From NCBI GenBank assembly GCA_018819135.1, contig JAHJQK010000030.1, positions 1 to 64,000 on the forward strand: 64,000 nucleotides of DNA, given 5' to 3'. Shown here in pieces: positions 1 through 64,000 of this stretch. Within the stretch, counting starts at the first letter, position 1. Each line of letters starts with the position of its first letter. Under the pieces are notes generated by a model, which saw only the letters and a program-made list of their open reading frames with translations, was not told the DNA's origin and did not search any database. Source of the DNA: Pseudomonadota bacterium (GTDB lineage: Bacteria > Desulfobacterota > SM23-61). Made by a program: the position numbers and the translations under genes.

Positions 1-1
1 A

Positions 2-97
2 TCCATGGAAAGTCGAGCGCCTCATGATGCCAAGCGAAGCGCCCTGGCCCCCGAGCCTGAGAAAGCCACCGGTAACGATAACTCTCAAGCAAACTGA
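2..97 (+). other. possible 3' end of a CDS entering from the left
   Basis: An open frame runs from the left edge of the window to a TGA at 95-97, about 31 residues. It is richer in G+C than the AT-rich DNA that follows, which fits the tail of a plus-strand gene truncated by the window edge. The encoded peptide is polar and matches no family I recognise. There is an ATG at 5, but no ribosome binding site can be judged. It may equally be a chance open frame. Confidence 0.2.
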
Positions 98-508
98 TTC
101 CTAAACAACAGGTTAACATGAGTCAAATGGAAAAGCCTAATTTAGAATTTAGGCATCCCTTGCGAATGAATGTTAGAGATAAATTCTCAGACTTTAATTT
201 TAATTTGTAAGAAACTAACAATTCCTCAATCTTTTTGTTATTTTAAACAACCGCCTTGATTTGTCAAGGTGAAATACTGACCGAACTTTAGCCATTTTAG
301 AAATCTTTTCTCTTTTTACCACCGAAAGCAAAAAAGGCGCCTGATCACCAATAAAAATCTCAACAAGATTATGGATTTGATGTTCTTCCGGCTTGCGCTA
401 ACTTTTTGAAAAAAAAGAATTTTGTTTTTTTCTTATTTTTTCTAAGAAGCTTACCTCCTTGCCGTGGGTTCTTGCTCCAAAAGGATTGCATTTTTTCAAC
501 ACCTTTGT
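98..508. other. AT-rich intergenic region without a gene
   Basis: No convincing reading frame was seen on either strand. The region holds a small perfect hairpin (CCTTGA/TCAAGG, 254-269), an imperfect palindrome with GCCTAA/TTAGGC arms near 145-165, and long A and T tracts at 405-440 just downstream of miaA. These tracts could help end miaA transcription, but no clear GC-rich stem followed by a T run is present. Confidence 0.5.
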
Positions 509-1465
509 TCAAGGAATGATACTGCCTTCGGCTGCTTGGGCTTGGTAATAAAACTCCTCCACTTTCTTCTCGATGAGGGGGAGACTTTCCTGATTGGCCG
601 GATACCAATTGATTTCGGGGTCAGCTTTAAACCAAGTCAGCTGCCGTTTGGCGTATCGGCGGGTGTCTCGTTTAATTAAACAAATCGCTTCTGGAAGGGC
701 CATCTTTCCCTTTAGATAGGAGACGATATGTTTATATCCAAGGGATTGAAGAGTTTTTAAGCCTGGCGGGTAACCTTGATTTAAAAGGGCTCTGACTTCC
801 TCCACCCATCCCATCCTTATCATTTCATCGGTACGACCCTCAATCCGCCTATATAACTCTTCTTTCGCGCAAGTGAGGCCAACTTTAAAAACTTCATAAG
901 GTTTTTCCTGAAATCCGTGTTCACGCTGAAATTCAGAAATAGGCCGGTTGATCTGGTAAAAAACTTCCATAGCCCGGACGATGCGCAATGTATCCCGTGG
1001 GTGGATTTTTGAAGCCGCCTCGGAATCTAATCTTTGGAGTTCTTGATGAAGGCCATTGCTTCCTTCTGCTGCCGCTCTTTTATGGAGAGTTAAGCGTAGC
1101 TTAGGGTCGGAAGGTGGCCCATGAAAAAGGCCGCGGGTCAAAACTTTTAGGTAGAGGCCGGTTCCTCCGACGACCACCACTGGAATTTGCCTCTTATGTA
1201 GTTCACGAATAATTGCGTCGGCCTGTTGGCGAAACGAGGCGGCGTTATAATTCTGATCCGGCGCTAAAATATCAATGAGATGATGGGGGATATGTCGTCG
1301 TTGATCCAGTGAAGGTTTGGCTGTCCCGATCGTTAGACCCCGATAAACCTGAACGGAATCTGCACTTATGATTTCTCCTTTAAAACGCCGGGCCAGTTGC
1401 ATGGCTAAAAACGACTTCCCCGATGCGGTTGGTCCCACGATGGCAACGATTTTGGGCTTTTTCAT
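509..1465 (-). CDS. miaA: tRNA dimethylallyltransferase MiaA
   Basis: Transfers a dimethylallyl group to N6 of adenosine 37 in tRNAs reading codons that begin with U, the first step of the i6A/ms2i6A modification in the cytoplasm. The N-terminus carries the P-loop GPTASGKS (about residues 11-18), followed by the family's ISADSVQVYRGL substrate segment and the GTAKP and HHLID motifs. The C-terminal half includes TRRYAKRQLTWF. Its length, 318 residues, is normal for the family. It lies about 290 bp downstream of mutL on the same strand, a pairing seen in many bacteria, but here a repeat-filled spacer separates the two, so they may be transcribed separately. Confidence 0.95.
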   Translation of the reverse strand: MKKPKIVAIVGPTASGKSFLAMQLARRFKGEIISADSVQVYRGLTIGTAKPSLDQRRHIPHHLIDILAPDQNYNAASFRQQADAIIRELHKRQIPVVVVGGTGLYLKVLTRGLFHGPPSDPKLRLTLHKRAAAEGSNGLHQELQRLDSEAASKIHPRDTLRIVRAMEVFYQINRPISEFQREHGFQEKPYEVFKVGLTCAKEELYRRIEGRTDEMIRMGWVEEVRALLNQGYPPGLKTLQSLGYKHIVSYLKGKMALPEAICLIKRDTRRYAKRQLTWFKADPEINWYPANQESLPLIEKKVEEFYYQAQAAEGSIIP

Positions 1466-1511
1466 TGATTATGATTTACCGCAGAGCACGCAAAAAACGT
1501 TGAAAAAAATC

Positions 1512-1650
1512 TATTGGGACGCAGATTGTCGCCGATAAACGCAGATATATATTTTCTGTAAATCTTTTTTATTTTTAATAGCCAGAAAATCTGTGTTTAT
1601 CCTGTTAGATAGGAATCCTCTAACAGGGTGAATCTGTGTCCAATAAAGAA
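1512..1650. repeat. composite dispersed repeat (uninterrupted copy)
   Basis: Two modules lie side by side. Module A (1512-1570) begins TTGGGACGCAGATTGTCGC. The hairpin module (1582-1650) has perfect 9-bp arms, CCTGTTAGA at 1601-1609 and TCTAACAGG at 1619-1627. Both modules recur in inverse orientation and the same relative order at 12645-12917, where a 130-bp element separates them. The stretch fills the mutL-miaA gap; the flanks at 1473-1495 and 1716-1750 also contain degraded copies of the CACAGAG repeat family. Confidence 0.8.
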
Positions 1651-1757
1651 TTTTTATTATTACCCTTAGGGACTTAAGCTCCCTTTATATACTCCAGGCA
1701 TTCGTCTTGATTCCCATCTATTCTCCGCGCTCTCGGCGATCTCCGCGGTGATAAAAC

Positions 1758-3458
1758 TTATCTTCTACCGAACATTTTCTCTAGGTCGGCAATGGTGATT
1801 TTCAAGACGGTAGGCCTGCCATGGGGGCAGCGGGAAGGAGAAATACATTTTTGCAGGTCGGTCAAAAGGGTGGTGGCTTCCCGTCCATTCATATCCTGAA
1901 AAGCTGGAACTGCACCCCGGCAGGCCATCATTTTCAGCAGGGGATCAAAGGAACTTTGGAGATCAGCGTCTCTTCCCCAGGAAGAAATCTGTTCGATCAT
2001 TTCCTTTAAGGCTTGAACAGGTTCCCGGGATGCTAGTATTTCAGGCACAGCTTTCACCCAGAAAGTCCTCCCTCCGGAGGGTTCTATTTCAAAACCCATT
2101 TTTTCCAGTTCCAAGAGATGCTCTTCAGCGGCTTTGGCTTCACGAAAAGAGAATTCGACGATTTCCGGGAAAAGAAGTGACTGCCGGCGGATTGTCCCTG
2201 AAGAAAATTCTTGCCAGAGCCTTTCCCATAATATCCTTTCATGGGCAGCATGTTGATCGACGAGGGTTAACCCATCGGATGATTCAAAGAGGAGATAAGT
2301 TTTATCGATTTGCCCCAGAAATGGATTTTGGGAAATAGATTCTTTTTTTCCCCATGTTTCTTCTGCGAAGGATTCTTGGCCCAAAGGGCTTGTGGTTTTC
2401 GCTTGGGGCGGGGTATAAACCCCTGGAATTTCTTTTAACTCTTTCCATTCTTCCTGTTCCTTGAGCCAAGGGGTTTTTTCCAATAATCGCCTTACACCCA
2501 GGAGCGCATAGCGATGGACGGTTTCGGAGTCGGCGAATTTGACTTCCCGTTTGCTCGGGTGAACATTCACGTCCACGTCAGATGGATGGACCTGCACAAA
2601 CAGGATTGTTACCGGATACCGGTCTTTGGCAATTAAGTTTCGATAGGCTTCAAGAACCGCATGGGAGAGTAACCGGTCGCGAACCGGCCGCCGGTTTACA
2701 AAGAGATAAATTCCCCGGGCATTCGGTCGAGTCAATCCCGGCTCTCCCGCATACCCATGGATTTCCACCGTTCCGTTCTTAAACTGGAAAAAATATAACT
2801 TTTCTGCGGTTTCCCGTCCCAGAGCTTCGGCCAAGCGGGAAGTTAAATTTTCCCGGATTGGATAGTTGGCCAGGAGTTTTCCATCGTGGATAAATTGAAG
2901 GTGGGTTTGCGGATTGGCCAAAGCGATCTTAGCTACCAATTCCCCTATATGGCTAAGTTCAGTACCCTGGGATTTTAAAAATTTTAGGCGGGCAGGAATA
3001 TTGAAGAATAAATCGCGCACCTCTACCGAGGTCCCGAGGGAGCAACCAACCTCTTTCGACTCCCTTATCTCACCGCCTTCGATGTTTATTTCTATCCCTG
3101 CTAAGGTGCTTTCTTTTCTCGTAATGATTTTCATCTTGGAGACGGAGGCAATCGCCGAGAGGGCTTCTCCTCGAAATCCAAAGGATTGGATGGCAAATAA
3201 ATCTTCGGCACTCTCAATCTTGCTGGTGGAGTATCGTTGGATAGCAGATTGGGCATCTTCCGCGGTCATTCCTTCGCCGTCATCGGTCACGCGAATCAGT
3301 TTCTTCCCCCCGGAATGAATCTCTATTTTGAGCTCCCTGCTTCCAGCGTCCAGAGAGTTCTCCATTAATTCTTTCGCCACCGAGGCGGGTCTTTCGACAA
3401 CTTCCCCGGCGGCGATTTTGGCGATGACTTCTGGAGGCAAAGCTTTAATTTTTCCCAT
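1758..3458 (-). CDS. mutL: DNA mismatch repair protein MutL
   Basis: Couples MutS mismatch recognition to strand incision. The N-terminal GHKL ATPase shows IAAGEVVERP, the metal/ATP-binding ELMENSLDAG, DDGEGM, TSKI and GFRGEAL motifs in order. The C-terminal domain contains DQHAAHERILWE, which fits the endonuclease consensus DQHA(X)2E(X)4E, together with the ACR-like MACRGAVPAF and the CPHGRP motif. It is therefore predicted to be a nicking-competent MutL of the type found in bacteria without MutH. The 566-residue length is on the short side, with a short linker between the two domains. The start at MGKIKALPPEVI matches the family. Confidence 0.96.
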   Translation of the reverse strand: MGKIKALPPEVIAKIAAGEVVERPASVAKELMENSLDAGSRELKIEIHSGGKKLIRVTDDGEGMTAEDAQSAIQRYSTSKIESAEDLFAIQSFGFRGEALSAIASVSKMKIITRKESTLAGIEINIEGGEIRESKEVGCSLGTSVEVRDLFFNIPARLKFLKSQGTELSHIGELVAKIALANPQTHLQFIHDGKLLANYPIRENLTSRLAEALGRETAEKLYFFQFKNGTVEIHGYAGEPGLTRPNARGIYLFVNRRPVRDRLLSHAVLEAYRNLIAKDRYPVTILFVQVHPSDVDVNVHPSKREVKFADSETVHRYALLGVRRLLEKTPWLKEQEEWKELKEIPGVYTPPQAKTTSPLGQESFAEETWGKKESISQNPFLGQIDKTYLLFESSDGLTLVDQHAAHERILWERLWQEFSSGTIRRQSLLFPEIVEFSFREAKAAEEHLLELEKMGFEIEPSGGRTFWVKAVPEILASREPVQALKEMIEQISSWGRDADLQSSFDPLLKMMACRGAVPAFQDMNGREATTLLTDLQKCISPSRCPHGRPTVLKITIADLEKMFGRR

Positions 3459-3476
3459 GGGATCAGGTCAACCTTT

Positions 3477-3836
3477 TCAGACTCGCCCGTGATCGTCCTC
3501 AAGGCGGACGACGTCATCGAGTTCAGGAGTGGAAACCTCAAAAATGTCAGAATCTTCGATGGCTGTGAGGCGATGGCGGGTTAAAATCGGGATATGAAGG
3601 CACTCCCCGGAATTCAAATGGGATACCGTTTTTCCTCCCCCCTCCCCTTCCAGCTCGACCAGCAGTTTTCCCGCGATTACGAACATAGCCTCATCTTTTT
3701 TTTGATGATACTGGTAGCTTAACCGCTTGCCCTTTTCAAGGTGCAAGATTTTTGCAGCATATTTTTCGGTTTTCGCCCAGATGAGCTCGTAACCCCAGGG
3801 TTTTTCCACCCTTTCTATTTTTAAGGTTGCTTTCAT
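3477..3836 (-). CDS. small cupin, mannose-6-phosphate isomerase type II-like
   Basis: A 119-residue single cupin domain. EKPWGYE near the N-terminus and the metal-ligand pattern around YQYHQKKDE resemble the C-terminal cupin of mannose-1-phosphate guanylyltransferase/isomerase proteins and stand-alone mannose-6-phosphate isomerase-like cupins. HIPILTRHRL supplies the second conserved cupin block. No nucleotidyltransferase domain is attached. It sits 18 bp upstream of mutL on the same strand and next to the decayed polysaccharide region, so a role in activated-mannose supply is plausible but inferred. Substrate is not determined. Confidence 0.75.
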   Translation of the reverse strand: MKATLKIERVEKPWGYELIWAKTEKYAAKILHLEKGKRLSYQYHQKKDEAMFVIAGKLLVELEGEGGGKTVSHLNSGECLHIPILTRHRLTAIEDSDIFEVSTPELDDVVRLEDDHGRV

Positions 3837-4135
3837 TTACTCCCTCCGGCTACCCCTTGTTTTCCCCAGCATCAGTATATTCAAAAATTAATACCCTGAA
3901 AAGGTTTTTTTCGGCTTCCTCACTTTCGTGATATTTTCCCCTTCCATTCTTTCTTTTTATTGGGTATTTTATCACCAAAAAGATTTCTCAAAAGCAATTG
4001 GCCGGATGCTGGATATTTAGCACCTAAAAAAGGCGATTTACCACTTTTCTTTTCTTTGCTTTACTCTGCGCATTCATGGAGTGAAAATAATATAATATTT
4101 TAGCTGACGAATTTTTTACATGAGAGCACAGAATT
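3837..4135. other. intergenic region without a gene
   Basis: AT-rich, no supported reading frame. The plus-strand frame that leads into the glycosyltransferase remnant at 4136 is closed by a TGA at 4121-4123, so the missing 5' part of that gene is not present here in frame. Confidence 0.5.
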
Positions 4136-4414
4136 TTGACTACCCTTTCCAACATATTTACCAACATCAACCTTACCGACATGGAAACCTGTTATAAAGT
4201 ATTTCGCCGGGAAATTATCCAATCGATTAAAATTGAAGAAGATCGCTTTGGCTTTGAGGCAGAAATCACTGCCAAAGTATCAAAAATGGGGCTACGGATC
4301 TACGAAGTTGGCATTTCATACTATGGCCGAACTTATGCCGAGGGGAAAAAAATCGGCTGGAAGGATGGTTTAAGGGCCATTTACTGTATTTTGAAATATA
4401 ATTTATTTCGTTAA
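4136..4414 (+). pseudogene. 3' remnant of a family 2 glycosyltransferase
   Basis: Encodes about 92 residues that match the C-terminal part of dolichol-phosphate-mannosyltransferase-like GT2 enzymes: [16 protein letters not shown], a block around [13 protein letters not shown], and a [15 protein letters not shown]-like tail. The whole catalytic N-terminal half (about 150-220 residues, including the DxD site) is missing. The nominal start is a TTG directly after an in-frame stop. It is one of only a few plus-strand pieces in the first 49 kb and stands alone, so it is best read as a leftover of a deleted or rearranged polysaccharide locus. Confidence 0.8.
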
Positions 4415-4478
4415 GGCCGAAAACGACTTTTTTGTTTTTCCCTATCGCCTAAAGCCTTTTGCCTAATGCCCTTATTTT

Positions 4479-5896
4479 TTACATCGCTCCTTTTCCCGAT
4501 AGAACTACCGGGATCGTTTTAAGGAGGATCTTAACATCCAGCCATAGCGACCAGTTATCAATATATTCCAGGTCCAGCTTCATCCAATCATGGAAGGCGA
4601 TTTGATTCCTTCCACTCACCTGCCACAGACCCGTAATCCCAGGTTTCATGCTCAACCTCCTCCTCTGCCATCCTTCATATTTTTCAACTTCTTCAGGAAG
4701 AGGGGGTCGGGGCCCCACAAAGCTCATCTGTCCCCGGAGAACGTTAAAAAGCTGAGGAAGCTCATCAAGGCTGGTTTTTCTTAGAAAGCGCCCGACGCGG
4801 GTCACCCGGGGATCTTTATTATTTTGAACACTGGTCCATCCATCAGATTAAAAGCCGTTAACTTGCTTTGCTGCTGTTCTGCTTCCTGAACCATGGAGCG
4901 AAATTTATAGAGAATAAACTTCCGACCATTCAACCCACAGCGGACCTGCCGATAAATGATCGAACCGGGACTGTCTAAGCGAATCAACATGGCAATCAAC
5001 AATATTAACGGGGAAAAAATTAAGATCAGAACGATACTTCCCCCAAAATCAAAAATTCGACGCAATAGCAGTAGTAATTCGTTTTTGGGAGTCGTGGAGA
5101 AGGTGAGAAGAGTAAAACCCTCGAGGTTGTCCAGGTGAATTTTGGAAAGAATATGGGGGAAAAAATTGAGAATAACCCGGGCGGTGATTCCACGCTCCTC
5201 ACATATAAGAAACAAATTCTGCATGGTTTTGAGCTCTTCTTGTGAGATGGCAAAAATGACTTCATCCACCACCTCTTTTTCCAAGATTTGGGGAAGATCT
5301 TTGGCCATTCCAAGCACAGGGTATCCATTCAATTTTAGGAGAGGGATAGGATCTTCGGTAGAAAGAAAACCTAAAACTTGCAGACCCATATCGCGATGTT
5401 TTTCGATGGCGTGAGCCAGGGTTCGGGCCTGTTTATCCTTGCCGATGATCAAGATAATCCGGGAACTATCGTTTTTACGACTAAGAAATTGGATGGCTTT
5501 TCTACAAATCCATCGGAAAAAGATTACCAAAAAGAAATCAAAGAGGGCAAAGGAGAAGATAAAAATCCGGCTGACGTAAACATACTTCAGAGCAAAAACG
5601 ATGAACCCAAGAAGGAAGGAAGAAATAGAGACCGCTTTGAAAATTAACCAGGTTTCCTTCCAAAAACCATGGCCTCGCCAAAACCGGTAGAGTTCAAGCA
5701 GGTAAAAAACAAGAGACCATATTGGAATAATCGGGATGAGGAGATTCAAATACCAGGAGAAAGGAAAGAGGGCGGCATAGAAATCTTCGGGAAGGGTACC
5801 ACGAAATAAATAAGCGCCCACAAACGCTAAGATAGTGGCTATGAGGTCCCCCAATAGGAGGGCCAAAGAACGAATTTTATTTCGTTGACTTACCAT
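4479..5896 (-). pseudogene. frameshifted polyprenyl-phosphate sugar phosphotransferase (WbaP/WcaJ type)
   Basis: This gene should start surface glycan assembly by moving a sugar-1-phosphate onto undecaprenyl phosphate. The first part (4802-5896) encodes a membrane region of about four to five helices, a nucleotide-binding-like middle domain and the start of the transferase domain (LYKFRSM, DGPVFK). The frame then fails near 4820 and reaches a TGA. The second part (4479-4805) continues in another frame with [22 protein letters not shown] and [14 protein letters not shown]. Comparison with the family indicates loss of one base in the A-rich run that follows GPVFKI. The joined product would be about 470 residues, normal for the family. 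A sequencing error in the A/T run is the main alternative. Confidence 0.85.
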
Positions 5897-6339
5897 TCAC
5901 TTCCCTTCTCCGCTCTAATCGCTGTCTCAACCATTTTAGATGCAATCTCAAACGTTTCTTGAGCCATCTTTATTGCTCTTATTGCTTTGGCTTCATCATA
6001 AATTTCTCTCGGTGTTTTCAGGCCAACTTCGTCCCCATAACTGGTGAGAATATGTTCTTTAACTCCGAACTTTTCAGTTAATTCTGCTAACCTTCTCATC
6101 ATCCTTTTCTGTTCGTCTGATATGGCCGCCGAAATTAATTCGAGAATGCTCCCGGCAAGATCGTGAGTTTTAGCCACCGGCCCGAATAACCCAATTACAC
6201 ATTTAGCTGAATTTTCAACCGAAAGCTGTGCACTCAAAGCTGCTTTATTCCAGCGGCCGTGGTCGTTTTCGAAAATCCCGTCTTCCATATGTTCGCGAGC
6301 TAATTTTAACCTATATTTTGCATCTTCAAATGGTGTCAT
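5890..6339 (-). CDS. HEPN-domain protein
   Basis: About 149 residues, all-helical, with the HEPN family pattern: an N-terminal YRLKLAREHMEDG helix, the SVENSAKCVIG helix and the AKTHDL motif. HEPN proteins are usually RNases or adenylylation targets paired with MNT nucleotidyltransferases. The start is set at the ATG at 6339, which overlaps the MNT stop as ATGA; an upstream GTG at 6348 is also possible. Many family members have an arginine 4-6 residues before the histidine of KTHDL; here the preceding segment is GLFGPVA, with no arginine, so RNase activity is doubtful. The 3' end overlaps the sugar transferase start by 7 bp. Confidence 0.8.
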   Translation of the reverse strand: MTPFEDAKYRLKLAREHMEDGIFENDHGRWNKAALSAQLSVENSAKCVIGLFGPVAKTHDLAGSILELISAAISDEQKRMMRRLAELTEKFGVKEHILTSYGDEVGLKTPREIYDEAKAIRAIKMAQETFEIASKMVETAIRAEKGSEW

Positions 6340-6827
6340 TTTTCCCACTCAATTTTCCATGCCCCAGGTCTCGGAGGGTTCTTCCATTTCCAGCTAAAAT
6401 TCCCTTTTTTCTCCTCCCTTTGCAATCCATGTTTTCTAATGATTCCCCGAATTTCTTTTAGCTTTGATTCCACATACTCATCTCTATCAAAAAGAACAAT
6501 TCCATCAAAAGCAATGTCGAGATAAATGGGCCTCAGGTTCCTTTCAAATTCCTCCCTCGTTCGGATTATAGGGGAAACGGATCTGATTCCACTCTTGAAA
6601 AGGATATTTTGAAAAGATATGGTCCGTTCCACTGGATTATCAGGAACGCCATCGGCAAGGATAAAGACATCCCAGTCGCTAACGACTTTGCCTTCCCGCC
6701 TTGCCTGGGAGCCAAAAAGGACAACACCCCAAAGGTTCCCGCCCAAAGCCCCGGTCAAAGCTTCAATAAGCTTCTGCACAAAAAGATCTTTCCTATATTC
6801 TTTTTTCAATCCTTCTTGCCCACTCAT
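6336..6827 (-). CDS. MNT-type nucleotidyltransferase, partner of HEPN gene
   Basis: Minimal nucleotidyltransferase of the polymerase-beta fold. The active-site pattern is visible as LFGSQARREG followed by VVSDWDVFI, giving GSxAR and DxD. The rest of the 163-residue protein has DIAFDGIVLFD, typical of this group. It forms a two-gene module with the HEPN protein, joined by a 4-bp ATGA overlap. In known HEPN/MNT pairs the MNT protein neutralises the HEPN toxin by adding AMP residues; that role is inferred here. The module lies inside a decayed polysaccharide region. The 225 bp upstream (6828-7052) contain no gene I can support. Confidence 0.85.
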   Translation of the reverse strand: MSGQEGLKKEYRKDLFVQKLIEALTGALGGNLWGVVLFGSQARREGKVVSDWDVFILADGVPDNPVERTISFQNILFKSGIRSVSPIIRTREEFERNLRPIYLDIAFDGIVLFDRDEYVESKLKEIRGIIRKHGLQREEKKGNFSWKWKNPPRPGAWKIEWEK

Positions 6828-7052
6828 CCAAATACCCGCTCTGCTCCGCTCCCTTGATTCAAATAATCGTGGACAATTACGACTTTCACTTCTTCCCTAA
6901 CTGCCTCTTGTTCTCCTAATCTTGGATTTAGTATATTCAAAAAATGGATGGTTGCAAAGAGTTTTTGCGTGGGCAGAGGTGATAATTAAATCGAAAGTAA
7001 AGTATTTTTTTAAGTTTATGAGACTAATTCATCGATATTATAGTATTTTTCA

Positions 7053-7430
7053 TCAATATTTTTTATCTATTTTTTGATAATTCCCAAGGTCGCTATCCAC
7101 CATTTCTCTTATCAGATCGGCGAATTGATATTTGTTTTCCCAGCCTAATTTTTGTCTGGCCTTACTGGCATTGGCGACCAGATCATAGATTTCGGCCGGA
7201 CGGTAATAAGTGGGGTCGGAGATTACGTATTCCCGGTAATCTAATCCAACATATTCGAAAGCAATTTCTAAAAATTCCCTGACCGAATGCCCTTCGCCCG
7301 TTCCGACCACATAATCATCAGGGGAAACAGCCTGTAACATTAACCACATCGCTAAAACATAATCCTTAGCATGGCCCCAATCCCTCTTGGCACCCAGATT
7401 TCCCAGCCTTAATTCCTTGGTCACTACCAA
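7053..7430 (-). pseudogene. 3' remnant of GDP-mannose 4,6-dehydratase
   Basis: Only the last 125 residues remain. They begin near LGNLGAKRDWGHAKDYV, a signature segment of Gmd, and continue with VGTGEGHSVREFLE, YYRPAEIYDL and KARQKLGW, all typical of the Gmd C-terminus. The NAD-binding GxxGxxG domain and the catalytic YxxxK tyrosine (about the first 200 residues) are absent, so no activity is expected. The gene would have made GDP-4-keto-6-deoxymannose for GDP-fucose, GDP-rhamnose or perosamine. It is followed within 30 bp by the Wzm remnant, which points to a lost O-antigen or capsule operon. Confidence 0.85.
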
Positions 7431-7456
7431 TTTCTAAAGAAAATGTTTAAACCACG

Positions 7457-7666
7457 TTATAGAATAAGAAAATGTCTCGGAAAGCGAATCTTTTTTATGA
7501 GGTTAACATTACCAATAAGGGCTCCTGTAGACATGGTGATCGAAGCAGAAAACCAATTCCAAGGGAAAAGGGCAGCAAGGAGAAAGAAAGTGTAATTCTC
7601 CATCTGAATCCTCATAAATATCTTGAAGGCAACAAAAAGGACCAGGGATAGAAGAATGGGATTCAA
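7457..7666 (-). pseudogene. fragment of a polysaccharide ABC-2 permease (Wzm type)
   Basis: A 69-residue hydrophobic piece with the recognisable Wzm stretch NYTFFLLAALFPWNWFSASI, then TMSTGALIGNVNLIKKIRFPRH. Full-length Wzm permeases have about 260 residues and six helices; here only the second quarter remains. Upstream codons can be read as GIFWSLLNPIL, showing that the gene was cut close to 7680. Downstream the frame ends at about 7457 before the remaining helices. No cognate Wzt ATPase is found in the window. Confidence 0.75.
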
Positions 7667-7803
7667 TAATGACCAAAAGATGCCATTACCTTAGATTCGA
7701 GCTTTTCGCGCTCTTTTAATGCGTCGGAAGGCCGATATTCACGCCATTCCCTCGGACTCAATTCCAAGGCCGTCTTAGCCAAGGCAAACCTACCTTTCTC
7801 CAA
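7663..7803 (-). other. short ORF, possible truncated gene start
   Basis: TTG-started frame of 46 residues directly after the stop of the gene at 7804. The peptide (FALAKTALELSPREWREYRP followed by a charged helix-like stretch) looks like a genuine protein N-terminus, with a resemblance to the leading segment of some stand-alone nucleotidyltransferases, but I cannot confirm that. It ends where the Wzm remnant begins, which suggests a deletion or insertion junction near 7680 fused two unrelated genes. Confidence 0.35.
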
Positions 7804-8007
7804 CTACCCATACCTTTCTTCATCCCAGAAGGCGAGGTCATTGAACCGATATACTCTGGTTATCCCATCCGTAAATTCAATAGTTAGTTTACCATCACTT
7901 CCATAATGAACAACTTTCGCCGATTTCACTGTTTTTCCGAGCCAATCGGTGAGCTCTTCCTCTTTGCCCGGCTCTGTATAACTTACTTCCAATTTTTCTT
8001 TGTCCAT
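7804..8007 (-). CDS. small hypothetical protein
   Basis: About 67 residues from the ATG at 8007 (an upstream start at 8034 is less likely). Acidic, with predicted beta strands around SAKVVHYGSDGKLTIEFTDG and ending FNDLAFWDEERYG. I do not recognise a family. The regular glycine-aspartate turns suggest a small beta-barrel-like fold. It lies between an MNT gene and the short ORF at 7663 on the same strand, so it may belong to a toxin-antitoxin-like cassette, but that is only contextual. Confidence 0.5.
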   Translation of the reverse strand: MDKEKLEVSYTEPGKEEELTDWLGKTVKSAKVVHYGSDGKLTIEFTDGITRVYRFNDLAFWDEERYG

Positions 8008-8169
8008 TATTAAAAGCTCAAATTGAAAAAGCAATCAAAGTTTGAATTTCTAAGAAAATCCCTTTTTCGTTTCTTGCATCATTTTAAAAACCAGACAACA
8101 TCCTTCTAATCCAATTAACTTTTTCCCCAATAATTCTGGAACTTAGTTGTGATGGGGTCATAAATATCT

Positions 8170-8589
8170 TTAACCCAATATTTGTCGAATTTTTTCCTTC
8201 TCGTAATAAGCGAGATCTCCCGCCCTTCGCAATATATAGATCTCATTTTCGGCCTGCCTGTCCGGGTCTCCGCAGTAAATCAATTCACCCCGGATGACAT
8301 CCAAAGCTAAAAAGGGTCCCGCTTCCGGAAGAACAACGATATCCGCCCGTGGAATTGATAAAAGGTCTTCCAGCTCTATAGCCAATTGCACTTTATCTTT
8401 AACGCTGAGAGATCTTCCGCAAGCCGGCCTAACGCCAATATCAACATCTGATTTGGGGAACTGGCCAGCTACTTCCCTTCCGCGTATTTTTGCGGCAATT
8501 TCAAGAGCCCGGCTACCGAAGACGTACATTTCTTCTATTGCATACCGTTTACAAATTTCTTCTATTTGTTTATCGAAAGTTTCTTTCAT
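8170..8589 (-). CDS. MNT-type nucleotidyltransferase, no obvious HEPN partner
   Basis: A 139-residue minimal nucleotidyltransferase. The MYVFGSRAL segment gives the GSxA motif and SDVDIGV gives the DxD metal site; a 20-residue insert containing KIRGREVAGQFP lies between them. PRADIVVLPEAGP adds the third acidic strand. Such proteins normally pair with a HEPN/DUF86 gene; the next gene downstream (7804-8007) is not recognisably HEPN, so this is an orphan or its partner was lost in the rearrangement at about 7680. It is a different subfamily from the MNT gene at 6336-6827. Confidence 0.8.
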   Translation of the reverse strand: MKETFDKQIEEICKRYAIEEMYVFGSRALEIAAKIRGREVAGQFPKSDVDIGVRPACGRSLSVKDKVQLAIELEDLLSIPRADIVVLPEAGPFLALDVIRGELIYCGDPDRQAENEIYILRRAGDLAYYEKEKIRQILG

Positions 8590-8636
8590 TGCTGCCGCTC
8601 CATAGAGCTTTTCATCAGTATTTGACTATAAATTAA

Positions 8637-8670
8637 TTGGGACGCAGATTGGCGCAGATACTCGCAGTTA
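8637..8670. repeat. GACGCAGATT-family dispersed repeat
   Basis: TTGGGACGCAGATTGGCGCAG followed by ATACTCGCAG in the gap between the MNT gene and the antiterminator gene. Same family as the copies at 1512, 12879, 15182, 16428, 37228 and 48911. The remainder of the gap to 8781 shows no gene. Confidence 0.7.
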
Positions 8671-8781
8671 AAGATTTCAAGTCCATTGCCTCCAGGGTGT
8701 CTCAATAAATCTTTAGTAGGGTCAAAAAGGAATTTCCAATACAATATACTTATCACTAATAGTCGAATTTTACAAGATTTT

Positions 8782-9294
8782 TTAAAGAACAGGCTCTACG
8801 CTGGCGCCTTCAATTTCCACCGCAACCGATCTCTTCAGAAGATCAATGGAGATAATCAGTCTTTCTCTCCCCTCCTTGATTTTTACCAGAAAGCCTTCGC
8901 AATCTTTCAAAGGACCGTCGACGACCCGGACAAGCTGTCCTTCTTTCAAATAAGGAAAAGGAGATACGGCCGCCATGCCGTTCAATATCTTTTTTACGGA
9001 TTCGATCTGGGTTTCCGGGACAGGGATTGGCCCCGTTTCATTCCCTAAAATTTTTACCACTCCCGGAGTCTTCAATATTTCCAGCCATATGTGATGGGTA
9101 AGATTTTCATGCACGAATAGATATCCTGAGAAAAGGGCCTTCTGAATCTTTTTCCGTCGATCTTTCCGCCTGCTCCAAACTTCTAATTTAGGAAGAAATA
9201 CATTAATTTTCTTGTCGCTTAACCGCTGATATACGAAATCTTCATGGCGGCTGCGCGTATATAAACAATACCAGCATAAAGGACTATTTTCCAT
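8782..9294 (-). CDS. NusG-family transcription antiterminator (UpxY/RfaH-like)
   Basis: About 170 residues with an NGN domain (WYCLYTRSRHEDFV, KINVFLPKLEVWSRRKDRRKKI, ALFSGYLFV) and a C-terminal KOW domain (KEGQLVRVVDGPLKDCEGFLVKI). Specialised NusG paralogues of this kind ride on RNA polymerase and let it read through long polysaccharide operons. The ATG at 9294 has a good GAGAGA ribosome site; a TTG at 9306 would overlap the rfbD stop as TTGA. It ends the rfbABCD-type operon and precedes only broken polysaccharide genes, so its original target operon may be the decayed one downstream. Confidence 0.85.
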   Translation of the reverse strand: MENSPLCWYCLYTRSRHEDFVYQRLSDKKINVFLPKLEVWSRRKDRRKKIQKALFSGYLFVHENLTHHIWLEILKTPGVVKILGNETGPIPVPETQIESVKKILNGMAAVSPFPYLKEGQLVRVVDGPLKDCEGFLVKIKEGRERLIISIDLLKRSVAVEIEGASVEPVL

Positions 9295-9302
9295 TTTCTC
9301 TC

Positions 9303-10136
9303 TCAAGCAAGATATTCTTTCAATGCCTCTTCCCAGTTCCTCATCTTCTGACCCACGAGGGTTTCGAAGCGATGGCAGTTGAGTATAGAATTCGCCGGGC
9401 GTTCGGCAGGACGGGTTAATTCAGCCGAGGAAATAGGAATGATTGAAATGTGGTCTATATTTTTTTCTCTTAGAATTCGGCGAGCAAACTCATACCAGGT
9501 ACAGGAACCAGAATTGGTGATATGCAGGATTCCCTTCGCCTCTTTCTCCAATAATTTCTCAATGGCCCAACTCAGGTCTTTGGTAAATGTCGGGGCTCCC
9601 CGTTGGTCATTCACCACTCGCAGTTCTTCCTGTTGAGCTGCCAACCGAAGGATGGTATCCACAAAGTTTTTCCCGTGACGGCCAAAAAGCCATTCCGTAC
9701 GGATGATGAGATGATCTCTTAGAATTTCCTGGACGTAATGCTCTCCCAAAAGTTTAGAACTTCCGTGAACATTCAGGGGATGGGGAGGGTCTTCTTCTCG
9801 ATATGGGGCAGAAGATGTTCCATCAAATACGTAGTCCGTACTCAAATGGATCATTCTGGCATTAATGGCTGCACATCCAGCGGCTATATTCCTGGCTCCG
9901 TCTGCATTAACAGCAAAAGCCAATTCCTTATTGGACTCACACCCATCTACATCGGTGTAGGCTGCGGCATTAACTACGACCTGCGGGCGCAGGATTTCAA
10001 TCTCTTTTTGTACCCGGTGCTGATCCGTAATGTCCAAATCTTCTATGTCCCGGGCCAAAACTTGGTGTTTCACTGACAGGGCTGGAACAAGGTCTTTTCC
10101 CAGCATTCCCCGGGCACCGAATACTAAAACTTTCAT
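9303..10136 (-). CDS. rfbD: dTDP-4-dehydrorhamnose reductase RfbD (RmlD)
   Basis: Last step of dTDP-L-rhamnose synthesis, NAD(P)H-dependent reduction of dTDP-4-dehydrorhamnose. Short-chain dehydrogenase fold with GARGMLGKDL at the N-terminus, NAAAYTDVDGCE, STDYVFDGTSSAPY and GAPTFTKDL. The start is the ATG at 10136, which overlaps the rfbB stop by 4 bp; the open frame extends further upstream but only as a shadow of rfbB. An oddity is the catalytic YxxxK motif, which reads HGSSK in place of the usual YGxSK, a CAC codon where TAC is expected. That change should weaken or abolish proton donation. Length 277 residues, normal for the family. Confidence 0.93.
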   Translation of the reverse strand: MKVLVFGARGMLGKDLVPALSVKHQVLARDIEDLDITDQHRVQKEIEILRPQVVVNAAAYTDVDGCESNKELAFAVNADGARNIAAGCAAINARMIHLSTDYVFDGTSSAPYREEDPPHPLNVHGSSKLLGEHYVQEILRDHLIIRTEWLFGRHGKNFVDTILRLAAQQEELRVVNDQRGAPTFTKDLSWAIEKLLEKEAKGILHITNSGSCTWYEFARRILREKNIDHISIIPISSAELTRPAERPANSILNCHRFETLVGQKMRNWEEALKEYLA

Positions 10137-11161
10137 GGCAATCGCTCTTGGTAGTGTTTCCGGTAAAAATCTCGATAGGCTCCGCTCTTGATCCTCTGCC
10201 ACCATTCTTCTTGGCTGAGGTACCAACGAACGGTTTGGCTAAGGCCTTCCTGGAGAGAGTAGATTGGCGACCAACCCAGATCTTTTTGAATTTTCCTAAA
10301 ATCAACAGCATAACGCCGGTCGTGCCCTGGACGATCGGTAACAAAACGAATCAGGGATTTTGGTTTTCCCAGTAGGTTAAGGATGGTCTCAGTAATTTCC
10401 AGGTTGTTTCTTTCTCCGTTCCCTCCGATGTTATAGATCTCCCCTTCCCTGCCTTTTTGTAGAACGAGAGCAAGAGCCCGGCAGTGATCTTCCACGTGAA
10501 TCCAATCCCGGACATTCAGCCCATCCCCGTAGACCGGCAAAGGCTTATTTTCGAGGGCATTGGTGATAAAAAGAGGGATCAGTTTTTCCGGAAATTGATA
10601 AGGGCCGTAATTATTGGAACAGCGGGTGATGACGGCTGGAAAACCGTAGGTTTTGAAATAAGATCGCACCAGGAGGTCAGCTGCGGCCTTACTGGCCGAG
10701 TAGGGACTATTGGGAGACAGGGGTGTATCTTCCCTAAACCCAGGGGCCTCCGGAGAAAGCGATCCGTAGACTTCATCCGTAGAAACCTGGATAAATTTTT
10801 TGATTTTATGCCGCAAAGCGGCATGGAGGAGAACTTGCACTCCCACGACATTGGTTTGAATGAAAAGATCCGGTTCATACAGACTCCGGTCAACATGTGA
10901 TTCGGCGGCAAAATTGATAATGGCTTCTATACCACTTTCCAGAAGGCTGTCCACCAGCTTGCCATCACATATATCTCCGTGGATAAACCGGTAATGCTTA
11001 TGATGGGCAAGGTTGGCTAAATTCTCCAGGTTCCCGGCGTAGGTCAATTTATCCAGATTGAGGACTTCATAATCTCTCTGGTGAGGATTTTCGGGGCCCA
11101 TTAAAAGATGAATAAAGTTGGACCCGATAAATCCTGCTCCACCAGTAACTAATATTTTCAT
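10133..11161 (-). CDS. rfbB: dTDP-glucose 4,6-dehydratase RfbB (RmlB)
   Basis: Converts dTDP-glucose to dTDP-4-keto-6-deoxyglucose. Extended SDR with GGAGFIGSNFIH at the N-terminus, AAESHVDRS, STDEVYGSL, the catalytic YSASKAAADL, and RCSNNYGPYQFPEKLIP, all specific to RmlB. It has 342 residues, the usual size. It overlaps rfbD by 4 bp and is preceded by an 81-bp palindromic spacer after rfbC. The enzyme looks intact. Confidence 0.97.
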   Translation of the reverse strand: MKILVTGGAGFIGSNFIHLLMGPENPHQRDYEVLNLDKLTYAGNLENLANLAHHKHYRFIHGDICDGKLVDSLLESGIEAIINFAAESHVDRSLYEPDLFIQTNVVGVQVLLHAALRHKIKKFIQVSTDEVYGSLSPEAPGFREDTPLSPNSPYSASKAAADLLVRSYFKTYGFPAVITRCSNNYGPYQFPEKLIPLFITNALENKPLPVYGDGLNVRDWIHVEDHCRALALVLQKGREGEIYNIGGNGERNNLEITETILNLLGKPKSLIRFVTDRPGHDRRYAVDFRKIQKDLGWSPIYSLQEGLSQTVRWYLSQEEWWQRIKSGAYRDFYRKHYQERLP

Positions 11162-11178
11162 AATAAATACCGTAAAAT

Positions 11179-11237
11179 GTGAGAGGTAAGATGAAAGAGG
11201 TGAAAGCTAATCTCACTTCTCACCTCTTACTTCTCAC
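11179..11237. repeat. imperfect palindromic GTGAGAGGTAAG-type spacer repeat
   Basis: Left arm GTGAGAGGTAAGATGAAAG, right arm TCACTTCTCACCTCTTAC, giving an imperfect inverted repeat built from short repeated words, between rfbC and rfbB. It resembles the word-like palindromes at 33405-33435, 44985-45045 and 57497-57569. Confidence 0.5.
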
Positions 11238-11242
11238 CATTT

Positions 11243-11698
11243 TTACCCATCTTTTCTTGACCAATCGTAAGGAATTTCTCCCCTATGAGGTTCAACCCGA
11301 TACTCATCCGGATCCTGATAAGAATATACCTCGGTAGGGCAGTTGATTACCATGGCCTCACGCTCACTGATGCATTTGAACCCATGGAAGACCAGCGGCG
11401 GAATCTGTAAAAGAATGGGATTGTGATCGCCCATAAAAAATTCATTGATTTCTTTGTAGGTGGGAGAACCCTCCCGGCCATCATAAAGGACGACTTTCAT
11501 CACCCCTTTTATAACTACAAAATGATCCACTTGTTTTTTATGGTAATGCCAGGCCTTCACAGCCCCCGGGTAGGCGGTGGTCAAGTAAACCTGACCGAAT
11601 TTAAGAAAGATTTCATCGTCGGCCCGGAGCATCTCCATCAAGCGCCCGCGTTCGTCCGAAATCACCTTGAGCTTTTTAATTTTCACCCCGTTGATCAT
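11243..11698 (-). CDS. rfbC: dTDP-4-dehydrorhamnose 3,5-epimerase family protein RfbC
   Basis: Cupin-fold epimerase of 151 residues. SDERGRLMEMLRADD, GQVYLTTAYPGAVKAWHYHKKQ and PPLVFHGF match the RmlC-like family; the histidine in the WHYHKKQ strand lies where the catalytic base is expected. It is shorter than classical RmlC (about 180 residues) and closer to the short dTDP-4-dehydrorhamnose 3,5-epimerase-like group. Position between rfbA and rfbB supports the rhamnose role. A 45-codon ORF ends 1 bp before its start. Confidence 0.85.
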   Translation of the reverse strand: MINGVKIKKLKVISDERGRLMEMLRADDEIFLKFGQVYLTTAYPGAVKAWHYHKKQVDHFVVIKGVMKVVLYDGREGSPTYKEINEFFMGDHNPILLQIPPLVFHGFKCISEREAMVINCPTEVYSYQDPDEYRVEPHRGEIPYDWSRKDG

Positions 11699-11699
11699 A

Positions 11700-11837
11700 C
11701 TAAATAATCATTTCTGCCACCGAGGGCATAAAGGCCAGAGAGTTGTAACCTGCTTCCCAAAAATGGATTAATTTGGCAAGTCTTTGTCGATGCCAAAATT
11801 TCTTCCTATGCTTCAAATGCCTATATAGACAAGCCAT
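11700..11837 (-). other. small ORF directly upstream of rfbC
   Basis: ATG-started frame of 45 residues, rich in basic and aromatic residues (LKHRKKFWHRQRLAKLIHFW), ending 1 bp before the rfbC ATG. That spacing fits translational coupling. The peptide looks more like the tail of a larger enzyme than a random frame, so it may be a gene remnant. No family recognised. Confidence 0.35.
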
Positions 11838-11845
11838 TTTAAAAA

Positions 11846-12610
11846 TTACTCTCTGTGATCTCTGTGCGCTCTGTGGCTAATATTATAATTTATTGCTCCG
11901 GTTTGGGCAACCAAATTACTTGCCCGCAAGAGAGATTCGAACGTTCCGGCGTCCGTCCACCACCCCTCCAAGATTTCATAGGTTAAATTGCCCCGGCGGA
12001 TGTATTCGTTATTTACATCGGTAATCTCTAATTCCCCACGGGCTGATGGCTTCAAGTTACGAATAATATCAAAAACCCCGGCGTCATACATATAAATGCC
12101 GATTACCGCTAGCTTAGACCTGGGCATTGCCGGCTTTTCATCGATGCGGATGATTTTGTCTCCTTTGATTTCTGGTACTCCGAAACGCTGCAGGTCCGGA
12201 ACCTCCTTCAACAAAATCTTGGCTCCGCTCTCCTGCTTTTCGAAATCCTTTACTGCATTCAGAATGTTAGTTTCAATGATATTGTCTCCCAGAACCACAC
12301 AGATTTTTTTCTGGTCGGAAAAATACTCTGCCAAAAATAAGGCGGCGGCAATTCCGCCTTCTCCTTCCTGGTAGGTGTAATTGATATGCTGCAGTCCGAA
12401 TTCTTTCCCGTTCCCCAAAAGGCGAAGAAAATCCCCGGCGTTGTTTCCGCCAGTAACAATCAAAATATCCCGAATTCCCGCGTTGACCAACGTCTGCAGC
12501 GGGTAATAAATCATGGGTTTGTCATGAACGGGAAGGAGATGCTTGTTGGTGATTTTGGTTAGCGGGAAAAGCCTCGTTCCCAGCCCTCCCGCTAGAATAA
12601 TACCTTTCAT
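11846..12610 (-). CDS. rfbA: glucose-1-phosphate thymidylyltransferase RfbA (RmlA)
   Basis: Makes dTDP-glucose from dTTP and glucose-1-phosphate, entry of the rhamnose pathway. N-terminal GGLGTRLFPLT is the nucleotidyltransferase signature, followed by KPMIYYPLQTL, VVLGDNI and the EKPAMPRSKLAVIGIYMYD block. The 254-residue length places it in the shorter RmlA group. The final residues HRAHRDHRE are not family sequence: they are translated from a copy of the CACAGAG intergenic repeat that has moved into the end of the gene. The active-site part appears complete. Confidence 0.93.
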   Translation of the reverse strand: MKGIILAGGLGTRLFPLTKITNKHLLPVHDKPMIYYPLQTLVNAGIRDILIVTGGNNAGDFLRLLGNGKEFGLQHINYTYQEGEGGIAAALFLAEYFSDQKKICVVLGDNIIETNILNAVKDFEKQESGAKILLKEVPDLQRFGVPEIKGDKIIRIDEKPAMPRSKLAVIGIYMYDAGVFDIIRNLKPSARGELEITDVNNEYIRRGNLTYEILEGWWTDAGTFESLLRASNLVAQTGAINYNISHRAHRDHRE

Positions 12611-12644
12611 CTTTTCTCCTCCTACGTTGATTGAATATGAATTT

Positions 12645-12711
12645 TTTTGTTGGACGCAGATTCACCCTGTTAGATGTTTACCATCTAACAGGGTAAACAC
12701 AGTTTCTCTGG
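12645..12711. repeat. hairpin module of the composite dispersed repeat (second copy)
   Basis: Contains ACCCTGTTAGATG (12664-12676) and its exact complement CATCTAACAGGGT (12682-12694) around a 5-nt loop: a perfect 13-bp stem. The flanks TTGGACGCAGATTC and GTAAACACAG match the reverse complement of 1582-1650. It is separated from its module A partner (12857-12917) by the MITE-like insertion. Confidence 0.8.
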
Positions 12712-12716
12712 ATAAT

Positions 12717-12864
12717 AAAAAAGATGACTTCATAAAAAGTCGTCACTCCCGCGGAAGCGGGAGTCCAGAGAGAATGTAACTATCTGAGAATACTGAATTC
12801 CCGCTTTCACGGGAATGACTACAAAGAGCATTTTCAGACATTTTACGAGATCATCAAAAAAGAT
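12717..12864. mobile_element. MITE-like element with 9-bp target duplication
   Basis: A 130-bp insert (12726-12855) flanked by exact direct repeats AAAAAAGAT (12717-12725 and 12856-12864). Its ends are imperfect inverted repeats: TCATAAAAAGTC inside the left end matches the reverse complement of the right end (TCGTAAAATGTC) at 10 of 12 positions. Inside are two REP-type hairpins, CTCCCGCGGAAGCGGGAG and TTCCCGCTTTCACGGGAA. It encodes no protein. The site lacking the insert exists at 1512-1650, which shows that it interrupted a pre-existing composite repeat. A related pair of hairpins sits at 31519-31593. Confidence 0.75.
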
Positions 12865-12917
12865 TCACAGAAAATATATATCTGCGTTTATCTGCGACAA
12901 TCTGCGTCCCAATAAAT
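12857..12917. repeat. module A of the composite dispersed repeat (second copy)
   Basis: Nearly identical to the reverse complement of 1512-1570: the sequence from AGATTCACAGAAAATATATA through ATCTGCGTCCCAATAAAT differs at only about two positions. Ends immediately before the stop of the UDP-xylose synthase gene. Confidence 0.8.
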
Positions 12918-13862
12918 TTAAATCGATTTTCTGGCTATCTTTTTCTGGAAATAGGGAACTGTTCTTCTGATTCCTTCCCGCAATTTGACCTGAGGGTGCC
13001 AATTCAAAACTTTTCGGGCCTTGTTGATATCCGGTTGACGGACTCGGGGATCATCTACGGGAAGCGGCTGATGGACGATTCTGGATTTACTTCCCGTAAT
13101 TTCCAAGACCATTTTGGCAAAATCTGCGATGGAAAATTCATCCGGATTTCCCAGGTTGACTGGTTCAGTTTCTTGCGCAAAAAGTAACTTAAAAATTCCC
13201 TCGACCAGATCATCAACATAGCAGAAACTGCGGGTCTGGGAACCATCCCCATAAATCGTTAAATCCTCACCTTGCAAGGCCTGCAGGATAAAATTAGGAA
13301 CGACCCGGCCGTCATTCAAACGCATGCGGGGACCGTAGGTGTTGAAAATTCTGGCAATACGTGTGGGCACCCCGTGATAACGATGATAAGCCATGGTCAG
13401 GGCCTCGGCAAAGCGTTTGGCTTCGTCGTATACTCCCCGGGGGCCGATGGGATTTACATTTCCCCAGTAATCTTCTGCTTGCGGATGGGCGAGCGGGTCG
13501 CCATAAACTTCTGAGGTGGAGGCCAGGAGAAAACATGCTTTTTTGGCCAAGGCCAAACCCAGTACTTTATGTGTTCCCAGAGCCCCCACTTTCAAGGTCT
13601 GAATGGGTAGCTGAAGATAGTCAATCGGACTGGCCGGAGAGGCAAAATGCAGAACATAATCTAAAGATCCTTCGATAAAAATATAATTCGTCACATCGTA
13701 TTGAATAAATTGAAATCGGCGTTGACCAGCCAGGTGGGCAATATTATCCGTTGAGCCCGTGAGCAGGTTGTCCATGCAGATAACTTCCAGCCCCTCGGCC
13801 AGCAGCCGATCGCACAGATGAGATCCCAGGAAACCCGCTCCGCCAGTGATTAAAGCCCGCAT
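12918..13862 (-). CDS. UDP-glucuronate decarboxylase / UDP-xylose synthase-like SDR
   Basis: Extended SDR of 314 residues. [14 protein letters not shown] binds [13 protein letters not shown] and [12 protein letters not shown] are typical of UDP-xylose synthases; the catalytic segment is [13 protein letters not shown], with Tyr and Lys in place. [14 protein letters not shown] is the usual C-terminal motif. The ATG at 13862 follows a strong GGGAGG site; an upstream start at 13895 lies inside ugd. The upstream neighbour ugd makes UDP-glucuronate, the substrate of this enzyme, so the pair should give UDP-xylose. C-terminal residues end in a basic KKIARKSI tail. Confidence 0.9.
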
Positions 13863-13863
13863 T

Positions 13864-15162
13864 CTACCTCCCCACCCCAGAATATTTAAAACCAAGCTCT
13901 CTCAACTTGGCCGGTTCGTAAATATTACGCAAATCCAGGAATACCGGATTCTTCATGATGTTTTTCAATTTTTTCAGGTCAAGGTTGCGAAACTGGTTCC
14001 ATTCCGTAATAATCAACAAAGCATCAGATCCCTTGGCCACGTCATATGGATCTTTTCCATATTCAATCTTCTTGAATATTTTTCGAGCTGCTTCCATGGC
14101 TTTGGGGTCATAAGCCTTGATTTTCGCTCCCTCTTTCTGTAAGGATGAGATAATCTTTAAGGAAGGTGCTTCCCGCAGGTCATCGGTGTTGGGCTTGAAA
14201 GAAAGCCCCAAGACCGCGATGGTTTTCCCTTTCAAGTTTCCCACGGCTTCCTTTACTTTGGCAACCATTCGCTCTTTTTGTTTTTCGTTAACTTTCATCA
14301 CCGAGCGCGCAATTTCAAACCTGTATCCTTGCTTTTCGGCAATTTTAGATATACCCAAAGTATCCTTGGGAAAACAAGAGCCGCCATAACCAGGTCCGGC
14401 GTGCAAAAATTTCGACCCGATCCTCTGATCCAGTCCCATTCCTTTGGCTACAACGTTCACATCCGCGCCTACTTTTTCACAAATATTGGCAATCTCGTTG
14501 ATAAAAGAAATCTTGGTGGCCAGAAAGGCGTTGGAGGCATACTTGATCATCTCGGCGGTTTCGATATTGGTGATCACGAAGGGGGCCTCGATCAAATAAA
14601 GAGGGCTATAAAGGTCCTTCATGATGGCCATGGCCTGCTCGCTGGAGGCCCCGATGACCACGCGGTTGGGGCGCATGAAATCTTCGATGGCCGCTCCTTC
14701 CCGCAAAAATTCGGGGTTGGAGACGATATCGAAGTTAACTTTTTTCCTTTCATATTGTTGGGCGACTTTGCGGATTCTTTCGCCGGTACCTATGGGAACG
14801 GTGCTCTTAGTGGCAATGACCTTGTATCCGTTCAAATTCTCCCCGATCTTCCTGGCCACTTCATCAATGTAGGTCATGTCCACAGAACCGTCTTTCTTGG
14901 GAGGAGTTCCCACGGCGATGAAAATAACCAGAGACTTCTCAACCGCTTTATCGATTTCCGTGGTGAACACCAACCTCCCTTCCCGCAGATTTCTTTTGAC
15001 CATCTCCTCCAGCCCGGGTTCAAAAATGGGAGAGGTTCCCTTTTGGAGCAAGGCAATCTTCTGTTCATCATTATCCACACAGGTGACGTTCAGTCCGAAT
15101 TCCGCAAAGCAGGTTCCGGTAACTAAACCCACATATCCTGTACCAATCACGCAGATATTCAT
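13864..15162 (-). CDS. ugd: UDP-glucose 6-dehydrogenase
   Basis: Oxidises UDP-glucose twice to UDP-glucuronate. N-terminal NAD-binding [43 protein letters not shown], the catalytic cysteine in [12 protein letters not shown] (about residue 260) and the C-terminal [18 protein letters not shown]. 432 residues, normal. One base separates its stop from the xylose synthase start, so the two are one transcription unit. All active-site residues that can be recognised are present. Confidence 0.97.
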
Positions 15163-15181
15163 GGCTCACTCCATTAAATTT

Positions 15182-15216
15182 AATAGGACGCAGATTTACG
15201 CAGATAATCGCAGAAA
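15182..15216. repeat. GACGCAGATT-family dispersed repeat
   Basis: AGGACGCAGATTTACGCAG followed by ATAATCGCAGAAAC, just upstream of ugd. Module A family member. Confidence 0.65.
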
Positions 15217-15232
15217 CAAAAAAGACGCTGTG

Positions 15233-15255
15233 CGCATAGCGCTAAGCGCTATGCG
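15233..15255 (-). terminator. perfect 10-bp hairpin, possible terminator
   Basis: CGCATAGCGC and GCGCTATGCG surround a 3-nt loop. Read on the minus strand, a run of six T follows about nine bases after the stem, between the epimerase gene (upstream) and ugd (downstream). That fits a weak intrinsic terminator; the distance to the T run is longer than usual. Confidence 0.4.
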
Positions 15256-15366
15256 ACTTTCTGCACATCCATGTCCAAAAAGGGATTTCCTATACAATTT
15301 AATTGTTTACGAAATTTATAATACAATAGCTGCTAAAAAGCAAGGCAGGAATTAGGGGTGGTCATT

Positions 15367-16383
15367 TTACTTAGGCATTCTTCCCTTTTCCTGGAACCTT
15401 TTCCAGGTCGCTTGGAGGCCGGCTTCGAACTCAATCTTCACTGTATATCCGAGATGTGACTTGGCCAGGTCGATGGAAGCGAGGGAATGCCGGACCTCTC
15501 CGCTTCGCGGTTGCGCATATTGGGGGGCAATTTGGCGGTTCGAGATTTTTTGCAGGGAAGAGAGTAGGCTGTTGATCGTGATTTGCCGGCCGCAGGCAAT
15601 GTTAAAAACTCGACCGGAAATTCCCGGAGTTTCCATGGCCAATAAATTGGCCTGCACTACATTGGCGACATAAGTGAAGTCGCGGGATTGTTGCCCATCT
15701 CCGTAAATGATGGGGGAGTTTCCTTCGAGTAGAGCGGTAATAAACTTGGGAATTACAGCGGCGTAGATCGATTGCGGATCCTGGCGCGGGCCAAATACAT
15801 TGAAATATCTCAGAGAAACGGTTTCCAAACCATAGAGCTCGGAAAAAATCCGGCAGTACTGCTCGCCCATTAATTTCGTCGCTGCATAAGGAGATTGAGG
15901 ATGGGGAGGAAGAGTTTCACTTTTCGGCATACTTTCATCCGGGCGGGGTGAGATATTCCCGTAAACCGACGAGGAGGAAGCATAGATGACCCTTTGCACC
16001 TTTGCTTCTTTGGCAGCCTGGAGGATGTTAAGGGTGCCGGTGGCGTTGGTCCGGTGGGAGGTGATAGGGTCTTCCACCGACCTTGGCACGGATCCGAGTG
16101 CAGCCAGATGAAAAACAAAGGAAACCCCCTGACATGCCTTGCGACAGGTTTCAAGATCCGCGATGTCCCCCCGGATAAATTCTCCTTTATCTCCCAAGGG
16201 AGCGATACGGAACCCTTCCTTAGAATCGGGAAATTTAAACTGAGAATTTCCCATCGCCTCTTCCAGATTCTCTTTCTTCCCGGTGCTCAGGTTATCCAAA
16301 ACCCGAACTTGATAGCCGTTTTTGCCAAGGGCTTCAACAAGGTGAGAACCAATGAATCCCGCTCCTCCAGTAACCAAAATCAT
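15367..16383 (-). CDS. NAD-dependent UDP-hexose 4-epimerase (WbpP/GalE-like)
   Basis: Extended SDR, 338 residues from the ATG at 16383; a longer frame to 16452 is unlikely because the family starts at MILVTGGAGFIGSHL. Key motifs are HLAALGSVPRSVEDP, YASSSSVYG, SPYAATKLMGEQY with the catalytic Tyr and Lys, and RYFNVFGPRQDP. VPRSVEDP and YFNVFGPRQDP are characteristic of UDP-N-acetylglucosamine 4-epimerases such as WbpP, so UDP-GlcNAc/UDP-GalNAc is the likely substrate, but UDP-Glc/Gal cannot be excluded. A GACGCAGAT repeat lies at its 5' side (16428-16452). Confidence 0.85.
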   Translation of the reverse strand: MILVTGGAGFIGSHLVEALGKNGYQVRVLDNLSTGKKENLEEAMGNSQFKFPDSKEGFRIAPLGDKGEFIRGDIADLETCRKACQGVSFVFHLAALGSVPRSVEDPITSHRTNATGTLNILQAAKEAKVQRVIYASSSSVYGNISPRPDESMPKSETLPPHPQSPYAATKLMGEQYCRIFSELYGLETVSLRYFNVFGPRQDPQSIYAAVIPKFITALLEGNSPIIYGDGQQSRDFTYVANVVQANLLAMETPGISGRVFNIACGRQITINSLLSSLQKISNRQIAPQYAQPRSGEVRHSLASIDLAKSHLGYTVKIEFEAGLQATWKRFQEKGRMPK

Positions 16384-16461
16384 ATTTTCTTTTTCCGCCT
16401 CTCTTTTCTTTAAAATCAAAAAAATCAATGGGACGCAGATAACCGCAAACAATTAAAGAGA

Positions 16462-17406
16462 TTATTGATTCATCTGAATACTATTCAACACCGCCTCGAA
16501 AACTTTATCGACCTCTATCCTGGTAATATCTTTTCCCTCGCCAATCAGGGAAATATGGATCAATCCTTTGTTGGGAGACGGTACTGCCTGTTTCAAAATT
16601 CCCTGATGCGCATCTCCCCATAAAGAAATAATCGTTATTGGAAAAAAAACATCGAGGTAGTAGGTAAGGGATAACAATCCTCCATCTGGCGCAATCAGGA
16701 TTTTACAACAATTTTTAATTAACGGTAACACCTCCAGTATAGAGGTCTCCCCTCTGAGGTCGATAAGGGATGGATGTTTCAGGAAAGGCGTTTTATGCTG
16801 GCCCAATAACAATACGCCTACATTGGATTGGTGTAATATTCTTTCCAATAACTTTTCCCAGTTGGCCAAAGGCCAGTCTTTATTGTAGCCATAAAATTGC
16901 TGGGTTTCCGTGTGGAGGTGAACGCCAATATTCAGCCGAGATTGACAATTCATGTTCAACCTTTTCCATAAAAGGTCATAATCACTTTTCCAGCTCATTT
17001 TGGGAATAAGGTTATCGATCTGCCACTTCAGCCATTTCGTGGGATTGACGTCCAGCAACACAATATCATAGTCCTCCTGCTTTAGGTTTAGCCTTCGGGC
17101 TGTATCATCGAAATCGATTGGGTTCTTTCTTTGCCACCAGGGAACGGCTATTACGTTGGTGCCAGCAAGCAGGGAAAAGGCATCGGCAAGCTCTTTCCTG
17201 GTAAGGAAGGTAATTTGGGCATCGGGTATATATTTTTTAATCCGGAAGACCATTCCGTAGAGACCCAGGGCTATATCTCCCAATCCGCGATTCCATAAGA
17301 TGAGGAATCGCTTTTTCCTTTCCCGCGCTGCTTTTTTCAGCGAGATGTCGAATTTGTTTCTTTCAAGTTTCCGGAGGAAATTTCTTATCATTCCGTACCC
17401 GGCCAA
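16462..17406 (-). CDS. GT9-like glycosyltransferase (heptosyltransferase-related)
   Basis: 314 residues. FLILWNRGLGDIALGLYG near the N-terminus resembles the RxxGDxxL nucleotide-sugar/acceptor loop of GT9 enzymes, and the C-terminal half has VGVLLLGQHKTP, LIDLRGETSILEVLPLIKNC and IAPDGGLLSLTY, which correspond to the GT9 pattern ending in D(S/G)GLxH. The histidine normally found after GL is replaced by serine, so it is a divergent member. It follows the GT2-methyltransferase gene by 66 bp in the LPS core cluster. Confidence 0.7.
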   Translation of the reverse strand: MAGYGMIRNFLRKLERNKFDISLKKAARERKKRFLILWNRGLGDIALGLYGMVFRIKKYIPDAQITFLTRKELADAFSLLAGTNVIAVPWWQRKNPIDFDDTARRLNLKQEDYDIVLLDVNPTKWLKWQIDNLIPKMSWKSDYDLLWKRLNMNCQSRLNIGVHLHTETQQFYGYNKDWPLANWEKLLERILHQSNVGVLLLGQHKTPFLKHPSLIDLRGETSILEVLPLIKNCCKILIAPDGGLLSLTYYLDVFFPITIISLWGDAHQGILKQAVPSPNKGLIHISLIGEGKDITRIEVDKVFEAVLNSIQMNQ

Positions 17407-17472
17407 CCACCAAATATTGCTGGATCAGAAAATTTTCCAGTTTGTTGCAAGATAACCAGTTTAAAAATTTCA

Positions 17473-18801
17473 TCAAAGGACTAGCCTTTTTTTCCCTTGG
17501 ATTTTTTCAACTTCATACCCGGCGATGGCCAACATATTTCTTATGGTCGCCAGGGAAAAAAAGCGCAGATGGTCTTTATCCAAGATGCCATCTTCCCGGT
17601 ACAGCCATCTGTCCCGAACCGTATCTTTTAGAACTTTATAGTGACGAATATTGGGGATACTGCATATAATTCTCCCCGTCCCCGTAGGAGAACAATGATG
17701 ATGGAATTTTTTTAAAACCGTCCATGGATCCTTGAGGTGTTCCAAAATATCGGCAAAGATGATCGAGTCAAAATGGATCGGATTATCGAAAACATCATTC
17801 TTTTGTTCAATATCGGTAACAATAACCCGATCCAGATTTGTTTGAGCCTCGCCGGCAATTTCTTCATTGATCTCAACTCCCCATACAATCAAATTTTTAT
17901 CTCTTTCTTTTAAAATTTTCCCCAGCCCTCCCCGGCCGCATCCTACGTCCAGGATAAAGCGCGCTCCCTTGGGGATCAGTCGCTCAATGTCCCGCCGTTC
18001 ATTGCGATAATAATCATACGGCCGAAGCTTGGCGAAATCATTGGACAAGCGAAAACAATCAATTTTCTGCCTCCACTTTTTCTGAAACAATTTTATGTTG
18101 TGCCGGGTCGTCTTTTTCTTATACCGCCCTCCTTTAACCTTAAGGGATACTTGCTCGTAATGGGTTAGGACACTATCCGCGCAAAACATTACTTTCCATC
18201 CCATTTCGCGAACCGCAAAGCATAAATCGATATCTTCCGATCCATGAATATACCTTTCATCAAATCCCTTTACTTTTTCAAAAATATTCCGCCGGATAAG
18301 CAGGGAAGCCCCGGTTACTGCCTCCCGCTCACCGGAAATTTTTGCCGGCTTAATATCGCTGGGGTATTTTTTAAAGATATGGCAGGAATTTCCCCGCCAG
18401 TCGAACATGACCCCTATGTGTTGAATCGTTCCGTCAGGGTATAAAAGCTTACTGCCAACAATGCCACAATCCGGATGTTGCAGCAGGAGTTGAACCATAG
18501 GAGAAAGCCAATTTTTATGCGCCAAGATATCGTTGTTTAAAAACAATAGGAGATCCCCTGTGGCCTGTTTCGCAGCCTCGTTGTTGCCCTTGGCAAAACC
18601 AAGATTGCCGGGGCTGCCAAAAACTTTATGGGGCAAAGTCGATAAAAATTCTTTAGTTCCTTTTTCGGTCGAGCCGTTATCCCATACGATAACCTCGTAG
18701 TTGGGGTAGGAAGTATTTTCCGTAAGGGATTGAAGGCAGTTTTTCAAATAAGCCAATTGGTTCCAATTCAGAATGATGATGCTTACTTTGGGAGTGTTCA
18801 T
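17473..18801 (-). CDS. GT2 glycosyltransferase fused to SAM methyltransferase
   Basis: About 442 residues from the ATG at 18801, which overlaps the ligase stop as ATGA. The first half is a rhamnosyltransferase-like GT2 domain: SIIILNWNQLAYLKNCL, VWDNGSTEKGT, LLFLNNDI, and EDIDLCFAVREMGW. A basic linker (KKWRQKIDCF) leads to a class I methyltransferase: RFILDVGCGRGGLGKILKE (motif I, about residue 290), VTDIEQ, and FADILEHLKDPW with the C-terminal region ending in SIPNIRHY and DHLRFFSLATI. The pair probably adds a sugar and caps or methylates the chain end; that is inference. No broken junction is seen, so it is a real fusion. Confidence 0.85.
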   Translation of the reverse strand: MNTPKVSIIILNWNQLAYLKNCLQSLTENTSYPNYEVIVWDNGSTEKGTKEFLSTLPHKVFGSPGNLGFAKGNNEAAKQATGDLLLFLNNDILAHKNWLSPMVQLLLQHPDCGIVGSKLLYPDGTIQHIGVMFDWRGNSCHIFKKYPSDIKPAKISGEREAVTGASLLIRRNIFEKVKGFDERYIHGSEDIDLCFAVREMGWKVMFCADSVLTHYEQVSLKVKGGRYKKKTTRHNIKLFQKKWRQKIDCFRLSNDFAKLRPYDYYRNERRDIERLIPKGARFILDVGCGRGGLGKILKERDKNLIVWGVEINEEIAGEAQTNLDRVIVTDIEQKNDVFDNPIHFDSIIFADILEHLKDPWTVLKKFHHHCSPTGTGRIICSIPNIRHYKVLKDTVRDRWLYREDGILDKDHLRFFSLATIRNMLAIAGYEVEKIQGKKRLVL

Positions 18802-19979
18802 TCTTTCGTTCTCCATTTTGCAGAATATCCCCAAAGGAGGCCGGTCAGGATCATGAAAGCAATGGCGTGTTCATGATGCAAGGTGGTGTCGAAAACTCCC
18901 CCAATAAATACAACGGCAAACCCTCCGAATGATCCGTATTTAAGTGCTTTTTCCAGCGGGGTCTTCCCTTGAATACGCCACCAAATAAAAAGATAGCCCA
19001 ACAAGATCACCAAAACAGACAAGAGCCCCCAAAGTCCTTGCTGCGAGGCGGTTTGCCAATATAAATTATGAGCGTCAAAATAAGTTCTACCGGCATCGTG
19101 GATTATATCAGGAGGAAAGGTATATTGAAAATGATTCAGGCCGATACCCAAAAGGAAATTTTCCTGGAATAATTTAAAGGCATGTTCCCATAAATACAAT
19201 CGACTAACCAAAGAGGCTGTTATAAAAATTTTGGTGCGCATGGGTTCATAGAATAGGGCGATAATGAAAGTGAGTCCGAGTAGAAGGAGGAAAAAAATAC
19301 TCATTTTTAGAGATTGCTTGGAGCTGAGGATTAAGATGAGAAAGAAAAATACAAGCCCTAAAAAGGATGCCCGCATGACCGTCATCACCGCTGCCGTTAA
19401 CGTTATCAAGGAGCAAAGGCCGAGGAGAAACCGCCAAAGCCTCTTTTCCTGGGAGGAAAATAACAAGGTGCTAATCATGGAAGTGAAGGCAGTGATAAGG
19501 TACATAGCCGTATAGTTCTGGTTTCCCAAAGCCCGGATTTCTATTGGCTTTTGCATTTGAGTGGCATAGTAGATTCCCCATAAGGAAGCCAAGGCCGTTG
19601 ATAAATAGAATCCCTAGAGCAGGAAATGAATTTGTTTTTCCTGGTTAAAGCTACAGGCCACTCAAAAGGGGATGGCGTAAAATAAAATATTATTGAATCC
19701 GTCCATACTTTTCAGAGTATCGGCCGCGAACCAACTGCTAACCATGGCCGAAGAGAGAAGCAGAAATAAACCGTAATGGACAATTGATAACCGGACCTCA
19801 ACTTCATGGCGAAAAATCTGGATAAGAAAAATCAACAACCCAAAAAATATTCCAATTTCTTTGCCGGTCGCGGAAAAAGGAAGAGCAATAACCGTTAAAA
19901 ACATTCCGGCCCATTTCAGCCGATCCAGCAAAGAAGGAACGGGTCTAACTATATTTTTTTGCATAAAAGAGCTTTCCAA
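18798..19979 (-). pseudogene. O-antigen ligase-like membrane protein (WaaL family) with two in-frame stops
   Basis: A single frame of about 393 codons encodes a polytopic protein with the O-antigen ligase layout: several hydrophobic helices, a periplasmic loop with LYLWEHAFKLFQENFLLGIGLNHFQ, and DAHNLYWQTASQQG, matching the Wzy_C family (the conserved H of DAHN and G of GIGLNHF). It is interrupted by TGA at 19662-19664 and TAG at 19614-19616, both in frame. Each would be TGG (Trp) before a single G-to-A change. The two open pieces are 19662-19979 and 18798-19592. The ligase, and with it attachment of O antigen to the core, is probably inactive. Confidence 0.8.
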
Positions 19980-20902
19980 TCTTGAATGGCGTGGATAAGG
20001 GTTGCGGCCCGGTGGATATAAGTATGTTGAGCCAGTATTTTCTTATAGCCGTTCTCCGCAATTCTTCGCCTCTCGTCAGGAGCGGCTAAATAATATTTTA
20101 TTTTTTCAAGGCAGTCCGCCAAATCCTTGAACATGACGATCTCTTCCCCTTCCTTAAAATCGGCCCGCCCGTGTCTCCGTTCATCCGAAAGCAGAAAGCC
20201 GCCACAAGCCGGGATGCCGTAGCATCTCTCCGGCAATCCCCAACTTTTTTCTCCAGCAAGATCCGCTGCGCAGCCAACATTCAAATTGATCCTGCTTTTT
20301 TGGATAAGATTCACTTGGGAGTCAAAATCCAAAAAGCGGCTATCGAGAAAGCGGTAAGTAATCCGATGCTTCCCCAATAGATGGCCGAGGGAGGAAAGAA
20401 ATTCAGCCCTTGCTCTATGTTCGGGATATTTTTTCTCATCGATGTTTCCCAGAAAGGAAACGTCAACCTCATATATCGCTGGATCGCGCAGATTTTCCCA
20501 AGTAAGATTCCGTAAATTATAGCGACTGACCCAGGCAGCATTAGGGAGGTAAAGGATTTTTACTTGCGAATTGTTCAGTCCTTGAAGGGAATGCGATGCG
20601 AAAATATCCAGCCAAAGTTTTTTTTTCAGGCAAGTGAGCTTCCATTGGCTGGCCCCCACGTTAGGCAAATCCAGGCACCAGGTGATTCGGGGGATGCCAT
20701 ATTTTTTTAGCTGCCATGCCAGGGAGGAAAATTTCCATTCCCTTTTCAAAATTTGCTTGGTTTCAAAAATGATCGCATCAACTTGACTGGCCAATATATC
20801 CTGGACGCTCCATAAATTATTCACAACGGAATGACCCAGGGTTTGGAGAGCTTCCTCCAGCCTTTCGTTTTGGGCGCGGTAGTTAAGAAGGATTCTCATC
20901 AT
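19949..20902 (-). CDS. CgeB-like glycosyltransferase
   Basis: 317 residues. MMRILLNYRAQNERLEEAL starts the N-terminal domain; the C-terminal domain holds VSFLGNIDEKKYPEHRARAE, SRINLNVGC and WGLPERCYGIPACGGFLLSD, the pattern of the CgeB/spore-maturation GT1-like group (a Glyco_trans_1_2 domain). No membrane segments. Sugar donor not predictable. It overlaps the ligase by 31 bp and the upstream GT9 gene by 20 bp, so it belongs to one long LPS-core operon. Confidence 0.8.
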   Translation of the reverse strand: MMRILLNYRAQNERLEEALQTLGHSVVNNLWSVQDILASQVDAIIFETKQILKREWKFSSLAWQLKKYGIPRITWCLDLPNVGASQWKLTCLKKKLWLDIFASHSLQGLNNSQVKILYLPNAAWVSRYNLRNLTWENLRDPAIYEVDVSFLGNIDEKKYPEHRARAEFLSSLGHLLGKHRITYRFLDSRFLDFDSQVNLIQKSRINLNVGCAADLAGEKSWGLPERCYGIPACGGFLLSDERRHGRADFKEGEEIVMFKDLADCLEKIKYYLAAPDERRRIAENGYKKILAQHTYIHRAATLIHAIQDWKALLCKKI

Positions 20903-22022
20903 TCCTTTCCGATCCTAAAAACCTCTCCGCTGCTGTAACGACTTCTTCTGCAGTAATCTGCTCCAGGCAGACGGGTTGATGGCAATTTTTCGCTAAGCAC
21001 GGCGAACACGTCCTCGGTTTTTCGATTACCAAGGAGTTGGAATCAAAATAGGGGCCGCAGATTCTGGGGTCCGTTGGAGAAAACAAGGCAATCGTCGGTA
21101 TTTTGAGAGCCGAGGCAATATGCATCAGCCCGGTATCGTTGGTAATGAAAAGATGCAATTTTTCTATTAAAGCAGCCGTTTCCCGCAGAGAAAGCTTTCC
21201 AGCGGCAGAGACGGAGTCTTTGATCTGATGGGCAACCTCTTCGGCAACCTCTTTTTCCTTCTCGTCCCCCGTAATAATCGAGCGGCACCCGAATTCCGTC
21301 CTAAGAATGTTTCCGACTTCAATAAAGTTCCTGGCTGGCCAGCATTTAAATGGTTTTTGAGCTCCAGGATGGAGCCCGATGATTGGGCCAATGGGAGCGA
21401 TCCCGTGTTCCTTTAGGAAACGGTCCGCCATACCCCTTTCCGAATTGGCGAGGGAAATAGATATTTGGCGTTGAAGAGTCTGGGCGCCGACCTCTTGCAC
21501 AAGGTTTAATCTCTTTTCGATTCCATGGAGATGGGGAGAGTTGGGAATCGCCTTGGTGAGCAGAAAATCCAGTCCCTTATTCTCTCCCTCAATCCCTATA
21601 ATATCGGATGGACCAACAAAATAGCCCAGGGGCCATAAAACCCGGTCAGAAGAATGAAAGATAAAGACTGTGGCAATTTTTCTTTTTCTTAGCTTGCCGA
21701 AGAGGAAAGGCAGCGACCATACCCCCTTGAAACCTCGTCGGAAAATAAAAAATTCATCAATATTGGGGTTATTTTTAAGAGTTTCGAATCCCAAGGGGCT
21801 TACCAGAACCCCCAAATAGCTTTGGGGATACGTATCCTTAAGGGCCTGAATGGCCGGGGTTCCCCAAAGGGTATCTCCGATCCCTGTTGCGCTTACCACG
21901 AGAAACTTGGCGGGAATGCCACCTCGGGGGGATTTCTTGACGAGATGGAAACGTTCGGATAATTGAAAAGCCCTCTTTATGGCCCAATTTTTGAATTCCT
22001 TAACGGTTTTTTTCATCGCCAT
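20883..22022 (-). CDS. GT9 ADP-heptose:LPS heptosyltransferase family
   Basis: 379 residues with the GT9 landmarks: VVSATGIGDTLWGTPAIQALK (acceptor loop), IIGLHPGAQKPFKCWPARNF, CRSIITGDEKEKEV, AAGKLSLRETAALIEKLHLFITNDTGLMHIASAL and FSPTDPRICGP. The TNDTGLMH motif is the conserved ADP-heptose binding signature. A cysteine-rich C-terminal tail (CSPCLAKNCHQPVC) resembles that of WaaF/WaaQ-type proteins. It overlaps the GT4 gene upstream by 10 bp. Which core residue it adds is not determinable. Confidence 0.88.
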   Translation of the reverse strand: MAMKKTVKEFKNWAIKRAFQLSERFHLVKKSPRGGIPAKFLVVSATGIGDTLWGTPAIQALKDTYPQSYLGVLVSPLGFETLKNNPNIDEFFIFRRGFKGVWSLPFLFGKLRKRKIATVFIFHSSDRVLWPLGYFVGPSDIIGIEGENKGLDFLLTKAIPNSPHLHGIEKRLNLVQEVGAQTLQRQISISLANSERGMADRFLKEHGIAPIGPIIGLHPGAQKPFKCWPARNFIEVGNILRTEFGCRSIITGDEKEKEVAEEVAHQIKDSVSAAGKLSLRETAALIEKLHLFITNDTGLMHIASALKIPTIALFSPTDPRICGPYFDSNSLVIEKPRTCSPCLAKNCHQPVCLEQITAEEVVTAAERFLGSERNDENPS

Positions 22023-23116
22023 CTCGTTTCCGGAAAGAATTGGCGATAAAGTTTTTCGATACTGTCCAGCATCCTTTCCATTGAATAAGTGCGCTGGATT
22101 AGTATCCTCCCTTCGTCTCCGAATTTTTTCCCCAGGAGGGGGTTGTGAAATAGATCCATTACTTTTGCGGCGATGGCCTGCGATTCTTGAGGAGGAACCA
22201 AAAACCCGGTTTGACCGTGAATAACCACTTCTTTAATCGCTCCTACATCCGAAGCGACAACCGGCTTTCCCATGGCCATGGCTTGCAGGATTGCCTGGGG
22301 AACTCCTTCATTGGCGGTAGAAGGGTGAACCAATACATCCAGGGACGCGAGCAGTTCAGGAATGTCTTCTCTTTGCCCCAGCATCGTAATTTTGCCGTCA
22401 AGGGCAAGGGCGCGAATCATATTCCTTATTTTATGTAGTTGGGGTCCGTCGCCGATGATATAAAAGCGGGAGTCCGGAATCGCCTTCAAGATATGGCTGA
22501 CGGCTTCAATGAAATAAGAATGCCCTTTCCAACTCCGAAGGACACCCACCATTCCAGCGACAAAACCGTTTCGCTTTAAAACCGGCTTCACTTTTTCGGG
22601 ATTAAACCGCTGGCCATCTACCCCCGTCGGAATCGACCATATTTTTGCGCCGTCAAACCGGAGGTCATGAATCATTTTCTGCCGGATCTCTTCCCCCGTG
22701 GTAACGATGGCTGCAGGCAATATGTTATAAATGAGCCGACTCGCATAGGTATTGCTAATGGGTGTTGAAAGGTGCCGAGTTCTTATCACCACCGGTTTGG
22801 TTTTCGAGAACTTGGCAACGATGGTTGTCACCCAGCTATCCGAAGAGCTATGGGTGTTGACGAGATTGACATTTTCTTTTTTTATCAGGGATGACATTTG
22901 CAAGAGCGCAAGTGGATTCCCCTTCTGAAAATGAAACGGAAGTACTTTGATGCCCTGTTCTTTGGCCCTATGCAAAATATTACTTTTGCTGGGGGCGGCG
23001 ATTATTACCTGATATCCTCTTTTGATCATTCCGAGGGATTCCAGGACAATCCTCATCTCCTGTCCCCCCCATCCTTCAGAGGATTCGGTATGCAAGATGA
23101 TGATCATTTTCCCCAT
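22013..23116 (-). CDS. GT4 glycosyltransferase
   Basis: 367 residues; the family start is probably MIIILHTESSEGWGGQE at 23107 with MGKM as a short lead. GT-B fold with KPVVIRTRHLSTPISN, VRSWKGHSYFIEA-like donor region, RFYIIGDGPQLHKIRNM and the EGVPQAILQAMAMGKPVVASDVGAIKEV block that carries the E-x7-E nucleotide-sugar motif. It is a typical LPS core or exopolysaccharide enzyme; donor sugar unknown. Overlaps the following heptosyltransferase by 10 bp. Confidence 0.88.
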   Translation of the reverse strand: MGKMIIILHTESSEGWGGQEMRIVLESLGMIKRGYQVIIAAPSKSNILHRAKEQGIKVLPFHFQKGNPLALLQMSSLIKKENVNLVNTHSSSDSWVTTIVAKFSKTKPVVIRTRHLSTPISNTYASRLIYNILPAAIVTTGEEIRQKMIHDLRFDGAKIWSIPTGVDGQRFNPEKVKPVLKRNGFVAGMVGVLRSWKGHSYFIEAVSHILKAIPDSRFYIIGDGPQLHKIRNMIRALALDGKITMLGQREDIPELLASLDVLVHPSTANEGVPQAILQAMAMGKPVVASDVGAIKEVVIHGQTGFLVPPQESQAIAAKVMDLFHNPLLGKKFGDEGRILIQRTYSMERMLDSIEKLYRQFFPETRWR

Positions 23117-23173
23117 TTACTTTTATTTCTGCTATAAACTTCTAAGGGTCTAACTCAGGGCATTCTCTCGGAA

Positions 23174-24331
23174 TCATGAGGCCAAGACTTCTTCATAGAT
23201 CCGCATCATCTCCCGAACATTGGATTCCAGATCGATCACCGGCATCGGATTTACGAGCGGGTTCCTACTTTCCCCTCCCCCCCAGTGATCCAGAGCTCTT
23301 TTCAGAATACCCGTCATGGCCGGGATTTCGCGTGGGTCTTCGATGATATAGCCATTTTCCCCGGGTGAAATCAGTTCGGCTACCCCATTCATGCGCGTGG
23401 TGATAACGGGTAATCCGGTCGCCATTGCTTCCGCACAGGCATTGCTGAAGGGTTCGTAAACTGAAGGCAAAACAAAAAGGTCGCCGGCGGCATAGATCTT
23501 TTCTACATCCTGGCGAGGACCGGTGAATATGACCTGTTCCAAGATGTTTAGCCTTCTGGCCATCTTTTGGTATGGGGTTGGGTCGTCTTTCCCCACCACC
23601 AGGAGCTTTATATCCTCTCTCTCCATTGAGGAGAGACTCTTCAAAATGAACGACAATCCTTTCCTTTTAAATCCAGACCCCAAAAAAAGCATAACCGAAT
23701 CAATGTCCTTCAGTCCAAGTTTTCGCCGCATCTCCGGGCGGTATTGAGCTAAATTTTGGGGATTAAACCGCTGCCGATCCACTCCATTGTAAATCACCCT
23801 TATTTTTGAAGCGGGTACCCGATAGTGTTGCATGATCTCTTCTTTCCCCCTAAGGGAATTGGCGATGATCAGCTTCAGCCGGGAAGACTGGAAGAGCTTT
23901 TTCTCCAAAAATAGCAGGGTACGGTGCAGAGGGTTTAGGGGATAGAAATGCCTTTTCCACCAAGGATCTACCTTCTTTCTTTGAAGGAGCCATTCCCGGT
24001 GGCATCCATCCCCGGCGCGGTAAATATCCTGATAAAGCGTCCTTTCAAAGCTGTGAATGATATCAAAGGAATTTTGCTGCATCAAACGTTGGGAAAAAAA
24101 TGCAAAGCTTAAAGCCTCCAGGAAAGAAGGATTGGGGATCATAGGCACCCGGTGAAAGAAAGGCAGAGCTTTTCCTCTCCCCGTTGCCCCGTTCTCGCGT
24201 ATGGGTTCCCAGCGATTGGCGAATACGTGAATTTCGTGCCCATGTCGGCCTAAAAAAGTCACCAGTTGGGATAAATAGCGCTCTGCTCCCCCGTAGGGGG
24301 TGTAGTTTTTCCGGACAAAAGCAATTTTCAT
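23174..24331 (-). CDS. GT4 glycosyltransferase, WaaG-like
   Basis: 385 residues. PYGGAERYLSQLVTFLGRHGHEIHVFANRW is typical of LPS core glucosyltransferase WaaG/RfaG and its relatives (written here only to show the class, residues 12-41). Further motifs: VIYNGVDRQRFNP, MLFLGSGFKRKGLSFIL, LLVVGKDDP and VYEPFSNACAEAMATGLPVI. The overlap with the preceding GT9 gene (4 bp, ATGA-like) indicates coupling. Role in adding a glucose or similar hexose to the inner core is inferred from the similarity. Confidence 0.85.
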   Translation of the reverse strand: MKIAFVRKNYTPYGGAERYLSQLVTFLGRHGHEIHVFANRWEPIRENGATGRGKALPFFHRVPMIPNPSFLEALSFAFFSQRLMQQNSFDIIHSFERTLYQDIYRAGDGCHREWLLQRKKVDPWWKRHFYPLNPLHRTLLFLEKKLFQSSRLKLIIANSLRGKEEIMQHYRVPASKIRVIYNGVDRQRFNPQNLAQYRPEMRRKLGLKDIDSVMLFLGSGFKRKGLSFILKSLSSMEREDIKLLVVGKDDPTPYQKMARRLNILEQVIFTGPRQDVEKIYAAGDLFVLPSVYEPFSNACAEAMATGLPVITTRMNGVAELISPGENGYIIEDPREIPAMTGILKRALDHWGGGESRNPLVNPMPVIDLESNVREMMRIYEEVLAS

Positions 24332-25437
24332 GGATCGCCAAACTCAGAAGGGTTTTCTCCTTTAGGCAGAAATTGAAAGGCGGCTCTTAAAACTTCTTCT
24401 TCAGAAATCTCTTCCAGGCAACGACTCCGCTTACTTCCCTGGCATCCATCCCGGCCGCAAGGGCGACAATCTAAATCCTTTTTTATGACCACATGCCCGG
24501 GGCCCCAAGGCCTCCAGCTAACTTCTCCAGAAGGTCCAAAGAGGGCGATGACCGGTGTACCTACAGCCGCCGCGATATGCATGGGGGCTGTATCCACCCC
24601 AATAAAAAAGAGGCACCGCCGGCTTAAAGCCGCTAATTGCTTTAAACTTGTCTGGCCCGCCAGGTTTAGGGGGTGAGTTTGGCAGTGTTCCAAAATGCGC
24701 TCAATTTTATCCAATTCCTTTTTTTCTGGACCGCTCGTGAGAACCACCCGCACTTTGCCGGTCGCCTGCAATTCGTCGATGACCTTGGCCAGTCCTTCAT
24801 CCCGCCAGCATTTAAAAAGCCAGCGAGAGGTGGGATGAATGTGAACCAGGGGGTCTCGCGCCCCTACCCCTTCCTTCATTAAAAGTTGATCGATGATTTC
24901 TTTATCCGCCGGGGAGAAATAAATTTCCACGCGCTTGTCTGCGATATTCAGTCCGAGGTGGCGGGGGACCTCCAAGATTTGGTCCACGACATGGGCGCTT
25001 CCATTGGGGATGGGAAGTTCATGATTATAGATGAGCTTTTTCCACCACAAGGTGCCATCTCTTTTGGTCAAACCGATTTTTTCGGATGCTCGGCTGGCCC
25101 AGCACAGAAAAGCACCCCGGTCTCCTTCCGTTAGGTTGATGGCTAAATCAAACCCCCGCTGGCGCACTTCACGGAGAAAATTCATTTCTTTCTTTAGCCT
25201 TTGTCCGAGCGGTAAAGATTTCCACGCTGGGTCGAATACTAAGACTTCATTCAGTAATGGATTGCCCGTAAGCATTTCTTCTGTACCGGCATTGACCAGA
25301 GCCGCGATAAAGGTCCAGGGATAAGCTTCCCGGAATGCCCGGATGGTGGGGACTGTTAGAAGCACATCTCCAATGTGGCGAAGACGGATGAGCAAAATCT
25401 TTTTAATTTTTTTATCTTTAAAATCCAGATCCTTCAT
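24328..25437 (-). CDS. GT9 heptosyltransferase, WaaQ-like
   Basis: 369 residues, with KKILLIRLRHIGDVLLTVPTI at the N-terminus, VHIHPTSRWLFKCWRDEG, VRVVLTSGPEKKELDK, LNLAGQTSLKQLAALSRRC and FIGVDTAPMHIAAAVGTPVIALFGPS. The LRHIGDVLLTVPT and HPTSRWLFKCW patterns are those of WaaQ, the heptosyltransferase III of the LPS inner core. The conserved aspartate of GVDTAPMH is present. Overlaps the GT2 gene upstream by 20 bp. Assignment to WaaQ is by resemblance, not proof. Confidence 0.88.
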   Translation of the reverse strand: MKDLDFKDKKIKKILLIRLRHIGDVLLTVPTIRAFREAYPWTFIAALVNAGTEEMLTGNPLLNEVLVFDPAWKSLPLGQRLKKEMNFLREVRQRGFDLAINLTEGDRGAFLCWASRASEKIGLTKRDGTLWWKKLIYNHELPIPNGSAHVVDQILEVPRHLGLNIADKRVEIYFSPADKEIIDQLLMKEGVGARDPLVHIHPTSRWLFKCWRDEGLAKVIDELQATGKVRVVLTSGPEKKELDKIERILEHCQTHPLNLAGQTSLKQLAALSRRCLFFIGVDTAPMHIAAAVGTPVIALFGPSGEVSWRPWGPGHVVIKKDLDCRPCGRDGCQGSKRSRCLEEISEEEVLRAAFQFLPKGENPSEFGDP

Positions 25438-26179
25438 GGCTTTGCAGTTCTTTCAGCTTGCTGTATTTAGCAAAAGTATAAAAGGAATATAGACCTGCCA
25501 GCAGGAACCCCAGGTACCCCTCTAAGAACCCGGCTCGGAGGAGGTACATCTGTAGAAAGGTAAAGGGGGGACGGAAAAAGGCATCGAACCAACAATATCT
25601 TTTCCCTTGCCGGAGCATCTCTCGGGCCGCCAAAGTCGAGTAGCGATTCATCCTTTCCAGAAAATCGCTCAACGAGCTGTAGGTTCTGTGTTCGAGAGGA
25701 TGTTCCAGGAAACCAACTTTACCCTGAATCTCTACCTTCTCATGAACTTCTCTTTCCTGAAAGCGCCCCAGGCTTTTTCGAAATAATCTTAGGTTAAAAT
25801 CGGGGTACCAGCCACAGTGGCGAATCCAGCGACCAAGGAAAAAATTTTTTCGGGCAATGAAATAACCGTCGAACGCCGGATTCTTATCCAAGCTTTGCTG
25901 GATTTCCTGTCTCAATTCCGGGCTGACCCTTTCATCGGCATCCAGGCTCAAAACCCATTCGTTGCCAGTCTTTTCGATTGCGCTGTTCTTTTGTTGGGGG
26001 AATCCCTTCCATTCTTCGAGAAAAAAGCGGGCTTGAAAATCTTGGCAAACCATCTCCGTTCTATCGGTGCTGCCGCTATCCACCACTACAATCTCATCCG
26101 CCCATTTCACGCTTTCCAAACAAGCGCGAATGTTTAGCTCTTCGTTCTTCGTGATGATGGCGACCGAGACTCTTTCCAT
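25418..26179 (-). CDS. GT2 glycosyltransferase, WaaE/KdtX-like
   Basis: 253 residues with SVAIITKNEELNIRACLESVKWADEIV, VDSGSTDRTEMVC, WVLSLDADERVSPELRQEI and RLFRKSLGRFQEREVHEKVE. These match the lipopolysaccharide core beta-1,4-glucosyltransferase WaaE/KdtX group. A hydrophobic C-terminal stretch (FLEGYLGFLLAGLYSFYTFAKY) probably anchors it at the inner membrane. It is followed by the GT9 gene at 24328 and preceded by a GC-rich palindrome. Confidence 0.88.
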   Translation of the reverse strand: MERVSVAIITKNEELNIRACLESVKWADEIVVVDSGSTDRTEMVCQDFQARFFLEEWKGFPQQKNSAIEKTGNEWVLSLDADERVSPELRQEIQQSLDKNPAFDGYFIARKNFFLGRWIRHCGWYPDFNLRLFRKSLGRFQEREVHEKVEIQGKVGFLEHPLEHRTYSSLSDFLERMNRYSTLAAREMLRQGKRYCWFDAFFRPPFTFLQMYLLRAGFLEGYLGFLLAGLYSFYTFAKYSKLKELQSHEGSGF

Positions 26180-26209
26180 TTATTTATCCAAGGCATTCAC
26201 CGCAGAGCA

Positions 26210-26262
26210 CGCCCCCCCCACCCTCTCCCTCCCCCTCGGAGGGGGGAGGGTTGGGAGGGGGT
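26210..26262. repeat. GC-rich palindromic repeat
   Basis: A C-rich run (CCCCCCCACCCTCTCCCTCC) is followed by the near-complementary G-rich GGAGGGGGGAGGGTTGGGAG, giving a long imperfect hairpin between the Trm112-like gene and the GT2 gene. The left side is preceded by CACCGCAGAGCACGC, a CACAGAG-family fragment. The G-rich strand could form a quadruplex. Confidence 0.6.
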
Positions 26263-26276
26263 GAAAAGGAAGTCCT

Positions 26277-26471
26277 TTATCCTTGATCCAGAGGGATCGC
26301 TTCGTCAATCAACATGATGGGAATGTCCTCTTCAATGCGGTAGATCAACCGACAATGATGGCATACCAGCTGATTTTCCGCTTCCCGGTATTCCAATTCC
26401 CCCGTACAACCGGGATCACGAACGCATTGGGGACAAGCCAAAATGTCCAGCAGGTCTTTGCTCAACGCCAT
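26277..26471 (-). CDS. Trm112/YcaR family small zinc-ribbon protein
   Basis: 64 residues with LLDILACPQC and QLVCHHCRLIYRIEEDIPIML, the two CxxC pairs that bind zinc in the Trm112/YcaR family, and the conserved IPIML segment. A DPGCTGELEY insert between the two pairs is slightly longer than in YcaR. YcaR is often next to lipid A genes; here it sits within the LPS core cluster 9 bp downstream of a heptosyltransferase. Its function in bacteria is not well defined. Confidence 0.88.
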   Translation of the reverse strand: MALSKDLLDILACPQCVRDPGCTGELEYREAENQLVCHHCRLIYRIEEDIPIMLIDEAIPLDQG

Positions 26472-26480
26472 ATAATCCTC

Positions 26481-27629
26481 CTAATGCGGATTGCGGATTG
26501 TTGAATTCGGATTTAATTCTTGGATTATTTTATTCCGCATTCGGCCATTCGCATTCCCCAATCTCTTTTCTACTGCCTCAAGGACTTCCTCTATTGTCAG
26601 AGAGTTCATACACTCCATTGTCGGGCATTTTTTCCTAAAACAAGGACTGCAGGCTATGGCTTTCCGCAGGACCACATGACCGTTGCCGTAAGGTCCAGTC
26701 CTCCATGGTGCGGTCGGCCCGAAAAGAGCGATGAGAGGAGTTTTAACCGCCGCCGCCAGATGCATAGGGCCAGTGTCCGTTGTCAGAACAAGGTCCGAGA
26801 GATAAAAAAGCCCGGCCAATTCTATCAGGCTGGTTTGCCCGGCAAGGTTCAAAACCTTTTGAGGATATTGAGTTTGGTCATGGATTTTCTTCAGGGCTTC
26901 TCGGTCTTGCCAGCTTCCCGTTAGGACCACAGAAGCCCCTTTTTGTATCAGGGCGCTGGCCAGGGTGGCGAAGTTTTCAAGAGGCCATTGCTTCGTCGGC
27001 CATTTGGCCATGGGATGGATGACCACCCGGGGATGCGTGGAAAAATGATTCTCGATCAGCAGCTTTTTGGCTTTTTCCAGGGAATCCGCCGGAACGGAAT
27101 ATTTTAACACGAATTGATCCACGGATACCCCTAACTGGGCGATCAGGTCCAAATACCGCTCCAAGGCATGCCTTTCGATCGGAAGCGCTCTGTATCGCTC
27201 GTTGGTGAATAGATAATTTCCTTCATCGGCAATGCCCGGTGAAGGTTTAAAACCGATCTTCCGCACCCCCCGGCTCAGAAAAACAAGAAGGCCACTTTTG
27301 AGAAGACCGTGGTTGTCGATCACCCAGTCATATTTCACACTTCTCAGTTCGTTGATAAAATTCCCTATATCTTTGAGGATGTTGCTGATTTCTCGCTTCC
27401 CCCCAAGGTGCTTCTGCCAGGATTTGCGGCGGCTGACAATAACCCGATTCAAAGCCGGGTGCCCGACAAGAAGGTCGGAAGCATCTTCTTCAACAAGCCA
27501 GTCAATTTGAGCCTGGGGATATTGATTCTTTAAGGCTTCAACCATGGGAAAAGTCTGGATCACATCTCCAATGGCACTGAGTTTAATGACCAAAATTTTT
27601 TGCGGTGGGTGGCTTTTACGCACACTCAT
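26481..27629 (-). CDS. GT9 heptosyltransferase, WaaC/WaaF-like
   Basis: 382 residues from the ATG at 27629, which overlaps the gmhB stop by 4 bp; the frame extends upstream to 27893 but that part is a shadow of gmhB. KILVIKLSAIGDVIQTFPMVEAL, WVIDNHGLLKSGLL, RVVIHPMAKWPTKQWPLENF, VLTGSWQDREALKKI, VLNLAGQTSLIELAGLFYLSD and VLTTDTGPMHLAAAVKTPLIALFGPT are GT9 motifs. The IKLSAIGDVIQT lead is typical of WaaC-like (heptosyltransferase I) proteins. A third GT9 signature follows at SPCFRKKCPTMEC near the C-terminus. Confidence 0.9.
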   Translation of the reverse strand: MSVRKSHPPQKILVIKLSAIGDVIQTFPMVEALKNQYPQAQIDWLVEEDASDLLVGHPALNRVIVSRRKSWQKHLGGKREISNILKDIGNFINELRSVKYDWVIDNHGLLKSGLLVFLSRGVRKIGFKPSPGIADEGNYLFTNERYRALPIERHALERYLDLIAQLGVSVDQFVLKYSVPADSLEKAKKLLIENHFSTHPRVVIHPMAKWPTKQWPLENFATLASALIQKGASVVLTGSWQDREALKKIHDQTQYPQKVLNLAGQTSLIELAGLFYLSDLVLTTDTGPMHLAAAVKTPLIALFGPTAPWRTGPYGNGHVVLRKAIACSPCFRKKCPTMECMNSLTIEEVLEAVEKRLGNANGRMRNKIIQELNPNSTIRNPH

Positions 27630-28249
27630 TGCTTCCCCGAGTTGGAGACAATCCAGTTTACGGCTTCGAAGAGGTCGCTGGCAATAAGAGCAGGCGGCCT
27701 GGCCCAATTTTCTTTCCGCGCTAAAGCCTGTCTGCCGTGGCCCGTTAGAAGTAAAATCCCTTGCGCACCTACCCCTTGCGCGCATTCCACGTCGGAGAAA
27801 TGGTCCCCGACCATATAAGAGGCCGACAGATCCAGACCCAGATCGAAGGCTGCCTGCAGAAGAAGACCCGAAGCCGGTTTGCGGCAATTGCATACCTGCA
27901 CATAAGGGGCATTTCCTTCATTGGGATGATGGGGACAGTAATAGATCCCGTCAAGATGTGCGCCTTCCTCTCGCAATTGACGGCTTAACTCGCCGTGTAA
28001 TTCCTCCAAAAGCTCTTCGGGGAAAAAACCTCTCGCTACGCCGGACTGGTTCGTCACCACTACGACTTTAAATTCCCGATCATTAAGCAATTTTATTGCC
28101 GCAGCCGACCGGGGAATAAGGCGCAGCCGCTCAATTGAATCAATGTAACCCACTTCTTCACAGATAGTGCCGTCCCGATCAAGAAAAACAGCGATATGCC
28201 CATTGGAAGCCGGGAGTTGCGAGTTGGGAGTTGGGAGTTGCGGACTCAT
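27626..28249 (-). CDS. gmhB: D-glycero-beta-D-manno-heptose 1,7-bisphosphate 7-phosphatase GmhB
   Basis: HAD phosphatase that removes the 7-phosphate in the ADP-heptose route. FLDRDGTICEEVGY holds the DxD nucleophile; VVTNQSGVARG, the cysteine/histidine zinc loop CPHHPNEGNAPYVQVCNCRKP and VGDHFSDVECA follow in order. 207 residues, as expected. The first 17 residues (MSPQLPTPNSQLPASNG) are low-complexity and come from a tandem word repeat GGGAGTTG(C/G) at 28205-28245, so the ancestral start may be further in. Neighbours waaF and WaaC-like genes fit the heptose pathway. Confidence 0.92.
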   Translation of the reverse strand: MSPQLPTPNSQLPASNGHIAVFLDRDGTICEEVGYIDSIERLRLIPRSAAAIKLLNDREFKVVVVTNQSGVARGFFPEELLEELHGELSRQLREEGAHLDGIYYCPHHPNEGNAPYVQVCNCRKPASGLLLQAAFDLGLDLSASYMVGDHFSDVECAQGVGAQGILLLTGHGRQALARKENWARPPALIASDLFEAVNWIVSNSGKQ

Positions 28250-29304
28250 GATTGAGCACCCCAGATTGTTTTTACTCCTTCGTAGACTTCATCGACCTCT
28301 ATGAGCCCCATGCATCTTCGATCCTCAGGACATTCCGCTTTTAAACAAGGGGCGCAAGGTACGGGTTTGCGGAAAACCCGGCAATCATTACCGAGAGGAC
28401 CTGTTTTTTTTGGATTCGTAGCGCCAAAGATAGCAATCAAAGGAACTCCCAGCGCCGCGGCTACATGCATCAGCCCCGAGTCATTGGTAATGAAAAGGCG
28501 GCAACGCGCAATCAAGGCTATGGCCTGGGCCAAGGTTGTCTTTCCGGTCAGGTCGATCAAAGGTACCTGGGCCTTCTCCCGAACCTGGACAGCAATCCAT
28601 CGATCACTCCGGCTCCCAAAAATAATGATGGGTTTGGTAAGATTTCGCGCAATCCTCTCCGCCAGTTCCCCATAGCGTTCCGGGAACCATTGCTTGGCGG
28701 AACCGTAGGTGGCTCCCGGACTTATTCCAACAATCCCCTCCCTTTCTCCTATGCTTAGGGAGCTCAGCGTTCGGGCCGCTTCCTTTTGCCGCTCTTCGGA
28801 TACCTTCAGCGAAGGGATGCGGCCCCCCTCCTGGAATCCGAGGGCTCGAACCAATTCCAGGTAATAATCAACCTGATGATCGCCTTTAACCTTTTGGCTT
28901 AAAGTGACGGGGTTGGTAAGCAGGGGGGTTCTCCCGTCTGTATTGTATCCCGCCCGCCGGGGTATACCGGCCAGGAAAGAAAGCAGAGCTGCCTCGAAAG
29001 CGTTTTGAATGAGAACGGCTAAGTCAAAACGTTCTTTCTTCAATTGCCTGGCCAGCCGCCATTTTCCGCCTAATCCCTGATGGACTCCTGGGGTTTGGTA
29101 AAGAATCACCCGATCAACAGCCGTATTCCCCTGAAAAATTTCGGCGACCCACGGTTTGGCCAGGATGGCAATCTCCGCGCCGGGAAGGCTTAGCCGTAAA
29201 GAATCGATCGCCGGCAGGCTCATCACCGCATCCCCCACCCAATTGGCTGAGCGAATCAGGACCTTCTTTATATCTGGAAAGGTGATTTTCTCGGTTTTTC
29301 CCAC
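28246..29304 (-). CDS. waaF: ADP-heptose:LPS heptosyltransferase II (WaaF-like)
   Basis: 352 residues with IKKVLIRSANWVGDAVMSLPAI, a block specific to WaaF (RSANWVGDA), VILYQTPG, AVLIQNAFEAALLSFLAGIPRRAGY, GISPGATYGSAKQWFPERY, and FITNDSGLMHVAAALGVPLIAIFG. The start is GTG at 29304, placed just after GGAAGG words from a tandem repeat, which seems to supply its ribosome binding site. It overlaps gmhB by 4 bp. The ADP-heptose donor is made by GmhB and partners; no gmhA or hldE gene is seen in the window. Confidence 0.93.
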   Translation of the reverse strand: MGKTEKITFPDIKKVLIRSANWVGDAVMSLPAIDSLRLSLPGAEIAILAKPWVAEIFQGNTAVDRVILYQTPGVHQGLGGKWRLARQLKKERFDLAVLIQNAFEAALLSFLAGIPRRAGYNTDGRTPLLTNPVTLSQKVKGDHQVDYYLELVRALGFQEGGRIPSLKVSEERQKEAARTLSSLSIGEREGIVGISPGATYGSAKQWFPERYGELAERIARNLTKPIIIFGSRSDRWIAVQVREKAQVPLIDLTGKTTLAQAIALIARCRLFITNDSGLMHVAAALGVPLIAIFGATNPKKTGPLGNDCRVFRKPVPCAPCLKAECPEDRRCMGLIEVDEVYEGVKTIWGAQS

Positions 29305-29344
29305 CCTTCCATCCTTCCATCATTCCAGTATTCCATTCCTCCCG
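29303..29344. repeat. tandem GGAATGGAA/GGAAGG word repeat
   Basis: Minus-strand words GGAATGG, ATACTGGAATGATGGAAGGA and TGGAAGG follow each other in the overlap zone between lpxL and waaF. They encode the last residues of lpxL (GILE) and provide the purine-rich ribosome site of waaF. Confidence 0.5.
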
Positions 29345-30243
29345 CCTTTCATTCTCTTGGCTTGCCATGGCCGGGTCTTCCATCTCTGGTGCAACCATAA
29401 CCAGTGGTCGGGATAATCGCGCACATACCGCTCGATGATCCGGGTAAAAAGTTCCGTGTTTTTTTCCATGTCCTGATCTTTATTTCCGGTTTGAATCAAC
29501 GGGACTTCCGGTTCGAACACAACCCGGTAACTTCCATCCGCCTGTCGGATATTGAAAGTGGGGACCACGGGTGCCCCGGTTCTTAGCGCCAACAAAGCCA
29601 TTCCTATGTTGGTACAGGCCGGTTCGCCGAAAAAATTGATAAAGACGCCTTCTTGCCAGGCCATGTTTTGATCCAGAAGAACTCCTATGATTTCTCCATT
29701 TTTTAGAAGGCGCAAGAGGCGCCCCATGGACTTGTGTTTGGGGATCGTTTGATTGCCAGTCCAGGTACGCAACCGTTGCACCACCCCGTCCAAAAATCGG
29801 CTGTCCAAAGGACGAAAAATCACATTGCAGCGTTGGCGAATCACAAGGGGTATGCTTAAGGCCATCCACTCCCAATTGCCAAAGTGGGCCGTAAACAAAA
29901 GAACTCCTCTCCCCTTGGTATACGCTCGGTAAAAATTTTCTAAACCTTCAACCGTAATATGCTGCCCAATATTCTTTTCGCTTAACTTCGGGATGTAAGA
30001 AAATTCGGCCAGAACCCTCCCGAGATTCTGAAAGACCGAGCGGGCGATCTCCTCTCGTTCCTTAAAATTTTTTTCTTTGAAAGCCAGGGCTAAGTTTCTT
30101 AAGGTGATTCTGCGATGCCGCCCGTCGAGAACGTATAACAAACGGCCCAATCTTTCCAGGAACCAAATCCTTGATTGGAGCGGGATAAGGTTAATGGCCG
30201 ACAGCAGAAATTTTTGGACAAGGGATTGGCCTATTTTTTTCAC
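29320..30243 (-). CDS. lpxL: lipid A acyltransferase LpxL/HtrB-like
   Basis: 307 residues. FTAHFGNWEWMALSIPLV carries the HX4(D/E) catalytic motif HFGNWE; FRPLDSRFLDGVVQRLRTWTG, GVLLDQNMAWQEGVFINFFGEPA and the C-terminal YPDHWLWLHQRWKTRP all fit the late-acyltransferase family that transfers a fatty acid from acyl-ACP onto Kdo-lipid A or its precursor. One N-terminal hydrophobic region probably anchors it. It overlaps lpxK by 1 bp, as part of the lipid A operon. Confidence 0.9.
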   Translation of the reverse strand: MKKIGQSLVQKFLLSAINLIPLQSRIWFLERLGRLLYVLDGRHRRITLRNLALAFKEKNFKEREEIARSVFQNLGRVLAEFSYIPKLSEKNIGQHITVEGLENFYRAYTKGRGVLLFTAHFGNWEWMALSIPLVIRQRCNVIFRPLDSRFLDGVVQRLRTWTGNQTIPKHKSMGRLLRLLKNGEIIGVLLDQNMAWQEGVFINFFGEPACTNIGMALLALRTGAPVVPTFNIRQADGSYRVVFEPEVPLIQTGNKDQDMEKNTELFTRIIERYVRDYPDHWLWLHQRWKTRPWQAKRMKGGRNGILE

Positions 30244-31367
30244 TAAAAATCCGTCCGCCTGGCAAGGCTCAGCCTCGAAAACAGGAATTCTTCAAAGCGG
30301 GGCAAGTCGTTGTCCAAGAAAACATGCTGGATAGAAACTCCCCACAACGGAATGATTCCTTGCTCCAAACCTTGGCATCTCACCAGATCTTTTTCGGTTG
30401 TTACCAGCGCATCAACCCCTAAGTCCGTTGCTTTTTGATAAAGCTTTTCCCATTCTTTAGGACGGTACTGATAATGGTCGGGGAAAATGGCGAACTCGGC
30501 GATCTGAGCGTTTAAATTAAGAAGAGTTTGCCGAAATGAAAGGGGGTTGGCAATGCCGGAGAAAGCCAACACCTTCTTCCCTTTCAGGTATTCTGGTGGC
30601 AAGGGGGATTCTTTTCCCAGCATCCGAATCTCACCCGGTTCATATTCAACTTGAAAAATGGGAATTTCCTCAGGAACTTTTATCAAATTTTGCTTTAATA
30701 TTTTAATGTTATCATATTTTCTGGCCTTTGTCAAAATGATGGCATCGGCCCTGCGAAGCTGGCCTGGGAATTCCCGGAGAATACCCCGAGGGAGCAGGTA
30801 CCCATTACCGAACGGAGAAGAGGAATCGATCAAAAGGAGGTTCAAATCCCTTTTTAGAGGAAGGTGCTGAAATCCATCATCCAGAATCAGGATTTCACTC
30901 TTAAAATGCTCGATAGCATATTGGCCAGATCGCCATCTATTTTGGCCGACGATTACCGGAATCCCTCTAAGTTTTTCGGCCAGCAGGTAAGGTTCGTCAC
31001 CAGCCTGTGATGCCCCCATAAAAGTCTGTTGTCCATCGGAAACCAATCGAAAAGGTTCAGGGAAATTCCCTTTATATCCCCGGCTCAGGATGGCAACGCG
31101 AAAGTTCGTGGCTTTGAGCATCTCCCCAATTAAAATAACGAAAGGGGTCTTACCTGTACCTCCCGAGGTAATGTTTCCCACACTTACCACCTGGCAGGGA
31201 AGAGAACGGGTAGGGAAAACCTTCCTAGCATAAAGATATACCCGCAAAGAATTGCCCCACCCATAAAAAAAAGAAAGTAAGCAAAGGGGAGCGAGAATTA
31301 TTTTCCTGAGCAAACTTTCTTTCTGGGCGTAAATCAAATTGTTAAGTAATTTATTAAAATATAGCAT
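30243..31367 (-). CDS. lpxK: tetraacyldisaccharide 4'-kinase LpxK
   Basis: Phosphorylates the 4' position of lipid A disaccharide. NITSGGTGKTPFVILIGEML is the P-loop region; ILSRGYKG, DEPYLLAEKL, ILDDGFQHLPLKRDLNLLLID and ALVTTEKDLVR follow in family order. The DDGFQH block is diagnostic. N-terminal segment is hydrophobic, matching the family's membrane anchor. 374 residues, slightly longer than average. The 248-bp gap to msbA carries REP-like hairpins and no gene. Confidence 0.95.
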   Translation of the reverse strand: MLYFNKLLNNLIYAQKESLLRKIILAPLCLLSFFYGWGNSLRVYLYARKVFPTRSLPCQVVSVGNITSGGTGKTPFVILIGEMLKATNFRVAILSRGYKGNFPEPFRLVSDGQQTFMGASQAGDEPYLLAEKLRGIPVIVGQNRWRSGQYAIEHFKSEILILDDGFQHLPLKRDLNLLLIDSSSPFGNGYLLPRGILREFPGQLRRADAIILTKARKYDNIKILKQNLIKVPEEIPIFQVEYEPGEIRMLGKESPLPPEYLKGKKVLAFSGIANPLSFRQTLLNLNAQIAEFAIFPDHYQYRPKEWEKLYQKATDLGVDALVTTEKDLVRCQGLEQGIIPLWGVSIQHVFLDNDLPRFEEFLFSRLSLARRTDF

Positions 31368-31518
31368 TTATATTTTTGTAATTTTTAATATTTTTTATTA
31401 CCTCCGCTTAAACAATTCGCCAAGAAAACAATAAAACCATTCATGCTTTTAAAGCCGATTTTAACCTAGGATCTATCTCTCTAACCGGGTGCTGAACAAG
31501 TCATTTCTCGCTTTAGAA

Positions 31519-31593
31519 GGTCATCCCCGCGGAAGCAGGAATCCAGTCTTTTCAGGGTATTCTGGACTCCCGCTTGCGCGGGAGTGACAGTGG
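31519..31593. repeat. REP-type hairpin pair
   Basis: Hairpins CCCCGCGGAAGCAGG and ACTCCCGCTTGCGCGGGAGT separated by about 25 bp, arranged as an outer inverted pair (GGTCATCCCCGCGG ... GAGTGAC), in the msbA-lpxK gap. They resemble the two hairpins inside the 12.7-kb MITE-like element, but no target duplication was seen here. Confidence 0.65.
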
Positions 31594-31615
31594 TTGGGAG
31601 TCTTTCTGCAACCCG

Positions 31616-33391
31616 CTAAGACAGAATAGATCCTTTTTCATCATTTTCCACCCGCTTGGCTTTTTCCAAATCACTGTCGATGAATTGAAGCAAATAGAGT
31701 TTTCGGTATTCCCCGTCTCGCTCTAAAAGCTCTTCATGGGTTCCTTCTTCAACAATGACGCCGTTGGCAATTACGATGATACGATTCGCTTTCCTGATGG
31801 TCGAGAGACGATGGGCAATTACCAGCGTGGTACGCCCCTGCATCAGGTGTTCTAGAGCTTTCTGCACCTCAATTTCGGACTCGGAGTCCAAAGAGGAGGT
31901 TGCCTCATCCAATATTAGAATCGGAGCATTCTTAAGAAGAGCCCGAGCAATACTGATGCGTTGGCGTTCTCCACCGGAAAGCTTGACTCCTTGTTCCCCG
32001 ATTATGGTATCATACCCCTGGGGCAAATTTTGGATGAAGTTATGAGCATAGGCGGCTTCGGCAGCTTTGACAACTTCCTCAAAGGATTTACCTATTTTAC
32101 CATAGGAGACATTGTTTTTCACCGTATCGTTAAAAAGAATGGTCTGCTGGGTAACAATTCCGATCATGGACCTTAAAGACTCAACGGTTAAATCGCGGAT
32201 GTCCGCCCCATCGATAAGAATCCTTCCGGAACTGACATCATAAAACCTGGGTAACAAGTTGAGCAAAGTGGTTTTCCCGCCCCCGCTGGCTCCCACAAAA
32301 GCCACCACTTCGCCTACTTTGATCTTGAGATTAATGTCTTTTAAAACCCAATTTTCTTCATACTTGAAGGATACATCACGAAATTCGATTCCCTTCGCGA
32401 TGGAGGTAACCACCTTGGCCTCCGGTTTGTTGACGATCTCGGGGATTGTATCGAGGACGTTGAAAATTCGGGAGGCCGCCGCTAACCCTTGTTGCACCGT
32501 ATTGTTCACGTTACTCAAACGTTTTACCGGCTCATAAAGCATCAGCAAGGCTGCCAAAAAAGAAAAGAAGGTTCCGGGAGTTGCTACCCCTTTGATGACA
32601 TTGTATCCCCCATAGAAAACAATAAATGCAATGCCCAGGCCTCCGAGAAATTCCATGAGAGGATGAGAGAATGCCCGAACCCGCACCAACTTCATTAAAA
32701 TTCCGAAAAGTTTACGGTTCTCCAGGGCGAAACGTTTTCTCTCATAATCTTCCATACTAAAGGCTTTAACGATGCGGTTTCCCGCAATGGTCTCTAAAAG
32801 GATGGAAGAGATGTCTCCCATGGTAGACTGGCTTCGCGTGCTGTAGGATCTCAGTTTCCTCCCGAATTTCACGATAGGATAAACGGCCAGGGGAAAGACC
32901 ACCAGAGCCACCAGGGCCAATTTCCAGTCGCGGTAAAAAACAACGCCTACTAAACCGATGATGGTAAAAAAATCTTTTAAAAGACCGGTGACCCCCTCAG
33001 TCACGGCTCCTTGGACCATGTTCACATCATTAATAATTCGCGACATCAGGACTCCGGTCGGATTCCGGGTGAAAAAGGAGAGGGAAAGGGACTGCAGGTG
33101 GTTATAAATTTTTTCTCTGAGGTCGGCGATGATGCGCTGCCCGACATAAGACATCAAGTAAGCCTGTCCATAGTCGAACAGCCCTTTGAGGAAAAATATC
33201 CCGACGATAGCCAGAGGAATGAGTTTTAGCATCACCAGGTCCTGTTTGAAAAAAACTTCGTCTAGGACGGGTTTCACCAAGAAGGCTGAAGCCGAAGTAG
33301 CGGCGGAAACCATGAGCATGCAGACCATGGCTCCGGCCAGGCGATGCCAATATGGTTTGACAAATTGTAAAAGCCTTTTATAAAGGTTCAT
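31616..33391 (-). CDS. msbA: lipid A flippase/ABC transporter MsbA
   Basis: 591-residue half-transporter. N-terminal six-helix domain (residues 1-310) and C-terminal ATPase. Walker A GASGGGKTTLLNLLPRFY, Q-loop MIGIVTQQT, signature LSGGERQRISIARAL, Walker B ILILDEATSSLD and switch AHRLSTI. TM region with FLVKPVLDEVFFK near the N-terminus and NPTGVLMSRIIND in the intracellular loop are typical of MsbA. It flips lipid A core across the inner membrane. Sits between lpxB (upstream) and lpxK with no kdtA/waaA between them, where that gene is usually found. Confidence 0.95.
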   Translation of the reverse strand: MNLYKRLLQFVKPYWHRLAGAMVCMLMVSAATSASAFLVKPVLDEVFFKQDLVMLKLIPLAIVGIFFLKGLFDYGQAYLMSYVGQRIIADLREKIYNHLQSLSLSFFTRNPTGVLMSRIINDVNMVQGAVTEGVTGLLKDFFTIIGLVGVVFYRDWKLALVALVVFPLAVYPIVKFGRKLRSYSTRSQSTMGDISSILLETIAGNRIVKAFSMEDYERKRFALENRKLFGILMKLVRVRAFSHPLMEFLGGLGIAFIVFYGGYNVIKGVATPGTFFSFLAALLMLYEPVKRLSNVNNTVQQGLAAASRIFNVLDTIPEIVNKPEAKVVTSIAKGIEFRDVSFKYEENWVLKDINLKIKVGEVVAFVGASGGGKTTLLNLLPRFYDVSSGRILIDGADIRDLTVESLRSMIGIVTQQTILFNDTVKNNVSYGKIGKSFEEVVKAAEAAYAHNFIQNLPQGYDTIIGEQGVKLSGGERQRISIARALLKNAPILILDEATSSLDSESEIEVQKALEHLMQGRTTLVIAHRLSTIRKANRIIVIANGVIVEEGTHEELLERDGEYRKLYLLQFIDSDLEKAKRVENDEKGSILS

Positions 33392-33420
33392 TTAAATACC
33401 TAAGGCGTAAGTTGGGAGTC

Positions 33421-34584
33421 TCAACTCTCAACTCCCCTTCTTACTGCTCCTATCATTTCTAAAGCTATTTGGGCTACTCGTTCGGCTGCCCCTGGAGTGC
33501 CCAGTTTATCCCTGACCTCCGCCAGTCCTTGGAGTACCTCTTGCCGGGCGGATTCATCCTCCAAGATTTTCAGTACCTCCGCGGCGATCCGTTCCCCCTT
33601 AGCCTCATGCTGAAGAAGCTCAGGTACCACCCTTCTCCCGGCAACAATATTTACCAGGCCAATCCAATTCGTTTTGACTAATATCTTCCCTATCCAATAG
33701 CTCAGGGAAGACACGCGGTAAAGGATAACCATGGGCTTGCCGAGGATAGCGGTTTCCAGGGTGGCAGTTCCAGAGGCCACGATGACCAAGTCGGCAGCCT
33801 TGATAGCTTGGTAGGTTTGTCCCTGGACAATGGTGACGGAAAGATCTGCAGACTTTAAAAACTCCTTCACCTCCTGTACGTTTAAAGAGGGGGCAACAGC
33901 CAGAATAAACCTGGCTCCTGCTTTATTTTCCCTGATGATTTCAGCGGCCCGGATCAAGCTGGGCAGTAAGGAGTTAACCTCTTTTACCCGGCTTCCAGGA
34001 AGCAGGGCAATGAGCGGGTCTCCTCTCCATTCCTCTGTATGGGGGGGAGCAATTTCGGGTTGATTTACATTCAATACATCCAGGAGAGGATGACCGACAA
34101 ACTCCACCTCCAAGCCGGCTTGGCGGAAAATGGCTACCTCGAATGGTAAGATCACGGCCATTTTATCAACCCGCTTGGCGATTTTTTGTACCCGACCAGA
34201 ACGCCATGCCCAAACTTGCGGGCTGATGTAGTAAAGAACGGGTACCCCTACGCCTCGAGCCACCCGAGCCAGCATTAAATTGAAATCCGGAAAATCGATT
34301 AAAATTAAAAGAGAAAGGGGGGTTGTTTTGATAAATTGCTTTAATTGCCAATAACCCTTGAGCAGGTTCCCAATTTGCCCAAAAACCTCAGTAATGCCCA
34401 CTACGGCCAACTGGGACGAATCGATGATTAATTCGGCCCCGGCTTGGCGCATGTTTCCGCTCCCGACTCCATACACCTGAACATCTGAACTCAAGCGTAA
34501 AAGGGCCCTTACCACCCCGGAACCGTGAAGGTCTCCGGAAGCCTCACCGGCGATGATCAGGATCTTTTTCTTTTCAGGACTCAA
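33421..34584 (-). CDS. lpxB: lipid-A-disaccharide synthase LpxB
   Basis: 387 residues from TTG at 34584, which overlaps the upstream stop as TTGA and puts the family start KKILIIAGEASGDLHG next to the N-terminus; the longer ATG at 34620 would add 12 unlikely residues. LIDFPDFNLMLARVARG, YYISPQVWAWRSGRVQKIAKRVDKMAVILPFE and the GSR-V-E block ALLPGSRVKEVNSLLP are diagnostic. KPMVILYRVSSLSYWIGKILVKT is near the C-terminus. Joins two acylated glucosamine units, coming from LpxA/LpxD/LpxI products encoded upstream. Confidence 0.94.
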   Translation of the reverse strand: MSPEKKKILIIAGEASGDLHGSGVVRALLRLSSDVQVYGVGSGNMRQAGAELIIDSSQLAVVGITEVFGQIGNLLKGYWQLKQFIKTTPLSLLILIDFPDFNLMLARVARGVGVPVLYYISPQVWAWRSGRVQKIAKRVDKMAVILPFEVAIFRQAGLEVEFVGHPLLDVLNVNQPEIAPPHTEEWRGDPLIALLPGSRVKEVNSLLPSLIRAAEIIRENKAGARFILAVAPSLNVQEVKEFLKSADLSVTIVQGQTYQAIKAADLVIVASGTATLETAILGKPMVILYRVSSLSYWIGKILVKTNWIGLVNIVAGRRVVPELLQHEAKGERIAAEVLKILEDESARQEVLQGLAEVRDKLGTPGAAERVAQIALEMIGAVRRGVES

Positions 34585-35630
34585 GAAATAATCTTCTTTG
34601 CTTCGGCCGCTTTTTCCCAAGAGGCGTCCGGAAGGTTTTCTCTCATCTTGTAAAAAGAAATAATGGAAGGAATCTTTTCCATATTCGCCTGGATCTGCCT
34701 GTTGATTTCAAGAGCCAAGGCGAGGGCGTTTTTGCCGTCTTCGCCGGTTACCTGGGGAGTGGTCCGCTGTAAGCACGATTGGGTAAAAGAGCACAGCTCC
34801 ATCTGCAGGGCATCTTCTGGTTTTACTTCAACCATCTCCAAAGAAATTTGGGGCTTTTGATCCCCCTGACGGCGGAGGCGGTTGTACAGGGCTACTTTCT
34901 TCGCGACGTAATCTACCGTTAAATAACTGTCCGGCTGAAAAAAACGGATGCGCCGCTGATCTTCGAGGGAAATCCGGCTGGCAGTGATATTGGCCACACA
35001 CCCGCTCGCAAACTGGATGCGGACACTGGCAATGTCCACCTTTTCCGTGAGTACGGGTACACCGACGGCGTGGATTTGGGCCACCGGCGCATGTACGAAG
35101 CTGGGGATGATGTCCAAGTCGTGAATCATCAAATCCAACACCACATCCACCTCTGTGCCCCGGTCGCGAAATGGGATTAGGCGGTGGGATTCGATAAAAA
35201 GAGGAGTTCGAACTCTTTCCCGGGCAGCGAGGATGGCTGGGTTGAATCTTTCTAAATGTCCCACCTGCAAAAGGCGCCCATATTTTTGGGCGGTGGCAAT
35301 TAGATCTTCGGCTTCCCCCAGGGTTGATGCTATTGGTTTTTCCAGCAATACATCGCTTCCGTTTTGTAAAAAGTCTTTAGCCACTCGGTAATGTTGGTCT
35401 GTAGGTACCACCACACTCACTGCGTCCACTGTCCCCAAAAGCTGGCGGTGATCGTCGAAGGTTTTGGCCTTTACTTCCTTGGCCCATTCTTTCGCTCTTT
35501 CCGGTTTTAGGTCAACTAGGCCAACGATTTCTACTTCAGGGATTCGGGCATATTTTTCCACATGAAATTTGCCCAGGTAGCCGATTCCCACGACTCCCAC
35601 CTTCAGTTTACGTCGAGAACACCGCGACAT
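34581..35630 (-). CDS. Gfo/Idh/MocA-family oxidoreductase
   Basis: 349 residues. N-terminal Rossmann domain KVGVVGIGYLGKFHVEKYARI and the EKPIAST motif are hallmark features; HLERFNPAI and the DLMIHDLDIIPSF block belong to the C-terminal domain, with His and Asp likely catalytic. In the middle of the lipid A operon, between lpxI and lpxB. A similar oxidoreductase (GnnA) modifies UDP-GlcNAc before LpxA in a few bacteria, but its partner aminotransferase GnnB is not visible here. Function undetermined; conserved placement suggests a role in lipid A or outer-membrane sugar metabolism. Confidence 0.85.
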   Translation of the reverse strand: MSRCSRRKLKVGVVGIGYLGKFHVEKYARIPEVEIVGLVDLKPERAKEWAKEVKAKTFDDHRQLLGTVDAVSVVVPTDQHYRVAKDFLQNGSDVLLEKPIASTLGEAEDLIATAQKYGRLLQVGHLERFNPAILAARERVRTPLFIESHRLIPFRDRGTEVDVVLDLMIHDLDIIPSFVHAPVAQIHAVGVPVLTEKVDIASVRIQFASGCVANITASRISLEDQRRIRFFQPDSYLTVDYVAKKVALYNRLRRQGDQKPQISLEMVEVKPEDALQMELCSFTQSCLQRTTPQVTGEDGKNALALALEINRQIQANMEKIPSIISFYKMRENLPDASWEKAAEAKKIIS

Positions 35631-35637
35631 TTTAGTT

Positions 35638-36441
35638 TTAAATTCCTATCAGGCAGAAATGATTCTTATTTGCTTCGCGAATGACTTTCTCGATATCGAT
35701 GACAATCGTTTTTTGGGCTTCCACGGCTAAAGCAGAGGCTCCGGCCTCTTTTAAGGTGCGCATGGTCGAAAGGCCAATTACCGGTAGATCCAGCCGGAGA
35801 TCTTGTCGGGGCTTGACGACTTTGATGGCCAAGACATCTCCCCTTCCTAATTTTCCTCCCCGGCGGATGGTTTTGTCCGTTCCCTCGATTGCTTCGACGG
35901 CCAGAACCATCTGGTCTTTCACCACGATGCTCTGGCCAAGATCAAGGTTCCCCACGCTTTTGGCAATCTTCCATCCAAACTCGATGTCCCGCTGCTCCCG
36001 TTCCGTTGGTTTCCTGTTTGTCCAGCAGCCCCTGGGAGCCATGCTATCCTGCAAAAAATCAACCGGACTTTCCACTCTTATCCCTTCGCTTTCGATCTCT
36101 TGGGCAATCGCTCGCAAGATAGCATCATCTTTCTTGTCCGCAAGCCGGGTTAATACCTTGATCGCCCTTTGATCGGGCTGAGCCCGGGAAAAAAAATGTG
36201 TTTTGGCTACCCCACCCGCGAAGATCGCGCTTTGGGCCCCTTCTTGCAAAAGGAGGTCAATAATTTTGCCCAAAGCGCCGATGGGAACCCAATGAAGGGC
36301 ATCGACATAGTATCGTAACCCTTTCTGGGTTTCGTCCAGATGTCCGATGGCCGCTACCCGGTGACCTGCCGCTCGTATACTCTTGGCCAGAATAATCGGG
36401 AGTCTCCCGTTTCCGGCAATAAGGCCGATGGTTGGCTTCAT
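35638..36441 (-). CDS. lpxI: UDP-2,3-diacylglucosamine pyrophosphatase LpxI
   Basis: 267 residues from the ATG at 36441, overlapping the lpxA stop as ATGA; the open frame upstream to 36729 is only a shadow of lpxA. GLIAGNGRLPIILAKSIRAAGH, the substrate-associated block FAGGVAKTHFFSRAQPD, SPVDFLQDSMAPRGCWT, VVKDQMVLAVEAIEGTDKTI and KVVKPRQDLRLDLPVIGLSTMR match the LpxI (DUF1009) family. It cleaves UDP-diacylglucosamine to lipid X; LpxI replaces LpxH in alphaproteobacteria and many deltaproteobacteria. Confidence 0.94.
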   Translation of the reverse strand: MKPTIGLIAGNGRLPIILAKSIRAAGHRVAAIGHLDETQKGLRYYVDALHWVPIGALGKIIDLLLQEGAQSAIFAGGVAKTHFFSRAQPDQRAIKVLTRLADKKDDAILRAIAQEIESEGIRVESPVDFLQDSMAPRGCWTNRKPTEREQRDIEFGWKIAKSVGNLDLGQSIVVKDQMVLAVEAIEGTDKTIRRGGKLGRGDVLAIKVVKPRQDLRLDLPVIGLSTMRTLKEAGASALAVEAQKTIVIDIEKVIREANKNHFCLIGI

Positions 36442-37211
36442 CGACAAACGCCCCGCTTCGAACTTTTTAGAAAATTCAACAAATGCGTGATTTCCGGCAG
36501 GTGGGGAACTTCGGCTTCCACTTTTTCTATGGCCTTGTTCAAAGTTAAATGCGAACGGAAAAGAATTCGGTACGCCTGTTTTAAAGCAACCAGAGTTTCT
36601 CCGGGAAAACGATGCCTTTTCAAGCCCACGCTGTTCAACCCGAAAAGTTTGGCTCGGTTTCCCGCCGCACACATGTAGGGAGGAATGTCTTTGGGGACGC
36701 CGGAAGCGCCTCCAATAATTGCATAGCAACCCACCCGCACGAACTGATGGATGGCCACGAGTCCCCCGACAATGGCAAAGTCCTCTATGGCGATATGGCC
36801 AGCCAGGGTGGAGGCATTGGCCATGATGACCTGATTGCCCACCTTGCAGTCATGGGCGATATGCGAATAGGCCATAATAAAATTTCCATGGCCCAGGGAG
36901 GTGATTCCCCCTCCTTCAACCGTAGCCCGATGGATCGTTACAAATTCTCGAATAATGTTTTCATTCCCCAGGATCACTCGAGTGGGTTCTCCTCGATAGC
37001 GCATGTGTTGGGGTGCCGTGCCAATGGAAACGAAGGGGAATACGTGACACCGTTCACCCACTTCAGTCCATCCTTCCAAAATAACATGGGAATCAATCAC
37101 AGTGTCCTTGCCAATGCGAACGTTTTCACCAATTAGGCTATAGGCCCCAATTTTCACCCCGGGAGCAATGATTGCCCTGGGATGAACGACCGCTGTGGGA
37201 TGAATATCCAA
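36438..37211 (-). CDS. lpxA: acyl-ACP:UDP-N-acetylglucosamine O-acyltransferase LpxA
   Basis: 257 residues, left-handed beta-helix of hexapeptide repeats from HPTAVVHPRAIIAPGVKIG onward. Catalytic histidine lies in FIMAYSHIAHDCKVGNQV. FVTIHRATVEGGGITSLG and HQFVRVGCYAIIGGASGVPKDIPP are LpxA-specific. C-terminal helical part includes KRHRFPGETLVALKQAYR. It carries out the first step of lipid A synthesis. The 122-bp gap upstream toward lpxD (37212-37333), where fabZ is often found, contains only a GACGCAG repeat. Confidence 0.96.
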   Translation of the reverse strand: MDIHPTAVVHPRAIIAPGVKIGAYSLIGENVRIGKDTVIDSHVILEGWTEVGERCHVFPFVSIGTAPQHMRYRGEPTRVILGNENIIREFVTIHRATVEGGGITSLGHGNFIMAYSHIAHDCKVGNQVIMANASTLAGHIAIEDFAIVGGLVAIHQFVRVGCYAIIGGASGVPKDIPPYMCAAGNRAKLFGLNSVGLKRHRFPGETLVALKQAYRILFRSHLTLNKAIEKVEAEVPHLPEITHLLNFLKSSKRGVCR

Positions 37212-37227
37212 GATTTACTCCTTCAAG

Positions 37228-37275
37228 CAATTAGGACGCAGATTTTGTTGATCATCGCAGAAAAAGATTTTCGAA
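37228..37275. repeat. GACGCAGATT-family dispersed repeat, degenerate
   Basis: AGGACGCAGATTTTGTTGAT followed by CATCGCAGAAAAAGATTTTC in the lpxA-lpxD gap. The two terminal halves resemble module A, with the middle diverged. Confidence 0.6.
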
Positions 37276-37333
37276 AAAACCTTGGGTATCGGTTTTAATC
37301 GGCGTCCAAAAATATTTTTTTCTTTGTCTCTTT

Positions 37334-38395
37334 TTATTCTTGGTAAATTTTTTCTTCGAGCGTCTTGATCTTTTTTTCCAGAGCCGCTAAAGCTCTCTTC
37401 ATTTCCGGCAGTTTTTGAAAAACAACCTGTGCCTTTAGCCATTCCCGATGGGAAAAAGCCGGGGTTCCAGATATCACTTGGTTCGGCGCCACGTCTTGGG
37501 CAACCCCCGATTGCGCTCCGACCATCACCCCGTCTCCGATCGTAATATGTCCGGCTACCCCAGCCTGTCCCCCCAAAGCCACACGGTTGCCGACTGCAGT
37601 GCTGCCTGCGATGCCCACCTGGGCAACAAGAACCGTATCTTCGCCCACGGTCACATTATGCCCAATTTGCACAAGATTATCGGTTTTTACTCCCCTTTTA
37701 ACCCAGGTCTTACCCATGGCGGCGCGATCGACTGCGCAGTTGGCTCCGATTTCTACATCATCATCTATCTGCACGATGCCCACCTGAGGAATTTTTACAT
37801 AACGGAATCCATCCCGGGCAAAACCAAACCCGTCGCTGCCAATGATGGTTCCAGGATGGATGATCACCCGCTTGCCGATGATACAGCGATCCATCACCAC
37901 TACATTGGGGTAGAGGATCGTTCCTTCCCCGACCTGGACCGATTCTCCGAGATAAACCCCGGGATAGAGAACGACCCGATCACCAATCTGGCTTCCATCG
38001 CCAATGTAGACCCAAGGATAAATGGAAACATCCTGCCCGATTTTTACCCCCTGGCCGATGTAGGAACGAGGATCGATCCCCTTGGGGATTGGGGTTTGAT
38101 AAAAGAAAAAAGCTTGAATCTTGGCATAGGCCAGATAAGGATTCGCGGTGCGGATGATCGGTTTGGGGAAAGCAGGGAGAGACGAAGGAACAATCACTGC
38201 CGAAGCTCTTGTTTTTTCCAAACGGGTAACGGATTTAAGCTCGGCCAGGAAGCTAATTTCCCCTTCCCTGGCCTCTTCGAGGTTGGCCAGGCCCGTGATC
38301 ACCAGCGAGCCGTCGCCCTCAACCTTTCCTCCCACTAATGTTGACAGTTCTTCCAGCGTAACTTTCTTCATGTTTTCTCTTTTACTGCCGCTCAT
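37334..38395 (-). CDS. lpxD: UDP-3-O-acylglucosamine N-acyltransferase LpxD
   Basis: 353 residues starting at an ATG that overlaps the skp stop (ATGA); an internal ATG at 38371 (MKKVTLEEL) is closer to the usual family start. An N-terminal uridine-binding domain ([30 protein letters not shown]) is followed by hexapeptide repeats. The catalytic His sits in [40 protein letters not shown] is highly conserved in LpxD. Adds the N-linked acyl chain in lipid A assembly. Ends in a coiled-coil-like helix ([18 protein letters not shown]). Confidence 0.96.
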
Positions 38396-38916
38396 TTTTG
38401 TTTCTGGTTAATCCGCTTAATGACTTCTTCGGTCAAATCCAGGGCATTGGAAATGTAGAGAATGGTCGGTTGGTTCTTTTCCAGGATGATGGTATATTTC
38501 CCTTCTTCCCCCATTTTCTTGATAATCACCTCCAAGTTTTTCAGGATACGATCCGTAAATTCCCGGTCTTTCCTGCGCAGGTCTTCCTCGTAATCCCGCT
38601 GCAAACGTTGCAGGTCGCGCAATTTCGCCTGGTATTCGCGTTCCCTTTCCCGGCGCACATTTTCACTCAGGACGGATCCACGTTTCTCCAAGTCTTCTTT
38701 GATTTTCTCCATCTCTTTTTGCCCTCCGGCAAAGGTTTTCTGCATCTTTTCCACTTCCATAGTCATTTGCCGTTTTGCTTCTTTGCCGGCTTCGCAATAA
38801 TTCAAGGCCTTCTGCATATCAACATAGGCAATTTTCAATGGCTCCGCCGCAAAAGTGAGCGAAGCAAAAACCAGCAGCAGCCCCCATAATAAAAATAAAA
38901 TCCCAACCTTCTTCAT
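38392..38916 (-). CDS. skp: OmpH/Skp-family periplasmic chaperone
   Basis: About 174 residues from the ATG at 38916, preceded by an AAGGAGAGAAG ribosome site. N-terminal signal peptide: KK, then [21 protein letters not shown]. The mature part is [23 protein letters not shown], followed by a long coiled coil rich in Lys/Glu/Arg and a C-terminal [25 protein letters not shown], the typical OmpH arrangement (jellyfish-like trimer). Chaperones outer-membrane proteins toward BamA, whose gene is next upstream. Confidence 0.92.
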
Positions 38917-39006
38917 TCTTCTCTCCTTAAAAAAAATTTTCCACAAACTTGAAAAAGAAAAATGGGAATGAGAATACTCCATTCCCTTAGTCTTTTAAAC
39001 CTTGGC

Positions 39007-41673
39007 TTAAAAAAACGTGCCGATGGCAAAATCCCACCCATGGCGCTGTTCACCTTCCCTGGCATTTAGGTTGTATCCCCATTCTAACCTCAGGGGGCCC
39101 ACTGGAGATATCCAGCGGATTCCTGCCCCGGCACTGGTCCTTAATTTGTCCAGCCTGTAAGGTTCCCCGATGTCGAAAGCATTCCCCGCATCAAAGAAGA
39201 TAAGCCCTTTCAATTTAATCGAAGTTATCAAAGGAAAGAGCGCCTCAAAGTTGAAAAGCAATTCTTTGTCGCCCCCGATAACTTCTCCGTTGGGATCTTT
39301 GGGGCCGATCGTGTACGCTTTGAACCCACGAATGGTATGAATTCCTCCCAAGCGATAGCGCTCATACAAGGGAATCGTATGCCCTTCATTGCCCTGGATG
39401 TATCCAATTCGGCCCCGCCCCACGAAGGTTATCTTCCCAAAGGGGGTGAAGAACCAAGCGGAATTGGCGGAGTATCTGGTGAAGTAATTACTTCCCCCTA
39501 AAGGGCCTCCGGCATATTCCATGGAGATCGAGTTGTCCGAGCCTTTGCTGGGATCGAGATACTGATCGCGAGCATCCCGGCGTAAAGAAAGGGTAATGCT
39601 GCTGGTGGTGGATATTCCTACCTGTTCCCGGATAAGAAACGAAGAAGTCTCTTGCACATCGCTGATATCAACTTCTTCATACTTGTAGGAAGTATATCCT
39701 CGCACTTGTTCAAAGAGTGGAAACCCCAAACGGGCTCCTCCACCTGTTTTTTTGACCGTGTAATCGTCATATTCCCGCAGGGTGCGGTAAAGGTCAGTTC
39801 CTGCCGAGATGCGGGTGTCGAAAAGCCAGGGTTCGGTAAACGACAGGTTGTAATACTGGGCGAGGGAACCTAATTGGGCCGAAAATGACAATCTTTGCCC
39901 GCGGCCAAAAAGGTTTCTCTGGGAAATTTGAATCATGGCCATGAGTTGGTCTATGGAGCTATACCCACCTCCCACGCTGAACATTCCTGTGGGTCCTTCT
40001 TCTACCTGTATGTTGAAGTCCAGTTTATCGTCGGCGCTTCCTTTCTTGGTACTTATGTTCACTGCTTTGAAATATCCTAAAAGATCCAGGTTTTCCCGAC
40101 TCTTCTTCAAGGCGCTTAGGCTGAACATTTCTCCTTCCGCTGCCCGGAGTTCCCGGCGAATAACTTTATCGCGGGTTTTGGTGTTCCCCGTGATGTTGAT
40201 TCGCTCGAAATAAACTTTACTTCCCGGCTGGATTTGGAAAGTCAAGTCCACCCAGTCATTTTCTTGATTGATTACGGTATGGGGACTGATATCTACAAAG
40301 GCATACCCCTTATCGGCGTAATGATCGGTAAGCTGAGAAACGCTCTCCCCTACTTTATTGCGGTTGAGAATCTCACCTATATGGATATTCACTGACTTGA
40401 ACAAATCTTCCTTGGAATCGATCAAATCCCCTTGGATATCCACCTTACCCACTTTGAACTGGCGACCCTCTTCGATGGGAATCACAATATAGATATTTTG
40501 CTGGTCTTGAGTCACCTGGGGTTTGCCCACCTTGACCTGATAGAACCCCTTTTGAAGATAAAACCCCAATATGGCGTCCAGATCCCTCTCTAAAGTTTCT
40601 TCTTTATACGTCCCCGACTTGGTCAGCCAAGAAAAAAAGCCCTTCTCTTTGGTATCCGGCAGGAGCTTTTTCAATTTTCCGTCCGTAAAATGGAGATTAC
40701 CGGAAAAGCGGATGGTCTTAATGCGGATCTTTTCATTTTCCTGAATTTTAAAATGGACGATCACTTCGCTTTTTTGGGGAGTCTCCAATTCATATTGTAC
40801 TTGCGCGGCGTAATAAGCTTCATCGCGATATTTGCGCAAAATCTTATTGACGTTTTCTTTCACCGCGTTCAGGTTGAGGACGGTCCGTGGTTTAAGATCA
40901 ATGACTTCTTGGAGTTCGCTGGTCTTGAGGGCTTTGTTGCCGCTAAATTGAATTTCCTTAATGACCGGCTTCTCCTCTACAACGAAAACAATGGCTTGGC
41001 CCCGATCCCAATCGCGTTTTTCCGCCCGGACGTCTCGGAAGTATCCCATTTGGTAAATAGATTTCAAATCTTCGCGCAAGGTTTGCGAAGAGAAAAAATC
41101 TCCGTCTTTACTTTTCATCTGGGCCCGGATGGCACTTTCCTCTATGGCATTATTGCCTTCGATAAAAACCTTGAAAATGATTTCTTTCTTCAATACTTTG
41201 ATATTTATTTCTCGGCTCAACCTGCCGGCAATTGCCTCCAGGCTTTCTTCTGCTCTTCCCGCTGTAAACACCGAAGCTATTATCTTTTTTTGGCGAGTGT
41301 CCAGAATACGAGCATCCAGGCTCACGGATCCATTTACCCGGCTGATCGATCCGACAACGATGTAATCGGCGTCGATTTTAGCCCCGATTTCCCGGGCCAC
41401 CTGTTCATCAGCCTCTAACCGTCCAATCCTGGCCAAAGCTTCTTGAATTTTCTTTTCCTCGACCAGAATGATTCGCTCTTCCTTGGCCAGTTCTTTGGAG
41501 AGGACCTGAACCACTTGTTGCGACCAAACTTCGACTTTTTCCCGTTCGGCGGCATAAATTCGGAAGGGAAGGATGCCTATCTTTACCAATTCTTGCCCCC
41601 GGGCATGGCCTACCGGCAAAGCGGTATACATCAGAAGACAAAAAATTACGCCGGACAGAATTCGCTTGCCCAT
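39007..41673 (-). CDS. bamA: outer-membrane assembly factor BamA with N-terminal TolB/CsgG-like domain
   Basis: 888 residues, longer than the usual 760-810. Signal peptide (1-26) is followed by a 130-residue domain (about 28-160) with VKIGILPFRIYA, EERIILVEEKKIQEAL, ADYIVVGSISRVNGSV and ARILDTRQKK, the pattern of TolB-N/CsgG-like lipoprotein domains. Five POTRA repeats come next (about 165-575), each with a short hGN strand: VFIEGNNA, IQFSGNKAL, IRFSGNLHF, VDIQGDLI and INITGNTKT. The rest is the 16-strand barrel with TIRGF in the loop-6 motif and terminal Phe (IGTFF). It sits between lolD and skp. Confidence 0.95.
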   Translation of the reverse strand: MGKRILSGVIFCLLMYTALPVGHARGQELVKIGILPFRIYAAEREKVEVWSQQVVQVLSKELAKEERIILVEEKKIQEALARIGRLEADEQVAREIGAKIDADYIVVGSISRVNGSVSLDARILDTRQKKIIASVFTAGRAEESLEAIAGRLSREINIKVLKKEIIFKVFIEGNNAIEESAIRAQMKSKDGDFFSSQTLREDLKSIYQMGYFRDVRAEKRDWDRGQAIVFVVEEKPVIKEIQFSGNKALKTSELQEVIDLKPRTVLNLNAVKENVNKILRKYRDEAYYAAQVQYELETPQKSEVIVHFKIQENEKIRIKTIRFSGNLHFTDGKLKKLLPDTKEKGFFSWLTKSGTYKEETLERDLDAILGFYLQKGFYQVKVGKPQVTQDQQNIYIVIPIEEGRQFKVGKVDIQGDLIDSKEDLFKSVNIHIGEILNRNKVGESVSQLTDHYADKGYAFVDISPHTVINQENDWVDLTFQIQPGSKVYFERINITGNTKTRDKVIRRELRAAEGEMFSLSALKKSRENLDLLGYFKAVNISTKKGSADDKLDFNIQVEEGPTGMFSVGGGYSSIDQLMAMIQISQRNLFGRGQRLSFSAQLGSLAQYYNLSFTEPWLFDTRISAGTDLYRTLREYDDYTVKKTGGGARLGFPLFEQVRGYTSYKYEEVDISDVQETSSFLIREQVGISTTSSITLSLRRDARDQYLDPSKGSDNSISMEYAGGPLGGSNYFTRYSANSAWFFTPFGKITFVGRGRIGYIQGNEGHTIPLYERYRLGGIHTIRGFKAYTIGPKDPNGEVIGGDKELLFNFEALFPLITSIKLKGLIFFDAGNAFDIGEPYRLDKLRTSAGAGIRWISPVGPLRLEWGYNLNAREGEQRHGWDFAIGTFF

Positions 41674-41788
41674 TGATATCCGTTTTCCCCCTCAGCCCTC
41701 GGGCCAAGTTCTCCATTTTTCTTGCATCGCTCGCCGGGAGATCCATGGCCTCCCCCTTCCGCCGGCGGCCAATTCCTCCCAAGAGGGA

Positions 41789-42499
41789 TCAGCTGTTCTC
41801 ATGCAACTTCCCATCTACCAGGAGGATCCGGCGGTTCATCCTAACGGCCAGTGCGGGGTTATGAGTAACAACGATGATCGTAATTTCTTGTTCGCGGTTG
41901 ATACGCACCAAAAGGTTATGCACTTCTTCCCCCGTCTTGGAATCCAGATTTCCAGTTGGTTCATCGGCCAAAATTACTCGTGGGTTCATCATCAAGGCTC
42001 TCGCTACAGCAACCCGTTGTTGTTCTCCTCCGGAGAGCTCTCCGGGTTTGTGCAGCAAGCGATCCTCTAACCCCAACTGGACTAATATTCTTTCGCCGCT
42101 TTGGACCGCATCTTTGTAGGCCATTCCTTGAATCAATCCGGGCATTATCGTGTTTTCCAGAGCGGTAAATTCCGGAAGCAGGTGATGAAACTGGAAGACA
42201 AATCCGATGCAGCGGTTGCGCATTTCGGCTAAATTCGTTTCACTCTGATCCAAAAGGTCCAGATCTTGAAAATAGACTTTTCCTTCTGTGGGGCGATCCA
42301 AGGCCCCCAGAATATGTAACAGAGTACTCTTGCCCGCGCCGGAAGCCCCCTCGATCGCCAACATTTCCCCGGCGGTAATGGTGAGGTCAATCCCTTTTAG
42401 GACTTCGATAATTTTGCCGCTATCCCCAAAGATAAAAGATTTTTTCAGTCCTTGGACTTGGAAAAGCGGCTGACTGCTTACCTTGGGGAACAGAATCAG
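41789..42499 (-). CDS. lolD: lipoprotein-releasing ABC transporter ATPase LolD, probable CTG start
   Basis: ATP-binding subunit of the LolCDE-type complex that pulls lipoproteins out of the inner membrane. Walker [17 protein letters not shown]-loop [15 protein letters not shown], signature [15 protein letters not shown], Walker [13 protein letters not shown] and the H-loop THNPALA. The first in-frame ATG (42364) would lose the first beta strands. Upstream codons continue as [15 protein letters not shown] and [17 protein letters not shown], good LolD sequence. No ATG, GTG or TTG start lies between; a CTG at 42499 overlaps the previous stop as CTGA and follows AAAGGAGG at a 7-nt spacing, so CTG is proposed. 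That gives 236 residues. Confidence 0.88.
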
Positions 42500-43701
42500 A
42501 CCAGACCCTCCTTTGCCGGGCTGTCCCGGAAAACCCCCAATGCTTTCATTTTACTTTCCAGGCGAAGGAGAAGGGTATTCTCAAGAACTTGCTTGACTTC
42601 GGGGTGGCCTTCGATGATTTGATCGAAATCACCTTTCGCCAAGCGCAGCAACTCGGCCTTTTGCAATACTTTTACCGAGGCTGTACGCGGCCGCCCTGTT
42701 AGCAAAGAAATCTCGCCGAAAAAATCTCCTTCTTGTAATTGGGCCAGCGTCAAGGGAGCCCCCTGGACATCCACCGTGCCAACTTCCACCTGCCCTGTTT
42801 TTATAATATATAAGGAATCACCCGGAGCCCCTTCCTCCAGGACTGTTGCTCCTACGGGAAAGGTTTCCATGGTAAGCTTGCCCAAGATTTGTTTGCGCTC
42901 CTGGGGAGGAAAGGAACGAAATAAAGCAGAAGTAGCCAGAAGAGAATCCAAAACCCGTTCTTGGTAAAATTTAAACAACACTTCGGATACACTGGGAAAT
43001 TCATAAATTATTTCTTCTAAGTCCTGCTTGGTGATTTCTAAGACTTCGGTATCTACCACGGCCTCCACGGTAGCCGTTCGCCGGGAGTTGGAGAAAAACC
43101 CAAACTCTCCAAAAAAGTCCCCTTCTTTCAGTTCGGTAATAAAAATCTTCTCTTTGCTGGCATTGACCCGAAATACCCCTACTTTTCCGTGGCTGACGAT
43201 GAAAATCGAATCTCCGGAATCCCCTTCCTGACAAACCGCCGCGCCGCGCATATATCGTTTAGCCTGAATTTTTCCTATCACCCTGCTTAATTCTTCCTTC
43301 TTCAGGTCTGAAAAGAGTGGGACGATTGGCATCTGCTTTATCGGGGCCTCCTGGGGGGGTTCTCCTGCGGCTTCCCGTTCCATACCTACCTCTGCGGCCA
43401 TTTCCCTTTTAGCGTAGAGTTCAGCTAACTGGTCGTGGATTGTGGATTGGGAAGGATCCAAGCGCAGGATGACTTTATTCACGGCGATCGCCTGGACCAG
43501 AAATCCATTCTGGGAATATTTTTCGGAAGCATTCCGGTAAGCCCCCAGGGCTTCGGTCCGTTTCCCCATTTTTTCCAATAGGTCACCGATTTTGACCAGC
43601 AGATAAAAATTCTTCGGCTCTTGAGTTACTTTTTTCTGTAAATCTTTCAATTCTTTTTCATACTTCCCCCCGGAAAACAAGCCATCTAAAAATCCAGCCA
43701 T
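42496..43701 (-). CDS. protein with two cyclic-nucleotide-binding domains and TPR-like N-terminus
   Basis: 401 residues, soluble. Residues about 15-110 form helical repeats (KNFYLLVKIGDLLEKMGKRTEAL, QAIAVNKVILRLDPSQ). Two CNB (CAP_ED) domains follow: GDSIFIVSHGKVGVF and GDFFGEFGFFSNSRRTATVEA (about 130-245), then GDSLYIIKTGQVEVG and GDFFGEISLLTGRPRTASVKV (about 255-375). The GEF/I...(S/T)RT(A) phosphate-binding cassettes look complete enough to bind cAMP or cGMP. No output domain (HTH or kinase) is attached. It lies between lolC and lolD in one operon, an unusual partner; overlaps the lolD CTG. Confidence 0.8.
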   Translation of the reverse strand: MAGFLDGLFSGGKYEKELKDLQKKVTQEPKNFYLLVKIGDLLEKMGKRTEALGAYRNASEKYSQNGFLVQAIAVNKVILRLDPSQSTIHDQLAELYAKREMAAEVGMEREAAGEPPQEAPIKQMPIVPLFSDLKKEELSRVIGKIQAKRYMRGAAVCQEGDSGDSIFIVSHGKVGVFRVNASKEKIFITELKEGDFFGEFGFFSNSRRTATVEAVVDTEVLEITKQDLEEIIYEFPSVSEVLFKFYQERVLDSLLATSALFRSFPPQERKQILGKLTMETFPVGATVLEEGAPGDSLYIIKTGQVEVGTVDVQGAPLTLAQLQEGDFFGEISLLTGRPRTASVKVLQKAELLRLAKGDFDQIIEGHPEVKQVLENTLLLRLESKMKALGVFRDSPAKEGLV

Positions 43702-43737
43702 TGCGTCCTCCTTTATCGGGAAAAGCTTGTTATTTTT

Positions 43738-44970
43738 CTATTCATAGCGTAAAGCCTCGGCCGGGTCGAGTTTGGCCGCCTCCCAGGAAGGGTAAAGGGT
43801 AGCCAAAAAACTGATGCCAATCGCCGAAAAAGCGACGAGAAAAAAATCGATCATATTCATCTTCACCGGAAGGTGCGAAATATAGTAGATATCGCTGGGA
43901 AGAGTTATAAATTGGTATTTGGCCAGGAGAACACAAATGGTATATCCCCCAATGAGGCCTACGATAGTTCCCACGACTCCGATAATCAACCCTTCAAAAA
44001 TAAATATCCGCATAATTGATTTCCCCGTCGCTCCCATGGACTTCAAGATGGCAATATCCTTGGTTTTTTCCATTACGACCATGATCAGCGAGCTAACGAT
44101 CCCAAAGGCAGCCACCAAGACGATGAGGACCAGGATAATGAACATCACCGTCCTCTCCAATTTCAGAGCGGCAAAAAGGCTTTTATTCATCTGCATCCAG
44201 TCTTTGATCCAGAACGGGAACCCCAGTTCTTTCTGGATCCTCTGGGCTATTTTTTTCACGGCATAGATATCTTTGACTTTGACTTCTATTCCCGAAACGG
44301 TATCTCCCATGGTCAGGAATTTTTGGGCGCTTTTGAGGGAAATATAGGCTAAAGAGGTGTCGTATTCGTACATTCCGGAGTCAAAAATGCCGATGACGCG
44401 AAATTTTTTCATGGGGGGACCTCCTCCTATGGGAGCAAGAGCACCCAAGGGGGATACCACCACCACCGTATCTTCAGGCAGGACTCCCAGATTTTGAGCG
44501 AGTTCTTTGCCAATGAAGATTCCGGGTTGACCGGTAGATTCTTCCTCTTTCTTCAGGTCATTTAAAGAGCCCTTTTTGATGGTTTCCTGTATATTGATGA
44601 CTCGACCGGCTGTATCCGGGTCTATTCCCCTGAGAACAATTCCATGGGCGTTTGTCTCCGAGGTAAGCATGGCCTGGCTAAAAATGAAGGGAGTGGTAGC
44701 AACAATTCCCTCAACTCCCTGAACCTTCCGGATAATTTCCTTATAATCGCGCAGCGGCGACCCGTGTTGCAGGATGACCAAGTGGGCGTTGGTTCCCAGA
44801 ATTTTAGTTTTCAGATCATCCTCAAAACCGCTCATCACCGAAAGAACGACCACCAAAGCCATTGCTCCCAGGGCAACCCCGGCCATGGATAGGATGGTGA
44901 TCAACGAAATGAAGATCTGTTTCCTTTTGGCTTTCAGGTACCGAAGACTTATGTAAAGTTCGTACCGCAT
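43738..44970 (-). CDS. lolC: lipoprotein-releasing ABC transporter permease (LolC/LolE family)
   Basis: 410 residues. N-terminal ISLRYLKAKRKQIFISLITILSMAG and LVVVLSVMSGF start the first membrane helix; a large periplasmic domain follows, with GIDPDTAGRV, IFIGKELAQNLGV and FRVIGIFDSGMYEYDTSLAYI. Three C-terminal helices include ILVLIVLVAAFGIVSSLIMVV, and the cytoplasmic loop has DIAILKSMGATGKSIMRIF, diagnostic of the family. Ends LYPSWEAAKLDPAEALRYE. Only one permease gene is present, suggesting a LolF/LolC homodimer-type system. Confidence 0.93.
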   Translation of the reverse strand: MRYELYISLRYLKAKRKQIFISLITILSMAGVALGAMALVVVLSVMSGFEDDLKTKILGTNAHLVILQHGSPLRDYKEIIRKVQGVEGIVATTPFIFSQAMLTSETNAHGIVLRGIDPDTAGRVINIQETIKKGSLNDLKKEEESTGQPGIFIGKELAQNLGVLPEDTVVVVSPLGALAPIGGGPPMKKFRVIGIFDSGMYEYDTSLAYISLKSAQKFLTMGDTVSGIEVKVKDIYAVKKIAQRIQKELGFPFWIKDWMQMNKSLFAALKLERTVMFIILVLIVLVAAFGIVSSLIMVVMEKTKDIAILKSMGATGKSIMRIFIFEGLIIGVVGTIVGLIGGYTICVLLAKYQFITLPSDIYYISHLPVKMNMIDFFLVAFSAIGISFLATLYPSWEAAKLDPAEALRYE

Positions 44971-45049
44971 TAATTCACTTTCAGCCTCGAGCCTTCAGCC
45001 TGCAGCAAAACCGACCAGCAGGATTTTGCCGTTAGCTGACGGCTGATTG
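44971..45049. repeat. word-like palindromic spacer between lolC and lysS
   Basis: Short repeated words (CAGCCTCGAGCCTTCAGCCT) followed by GCAAAACCGACC and GGATTTTGC arms and GCCGTTAGCTGACGGC, giving several weak hairpins. No gene. Related in style to the spacers at 11179 and 57497. Confidence 0.4.
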
Positions 45050-46534
45050 CTATTCTTTCTCTGGGCGCAGTTGAGGGAAGAATATCACATCACGAATGGA
45101 AGCCGAATTGGTAAAAATCATGGCCAAACGATCAATTCCAATTCCCTCGCCAGCGGCCGGAGGCATTCCATACTCCAGAGCCCGGAGGAAATCTTCATCG
45201 ACCAGGCCGAATCCTTCTTCCCTTCCGTCCTTGGCTTTGGCCTGTTCCCTGAACCTTTCCCTCTGGTCCAGCGGGTCGTTGAGTTCTGAAAAAGCGTTGG
45301 CGATTTCACGACCGCAAATATATAGTTCGAAACGGTCCACCACCTCTGGATTCTGTTCATTTTTCCGGGCCAAAGGGGAATCCTCGATCGGGTATTCGAT
45401 GACAAAAGTGGGTTGAACCAAATGAGGCTCTACGACTTTCTCAAAGAGGTCGACCCAAACCTTTCCCGGCGGCTCCTTTCCCGTAAGCTCCATTCCCAGC
45501 TTTCTTCCGTAATGAAAAATTTTTTCCGGGTCTCTCAGGTCTTCTTCCTTTAGCTCTCCATACATCAATAAACCTTGATGGAGGGTGAGGCGTTTCCAGG
45601 GAGGAGTAAAATCAAGACGGGTGCCTTGATATTCTAAAACCATACTCCCCTTGAATTCCTGGGCTAGGGAGGAAAACATGATTTCAGACATTTCCATCAA
45701 GTCCCAATGGGTGGCATAGGCCTGATAAAACTCCAGCATGGTGAATTCCGGATTGTGTTGAGTTGATAGACCTTCGTTGCGAAAGTTCCGATTGATTTCG
45801 AACACTCGCTCCAAACCGCCCACCAGCAGCCGCTTGAGGTAAAGCTCTGGAGCTACCCGTAAATACAGTTCCATATCCAAGCTGTTATGGCGAGTCTTAA
45901 AGGGGCGGGCGGTGGCGCCGCCGGGAACCGGTTGCATCATTGGAGTCTCCACCTCTAAAAATCCCCGGGCCGTTAAAAAATCCCTTAAAAAAGCAATAAT
46001 CCGACTTCGGGTGGTAAAAACCTCCCGGCTACGAGGGGATACAATAAGGTCCACGTAGCGCTGCCGATATCGGGTTTCTTGGTCGCTTAATCCATGCCAT
46101 TTTTCCGGCAGAGGGCGGAGGGATTTGGCCAGAAGCACCACCTCATCTACCATAAGGGTGAGCTCCCCTGTCTTGGTGCGAAAAAGCTTTCCTCGGATCC
46201 CTACAATATCCCCGATGTCCAACCCGTGAAATATCTCCCGACTTTTTTCATCCATCAAGTCCCGACGAAAGTACCCTTGGATTTTCCCCGTGCGATCCTG
46301 AATGTGCCCAAAAGCGGCCTTGCCAAAATTGTTCAAGCGCATTAATCGGCCAGCCAGGCAAAATCGCTCTTTTAGAGTCTGTAAATCTTCTTCGGCATGG
46401 CCTGCATAACAAGAAATAATCTCTTCTACCGAGTGACTTACCCGATAAGAATTGGGATAGAGAGCAATCCCCTTTTGCTTTAACTCTTCAGCTTTTTTTC
46501 TGCGCTGCAAAGAAAGATCCTTTATTTCTTCCAC
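45050..46534 (-). CDS. lysS: lysyl-tRNA synthetase, class II
   Basis: 494 residues. Anticodon-binding OB domain (AGRLMRLNNFGKAAFGHIQD, FRRDLMDEKSR) then the class II catalytic core. FRNEGLSTQHNPEFTMLEFYQAYA is motif 2, PPAAGEGIGIDRLAMIFTN is motif 3, and GGATARPFKTRHNSL lies in the lysine pocket. All recognisable ATP-binding residues (FRNE, GIGIDR) are present. Charges tRNA-Lys in the cytoplasm. The 190 bp to pyrE contain no gene. Confidence 0.96.
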   Translation of the reverse strand: MEEIKDLSLQRRKKAEELKQKGIALYPNSYRVSHSVEEIISCYAGHAEEDLQTLKERFCLAGRLMRLNNFGKAAFGHIQDRTGKIQGYFRRDLMDEKSREIFHGLDIGDIVGIRGKLFRTKTGELTLMVDEVVLLAKSLRPLPEKWHGLSDQETRYRQRYVDLIVSPRSREVFTTRSRIIAFLRDFLTARGFLEVETPMMQPVPGGATARPFKTRHNSLDMELYLRVAPELYLKRLLVGGLERVFEINRNFRNEGLSTQHNPEFTMLEFYQAYATHWDLMEMSEIMFSSLAQEFKGSMVLEYQGTRLDFTPPWKRLTLHQGLLMYGELKEEDLRDPEKIFHYGRKLGMELTGKEPPGKVWVDLFEKVVEPHLVQPTFVIEYPIEDSPLARKNEQNPEVVDRFELYICGREIANAFSELNDPLDQRERFREQAKAKDGREEGFGLVDEDFLRALEYGMPPAAGEGIGIDRLAMIFTNSASIRDVIFFPQLRPEKE

Positions 46535-46724
46535 GTTATTCTCGGTTTAAGACTTATAAATTTTGTACCCTGCCCCAAGACCATTTGGAAACTTAAAATA
46601 TCGTAATTTCTACTCTGAGTCAAGCTAAGAGTTAGCGATTTTCTTGTGTTTCTCTCTTGTTTCGACCTCAAAAAGGAAAAGGAGGCGGAGGAAGAAGGAG
46701 TTTCCCGGTTGGCTTTATTGAATA

Positions 46725-47279
46725 TTATCCTTCTAAGAAGTCGTAACGGCGAAAAAGGGATTCCAGTTTAAATCCTTGTCTTTTCAGGTTCTCTTGCCCA
46801 CCTTCTTCTCGATCCACGATGGCCAGAACCTTGACTACTTCCAGCCCCTCTTCCTTGGCCCGCTCGATGGCTTTCAGGGTACTGCCTCCGGTGGTGACGA
46901 CATCTTCCACAATGGCCACGGGGGTCCCCTCGGGAAGGTTGTGGATTCCCTCAATCCAGAGCCCTCGACCATGTTTTTTAGGCTCCTTGCGAACAATGAA
47001 GGCCGGGATTGGCTTTCCCTCCAGATAACTAATCAGGGAAACGGCTGTGGCGATCGGATCAGCGCCCATCGTGAGCCCTCCAACCCCCCCGATTGTCTTC
47101 GGGGAATCTTGCAGGCGTTCGTAGAGCAATTTTCCCAGCAAGTAGGCTCCTTCGGGGTGCAAGGTCACCGGCCGGCAGTCTATATAAAAGTCGCTTTCTT
47201 TTCCGGAAGTCAAAATTACCTTCCCTTTTTTGTAGGCCTTTTCCTTTAGAAGCTCCAAAAGTCTTTCCCGTAAGTTCAT
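46725..47279 (-). CDS. pyrE: orotate phosphoribosyltransferase PyrE
   Basis: 184 residues, slightly shorter than E. coli PyrE (213). VILTSGKESDFYIDCRPVTL is the family N-terminal motif, GGLTMGADPIATA follows, and the PRPP-binding motif is VAIVEDVVTTGGSTLKAI. RKEPKKHGRGLWIEG binds the substrate. Converts orotate and PRPP to OMP, UMP pathway. Separated from purB by a gap (47280-47414) with a CACAGAG repeat. Confidence 0.95.
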   Translation of the reverse strand: MNLRERLLELLKEKAYKKGKVILTSGKESDFYIDCRPVTLHPEGAYLLGKLLYERLQDSPKTIGGVGGLTMGADPIATAVSLISYLEGKPIPAFIVRKEPKKHGRGLWIEGIHNLPEGTPVAIVEDVVTTGGSTLKAIERAKEEGLEVVKVLAIVDREEGGQENLKRQGFKLESLFRRYDFLEG

Positions 47280-47308
47280 CCTTCGCTCCTTTCATTCTGG
47301 TTTTTTTA

Positions 47309-47345
47309 ACCCCAGAGGTCACAGAGAGCACAGAGAAAAAATTAA
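47309..47345. repeat. CACAGAG-family dispersed repeat
   Basis: CCCCAGAGGTCACAGAGAGC followed by ACAGAGAAAAAATTAAAACC, between pyrE and purB. The purB stop itself lies in another member of the family (47428-47462). Confidence 0.65.
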
Positions 47346-47414
47346 AACCAAGTGACCATTAAAAAAAAACAAGAATTAAAATCGCCTGAGATTTCATTTT
47401 CTGCATTTCTGTTT

Positions 47415-48761
47415 TTACTTTATTTTTTGCCTCGGTGATCTCTGCGGTCTCTGTGGTGCATGGTCCTTACCATGGAAAACTCGGCGCAAGATTTCATCCA
47501 CGTACCGCAGGGAATGGGATAGATCAAAACAGTCTTGAATTTCCCTGGGCTGCAAATAGCCGCGGATGGAGCGATCCTGCAAGAGAACACGTTGGAAATC
47601 CTTTTTTCCTTGCAGGGTGCGGAAGGCCGCCTTCTGAACCAAGGCATAAGCTTGCTCCCGGCTCAGCCCCTTTTGAATCAATTTCAGCATGATCCCTTCA
47701 GAAAAAATTAGCCCCCGCGTGATTTTCAAATTGGCGTCCATCGTATGAGGATAGATCACCAAATGATCCACCAATTGGGTTATGCGGGCGAGCATGAAAT
47801 CGAGAAGAATCGTACTATCGGGAGCTATGATTCTTTCGACGGAGGAATGGCTAATATCCCGTTCATGCCAGAGCGCCACATTTTCCAGGGCGGCCCAGGC
47901 GTTGGATCGCACTACCCGGGAGAGTCCCGTTAGATTCTCGGCCGCAATCGGGTTTCTCTTATGGGGCATTGCCGAGGAGCCCTTCTGCCCTTCGCTGAAA
48001 GGCTCTTCGGCTTCGGCCACTTCGGTTCTTTGTAGGTGGCGGATCTCCAGAGCTATCTTCTCGATGGTGGAGGCGATGAGGGCCAGAGTCAAAAAATATT
48101 CAGCATGGCGGTCGCGCTGGATGATTTGGTTGGAAATGGGCGCGGGTTGGAGACCGGCTTTTTTACAAACATATGCCTCGACCGCGGGGGAAAGGTGGGC
48201 ATACGTTCCCACGGCCCCCGAAATTTTTCCATAGGCGATTCTTTCTTTGGCCCGCCCGAGGCGTTCCAGGTTTCTTTCCGTTTCGGCATACCAAAGGGCC
48301 AGGATCAGGCCAAAGGTGATCGGCTCGGCGTGCATTCCGTGGGTACGGCCGATCATAAAAGTACGTCGATGCTCCCCAGCCCGTCGTTTTAGTACCTGAA
48401 GAAAATCCTTTAGGTCGTTTTCTAAAATCGCGGCGGCTTCGACCATAAGCATGGCCAAAGAAGTATCCAGCACATCCGAAGAAGTAAGACCCAAGTGTAA
48501 ATAACGAGCCTCCGGGCCAATGCGTTCGCTGACCGCTGTCAGGAAGGCAATGACGTCATGTTTGACCACTTTTTCGATGGCCTCAATGCGCGCGACATCG
48601 AACCCGGCTTTTTTACGGATGGCCTGCAAAGCGAACGCCGGAACTCGCCCTTCTTTGGCCATTGCTTCACAAGCCCAAATTTCAATCTGCAACCATTTAC
48701 GAAAGCGGTTTTCTGGTTCCCAAACCGCCGCCATTGCTTTGCGGGAGTATCGCCGTATCAT
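47415..48761 (-). CDS. purB: adenylosuccinate lyase PurB
   Basis: 448 residues. Fumarase-superfamily signature GSSAMPHKRNPIAAENL, plus HLGLTSSDVLDTSLAM, GRTHGMHAEPITFGL and KISGAVGTYAHLSPAVEAYV in order. Splits SAICAR and adenylosuccinate in purine synthesis. The last 17 or so residues (KDHAPQRPQRSPRQKIK) are unlike any PurB tail and correspond to a CACAGAG repeat (CACCACAGAGACCGCAGAG) read in frame, so the true family terminus probably ended at about LRRVF. Confidence 0.95.
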   Translation of the reverse strand: MIRRYSRKAMAAVWEPENRFRKWLQIEIWACEAMAKEGRVPAFALQAIRKKAGFDVARIEAIEKVVKHDVIAFLTAVSERIGPEARYLHLGLTSSDVLDTSLAMLMVEAAAILENDLKDFLQVLKRRAGEHRRTFMIGRTHGMHAEPITFGLILALWYAETERNLERLGRAKERIAYGKISGAVGTYAHLSPAVEAYVCKKAGLQPAPISNQIIQRDRHAEYFLTLALIASTIEKIALEIRHLQRTEVAEAEEPFSEGQKGSSAMPHKRNPIAAENLTGLSRVVRSNAWAALENVALWHERDISHSSVERIIAPDSTILLDFMLARITQLVDHLVIYPHTMDANLKITRGLIFSEGIMLKLIQKGLSREQAYALVQKAAFRTLQGKKDFQRVLLQDRSIRGYLQPREIQDCFDLSHSLRYVDEILRRVFHGKDHAPQRPQRSPRQKIK

Positions 48762-48783
48762 CGCCGTTCCTCACTTCTACCCA

Positions 48784-48848
48784 AATTGAGCGATTTTTTA
48801 AACCACAGAGATCTCAGAGAATAATTTCATAGTTAAAAAATAAGCTCA
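48784..48848. repeat. CACAGAG-family repeat, long form
   Basis: TTGAGCGATTTTTTAAACC, then the CACAGAGATCTCAGAGAATA core, then AAAAAATAAGCTCAA; the ends TTGAG and CTCAA are inverted. It has a close second copy at 59725-59795. The family recurs at 1473, 1716, 11848, 26197, 47309, 47428, 48965, 53878, 54268 and 59725. Confidence 0.7.
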
Positions 48849-48910
48849 ATATTTTTTCTGTACTACTAACGTTCAAACTCTGATAATTTTATAAAATATA
48901 TTTTAATTTT

Positions 48911-48949
48911 ATCTGTGTTTATCTGCGTTAATCTGCGTCCAATAAATTT
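48911..48949. repeat. GACGCAGATT-family dispersed repeat (inverse orientation)
   Basis: TCTGTGTTTATCTGCGTTAA followed by TCTGCGTCCAATAAATTT; inverse orientation relative to the 1512 copy. Confidence 0.65.
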
Positions 48950-49078
48950 TTGGTTGCGGCTATGACGCTCTGTGACCTCTGTGGTGAATCGCCTTTTTGG
49001 GTTTAACTTGTTTTAAACCGCAATTTAACAGTTTCAGCGTTCAAAGTCAAGAATGAGGAAAAAGGTCATTTAAATTCC

Positions 49079-49107
49079 TTGACGAAAAAATTTTTTTTAA
49101 GTATTTT
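49079..49107 (+). promoter_or_regulatory. candidate sigma-70-type promoter for the speB operon
   Basis: TTGACG (49079-49084) and TATTTT (49102-49107) are separated by 17 bp; the spacer is a poly-A/poly-T run. Start of transcription would be near 49114, giving a leader of about 65 nt before speB. The -10 is weak, so this is a candidate only. Confidence 0.4.
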
Positions 49108-49178
49108 TTATCGGAGCGTAAGAACTGTGGTCGGAACCGTTACCAAAACAAATTTTTAGGGAAAGGTATTCCCCAAAT

Positions 49179-50099
49179 ATGAACGGTAAACTTGCTACAA
49201 TCCCCCCCAACTTTGGCGGGCTTCCCCCCGACCAATCCCTCTGGAAAGATTCCCGGGTTGTTTTTATCCCGGTCCTCTACGATCTTACCAGCACCTATCT
49301 ACCGGGAGCCCGCCGCGGCCCCCTGGCCATCTTAGAAGCTTCCACCCATATGGAACTTTTTGATGAAGAATTAGAGCTGGAGGTTTCCCGCATTGGATTT
49401 TATACTCTCGAACCCCTGGAAGCAGTGGCCTCCGGCCCGGAGGCCATGGTGCGCCAGACTCAAGTCTATGCTGAAAAGGTTATTCGCGCGGATAAATTCC
49501 CCGTGCTCATCGGCGGGGAACACACCGTTACCTTGGGCATGGCCCGAGCGATAAAAGGAAAGTACCCGCAGGTCTCGTTCCTCCAATTGGACGCTCATGC
49601 CGACCTACGCGATTCTTTTGAGGGAACATCCTTTAGCCATGCCTGTGTAGGACGCCGTTTAACGGAGTTAGGGCCTTTGGTCCAAGTGGGCCTACGTAGT
49701 TTAAGCCGGGAAGAAAATTCTTTTTTGAAAAGTGGAAGCGTAACCTCTTTCTTTTGGCATCGTCTTGCTGAATCTCCTGACTGGGCCGAAAGGGTGTGCC
49801 AGGCTCTTTCCTCCGAGGTGTATGTGACCATCGACCTGGACGTCCTCGATCCGGCGGTCATGCCTTCAGTAGGTACCCCGGAACCCGGAGGTTTTCATTG
49901 GCGCAATCTAACCCAATTTCTGCGCCGCATTGCCCGAGAAAAAAACATCGTTGGATTCGATGTGGTTGAACTGGCCCCCATCCCGGGATTGGTCGCCCCT
50001 GATTTTTTGGCTGCCAAGCTCATTTACAGATTTTTGGGGGCAATTTTTGCTCGTTCCCTCGGCAGCGAGAAGAAGACCAAGCGCAAGAAAGGAGAGTGA
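49179..50099 (+). CDS. speB: agmatinase family ureohydrolase SpeB
   Basis: 306 residues, arginase/agmatinase superfamily. Metal ligands appear in [33 protein letters not shown] and [22 protein letters not shown]; all of the DAHAD and DxD motif acidic residues are kept. Hydrolyses agmatine to putrescine and urea. The adjoining decarboxylase gene makes agmatine, which supports agmatinase over arginase. The gene heads a plus-strand operon and overlaps the next gene by 4 bp (GTGA). Confidence 0.93.
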
Positions 50100-50650
50100 A
50101 AAAAGTGGAAAACTGGGTCCCGCGGAAATTATTTTTTACCAAGGGAGTGGGCGTTCATAAAGAAGAACTTCGTTCTTTCGAGCTCGCTCTGCGTGATGCC
50201 GGTATTGAAAAATGTAACCTGGTAACTGTTTCCAGCATTCTTCCCCCCCGGTGTAAACTTGTATCCCGGACCCAGGGGCTCCGGGAGCTCGTTCCCGGTG
50301 GCATAACCTTTTGCGTCTTGGCCAAGTGCAGTACCAATGAGCCCCGACGCCTGATCGCAGCTTCTATCGGTTGCGCCATCCCTTCGGAAAAATCTCTGTA
50401 CGGTTACCTCAGTGAACACCATGCCTTTGGCCAAACCGAAAAAGAAGCTGGCGATTATGCCGAAGACTTGGCGGCGGCCATGCTGGCCTCTACGCTGGGC
50501 ATGGAGTTCGATGAAGACAAAAGCTGGGATGAAAAAAAAGAATTTTACCGCATCAGCGACAAAATCGTCCGCACAACCAACGTTACGCAGTCCAGCATTG
50601 TCAAAAACGGGTGGGCGACGGTTGTGGCGGCCGCTGTTTTTCTTTTTTAA
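50096..50650 (+). CDS. pdaD: pyruvoyl-dependent arginine decarboxylase PdaD
   Basis: 184 residues. GTG start overlaps the speB stop as [26 protein letters not shown] at the N-terminus and [14 protein letters not shown] form the self-cleaving region: cleavage between the two serines of VSSILPP yields the beta chain and the alpha chain with its N-terminal pyruvoyl group, as in archaeal PvlArgDC. The C-terminal part has [13 protein letters not shown] and the conserved Glu of ISDK region. It forms agmatine from arginine; the agmatinase gene just upstream completes the route to putrescine. Typically found in archaea, some bacteria, including deltaproteobacteria. Confidence 0.93.
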
Positions 50651-50667
50651 GGGCCGGTGGAAACTCT

Positions 50668-51675
50668 ATGAATATCGGATTATGCTTTAATCTAAAGAAG
50701 CTCTCCCCAGACCCTGGTGTTGATGACCTATACGCCGAATGGGACGATGAGGATACGATCGAAGCCGTCCGCTCCGCCCTGGCGCGTCAACACCAGGTTA
50801 ACCTCATCGAAGGGGATGAGGAAGCCTTCGAAAAGTTGCGCCGGCTCCGACCCGATATTGTTTTTAACATCGCCGAAGGAATTTACGGCGCCAGCCGCGA
50901 ATTACAAATCCCGGCCATGCTGGAGATGCTCCGCATTCCTTACACGGGTTCGGACCCGCTGACCTTGGCTCTTTGTTTGGATAAATCTCTGGCCAAAGAA
51001 ATTATCGGCTACCACGGGATCCCTACGCCTCCTTTCCGGGTCATTCACAACCTGAAAAGGACAAAAGATTTGCCTTCTTTCCCCTTGATGGTGAAACCTC
51101 TTTGGGAGGGGTCCAGCAAAGGCATTGGCAATAAGGCCTTAGTTCGGACGTCCCAACAACTCAGGGAGCAGGTGTCCACGACTTTAACCCACTACCACCA
51201 ACCGGCATTGGTGGAAAAATACCTTCCGGGCCGGGAATTCACGGTTGCTCTTTTGGGCAACGGGGATGATCTGGAAATACTTCCGATTGTGGAGATTCAA
51301 TTTGACCAGTTGCCAGCAGATATTAACCCCATCTATTCCTATGAAGCCAAGTGGATCTGGGACACGGTGGAGAAACCTCTGGAAATTTTTGCATGCCCAG
51401 CGAAGGTATCACCCCCTCTTCGTAGAAAAATTCAAAACGTGTGCCAAGCAGCCTTTTCGGCCTTACGCTGTCGGGATTGGTGCCGAATCGATATCCGCCT
51501 GGATGATGCCGGTGAACCAAACGTTCTGGAGTTGAATCCTTTGCCTGGGATCTTGCCCAACCCCGCCGCCAACTCCTGTTTTCCCAAGGCTGCTCGAACC
51601 GCCGGATTAGCATACGGCGACCTGATTAACCGGGTATTGGAGATTGCCTGTCAGAGAGTTGGATTACAGCCATGA
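50668..51675 (+). CDS. ATP-grasp protein, D-alanine-D-alanine ligase-like (first of two)
   Basis: 335 residues from the ATG at 50668; the frame extends upstream into pdaD but that part is a shadow. ATP-grasp motifs: PLMVKPLWEGSSKGIGNKAL, VEKYLPGREFTVALLG, CRIDIRLDDAGEPNVLELNPLPGI with the Mg2+-binding ExN. NIAEGIYGASRELQIPAMLEM and YTGSDPLTLALCLDKSLAK are Ddl-type. Not expected to be the essential cell-wall Ddl, because it stands with a close paralogue in a polyamine operon. Substrate unknown; ligation to an amine such as putrescine or agmatine is a guess from context. Confidence 0.8.
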   Translation: MNIGLCFNLKKLSPDPGVDDLYAEWDDEDTIEAVRSALARQHQVNLIEGDEEAFEKLRRLRPDIVFNIAEGIYGASRELQIPAMLEMLRIPYTGSDPLTLALCLDKSLAKEIIGYHGIPTPPFRVIHNLKRTKDLPSFPLMVKPLWEGSSKGIGNKALVRTSQQLREQVSTTLTHYHQPALVEKYLPGREFTVALLGNGDDLEILPIVEIQFDQLPADINPIYSYEAKWIWDTVEKPLEIFACPAKVSPPLRRKIQNVCQAAFSALRCRDWCRIDIRLDDAGEPNVLELNPLPGILPNPAANSCFPKAARTAGLAYGDLINRVLEIACQRVGLQP

Positions 51676-52739
51676 GCAAAGCATCCATCCTGATTCTCTA
51701 TAGCCTTCCCCGTTCTTTCTTCCCTGACGGTTCTCCTGACCGCATCAGTCTGCGGGCGGTTCGATCCCGCCTCCAGGCTGTCCAGAAGGCTTTGAAATCT
51801 TTGGGGTACTCCATCCAGACCCAGGAAGCCGAAAAAAAATTGCCGCTCCTGGTGGAAGAAATTTTTGCCGCAAAAGCCGATTTGGTCTTCAACCTCTGCG
51901 AAGAATTTTTCGGCCAAACTCGCCTGGAGATGAACATCGCCGCCCTTCTCGAACTTTTAGACCTCCCTTTTACAGGATCTTCTTCCTTTGTGCTGGGTTT
52001 ATCGCAAGATAAAGGGAAGACCAAAACGATCCTCGCGCACCATCATATCCCTACCCCACCCCACCGGGTTTGGCAACCCGGAAGAGATGATCTGCTGGCT
52101 GAGTTACATTTTCCGCTCATCGTTAAGCCCCTGTGTGAAGACGCCAGTTTAGGCATCGACAACGATGCCTTTATCCAGGATGAAAGATCTCTGAGGAAAC
52201 AAATTCAAAAAATCTACCAGGGGTATGGGCAATCCGTTTTGGTCGAGGAATTCATCGATGGCCGGGAGTTGAATGTTTCTATTCTTGGCAACGAAGACCC
52301 GCAGGTTTTACCCATATCCGAGATTGATTTTTCCTCTATGCCCCCTGGGTTACCGAAAATTTGCGGCTATGCCGCGAAGTGGGAAGAAGACAGTAAGGAA
52401 TTTAGCCACACGGTTCCCCGCTGCCCTGCAGTTCTCTCCCCTGAAATTGAAAAGGAAGTTTTCCACGTATCCCTCCAGGCATACCAAATCATGGAATGTC
52501 GCGATTACGCCCGGGTGGACATCCGGCTTAGCCCCGATGGAATTCCCTATGTCCTGGAGATCAATGCCAACCCCGATATTTCACCGGATGCGGGAATCAT
52601 CCGTTCGGCTGAATCAGCCGGGCTTACCTATGCCGACTTAATCGGCCGCATTGTAGAACTTGCCTTGGCTCGGAGTAAACCCTTGCCGGGTCACCACAAG
52701 GGGAAGGTGGTTTCTGCCGAAAGGGAGCCCAGTGCCTGA
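51672..52739 (+). CDS. ATP-grasp protein, D-alanine-D-alanine ligase-like (second of two)
   Basis: 355 residues, 4-bp overlap (ATGA) with the preceding ATP-grasp gene. Same layout: LVFNLCEEFFGQTRLEMN, FTGSSSFVLGLSQDKGKTK, PLIVKPLCEDASLGIDNDAF, VEEFIDGRELNVSILG, ARVDIRLSPDGIPYVLEINANPDI. The two copies share the architecture but have diverged in many positions, for example WEGSSKGIGN against CEDASLGIDN in the P-loop-like lid. This indicates an old tandem duplication with possible different substrates. A basic tail follows the last helix. Confidence 0.8.
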   Translation: MSKASILILYSLPRSFFPDGSPDRISLRAVRSRLQAVQKALKSLGYSIQTQEAEKKLPLLVEEIFAAKADLVFNLCEEFFGQTRLEMNIAALLELLDLPFTGSSSFVLGLSQDKGKTKTILAHHHIPTPPHRVWQPGRDDLLAELHFPLIVKPLCEDASLGIDNDAFIQDERSLRKQIQKIYQGYGQSVLVEEFIDGRELNVSILGNEDPQVLPISEIDFSSMPPGLPKICGYAAKWEEDSKEFSHTVPRCPAVLSPEIEKEVFHVSLQAYQIMECRDYARVDIRLSPDGIPYVLEINANPDISPDAGIIRSAESAGLTYADLIGRIVELALARSKPLPGHHKGKVVSAEREPSA

Positions 52740-52759
52740 AAATCCTGACCCCGAAAAAA

Positions 52760-53617
52760 ATGAATCAACAAAATATTGCCGCGAGGAGAATAAAGCAGAG
52801 AAAAACCTTTGCGGGCAAAATAGATTTGGAATGGAACGACGATGATGTCCTGCCCGCGGTTTTCTCGCTCGATACAGAATATATCTTCCAACGCATGACC
52901 GAAAAGACCCTCGTAGCGGCCCAATCAGAAAATGGTCATCGGATTCTGGATGTAGGGTGTGGCCGGGGGATCGATGCCGTTTCTCTGGCCAAAAGAGGAG
53001 GAGTTCTCTTTGGTTGTGAACCTTCCCGGGTCATGCTCCGCAAGGCCAAGGACTGGGTAAAGAATTCTGGAGAAGTGGTCGAGCTGGTAAGTAGCTTGGC
53101 TGAATACCTCCCTTTCCGGAACAAGGCTTTTTCGCGCGTGGTCTGTAAGGGGGCGATCGATCATTTTGGCCATCCGGATCTGGCCGTATCGGAAATGTGC
53201 CGGGTAGTCGACTCCCAAGGCAAAGTGGTTATTGCCGTGGCCAATTTCGAGAGCTTGAGCTGCTCGCTGGCTAAGAAACTGAACACTATTTTTCAGCGCT
53301 TTTTTGGCCGGGAAATTCCTCGCCCGCATATCTGGGAAATTCCCGCCGATCATACCTTCAAATTCGATTACTTGGCGCTGATAACCATCGCCCACAGATA
53401 CCTGCGGGTGGAAAATATCGAAGGGGTTTCCCTTTTCTGGGGTTTTCCCCGCTGGTCCAACACTTTAAAAGTCATTCCCCGGCCTTTAGCCTTGATTATA
53501 TTTAAAGTATTCGACCACATCGCTTCCCGGTATCCCCGGTGGGGCGATGGGTTAATCATCATTGGAAAACCTCTAAAGAATTTTCCAGGTCGAGAAAGGA
53601 GCGAAGCGAATGGCTGA
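52760..53617 (+). CDS. class I SAM-dependent methyltransferase
   Basis: 285 residues. RILDVGCGRGIDAVSLAKRG is motif I, CEPSRVMLRKAKDWV follows, and VVCKGAIDHFGHPDLAVSEM with VGKVVIAVANFES-like text corresponds to the post-I region and motif IV. C-terminal half is hydrophobic with HIWEIPADHTFKFDYLALI and WGFPRWSNTLKVIPRP. Substrate unknown. It lies 20 bp behind the ATP-grasp pair, so it may methylate the ligation product or a quinone-like compound; the similarity is not strong enough for a specific name. Confidence 0.8.
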   Translation: MNQQNIAARRIKQRKTFAGKIDLEWNDDDVLPAVFSLDTEYIFQRMTEKTLVAAQSENGHRILDVGCGRGIDAVSLAKRGGVLFGCEPSRVMLRKAKDWVKNSGEVVELVSSLAEYLPFRNKAFSRVVCKGAIDHFGHPDLAVSEMCRVVDSQGKVVIAVANFESLSCSLAKKLNTIFQRFFGREIPRPHIWEIPADHTFKFDYLALITIAHRYLRVENIEGVSLFWGFPRWSNTLKVIPRPLALIIFKVFDHIASRYPRWGDGLIIIGKPLKNFPGRERSEANG

Positions 53618-53858
53618 TACTTCCCGCCTCTGGGGCGCTTTTTTATGTATGGCCATTATTGGTGTTGCCATGGTTTTTTTGTGGGGGATCTCCATCCAGA
53701 GTTATTGGGCTTTAGCCATACCCGTGATGATAGGCTTTTTAGGCCTTCTGGCTCTTGGCTTTTGGATCGGCTGGACGATCTTGACCATCAAGACCACGCC
53801 GCCAGCACCTGAACCTTCGGGAGAGTCCCCAGCTGTAAAAGAACAACAACCAGCGTAA
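53610..53858 (+). CDS. small membrane protein with two helices
   Basis: 82 residues. Two hydrophobic segments: FLCMAIIGVAMVFLWGISI and ALAIPVMIGFLGLLALGFWIGWTIL, then a short proline/glutamate-rich cytoplasmic tail. No family recognised. It overlaps the methyltransferase by 8 bp, so it is translated in the same operon. May anchor or assist the neighbouring enzymes at the membrane; that is inference. Confidence 0.7.
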   Translation: MADTSRLWGAFLCMAIIGVAMVFLWGISIQSYWALAIPVMIGFLGLLALGFWIGWTILTIKTTPPAPEPSGESPAVKEQQPA

Positions 53859-54312
53859 GACCGCTCAATGCTATAGCCACAGAGGACTCAGAGGTCACAG
53901 AGAATCATGAGGCCCGAGCAACTTTATGCCCGATGATAAGTAACTTTTTTAGATTCATCTCCAAATTAGTTGATCAAATTTTCAATGAACACCTGCTAAG
54001 GGACCGGAAGGAAAGGCAGCTTGCGCCGCAAGCATCGGCGGGATATTCGGCTTCCCTAAACCCCCTGCTTGTATTCCGCAAACCGCAGCGGGGGCGTGAA
54101 AAGATAGCATCGAAGAAATAGCAGAATCCCCGCCACACTTTATGAAAGATATGTGCCTCATGATTGCAAGCAAGATGACTTTCCTTCCGGGACCCTGAAA
54201 TCACTGGGCATTTTAAATATACCAGCTCTTTGGCCCTCAACTAATTTGGAGCTGAACCCTTTTTTATAACTCTGTGCGCTCTTTGGCAAATCACTACGGG
54301 AACAGGTTCGCT
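53859..54312. other. intergenic region with CACAGAG repeats
   Basis: Contains CCACAGAGGACTCAGAGGTC (53878 onward) and a shorter fragment TCTGTGCGCTCTTTGGC (54268 onward). Open frames at 53933-54121 and 53974-54240 on opposite strands overlap each other and have no recognisable protein content. No gene is supported. Confidence 0.5.
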
Positions 54313-55548
54313 ATGAAGATTTGTCTTTTCTGCTACAGGGGGAATCCCTATTGCGGTGGCCAGGGTGTCTATCTCTACTTTTTATCCCGGGAACTGGCCC
54401 GTCTGGGGCATTCTTTGACGGTTCTGGTCGGACCCCCAGAACCATGGCCTATGCCCTGGGCAGAGGTTATCCACGTGGAAAACCTAAATCTATGGGGGGT
54501 GCGCAAGAATTTTCTTCCTCTTTCTGCTCCCTGGCGAATTTTTCAGCCGCTCAATTTTTTCGAATTGGCCTCAACCCGTCTGGGTTTTTTCCCCGAGATG
54601 CTTATCTTCAGCATCCGGACCTTGACCCTGCTTAAAAAAATCACTCGCTATCAGAAATTCGCGATCCTCCACGATGTGCAGTCCTTGGGGTATGGGCTTT
54701 TATTGATGAAGCGCTTTCAACTACCCCTCGTCACTACGGTCCACCATCCCTTGACGGTCGACTTCCAAGCCAGCTTAGAACGTGACCGCAACTTTAAGGA
54801 AAAATATTACACGGTTGTCTTTTACCCCCTCGGCATGCAGCGCAGGGTAATTCAGCGTTGTGACCGGGTGATCACTTCTTCCAGCGAGACAGCACAGGAG
54901 ATCCAGCGTGCCTTTGGAGTTTCTCCCCGCAAAATTCGTATGGTCTACAACGGCCTGGACGCAGAATTTTTTAGGCCCACGAATGGCGAACCCAAGAAGC
55001 CCCAAAGCCTCCTCTTTGTCGGCAATACCGATGACTCGAAAAAAGGGATCTTTTACCTCCTGCACGCTATGACCCTGCTTCCGGATTCCGTTACTTTAAC
55101 CATTGTTGATGAAGGAACACCCCTCAAAACGTATGCCCCCCAACTTACCCAAAAACTTGGACTGGCTTCCCGGGTTAACTTTACGGGAAAGGTTTCCGCG
55201 GAAAGCCTACGTCGCTTCTACACTACTGCGGAAGTCGTGGTCCTGCCTTCTCTTTACGAAGGCTTCGGCCTGCCAGCGGCGGAGTCCATGGCCTGCGGCA
55301 CCCCTGTTGTCGCCACCCATGCCGGTGCTCTGCCAGAAGTTATCGGCAAGGAAGGGGCAGGCATCCTCGTTCCCCCCCGAGACCCCCCGGCTTTGGCAGC
55401 GGCCATTTTAAAGGTTCTCCAGGATGAAGCCCATAGAAAAAAAATGGGGATTCTGGGCCGGCAACGCGTGGAAAATCTATTTACCTGGGCCAAGGTGGCC
55501 GAACGAACCGTGGAGGTTTATAAAGAACTTATAAATGGAAAGGTATAA
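54313..55548 (+). CDS. GT4 glycosyltransferase (first of tandem pair)
   Basis: 411 residues from the ATG at 54313, where the family start MKICLFCYRGNPYCGGQG lies. Donor-side motifs: VYNGLDAEFFRP, LLFVGNTDDSKKGIFYLLHAM, VVLPSLYEGFGLPAAESMACGTPVVATHAG and GILVPPRDPPALAAAI. The C-terminal E-x7-E (EGFGLPAAE) nucleotide-sugar site is intact. Acceptor unknown. The next gene is its close paralogue, and the 3' end overlaps the ATG at 55535 by 14 bp. Confidence 0.88.
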   Translation: MKICLFCYRGNPYCGGQGVYLYFLSRELARLGHSLTVLVGPPEPWPMPWAEVIHVENLNLWGVRKNFLPLSAPWRIFQPLNFFELASTRLGFFPEMLIFSIRTLTLLKKITRYQKFAILHDVQSLGYGLLLMKRFQLPLVTTVHHPLTVDFQASLERDRNFKEKYYTVVFYPLGMQRRVIQRCDRVITSSSETAQEIQRAFGVSPRKIRMVYNGLDAEFFRPTNGEPKKPQSLLFVGNTDDSKKGIFYLLHAMTLLPDSVTLTIVDEGTPLKTYAPQLTQKLGLASRVNFTGKVSAESLRRFYTTAEVVVLPSLYEGFGLPAAESMACGTPVVATHAGALPEVIGKEGAGILVPPRDPPALAAAILKVLQDEAHRKKMGILGRQRVENLFTWAKVAERTVEVYKELINGKV

Positions 55549-55573
55549 GGCGTTGGGTAGACGGGAGAGTGCT

Positions 55574-56809
55574 TTGAAGATTGGGCTGTTGAGTTATCGG
55601 GGAAATCCTTATTGTGGCGGGCAGGGAATTTATCTGACCTATTTAGCCAACGAGTTGGTGAAACTGGGGCATGAAGTACATGTCATCGTAGGTCCTCCCT
55701 GGCCTTTGTTTCTAAAAGGCGCTTTCGTGCATCGGGTGGATAATTTCAATTTCTTCGGAAAGAAAAAAGATTTTCTTCCGCCCGCTAATCCGTTTAAAAT
55801 TTTTTCCCCTCTCCATTTTTACGAATTTAGCGCTTCCCGTTTTGGGGTCTTTCCGGAGATCAAAGCCTTTAGCTTCCGTGCCTTCTTTAAACTTTTGGAG
55901 TTGGCCAAGACCCACCACTTTGACATTCTCCATGACAATCAATGCTTGGGATATGGAATGCTTCTCTGGAAATTGCTGGGTACGCCGGTGGTCTCTACCC
56001 TACACCACCCCCTTTCCATAGACCGGGCTACCTGGTTCGAGCAACCCTCGAATCTGCAACAGAAAGTAAAACGAGTTTTGTATTACCCGCTGCTTATGCA
56101 AAGAATTGTCAGTAATCAGTTAGACCGGATCATCACCGTTTCTCAAGATTCCGCTCGCGAAATTACGCGCGCTTTTGGCGTTGCTCCGGAAAAAATTCGC
56201 GTGGTCTATAACGGCTTGGACGGTCAGGAATTCGCTCCTATTCCCGGCGTGACTAAAAAAGGAAGAAGTTTAATTTTTGTCGGCAATGCAGAAGACCGTA
56301 AAAAGGGGCTGCTTTACCTTCTTCAGGCCCTTACCTATCTTTCCGAGGATGTGACCCTGACGGTCGTGGATGGAGGGGCTCCCCACCGTTCTTTTGCCCC
56401 TTTGCTTACGGAAAAATACAAGATCGGGCACCGCGTTTATTTTACGGGGAAGATCGGCTCCGGAGACTTAGTACGCCTTTACTGCCGAGCTGAAATTGCT
56501 GTGGTTCCTTCTTTGTATGAAGGTTTTGGATTTCCGGCAGCGGAGGCTATGGCCTGTGAGCTGCCAGTGGTTGCCAGTACAGCCGGTGCTCTTCCGGAAG
56601 TCGTGGGAAACGATGGGGCCGGAATTCTCGTGCCTCCGAGAAATGCTCCCGCCCTGGCTCAAGCCATAAACCACCTCTTGCAAGATGCTGGGCTGCGCTG
56701 GCGAATGGGGCAAGCGGCCCGCCGCCGCGTTCTTAGCCTATTTACCTGGGAGAATGCAGCGCGGCAAATAGTGGAAGTCTACAAGGAAGCCATTGATGCT
56801 CACCGTTGA
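55574..56809 (+). CDS. GT4 glycosyltransferase (second of tandem pair)
   Basis: About 411 residues. TTG at 55574 (GGGAGAG eight bases upstream) aligns its start LKIGLLSYRGNPYCGGQG with the sibling gene; an ATG at 55535 inside the previous gene would add 13 residues. VYNGLDGQEFAP, LIFVGNAEDRKKGLLYLLQAL, VVPSLYEGFGFPAAEAMACELPVV and GILVPPRNAPALAQAI follow. Obvious tandem duplication of the gene at 54313: long stretches such as YRGNPYCGGQG are identical. They probably extend the same glycan by different sugars. Confidence 0.88.
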   Translation: MKIGLLSYRGNPYCGGQGIYLTYLANELVKLGHEVHVIVGPPWPLFLKGAFVHRVDNFNFFGKKKDFLPPANPFKIFSPLHFYEFSASRFGVFPEIKAFSFRAFFKLLELAKTHHFDILHDNQCLGYGMLLWKLLGTPVVSTLHHPLSIDRATWFEQPSNLQQKVKRVLYYPLLMQRIVSNQLDRIITVSQDSAREITRAFGVAPEKIRVVYNGLDGQEFAPIPGVTKKGRSLIFVGNAEDRKKGLLYLLQALTYLSEDVTLTVVDGGAPHRSFAPLLTEKYKIGHRVYFTGKIGSGDLVRLYCRAEIAVVPSLYEGFGFPAAEAMACELPVVASTAGALPEVVGNDGAGILVPPRNAPALAQAINHLLQDAGLRWRMGQAARRRVLSLFTWENAARQIVEVYKEAIDAHR

Positions 56810-57539
56810 TTTTCGCAGGTTGCCCTTACGCCAAGGAGATTTTGTGCTGGACGCCGGTTGCGGGGAAGGCCGGCACATCTTCGAGTGTTTTCGCCATGAC
56901 TGCTCCATTTTGGGAATGGATCTAGACCATCGGAGCCTGCTCAAAGCCCGTTATGTTTTGGGACAGATGCGGGAACGCAGGGAAGCCAGGGGGCGGTTTT
57001 TACTCCTGCAGGGCGACGCCCTGCGATTTCCTTTCCCGGCTGGAACTTTTGACAAGATCATCTGCGCGGAAGTTATCGAACACGTCGAGGATGAGCGGCT
57101 GGGAATAACCGAGTTGGCCCGAATCCTTAAAAGGGGTGGCAAGATTGCCGTAACCGTCCCTACGCTGGTCACCGAACACGTTTACGATAAACTCTCTAAA
57201 GAATACTTCCGTACCCCGGGTGGACACATCCGCAAGGTCATCCCGCAGGCCTTGGCGAATTCCATGGAAGAGAATGGCTTGAGGGTCTATGCCGTGGGTT
57301 TTGCGCATGCTTTTCACTCTCCCTATTGGATGCTCCGTTGTATCTTCGGGCTGCACGATGACCAAGCCTTCGTCCCTTTGTTCTACCGAAAATTTCTTCA
57401 TCTTTCCCTGTTTTCTACACCCCTGCGCCTTGCGGAAAAGATCTGCAATTATTTCTTCCCCAAATCCATTGTTCTCTACGCCCAGAAGGGGGAAAAAGTT
57501 CGGAGTACAGAGTTCGGAGTTCAGAGCATGGAATTTTAA
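56796..57539 (+). CDS. class I SAM-dependent methyltransferase
   Basis: 247 residues, from the ATG at 56796 (the TTG at 56793 is a poorer choice). FVLDAGCGEGRHIFECFRHDC is motif I, LQGDALRFPFPAGTFDKIICAEVIEHVEDE contains motif IV, with RILKRGGKIAVTVPTLVTEH after it. Overlaps the second GT4 gene by 14 bp, so probably modifies the glycan or lipid made by that gene pair. The last 12 residues (VRSTEFGVQSMEF) are encoded by the start of a 30-bp near-perfect inverted repeat and are not native to the family. Confidence 0.85.
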   Translation: MLTVDFRRLPLRQGDFVLDAGCGEGRHIFECFRHDCSILGMDLDHRSLLKARYVLGQMRERREARGRFLLLQGDALRFPFPAGTFDKIICAEVIEHVEDERLGITELARILKRGGKIAVTVPTLVTEHVYDKLSKEYFRTPGGHIRKVIPQALANSMEENGLRVYAVGFAHAFHSPYWMLRCIFGLHDDQAFVPLFYRKFLHLSLFSTPLRLAEKICNYFFPKSIVLYAQKGEKVRSTEFGVQSMEF

Positions 57540-57569
57540 CTCCTAACTCCGAACTTCTGACTCCGAACT
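57497..57569. terminator. long inverted repeat between convergent genes, possible bidirectional terminator
   Basis: Arms of about 30 nt: AGTTCGGAGTACAGAGTTCG (57497 onward) pairs with CTCCTAACTCCGAACTTCTG and ACTCCGAAC on the right (57540-57569) with a few mismatches, around a 13-nt loop. Followed by ATTTTATTT. Sits at the convergence of the plus methyltransferase and the minus glycosyltransferase-like gene, so it may stop transcription from both sides. The words GTTCGGAGT repeat in tandem. Confidence 0.5.
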
Positions 57570-57572
57570 ATT

Positions 57573-58679
57573 TTATTTAATCCACGGGCAGAGGGCTTTG
57601 ATTTCCGGGAGGTGTTTGAGGGGAGAAAATGTTTTTTCGTGCGACGGGATATCCAGCTGGCTGGGCGTTCCTATTTCTTCTCCACCTCCAGCATGCGGGG
57701 TTACAGTGGAAATTTGTAAACGGTCGGAAAAAATCAGCCCCTGGTCCAAGCGCACCAATCCTTCCTCGGCTAAGTCTTCAAGAAAAGACTGAAAAACTTC
57801 CTTGGCCATGGCATCCAGACCTTTCACTTTCCCTGTACTACGGAGGGCATTGTGTTTGTGATCCATCTCCCCCATAAAAACCTGGATCACGTGTCTTAGG
57901 TCATTCCCGTTCGCCAGAAGGTTTACCTTGTTCAGAGCCAAGGAGGTCAGAATCTTCATCTCAATTCCGAAGTTCTGCTTAAAGGGAACCGAAAGCCAAA
58001 AATTAAGGGTGCCCGCAATTTCTCCGGAGAGAAAGTACAGGAGCTTTTTCAAGGGATTAATGGAGGAGTGATCAAAGATCGAAATAAACGGTGTAATAAA
58101 AGCATTGAGTCTTCCGCCGTGGGGGCGGTGGTAGACCAGCTTGGCTACTTCGATTTCTTCGAACCAAAGGATCGCTCCCACCGGGTCGATAACCCAGCGG
58201 GGGTTTAAATATCCTTCGCGAATGTCGGCATCAACAAACTCGATGATCGCCTTGGGGTTATTCAGGCCTTGGGCTGTACAAAGGTGGTATAATAACCCGC
58301 GCATGGATAACCCTTTTCCCGCATCCCCATTGGAGGCATCGTTCATCCCGTTCCGTTTGGCGTAAAAAACTTGAACTCCGTATTTTTTAGCCATCAGGGG
58401 TACATCATCATGTTCGCTTCCGCCAAAGGCAATCCAGATTTCATCAATGATTCGCCCGATCAGCGGCTGAAGGATTTGAATCTCCCGCTCCAGAGTCAGC
58501 AACTCTTCGTCGCCGCGAGTGGGAAACACCACGATCACGGGAATGTCTTCGTTGTTTTTGATCTCCTCCACCCGCTCCCGATCCATGGAATGCGCCATTA
58601 AAAGCGAAAGGGAGGGCAAAATTTCTTTTCTCCCCGCTTTTTCGGGGTCAATCGCTGCCATCATTTCTATCGTCGGCAT
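57573..58679 (-). CDS. glycosyltransferase-like protein (phosphoglycerate glycosyl-synthase related)
   Basis: 368 residues, GT-A fold, no transmembrane segment. PVIVVFPTRGDEELLTLEREIQIL, EIWIAFGGSEHDDV and IIEFVDADIREGYLNPRW (DxD at VDAD) resemble glucosyl/mannosyl-3-phosphoglycerate synthases of the GT81/GT55 groups; SGEIAGTLNFWLSVPFKQNFGIEMKIL and GEMDHKHNALR resemble the metal-ligand H-x-H of those enzymes. Such enzymes make compatible-solute precursors. The downstream TIM-barrel gene may complete a small pathway. Assignment is by partial similarity only. Confidence 0.6.
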   Translation of the reverse strand: MPTIEMMAAIDPEKAGRKEILPSLSLLMAHSMDRERVEEIKNNEDIPVIVVFPTRGDEELLTLEREIQILQPLIGRIIDEIWIAFGGSEHDDVPLMAKKYGVQVFYAKRNGMNDASNGDAGKGLSMRGLLYHLCTAQGLNNPKAIIEFVDADIREGYLNPRWVIDPVGAILWFEEIEVAKLVYHRPHGGRLNAFITPFISIFDHSSINPLKKLLYFLSGEIAGTLNFWLSVPFKQNFGIEMKILTSLALNKVNLLANGNDLRHVIQVFMGEMDHKHNALRSTGKVKGLDAMAKEVFQSFLEDLAEEGLVRLDQGLIFSDRLQISTVTPHAGGGEEIGTPSQLDIPSHEKTFSPLKHLPEIKALCPWIK

Positions 58680-58701
58680 GGCGAATGTAACTTCTCCTAT
58701 T

Positions 58702-59484
58702 TTATTCCCCTTTTTCCCATAGCTCTCTTACTTTATCCCGGCTGAAGAGAAGATATCTTCGATCCGCGGAAAAAACCTCGAGCGTAATCGTCCCGTCGTA
58801 AGCATAATTTTTCAGCAGCGCAATCACTTTGCGCCATTCGATGTTACCCGCGCCCAAGGGCAAATGAAGGTCTTCGCTTTTGCCGAAATTATCCGAGAGA
58901 TGGACATGCCATAACCGCTCTCGAAAAGCCCGGAGAAATTCTTCCGTCCGGTTTCGTTCGACATTTAGATTGGCATGGCCAACATCCAGATGAAAACCCA
59001 GTTGGGGCATGAGCAAGAGGGCCTCCTGGATCTGCTCTACCGTATTAAAGGTACGATCCATGTTTTCGATGAGAATCTGGATCCCCAGCGGTTCAGCTAA
59101 CTTAACGATCTCCGCCAAAGATTGCAGGTTGGTTTGGAGGACAGCTTTTGGACTGAGGACAAAAGCAATGGATTTATCCGGGTGGACAGTCACGGTAGAT
59201 GCTCCGATTGCGGCAAAAAACTGGAGCGCCCAGCGCATTTCTTCCAGGGCGGCTTTGCGCAAGGTTTCATACGGGGAAGCGATCGGCAGATAATAGGCTG
59301 TATGGCCCACGATAGCCAGTTGATAATCTCGTAATGCTCTGTTCACTTCCGCCACCTTGACCTCCCTGGGGTTAACGGCGGGGGGTTCTAAGGTGAGGTC
59401 CAAGTAGTCAAACCCGTTCTTTTTTGCCCAGGCGATTTCAGCGCAAAGATTATAGCGGGGGTTGTTCATCATCCCGATCTTCAT
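58702..59484 (-). CDS. TIM-barrel sugar isomerase/epimerase-like protein (AP_endonuc_2 family)
   Basis: 260 residues from the ATG at 59484; the upstream start at 59511 is not needed. Barrel motifs KIGMMNNPRYNLCAEIAWAKKNGFDYLDLTLEPP, GHTAYYLPIASPYE, HPDKS, ILIENMDRT, FHLDVGHANL and LWHVHLSDNFGKSEDLHLPLGAG-like text are those of xylose-isomerase-like TIM barrels; the E of ENMD, D of LDVGHA and H of HVHLSD are the usual metal ligands. Precise substrate unknown. Immediately upstream of the glycosyltransferase-like gene on the same strand. Confidence 0.75.
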   Translation of the reverse strand: MKIGMMNNPRYNLCAEIAWAKKNGFDYLDLTLEPPAVNPREVKVAEVNRALRDYQLAIVGHTAYYLPIASPYETLRKAALEEMRWALQFFAAIGASTVTVHPDKSIAFVLSPKAVLQTNLQSLAEIVKLAEPLGIQILIENMDRTFNTVEQIQEALLLMPQLGFHLDVGHANLNVERNRTEEFLRAFRERLWHVHLSDNFGKSEDLHLPLGAGNIEWRKVIALLKNYAYDGTITLEVFSADRRYLLFSRDKVRELWEKGE

Positions 59485-59815
59485 AAATCCCTTCCGCAAA
59501 AGAAGTCCCATACCTGGGAAACGGGTGAATACGCCAATGCGTCAACGCGTTGGCGAAAACAATCCTCTAGGCGTTCACCCGCCTATCCATCTACCCGTAT
59601 ACCTATATCCAGCGTAGAAAGAAGCCTATCCGAAAAAGATCAAAATAGTCAATAAAAAATTTGAGATTTCAACCGCTCCGATGTTGACAAGTTGGCTATA
59701 ATCGGATAGTTTTAGACTATACTTAAATTGAGAGATCTTTTAAACCACAGAGAACACAGAGAATAAATTCATAATTAAAAACAAAATAAGCTCAACCTTT
59801 CCTCTGGGCCCTTTA
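59485..59815. other. intergenic region with palindromes and CACAGAG repeat
   Basis: Holds a compound inverted repeat at 59521-59600 (GGGTGAA/TTCACCC outer arms, CGCCAATGCGT with CGCGTTGGCG inner arms) and the long CACAGAG element 59725-59795. A TTGACA box at 59684 and TATAAT at 59697 are only 7 bp apart, so they are not a standard promoter; TATACT at 59718 is another -10 candidate. No gene is supported. Confidence 0.5.
59725..59795. repeat. CACAGAG-family repeat, long form (second copy)
   Basis: AATTGAGAGATCTTTTAAACC, then CACAGAGAACACAGAGAATA, then AAACAAAATAAGCTCAA. Aligns along its whole length with 48784-48848, including the inverted TTGAG/CTCAA ends. Lies directly upstream of queD. Confidence 0.7.
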
Positions 59816-60193
59816 ATGTACGAAATCAAGATTAAAACCGATTTTGCCGCGGCTCATTGCCTGCGGGAAGTCGGTGGCAAGTGTGAATCCTTACACGGGC
59901 ATAATTTCACCGTGGAGGTGGCCGTAGAATCCGCAGCCCTGGATGAACTGGGAATGGTCATAGATTTTCGAATCCTAAAATCCAAAACCCAGGCGATACT
60001 TCAGGCTTTGGACCACCGTTACTTGAACGAACTGCCCCTCTTCAAAGGGAAAAATCCATCCTCCGAGAATCTCGCTTCATACCTTTTTGAAGAGCTTGCT
60101 CGTCAGATTGACCAGCAGGATTACCGGGTAAGCTGGGTTGCAGTTTGGGAATCGGAGACTTCCCGGGCCACTTATCGCAGGACAGGAAAATGA
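59816..60193 (+). CDS. queD: 6-pyruvoyl-tetrahydropterin synthase-like QueD
   Basis: 125 residues. FAAAHCLREVGGKCESLHGHNFTVEV carries the zinc histidines and the reactive cysteine (KCESLHGHNF); DHRYLNEL and WVAVWESETSRATYRR carry the other catalytic residues of the 6-carboxy-tetrahydropterin synthase group. QueD converts dihydroneopterin triphosphate to 6-carboxy-tetrahydropterin for queuosine. The next gene, folE2, makes the substrate and overlaps by 4 bp, so the two act in sequence. QueC, QueE and QueF are not in the window. Confidence 0.93.
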   Translation: MYEIKIKTDFAAAHCLREVGGKCESLHGHNFTVEVAVESAALDELGMVIDFRILKSKTQAILQALDHRYLNELPLFKGKNPSSENLASYLFEELARQIDQQDYRVSWVAVWESETSRATYRRTGK

Positions 60194-60957
60194 TCGACAT
60201 TCAGAACCGCGGGGATAACCGCCGGGTGGAGATCAATAAGGTTGGGGTAAAGAATATCCAGTACCCCATCACGGTCCTGGATAAACGCAATAAAGTGCAA
60301 CATACGGTGGGAAAGGTTAATATGTACGTCAACCTGCCCCATCATTTTAAAGGCACCCATATGAGCCGCTTTGTCGAGATTTTAAACGAATATCGCGGCA
60401 CCATAAACATCAAGGCCATTTCCACCATCTTGGATAAGATGAAAGAAAAGTTAAACGCTCAAGCTGCTTATCTGGAAGTGGAATTCCCTTATTTTGTGGA
60501 GAAAAGAGCACCCGTCTCTGGGGCCAAAAGCCTGATGGGTTATACCTGCCAGTTTCTGGCTTCTTTGACCAATGGACACCATTCTTTGGTCGTCGGAATC
60601 ATTGTCCCCGTGACCACCCTTTGCCCTTGTTCAAAGGAAATCAGCAAAAAAGGAGCTCACAATCAACGGAGCCTGGTCACCGTGAAAGTGACTTTTCGTA
60701 AATTTTTCTGGATCGAGGATTTGATTCGGATAGTGGAAAATTCAGCCAGTTCCGCGGTCTTCTCTCTCCTTAAGAGGTCCGATGAAAAATTCCTTACCGA
60801 AAGAGCCTACGACAATCCCATGTTTGTCGAGGACGTCGTCCGCAATATTGCTTTGCGCCTCCATGCCCACCCCAATATCACCTGGTATCGGGTGGAATCG
60901 GAAAATCTGGAATCCATCCACAACCATAACGCCTATGCTTGTGTGGAAAAAGAATAG
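60190..60957 (+). CDS. folE2: GTP cyclohydrolase IB FolE2
   Basis: 255 residues from the ATG at 60190, overlapping queD by 4 bp. VGVKNIQYPITVLDKRN, VNLPHHFKGTHMSRFVEIL, TTLCPCSKEIS and GAHNQRSLVTVKVTF are diagnostic of the metal-dependent FolE2 family; the cysteine of CPCS and the histidines of PHHF/GTH are the likely ligands. Converts GTP to 7,8-dihydroneopterin triphosphate, for folate or the queuosine branch. FolE2 is the zinc-independent form often used under zinc limitation in other bacteria; no Zur site was recognised. Confidence 0.95.
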   Translation: MIDIQNRGDNRRVEINKVGVKNIQYPITVLDKRNKVQHTVGKVNMYVNLPHHFKGTHMSRFVEILNEYRGTINIKAISTILDKMKEKLNAQAAYLEVEFPYFVEKRAPVSGAKSLMGYTCQFLASLTNGHHSLVVGIIVPVTTLCPCSKEISKKGAHNQRSLVTVKVTFRKFFWIEDLIRIVENSASSAVFSLLKRSDEKFLTERAYDNPMFVEDVVRNIALRLHAHPNITWYRVESENLESIHNHNAYACVEKE

Positions 60958-61106
60958 GATTCAATTCTTTTTCCCGCTCTCAACCCGTAACCCCACTCTC
61001 CGTTCCTTGCGCAGGATAGAATTCTTGGAAAAGGGAGGCTGAGGGCGACCAACAAATGGGCCATGCTCGGTCAAGCAGCAGCGCCTGGGAGAATACCAGG
61101 AATGAT

Positions 61107-61760
61107 TCAAGACGGAGATGAAGATGTAATCCATCTTTCAAACTCCCTTATATTTTCAACAAAAAAGGTCTTCACCTGCTCCCACGTGTAGGCATCTTTT
61201 ACGAGCCTTGGCTCAGGCTCTCTCTCCGCATCCTCAAAATAGGCCAGACTCCGTAAAATGTGGTAGAAATTCAGGCCCGTAGGTTCAAATCGCTTCTTCA
61301 GGAGGTCGACTGCCTCCTTGATGGATATTTGCTGAAGATGAATGACGGCGTAGAGATCGTAAAAATCTTTTTTGCTACCCCGTTGAGCCAAGGTTTTAAA
61401 CTTCTCCGCAGTGATATCACGCCAGTCCGCTACCCGGAACCCTTTAAAAATAATCGTAGGATAGATGAGAGAAACCTCGTAGGCAAAAAAAGATAGGCGC
61501 ACATCATCGAGGATGGCAACAAGCGTATCCTTTTCCATTAGCGTTACTTCAACCTTCTGTGCAGCCTCTCGAAGTTTTCCGAGGAGAACTCCCGGGTTAA
61601 AAGATGATTCCTTAAAAAGGTCCAAATCCTCTGAAACTCTGTGCCCAATTTGAAGAGCGAGGCCGCTGCCCCCCGCCAGGTAAAAATCCTCGTTGGCAAT
61701 AATAAGGGATACTCTATCTAAAAGGGCCTGGGTCCTATGCGGGAAAATTCTTTCAAACAT
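61107..61760 (-). CDS. AbiEii/AbiGii-type nucleotidyltransferase
   Basis: 217 residues. FYLAGGSGLALQIGHRVSEDLDLFKE holds the conserved GGSGLAL and SxDLDL active site of the AbiEii/AbiGii (DUF1814) toxin family; RDITAEKFKTLAQRGSKKDFYDLYAV is the second hallmark with K-x-x-T and RG.KKDF. It is the toxin-like nucleotidyltransferase partner of the small gene 61718-62011, with which it overlaps by 43 bp. In known AbiE systems this arrangement forms a type IV toxin-antitoxin or abortive-infection module; here the role is inferred. The 149-bp gap after folE2 contains no gene. Confidence 0.85.
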   Translation of the reverse strand: MFERIFPHRTQALLDRVSLIIANEDFYLAGGSGLALQIGHRVSEDLDLFKESSFNPGVLLGKLREAAQKVEVTLMEKDTLVAILDDVRLSFFAYEVSLIYPTIIFKGFRVADWRDITAEKFKTLAQRGSKKDFYDLYAVIHLQQISIKEAVDLLKKRFEPTGLNFYHILRSLAYFEDAEREPEPRLVKDAYTWEQVKTFFVENIREFERWITSSSPS

Positions 61761-62011
61761 TCAACCTCCCCCGGGGGAATCCGAAAATAGGCGGACCAGA
61801 AGTAAGCGCTCTTTCTCGATATTCCCCGGCTTTTCCTCACAACTTCAATAATCTCCTCAGAGGTATAATTCTGCATCATCCAGCGGACTTCCTCTACATT
61901 CCCATAATCCATGATCCGCTTGATGATATAAAAGCGGTGAACACGAACATCCACGCTTTCCTTATCCACATCCCAAAATAGCCTTTTAATATTGGGAGGA
62001 ATTCGTTCCAT
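61718..62011 (-). CDS. DUF6922-like antitoxin partner
   Basis: 97 residues, mostly helical: IPPNIKRLFWDVDKESVDV, YIIKRIMDYGNVEEVRWMM, SEEIIEVVRKSRGISRKSAYFWSAYF. The IKRLFWD and W-A-Y-F pattern matches the DUF6922 family, which is commonly encoded directly upstream of AbiEii-like nucleotidyltransferases, as here (43-bp overlap). Proposed DNA-binding or antitoxin role is inferred from this linkage. Confidence 0.75.
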   Translation of the reverse strand: MERIPPNIKRLFWDVDKESVDVRVHRFYIIKRIMDYGNVEEVRWMMQNYTSEEIIEVVRKSRGISRKSAYFWSAYFRIPPGEVECLKEFSRIGPRPF

Positions 62012-62044
62012 GCCGCTCCTTCTCCAGCCTGTTCTTCCTGATCC

Positions 62045-62227
62045 TCAAATCCTCCCCGCCATGCCCATGTTCATCGTGGTTTTGGCCCACCCACCGGAGT
62101 AGAACGCGAACCCAGAAAGGTCGATGGGCTTCTTGCGTTTCATTGCCACAATCTCATTGCCTTCATTTAGATATTTGACCGCATCCTGCTTGCATTCCCT
62201 GACTCCGACGAACTTCATGTTCCTCAC
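62045..62227 (-). CDS. short Phd/YefM-like antitoxin, possibly truncated
   Basis: 60 residues. The first half, KFVGVRECKQDAVKYLNEGN, and EIVAMKRKKPI are like the N-terminal DNA-binding part of Phd/YefM antitoxins (VGVRELK...V.REGEEVLVTRRGKPI). The rest of the Phd domain, including the toxin-binding tail, is replaced by a short unrelated sequence (GFAFYSGGWAKTTMNMG). No toxin gene follows. Likely a remnant of a type II toxin-antitoxin pair. Confidence 0.5.
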   Translation of the reverse strand: MRNMKFVGVRECKQDAVKYLNEGNEIVAMKRKKPIDLSGFAFYSGGWAKTTMNMGMAGRI

Positions 62228-62276
62228 CTACTGGAATAATGTTACCATTATTGTGGGAACGTTTCAATTAACTTGC

Positions 62277-62561
62277 TCACACCTTGTCAAAGCAGCATTT
62301 TTTGTATTTCAGACCACTTCCACAAGGGCAATAGTCATTCGGACTGACCTTTAGGGGACCGGACCTGATTTGTGGCCTTGGCTGCTTCTCAAAATTTTTA
62401 AGCAGCCATTTAATATCCGAAATGTCTTCAGGTTTATCCGGCTCGATCCCAACGATCACTTGCCAGCCGCGTTCATTACAGATCCGTATTATTTCGCCGG
62501 CTCTCTTTCCCGTCTGTACCCTTGCTACCGCCGGTTTTTTCTTGCTTCCCAGTTTTGCCAT
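62277..62561 (-). CDS. PBPRA1643-type SEC-C/SWIM metal-binding protein
   Basis: 94 residues from the ATG at 62561, with AAAGGACC eight bases upstream; a frame to 62651 extends into the gap before the CRISPR and is not used. MAKLGSKKKPAVARVQTG, IIRICNERGWQVIVGIEPDKPEDISD and C-terminal CPCGSGLKYKKCC form the conserved layout of the PBPRA1643 family; the CPCG...CC motif is the SEC-C zinc site. Function unknown; it lies 110 bp from the CRISPR array. Confidence 0.85.
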   Translation of the reverse strand: MAKLGSKKKPAVARVQTGKRAGEIIRICNERGWQVIVGIEPDKPEDISDIKWLLKNFEKQPRPQIRSGPLKVSPNDYCPCGSGLKYKKCCFDKV

Positions 62562-62670
62562 AATGGTCCTTTCAATTTGAATGAGTTTTTGATCGTTATA
62601 TCTTCGCTCAATACACGCCCCCGCGCGGGGGGCGACACGATCTGATTGCAAAATTTAGGAGGGTTTTTGA

Positions 62671-64000
62671 CGGTTCATCCCCACGCATGTGGGGAACACA
62701 CTGGAATGCCTCTTGCAACCGCCGAATCTGACGGTTCATCCCCACGCATGTGGGGAACACTGCGTAAACGCTAAGCAGGGGATGTATAGCACCGGTTCAT
62801 CCCCACGCATGTGGGGAACACAATAGGCGGTGCTGTAAGGGGGGCCTCAGTATCGGTTCATCCCCACGCATGTGGGGAACACAATTTATGGTAGGGGGAT
62901 GTGGAAACATCTTTCGGTTCATCCCCACGCATGTGGGGAACACTAAGTTTATCATTTTCCCTCGATTATTTTTCTCGGTTCATCCCCACGCATGTGGGGA
63001 ACACTGTTTCGGGATAACCAGTCCCACCCTTCATTCCGGTTCATCCCCACGCATGTGGGGAACACCATTTCTGGCTTAATGCCAGATTTGAGAAGTGCGG
63101 TTCATCCCCACGCATGGGGGGAACACATTTCAATCCCTGCGCTATTGTGCAAGTTTTTCGGTTCATCCCCACGCATGTGGGGAACACTTTTCTGCGTCCA
63201 GTGCTGGATTGAGGATAAGCGGTTCATCCCCACGCATGTGGGGAACACCTTTCCAAAGTCAGCGAAGCCGGTGATGCAACCGGTTCATCCCCACGCATGT
63301 GGGGAACACAGTATGGATAGAGATAGTTCGTATCCGTACTACGGTTCATCCCCACGCATGTGGGGAACACAACCAGTCCTCTTTTGCAACGAATTCCTTA
63401 AGCGGTTCATCCCCACGCATGTGGGGAACACCTGGATGTCCCGCTCAATCGCCGTTGCCTTAGCGGTTCATCCCCACGCATGTGGGGAACACCCTTCTTT
63501 GAAATATTTCGATATCGGGCACACCGGTTCATCCCCACGCATGTGGGGAACACACAGCGATTACAGGATTGACATAGGTTCGCTGCGGTTCATCCCCACG
63601 CATGTGGGGAACACGGGATTTTATGGTGCCATTGCGGAGGCCATTACGGTTCATCCCCACGCATGTGGGGAACACATGAGCAAAAATTATTGACAGCATT
63701 ATCCCAACGGTTCATCCCCACGCATGTGGGGAACACATCGGCGGCGGCTTTTTGGGCGCGGGTTATTTCGGTTCATCCCCACGCATGTGGGGAACACACC
63801 ATCTCCCGGAAACAGACCGGGCACTCGACCGGTTCATCCCCACGCATGTGGGGAACACGTGAAAATTGTAGGGTTCAGCATTCCATTGACCGGTTCATCC
63901 CCACGCATGTGGGGAACACGCTAAACAAGCCCTCAAAGCGCATGTGGCGTACGGTTCATCCCCACGCATGTGGGGAACACTTTATATCAATCTCTGGCAA
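62671..64000 (-). CRISPR. type I-E-like CRISPR array, 22 repeats in window, runs off right edge
   Basis: Twenty-two 29-bp repeats with a strict 61-bp period (62671 + 61k to 63952), so all 21 complete spacers are 32 bp; a 22nd spacer is cut by the window end. The repeat begins CGGTTCATC, has a hairpin CCCCAC-GCAT-GTGGGG and ends AACAC. The reverse complement starts GTGTTCCCC and ends ATGAACCG, the usual form of type I-E repeats and their 8-nt crRNA handle, so transcription is probably leftward with leader and cas genes to the right of 64000. Repeat 8 (63098) has T to G at its 20th base. No two spacers look alike by eye. Confidence 0.95.

Follow-up and report, generated by a model that had tools for sequence, protein, structure and literature searches.

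It is well known that cultured bacteria can acquire a rough lipopolysaccharide (LPS) by losing waaL, which encodes the O-antigen ligase. An intact ligase of this kind would work at the periplasmic face of the inner membrane, transferring lipid-linked O-polysaccharide to the completed lipid A-core. A structure is available as 7TPG, deposited under the name “putative cell surface polysaccharide polymerase/ligase”, also titled WaaL O-antigen ligase, and originating from Cupriavidus metallidurans. Conserved arginines and a histidine located in a loop are described for WaaL-type ligases (PMC10920833). A literature search for waaL pseudogenes with premature stops led to papers on Salmonella and E. 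coli, and one on Nitrospirota ligases returned nothing. Here, an interrupted ligase gene was analyzed within a stretch of 64,000 nucleotides (the window, positions 1 to 64,000 of contig JAHJQK010000030.1), which belongs to a draft assembly of 4.43 Mb in 222 contigs, 94.44% complete and 8.52% contaminated. With good confidence, this gene can be regarded as a WaaL-type O-antigen ligase gene that has recently become a pseudogene, probably along with the decay of the O-antigen pathway, ordinary recent gene decay being the most likely explanation. The features on which this reading is based are collected in Table 1.

Table 1. Positions of the ligase interruptions, of the neighboring genes and of the O-antigen gene remnants in the window.
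Feature	Position	Strand	Remark
Sugar transferase (polyprenyl-phosphate), split by frameshift	4479..5896	-	two frames, 4802-5896 and 4479-4805
GDP-mannose 4,6-dehydratase family, C-terminal fragment	7053..7430	-	
Candidate Wzm (ABC-2 permease) remnant	7460..7670	-	about 69 residues; ends approximate
GT9-like gene	16462-17406	-	downstream of the GT2/methyltransferase gene
GT2 + methyltransferase protein, open	17473..18834	-	directly downstream of the ligase; same neighbor in L047, L055
Longest open piece left of the ligase, 264 aa from TTG	18798..19592	-	still scores as Wzy_C
In-frame TAG, codon 117	19614..19616	-	helix 5 of the orthologue model (L046 residue 113)
In-frame TGA, codon 101	19662..19664	-	helix 4 of the orthologue model (L046 residue 97)
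Glyco_trans_1_2 glycosyltransferase, open	19949..20902	-	directly upstream of the ligase; same neighbor in L045-L048, L055
GT9 gene	20883-22022	-	upstream of the Glyco_trans_1_2 gene
GT4 gene	22013-23116	-	further upstream; likewise in L046, L047, L055

The original prediction had described a WaaL-like frame open except for one TGA and one TAG, and this was confirmed. The frame occupies the minus strand at 18798-19964, starts with an ATG at 19964 and comprises 388 codons plus a terminator, with no frameshift and exactly two internal stops in the same frame, where a functional ligase would have an uninterrupted one. Because of these stops, at codons 101 and 117, no full-length product is expected under normal decoding, and translation would end at codon 101. 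Over the same stretch, the remaining five frames hold 17-24 stops each. In a first-order Markov control of 5000 sequences, the mean was 16.5 stops and the minimum 5; two stops or fewer were never obtained (0/5000), hence the ligase frame is not due to chance. The GC contents by codon position are.45/.34/.43 upstream of the stops and.42/.38/.49 beyond them, and the sequence between and around the stops can be aligned to relatives. In three neighbor genes, the corresponding values are.49-.52/.34-.41/.48-.51, the GC of first positions in the ligase being somewhat below theirs. Direct repeats near the stops are short and imperfect only, and no inverted repeat pair was found near them.

Identification of the product as an O-antigen ligase held on several grounds. 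Pfam Wzy_C (PF04932) matches residues 184-317 with 58.4 bits for a cut-off of 31.7, and a profile built from 13 relatives together with the window protein, whose stops were written as X, retrieved from the PDB 7TPG (E=1.5e-7) as the sole confident structure. An AlphaFold model, built for the orthologue at locus L046 and not for the window protein (mean pLDDT 89.2), likewise had 7TPG as its best Foldseek match in the PDB (E=4.7e-7, TM 0.68/0.65), followed by the related FtsW (E=1.0e-3) and RodA (E=1.5e-2). This model contains 14 helices of at least 4 residues, with an irregular stretch at 265-296 ahead of the last three; in a hydropathy scan of the window ligase, single helices were not separable. 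The R255 and H299 columns are invariant (9/9 and 14/14 aligned rows), and both residues may be among the conserved loop residues of the published description. Searches against NCBIfam gave matches far under the cut-offs only, the best being TIGR03097 with 36.1 bits for a cut-off of 188.1. Altogether, domain, profile and modeled fold support the window frame as the remnant of a WaaL-type O-antigen ligase gene.

Both stops had been proposed to derive from tryptophan codons, TGA and TAG each lying one G-to-A step from TGG. A contig search with a four-row alignment yielded 37 loci, of which 23 were aligned and 14 more distant ones left out. At codon 117 the proposal stood, with Trp in 16 of the 23 relatives (TGG every time), Arg in six and Ala in one, and with Trp in all six members of the nearest clade, which are 43-47% identical to the window ligase. 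At codon 101 it did not, as none of the 23 has Trp, Phe being found in 17, Leu in five and Ile in one; the six nearest Nitrospirota orthologues (L044-L048, L055) all have Phe there. An earlier and partly overlapping set of 17 homologues had given Trp at codon 117 in seven and at codon 101 in none. A Phe codon differs from TGA at two positions, and one Leu codon, used in L057 and L060, at a single position. Given the Phe majority and the lack of Trp in this column, the TGA codon probably arose through more than one change or by passage through another residue. Both stop columns are open in all 23 aligned relatives, so that uninterrupted orthologues exist elsewhere.

An assembly or consensus error, i.e., an uninterrupted living gene whose stops are miscalled bases or the result of strain mixture, would be in keeping with the fragmentation and contamination of the draft, with the distance of only 48 bases between the stops and with the frameshift that the contig also carries. 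It is nevertheless unlikely, since both stops are substitutions without indel, flanking and intervening sequence aligns to relatives, and the msbA gene of the contig is open and 86% identical in the same-genus genome G001. Besides, one miscall would not turn a Phe codon into TGA, an argument that fails if the lineage had another residue there, given that the Leu codon of L057 and L060 needs only one change.

The two other explanations accept the stops as real. Translation restarting downstream of codon 117 could yield a shortened working ligase, and the 264-aa frame does retain the Wzy_C domain with the conserved R255 and H299 columns. However, helices 1-4 of the orthologue model and the beginning of its helix 5 are missing from this piece, and inspection by eye revealed no strong Shine-Dalgarno-like stretch ahead of the possible starts, so that a working product of this kind is very improbable. 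Decoding of the stops as sense, through suppression or a changed code, would account for a ligase frame that is clean apart from them and appears more remote still. Indeed, the 37 minus-strand frames listed in the window (ligase terminator included) end with TGA in 16 cases, TAA in 14 and TAG in seven; general recoding is rejected because TGA and TAG thereby terminate many other frames, and the 64-kb window holds no tRNA gene with which suppression could be linked.

The age of the ligase pseudogene was then considered from its divergence. Single changes that create a stop represent 162 of the 3474 possible ones in the ligase, and by rough arithmetic some 40 random substitutions would be needed for two stops, a figure whose limits are very wide. 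The branch of the window ligase on a fixed tree reached 0.92, compared with 0.63 and 0.43 for two neighbor genes; the L044 branch in one neighbor gene was 1.09, so that long branches are not unique to the window ligase. The latter departs from 18 of 100 otherwise invariant columns, both stops included, and its six nearest relatives from 2-11. When such departures were compared over four rows, the window GT9 gene at 24328-25437 (GT9c) gave 0.36 versus 0.31 for the ligase. Drift of this extent after the stops had appeared should have left more stops and frameshifts, hence the long branch does not show decay, and the excess divergence was probably gathered mostly under selection, reflecting fast evolution rather than long decay. 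Divergence was not retained as a clock: it is a weak one here, as the window row also branches outside the six nearest relatives.

The ligase is located in an LPS core/O-antigen cluster with GT9, GT4 and GT2 genes and LpxB, LpxI and LpxD; lpxK, lpxL, gmhB and msbA of this cluster were named by reading translations. The order GT9-Glyco_trans_1_2-ligase-GT2/methyltransferase-GT9-like is identical in the window and in the Nitrospirota loci L047 and L055, and L046 agrees with them except that no GT2/methyltransferase match was detected there. The order is not conserved for the GT9 gene at 24328-25437, which in the window lies upstream of both GT4 genes and whose counterpart in L046, L047 and L055 is flanked by the GT4 gene and the following GT9 gene. 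With G005, a member of the family, the window gene shares 69% identity, versus 42-45% with the Nitrospirota loci, and it therefore looks native. In the ligase tree, the window row is placed together with the six nearest Nitrospirota ligases, outside of which it branches; support for this grouping is moderate only (88/86). Either a transfer of the ligase block or shared ancestry is suggested by this position. The Nitrospirota-like neighborhood (16462-24331, minus strand) adjoins lpx, waa and msbA genes whose matches are in the window's own family, and an inter-phylum transfer of LPS core genes is possible at this place. Misbinning of the contig is unlikely: msbA is 78-86% identical across the seven other family genomes, and the series msbA-lpxK-lpxL-waaF-gmhB-GT9 of the window recurs in G001 in unchanged order. 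For lolD (41789-42364), an in-frame TGA was a false lead, being the terminator of lolD itself; an uninterrupted lolD match at E<=1e-60 was obtained in six of seven relatives, and none from G004.

Gene content beyond the ligase supports a decayed O-antigen context. A functional ligase elsewhere in the genome would speak against the loss; no second Wzy_C (PF04932) protein was found in the assembly, the interrupted gene being the only match, although at 94.44% completeness and 8.52% contamination the assembly could lack a further ligase. PF13425 had no match in the assembly either, but was silent in all 14 control genomes, so that its absence carries no weight. The sugar transferase is broken, as had been claimed: its two halves lie in different frames, fit TIGR03025 positions 2-323 and 334-444, and account for every Bac_transf match in the assembly. 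PF01943 (Wzx-type), present in 13 of the 14 control genomes, had no match in the assembly, and neither had PF14524 (Wzt_C), present in two of them; many Wzt proteins are without the PF14524 domain. A single protein matches PF00953; it resembles mraY, next to genes recognized by eye as murF- and murD-like. The claim of a broken Wzm fared less well, as three PDB matches (E 0.31-0.68) point to a candidate remnant for which Pfam gave no match up to E=1. PF01061 has four matches in the assembly, two on contig C54 and one each on C86 and C121; the last two were rejected as Wzm, being by eye generic ABC-2 permeases beside drug-type ATPases. Several glycosyltransferases and sugar-nucleotide genes of the rml, ugd, uxs and galE types are open nearby (the first three named by reading translations, the galE type by scan), so that assembly and decoration of the LPS core would still be possible. 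Ligase function would have been lost in step with the rest of the O-antigen pathway, phage escape, polymer cost and drift being candidate causes, and the predicted outcome, if the assembly is right, is a rough or core-only LPS.

Other genes were observed in the same region. ORFs of HEPN and nucleotidyltransferase (MNT) type (5890-6827 and 8170-8589, minus strand) lie among the O-antigen gene fragments, as if small toxin-antitoxin-like modules had been inserted into the decayed cluster. An open UpxY-family transcription antiterminator (8782-9306, minus strand; NCBIfam 122.2 bits, cut-off 100) heads a run of sugar genes.

Across eight family genomes, Wzy_C has no match in three and is interrupted in two, namely that of the window and G006. 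In the remaining three genomes the ligase diverges strongly from the window ligase, with 23% identity in G002 and no match in G003 and G005. In G006, locus L041 (1019-2466) encodes a Wzy_C protein with a stop, its C-terminal part, judged by eye, likely lying in another frame, which gives the family another broken gene for a ligase or polymerase. With the domain unmatched in three of eight genomes and interrupted in G006, ligase loss may be recurrent in the family, where some absences may reflect incomplete assemblies. Repeated independent loss of O-antigen attachment within this one family of little-studied bacteria is nonetheless doubtful; if true, the pattern would fit recurring selection against long O-antigen and its re-acquisition, e.g., under phage attack. 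Separately, the uninterrupted ligase of L098 (same-genus genome G002, contig C45), which shows the 23% identity, has in its vicinity galE, ugd and uxs genes 77-90% identical to those of the window, and ligases may be swapped between species at this locus.

The window thus offers a plausible natural loss of an O-antigen ligase in a little-studied lineage, and one data point on O-antigen loss. It also carries a warning for annotation, the 264-aa piece still scoring as an O-antigen ligase domain. Compared with the Nitrospirota orthologues (L044-L048, L055), the window ligase lies within 43-47% identity, and its two upstream and two downstream neighbors are those found in L047 and L055; unlike it, the six orthologues have no internal stop, Trp at position 117 and Phe at 101. 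Similarity to WaaL 7TPG is seen in the profile match, in the fold of the orthologue model and in the invariant Arg and His columns, L046 and 7TPG being only 13% identical in the structural alignment, whereas the window copy differs by its interruptions at codons 101 and 117. Finally, the expected end state is that of the rough waaL-loss mutants of well-studied bacteria, i.e., an LPS without O-antigen; unlike in these mutants, the interruption is a natural one, read from a draft genome alone.
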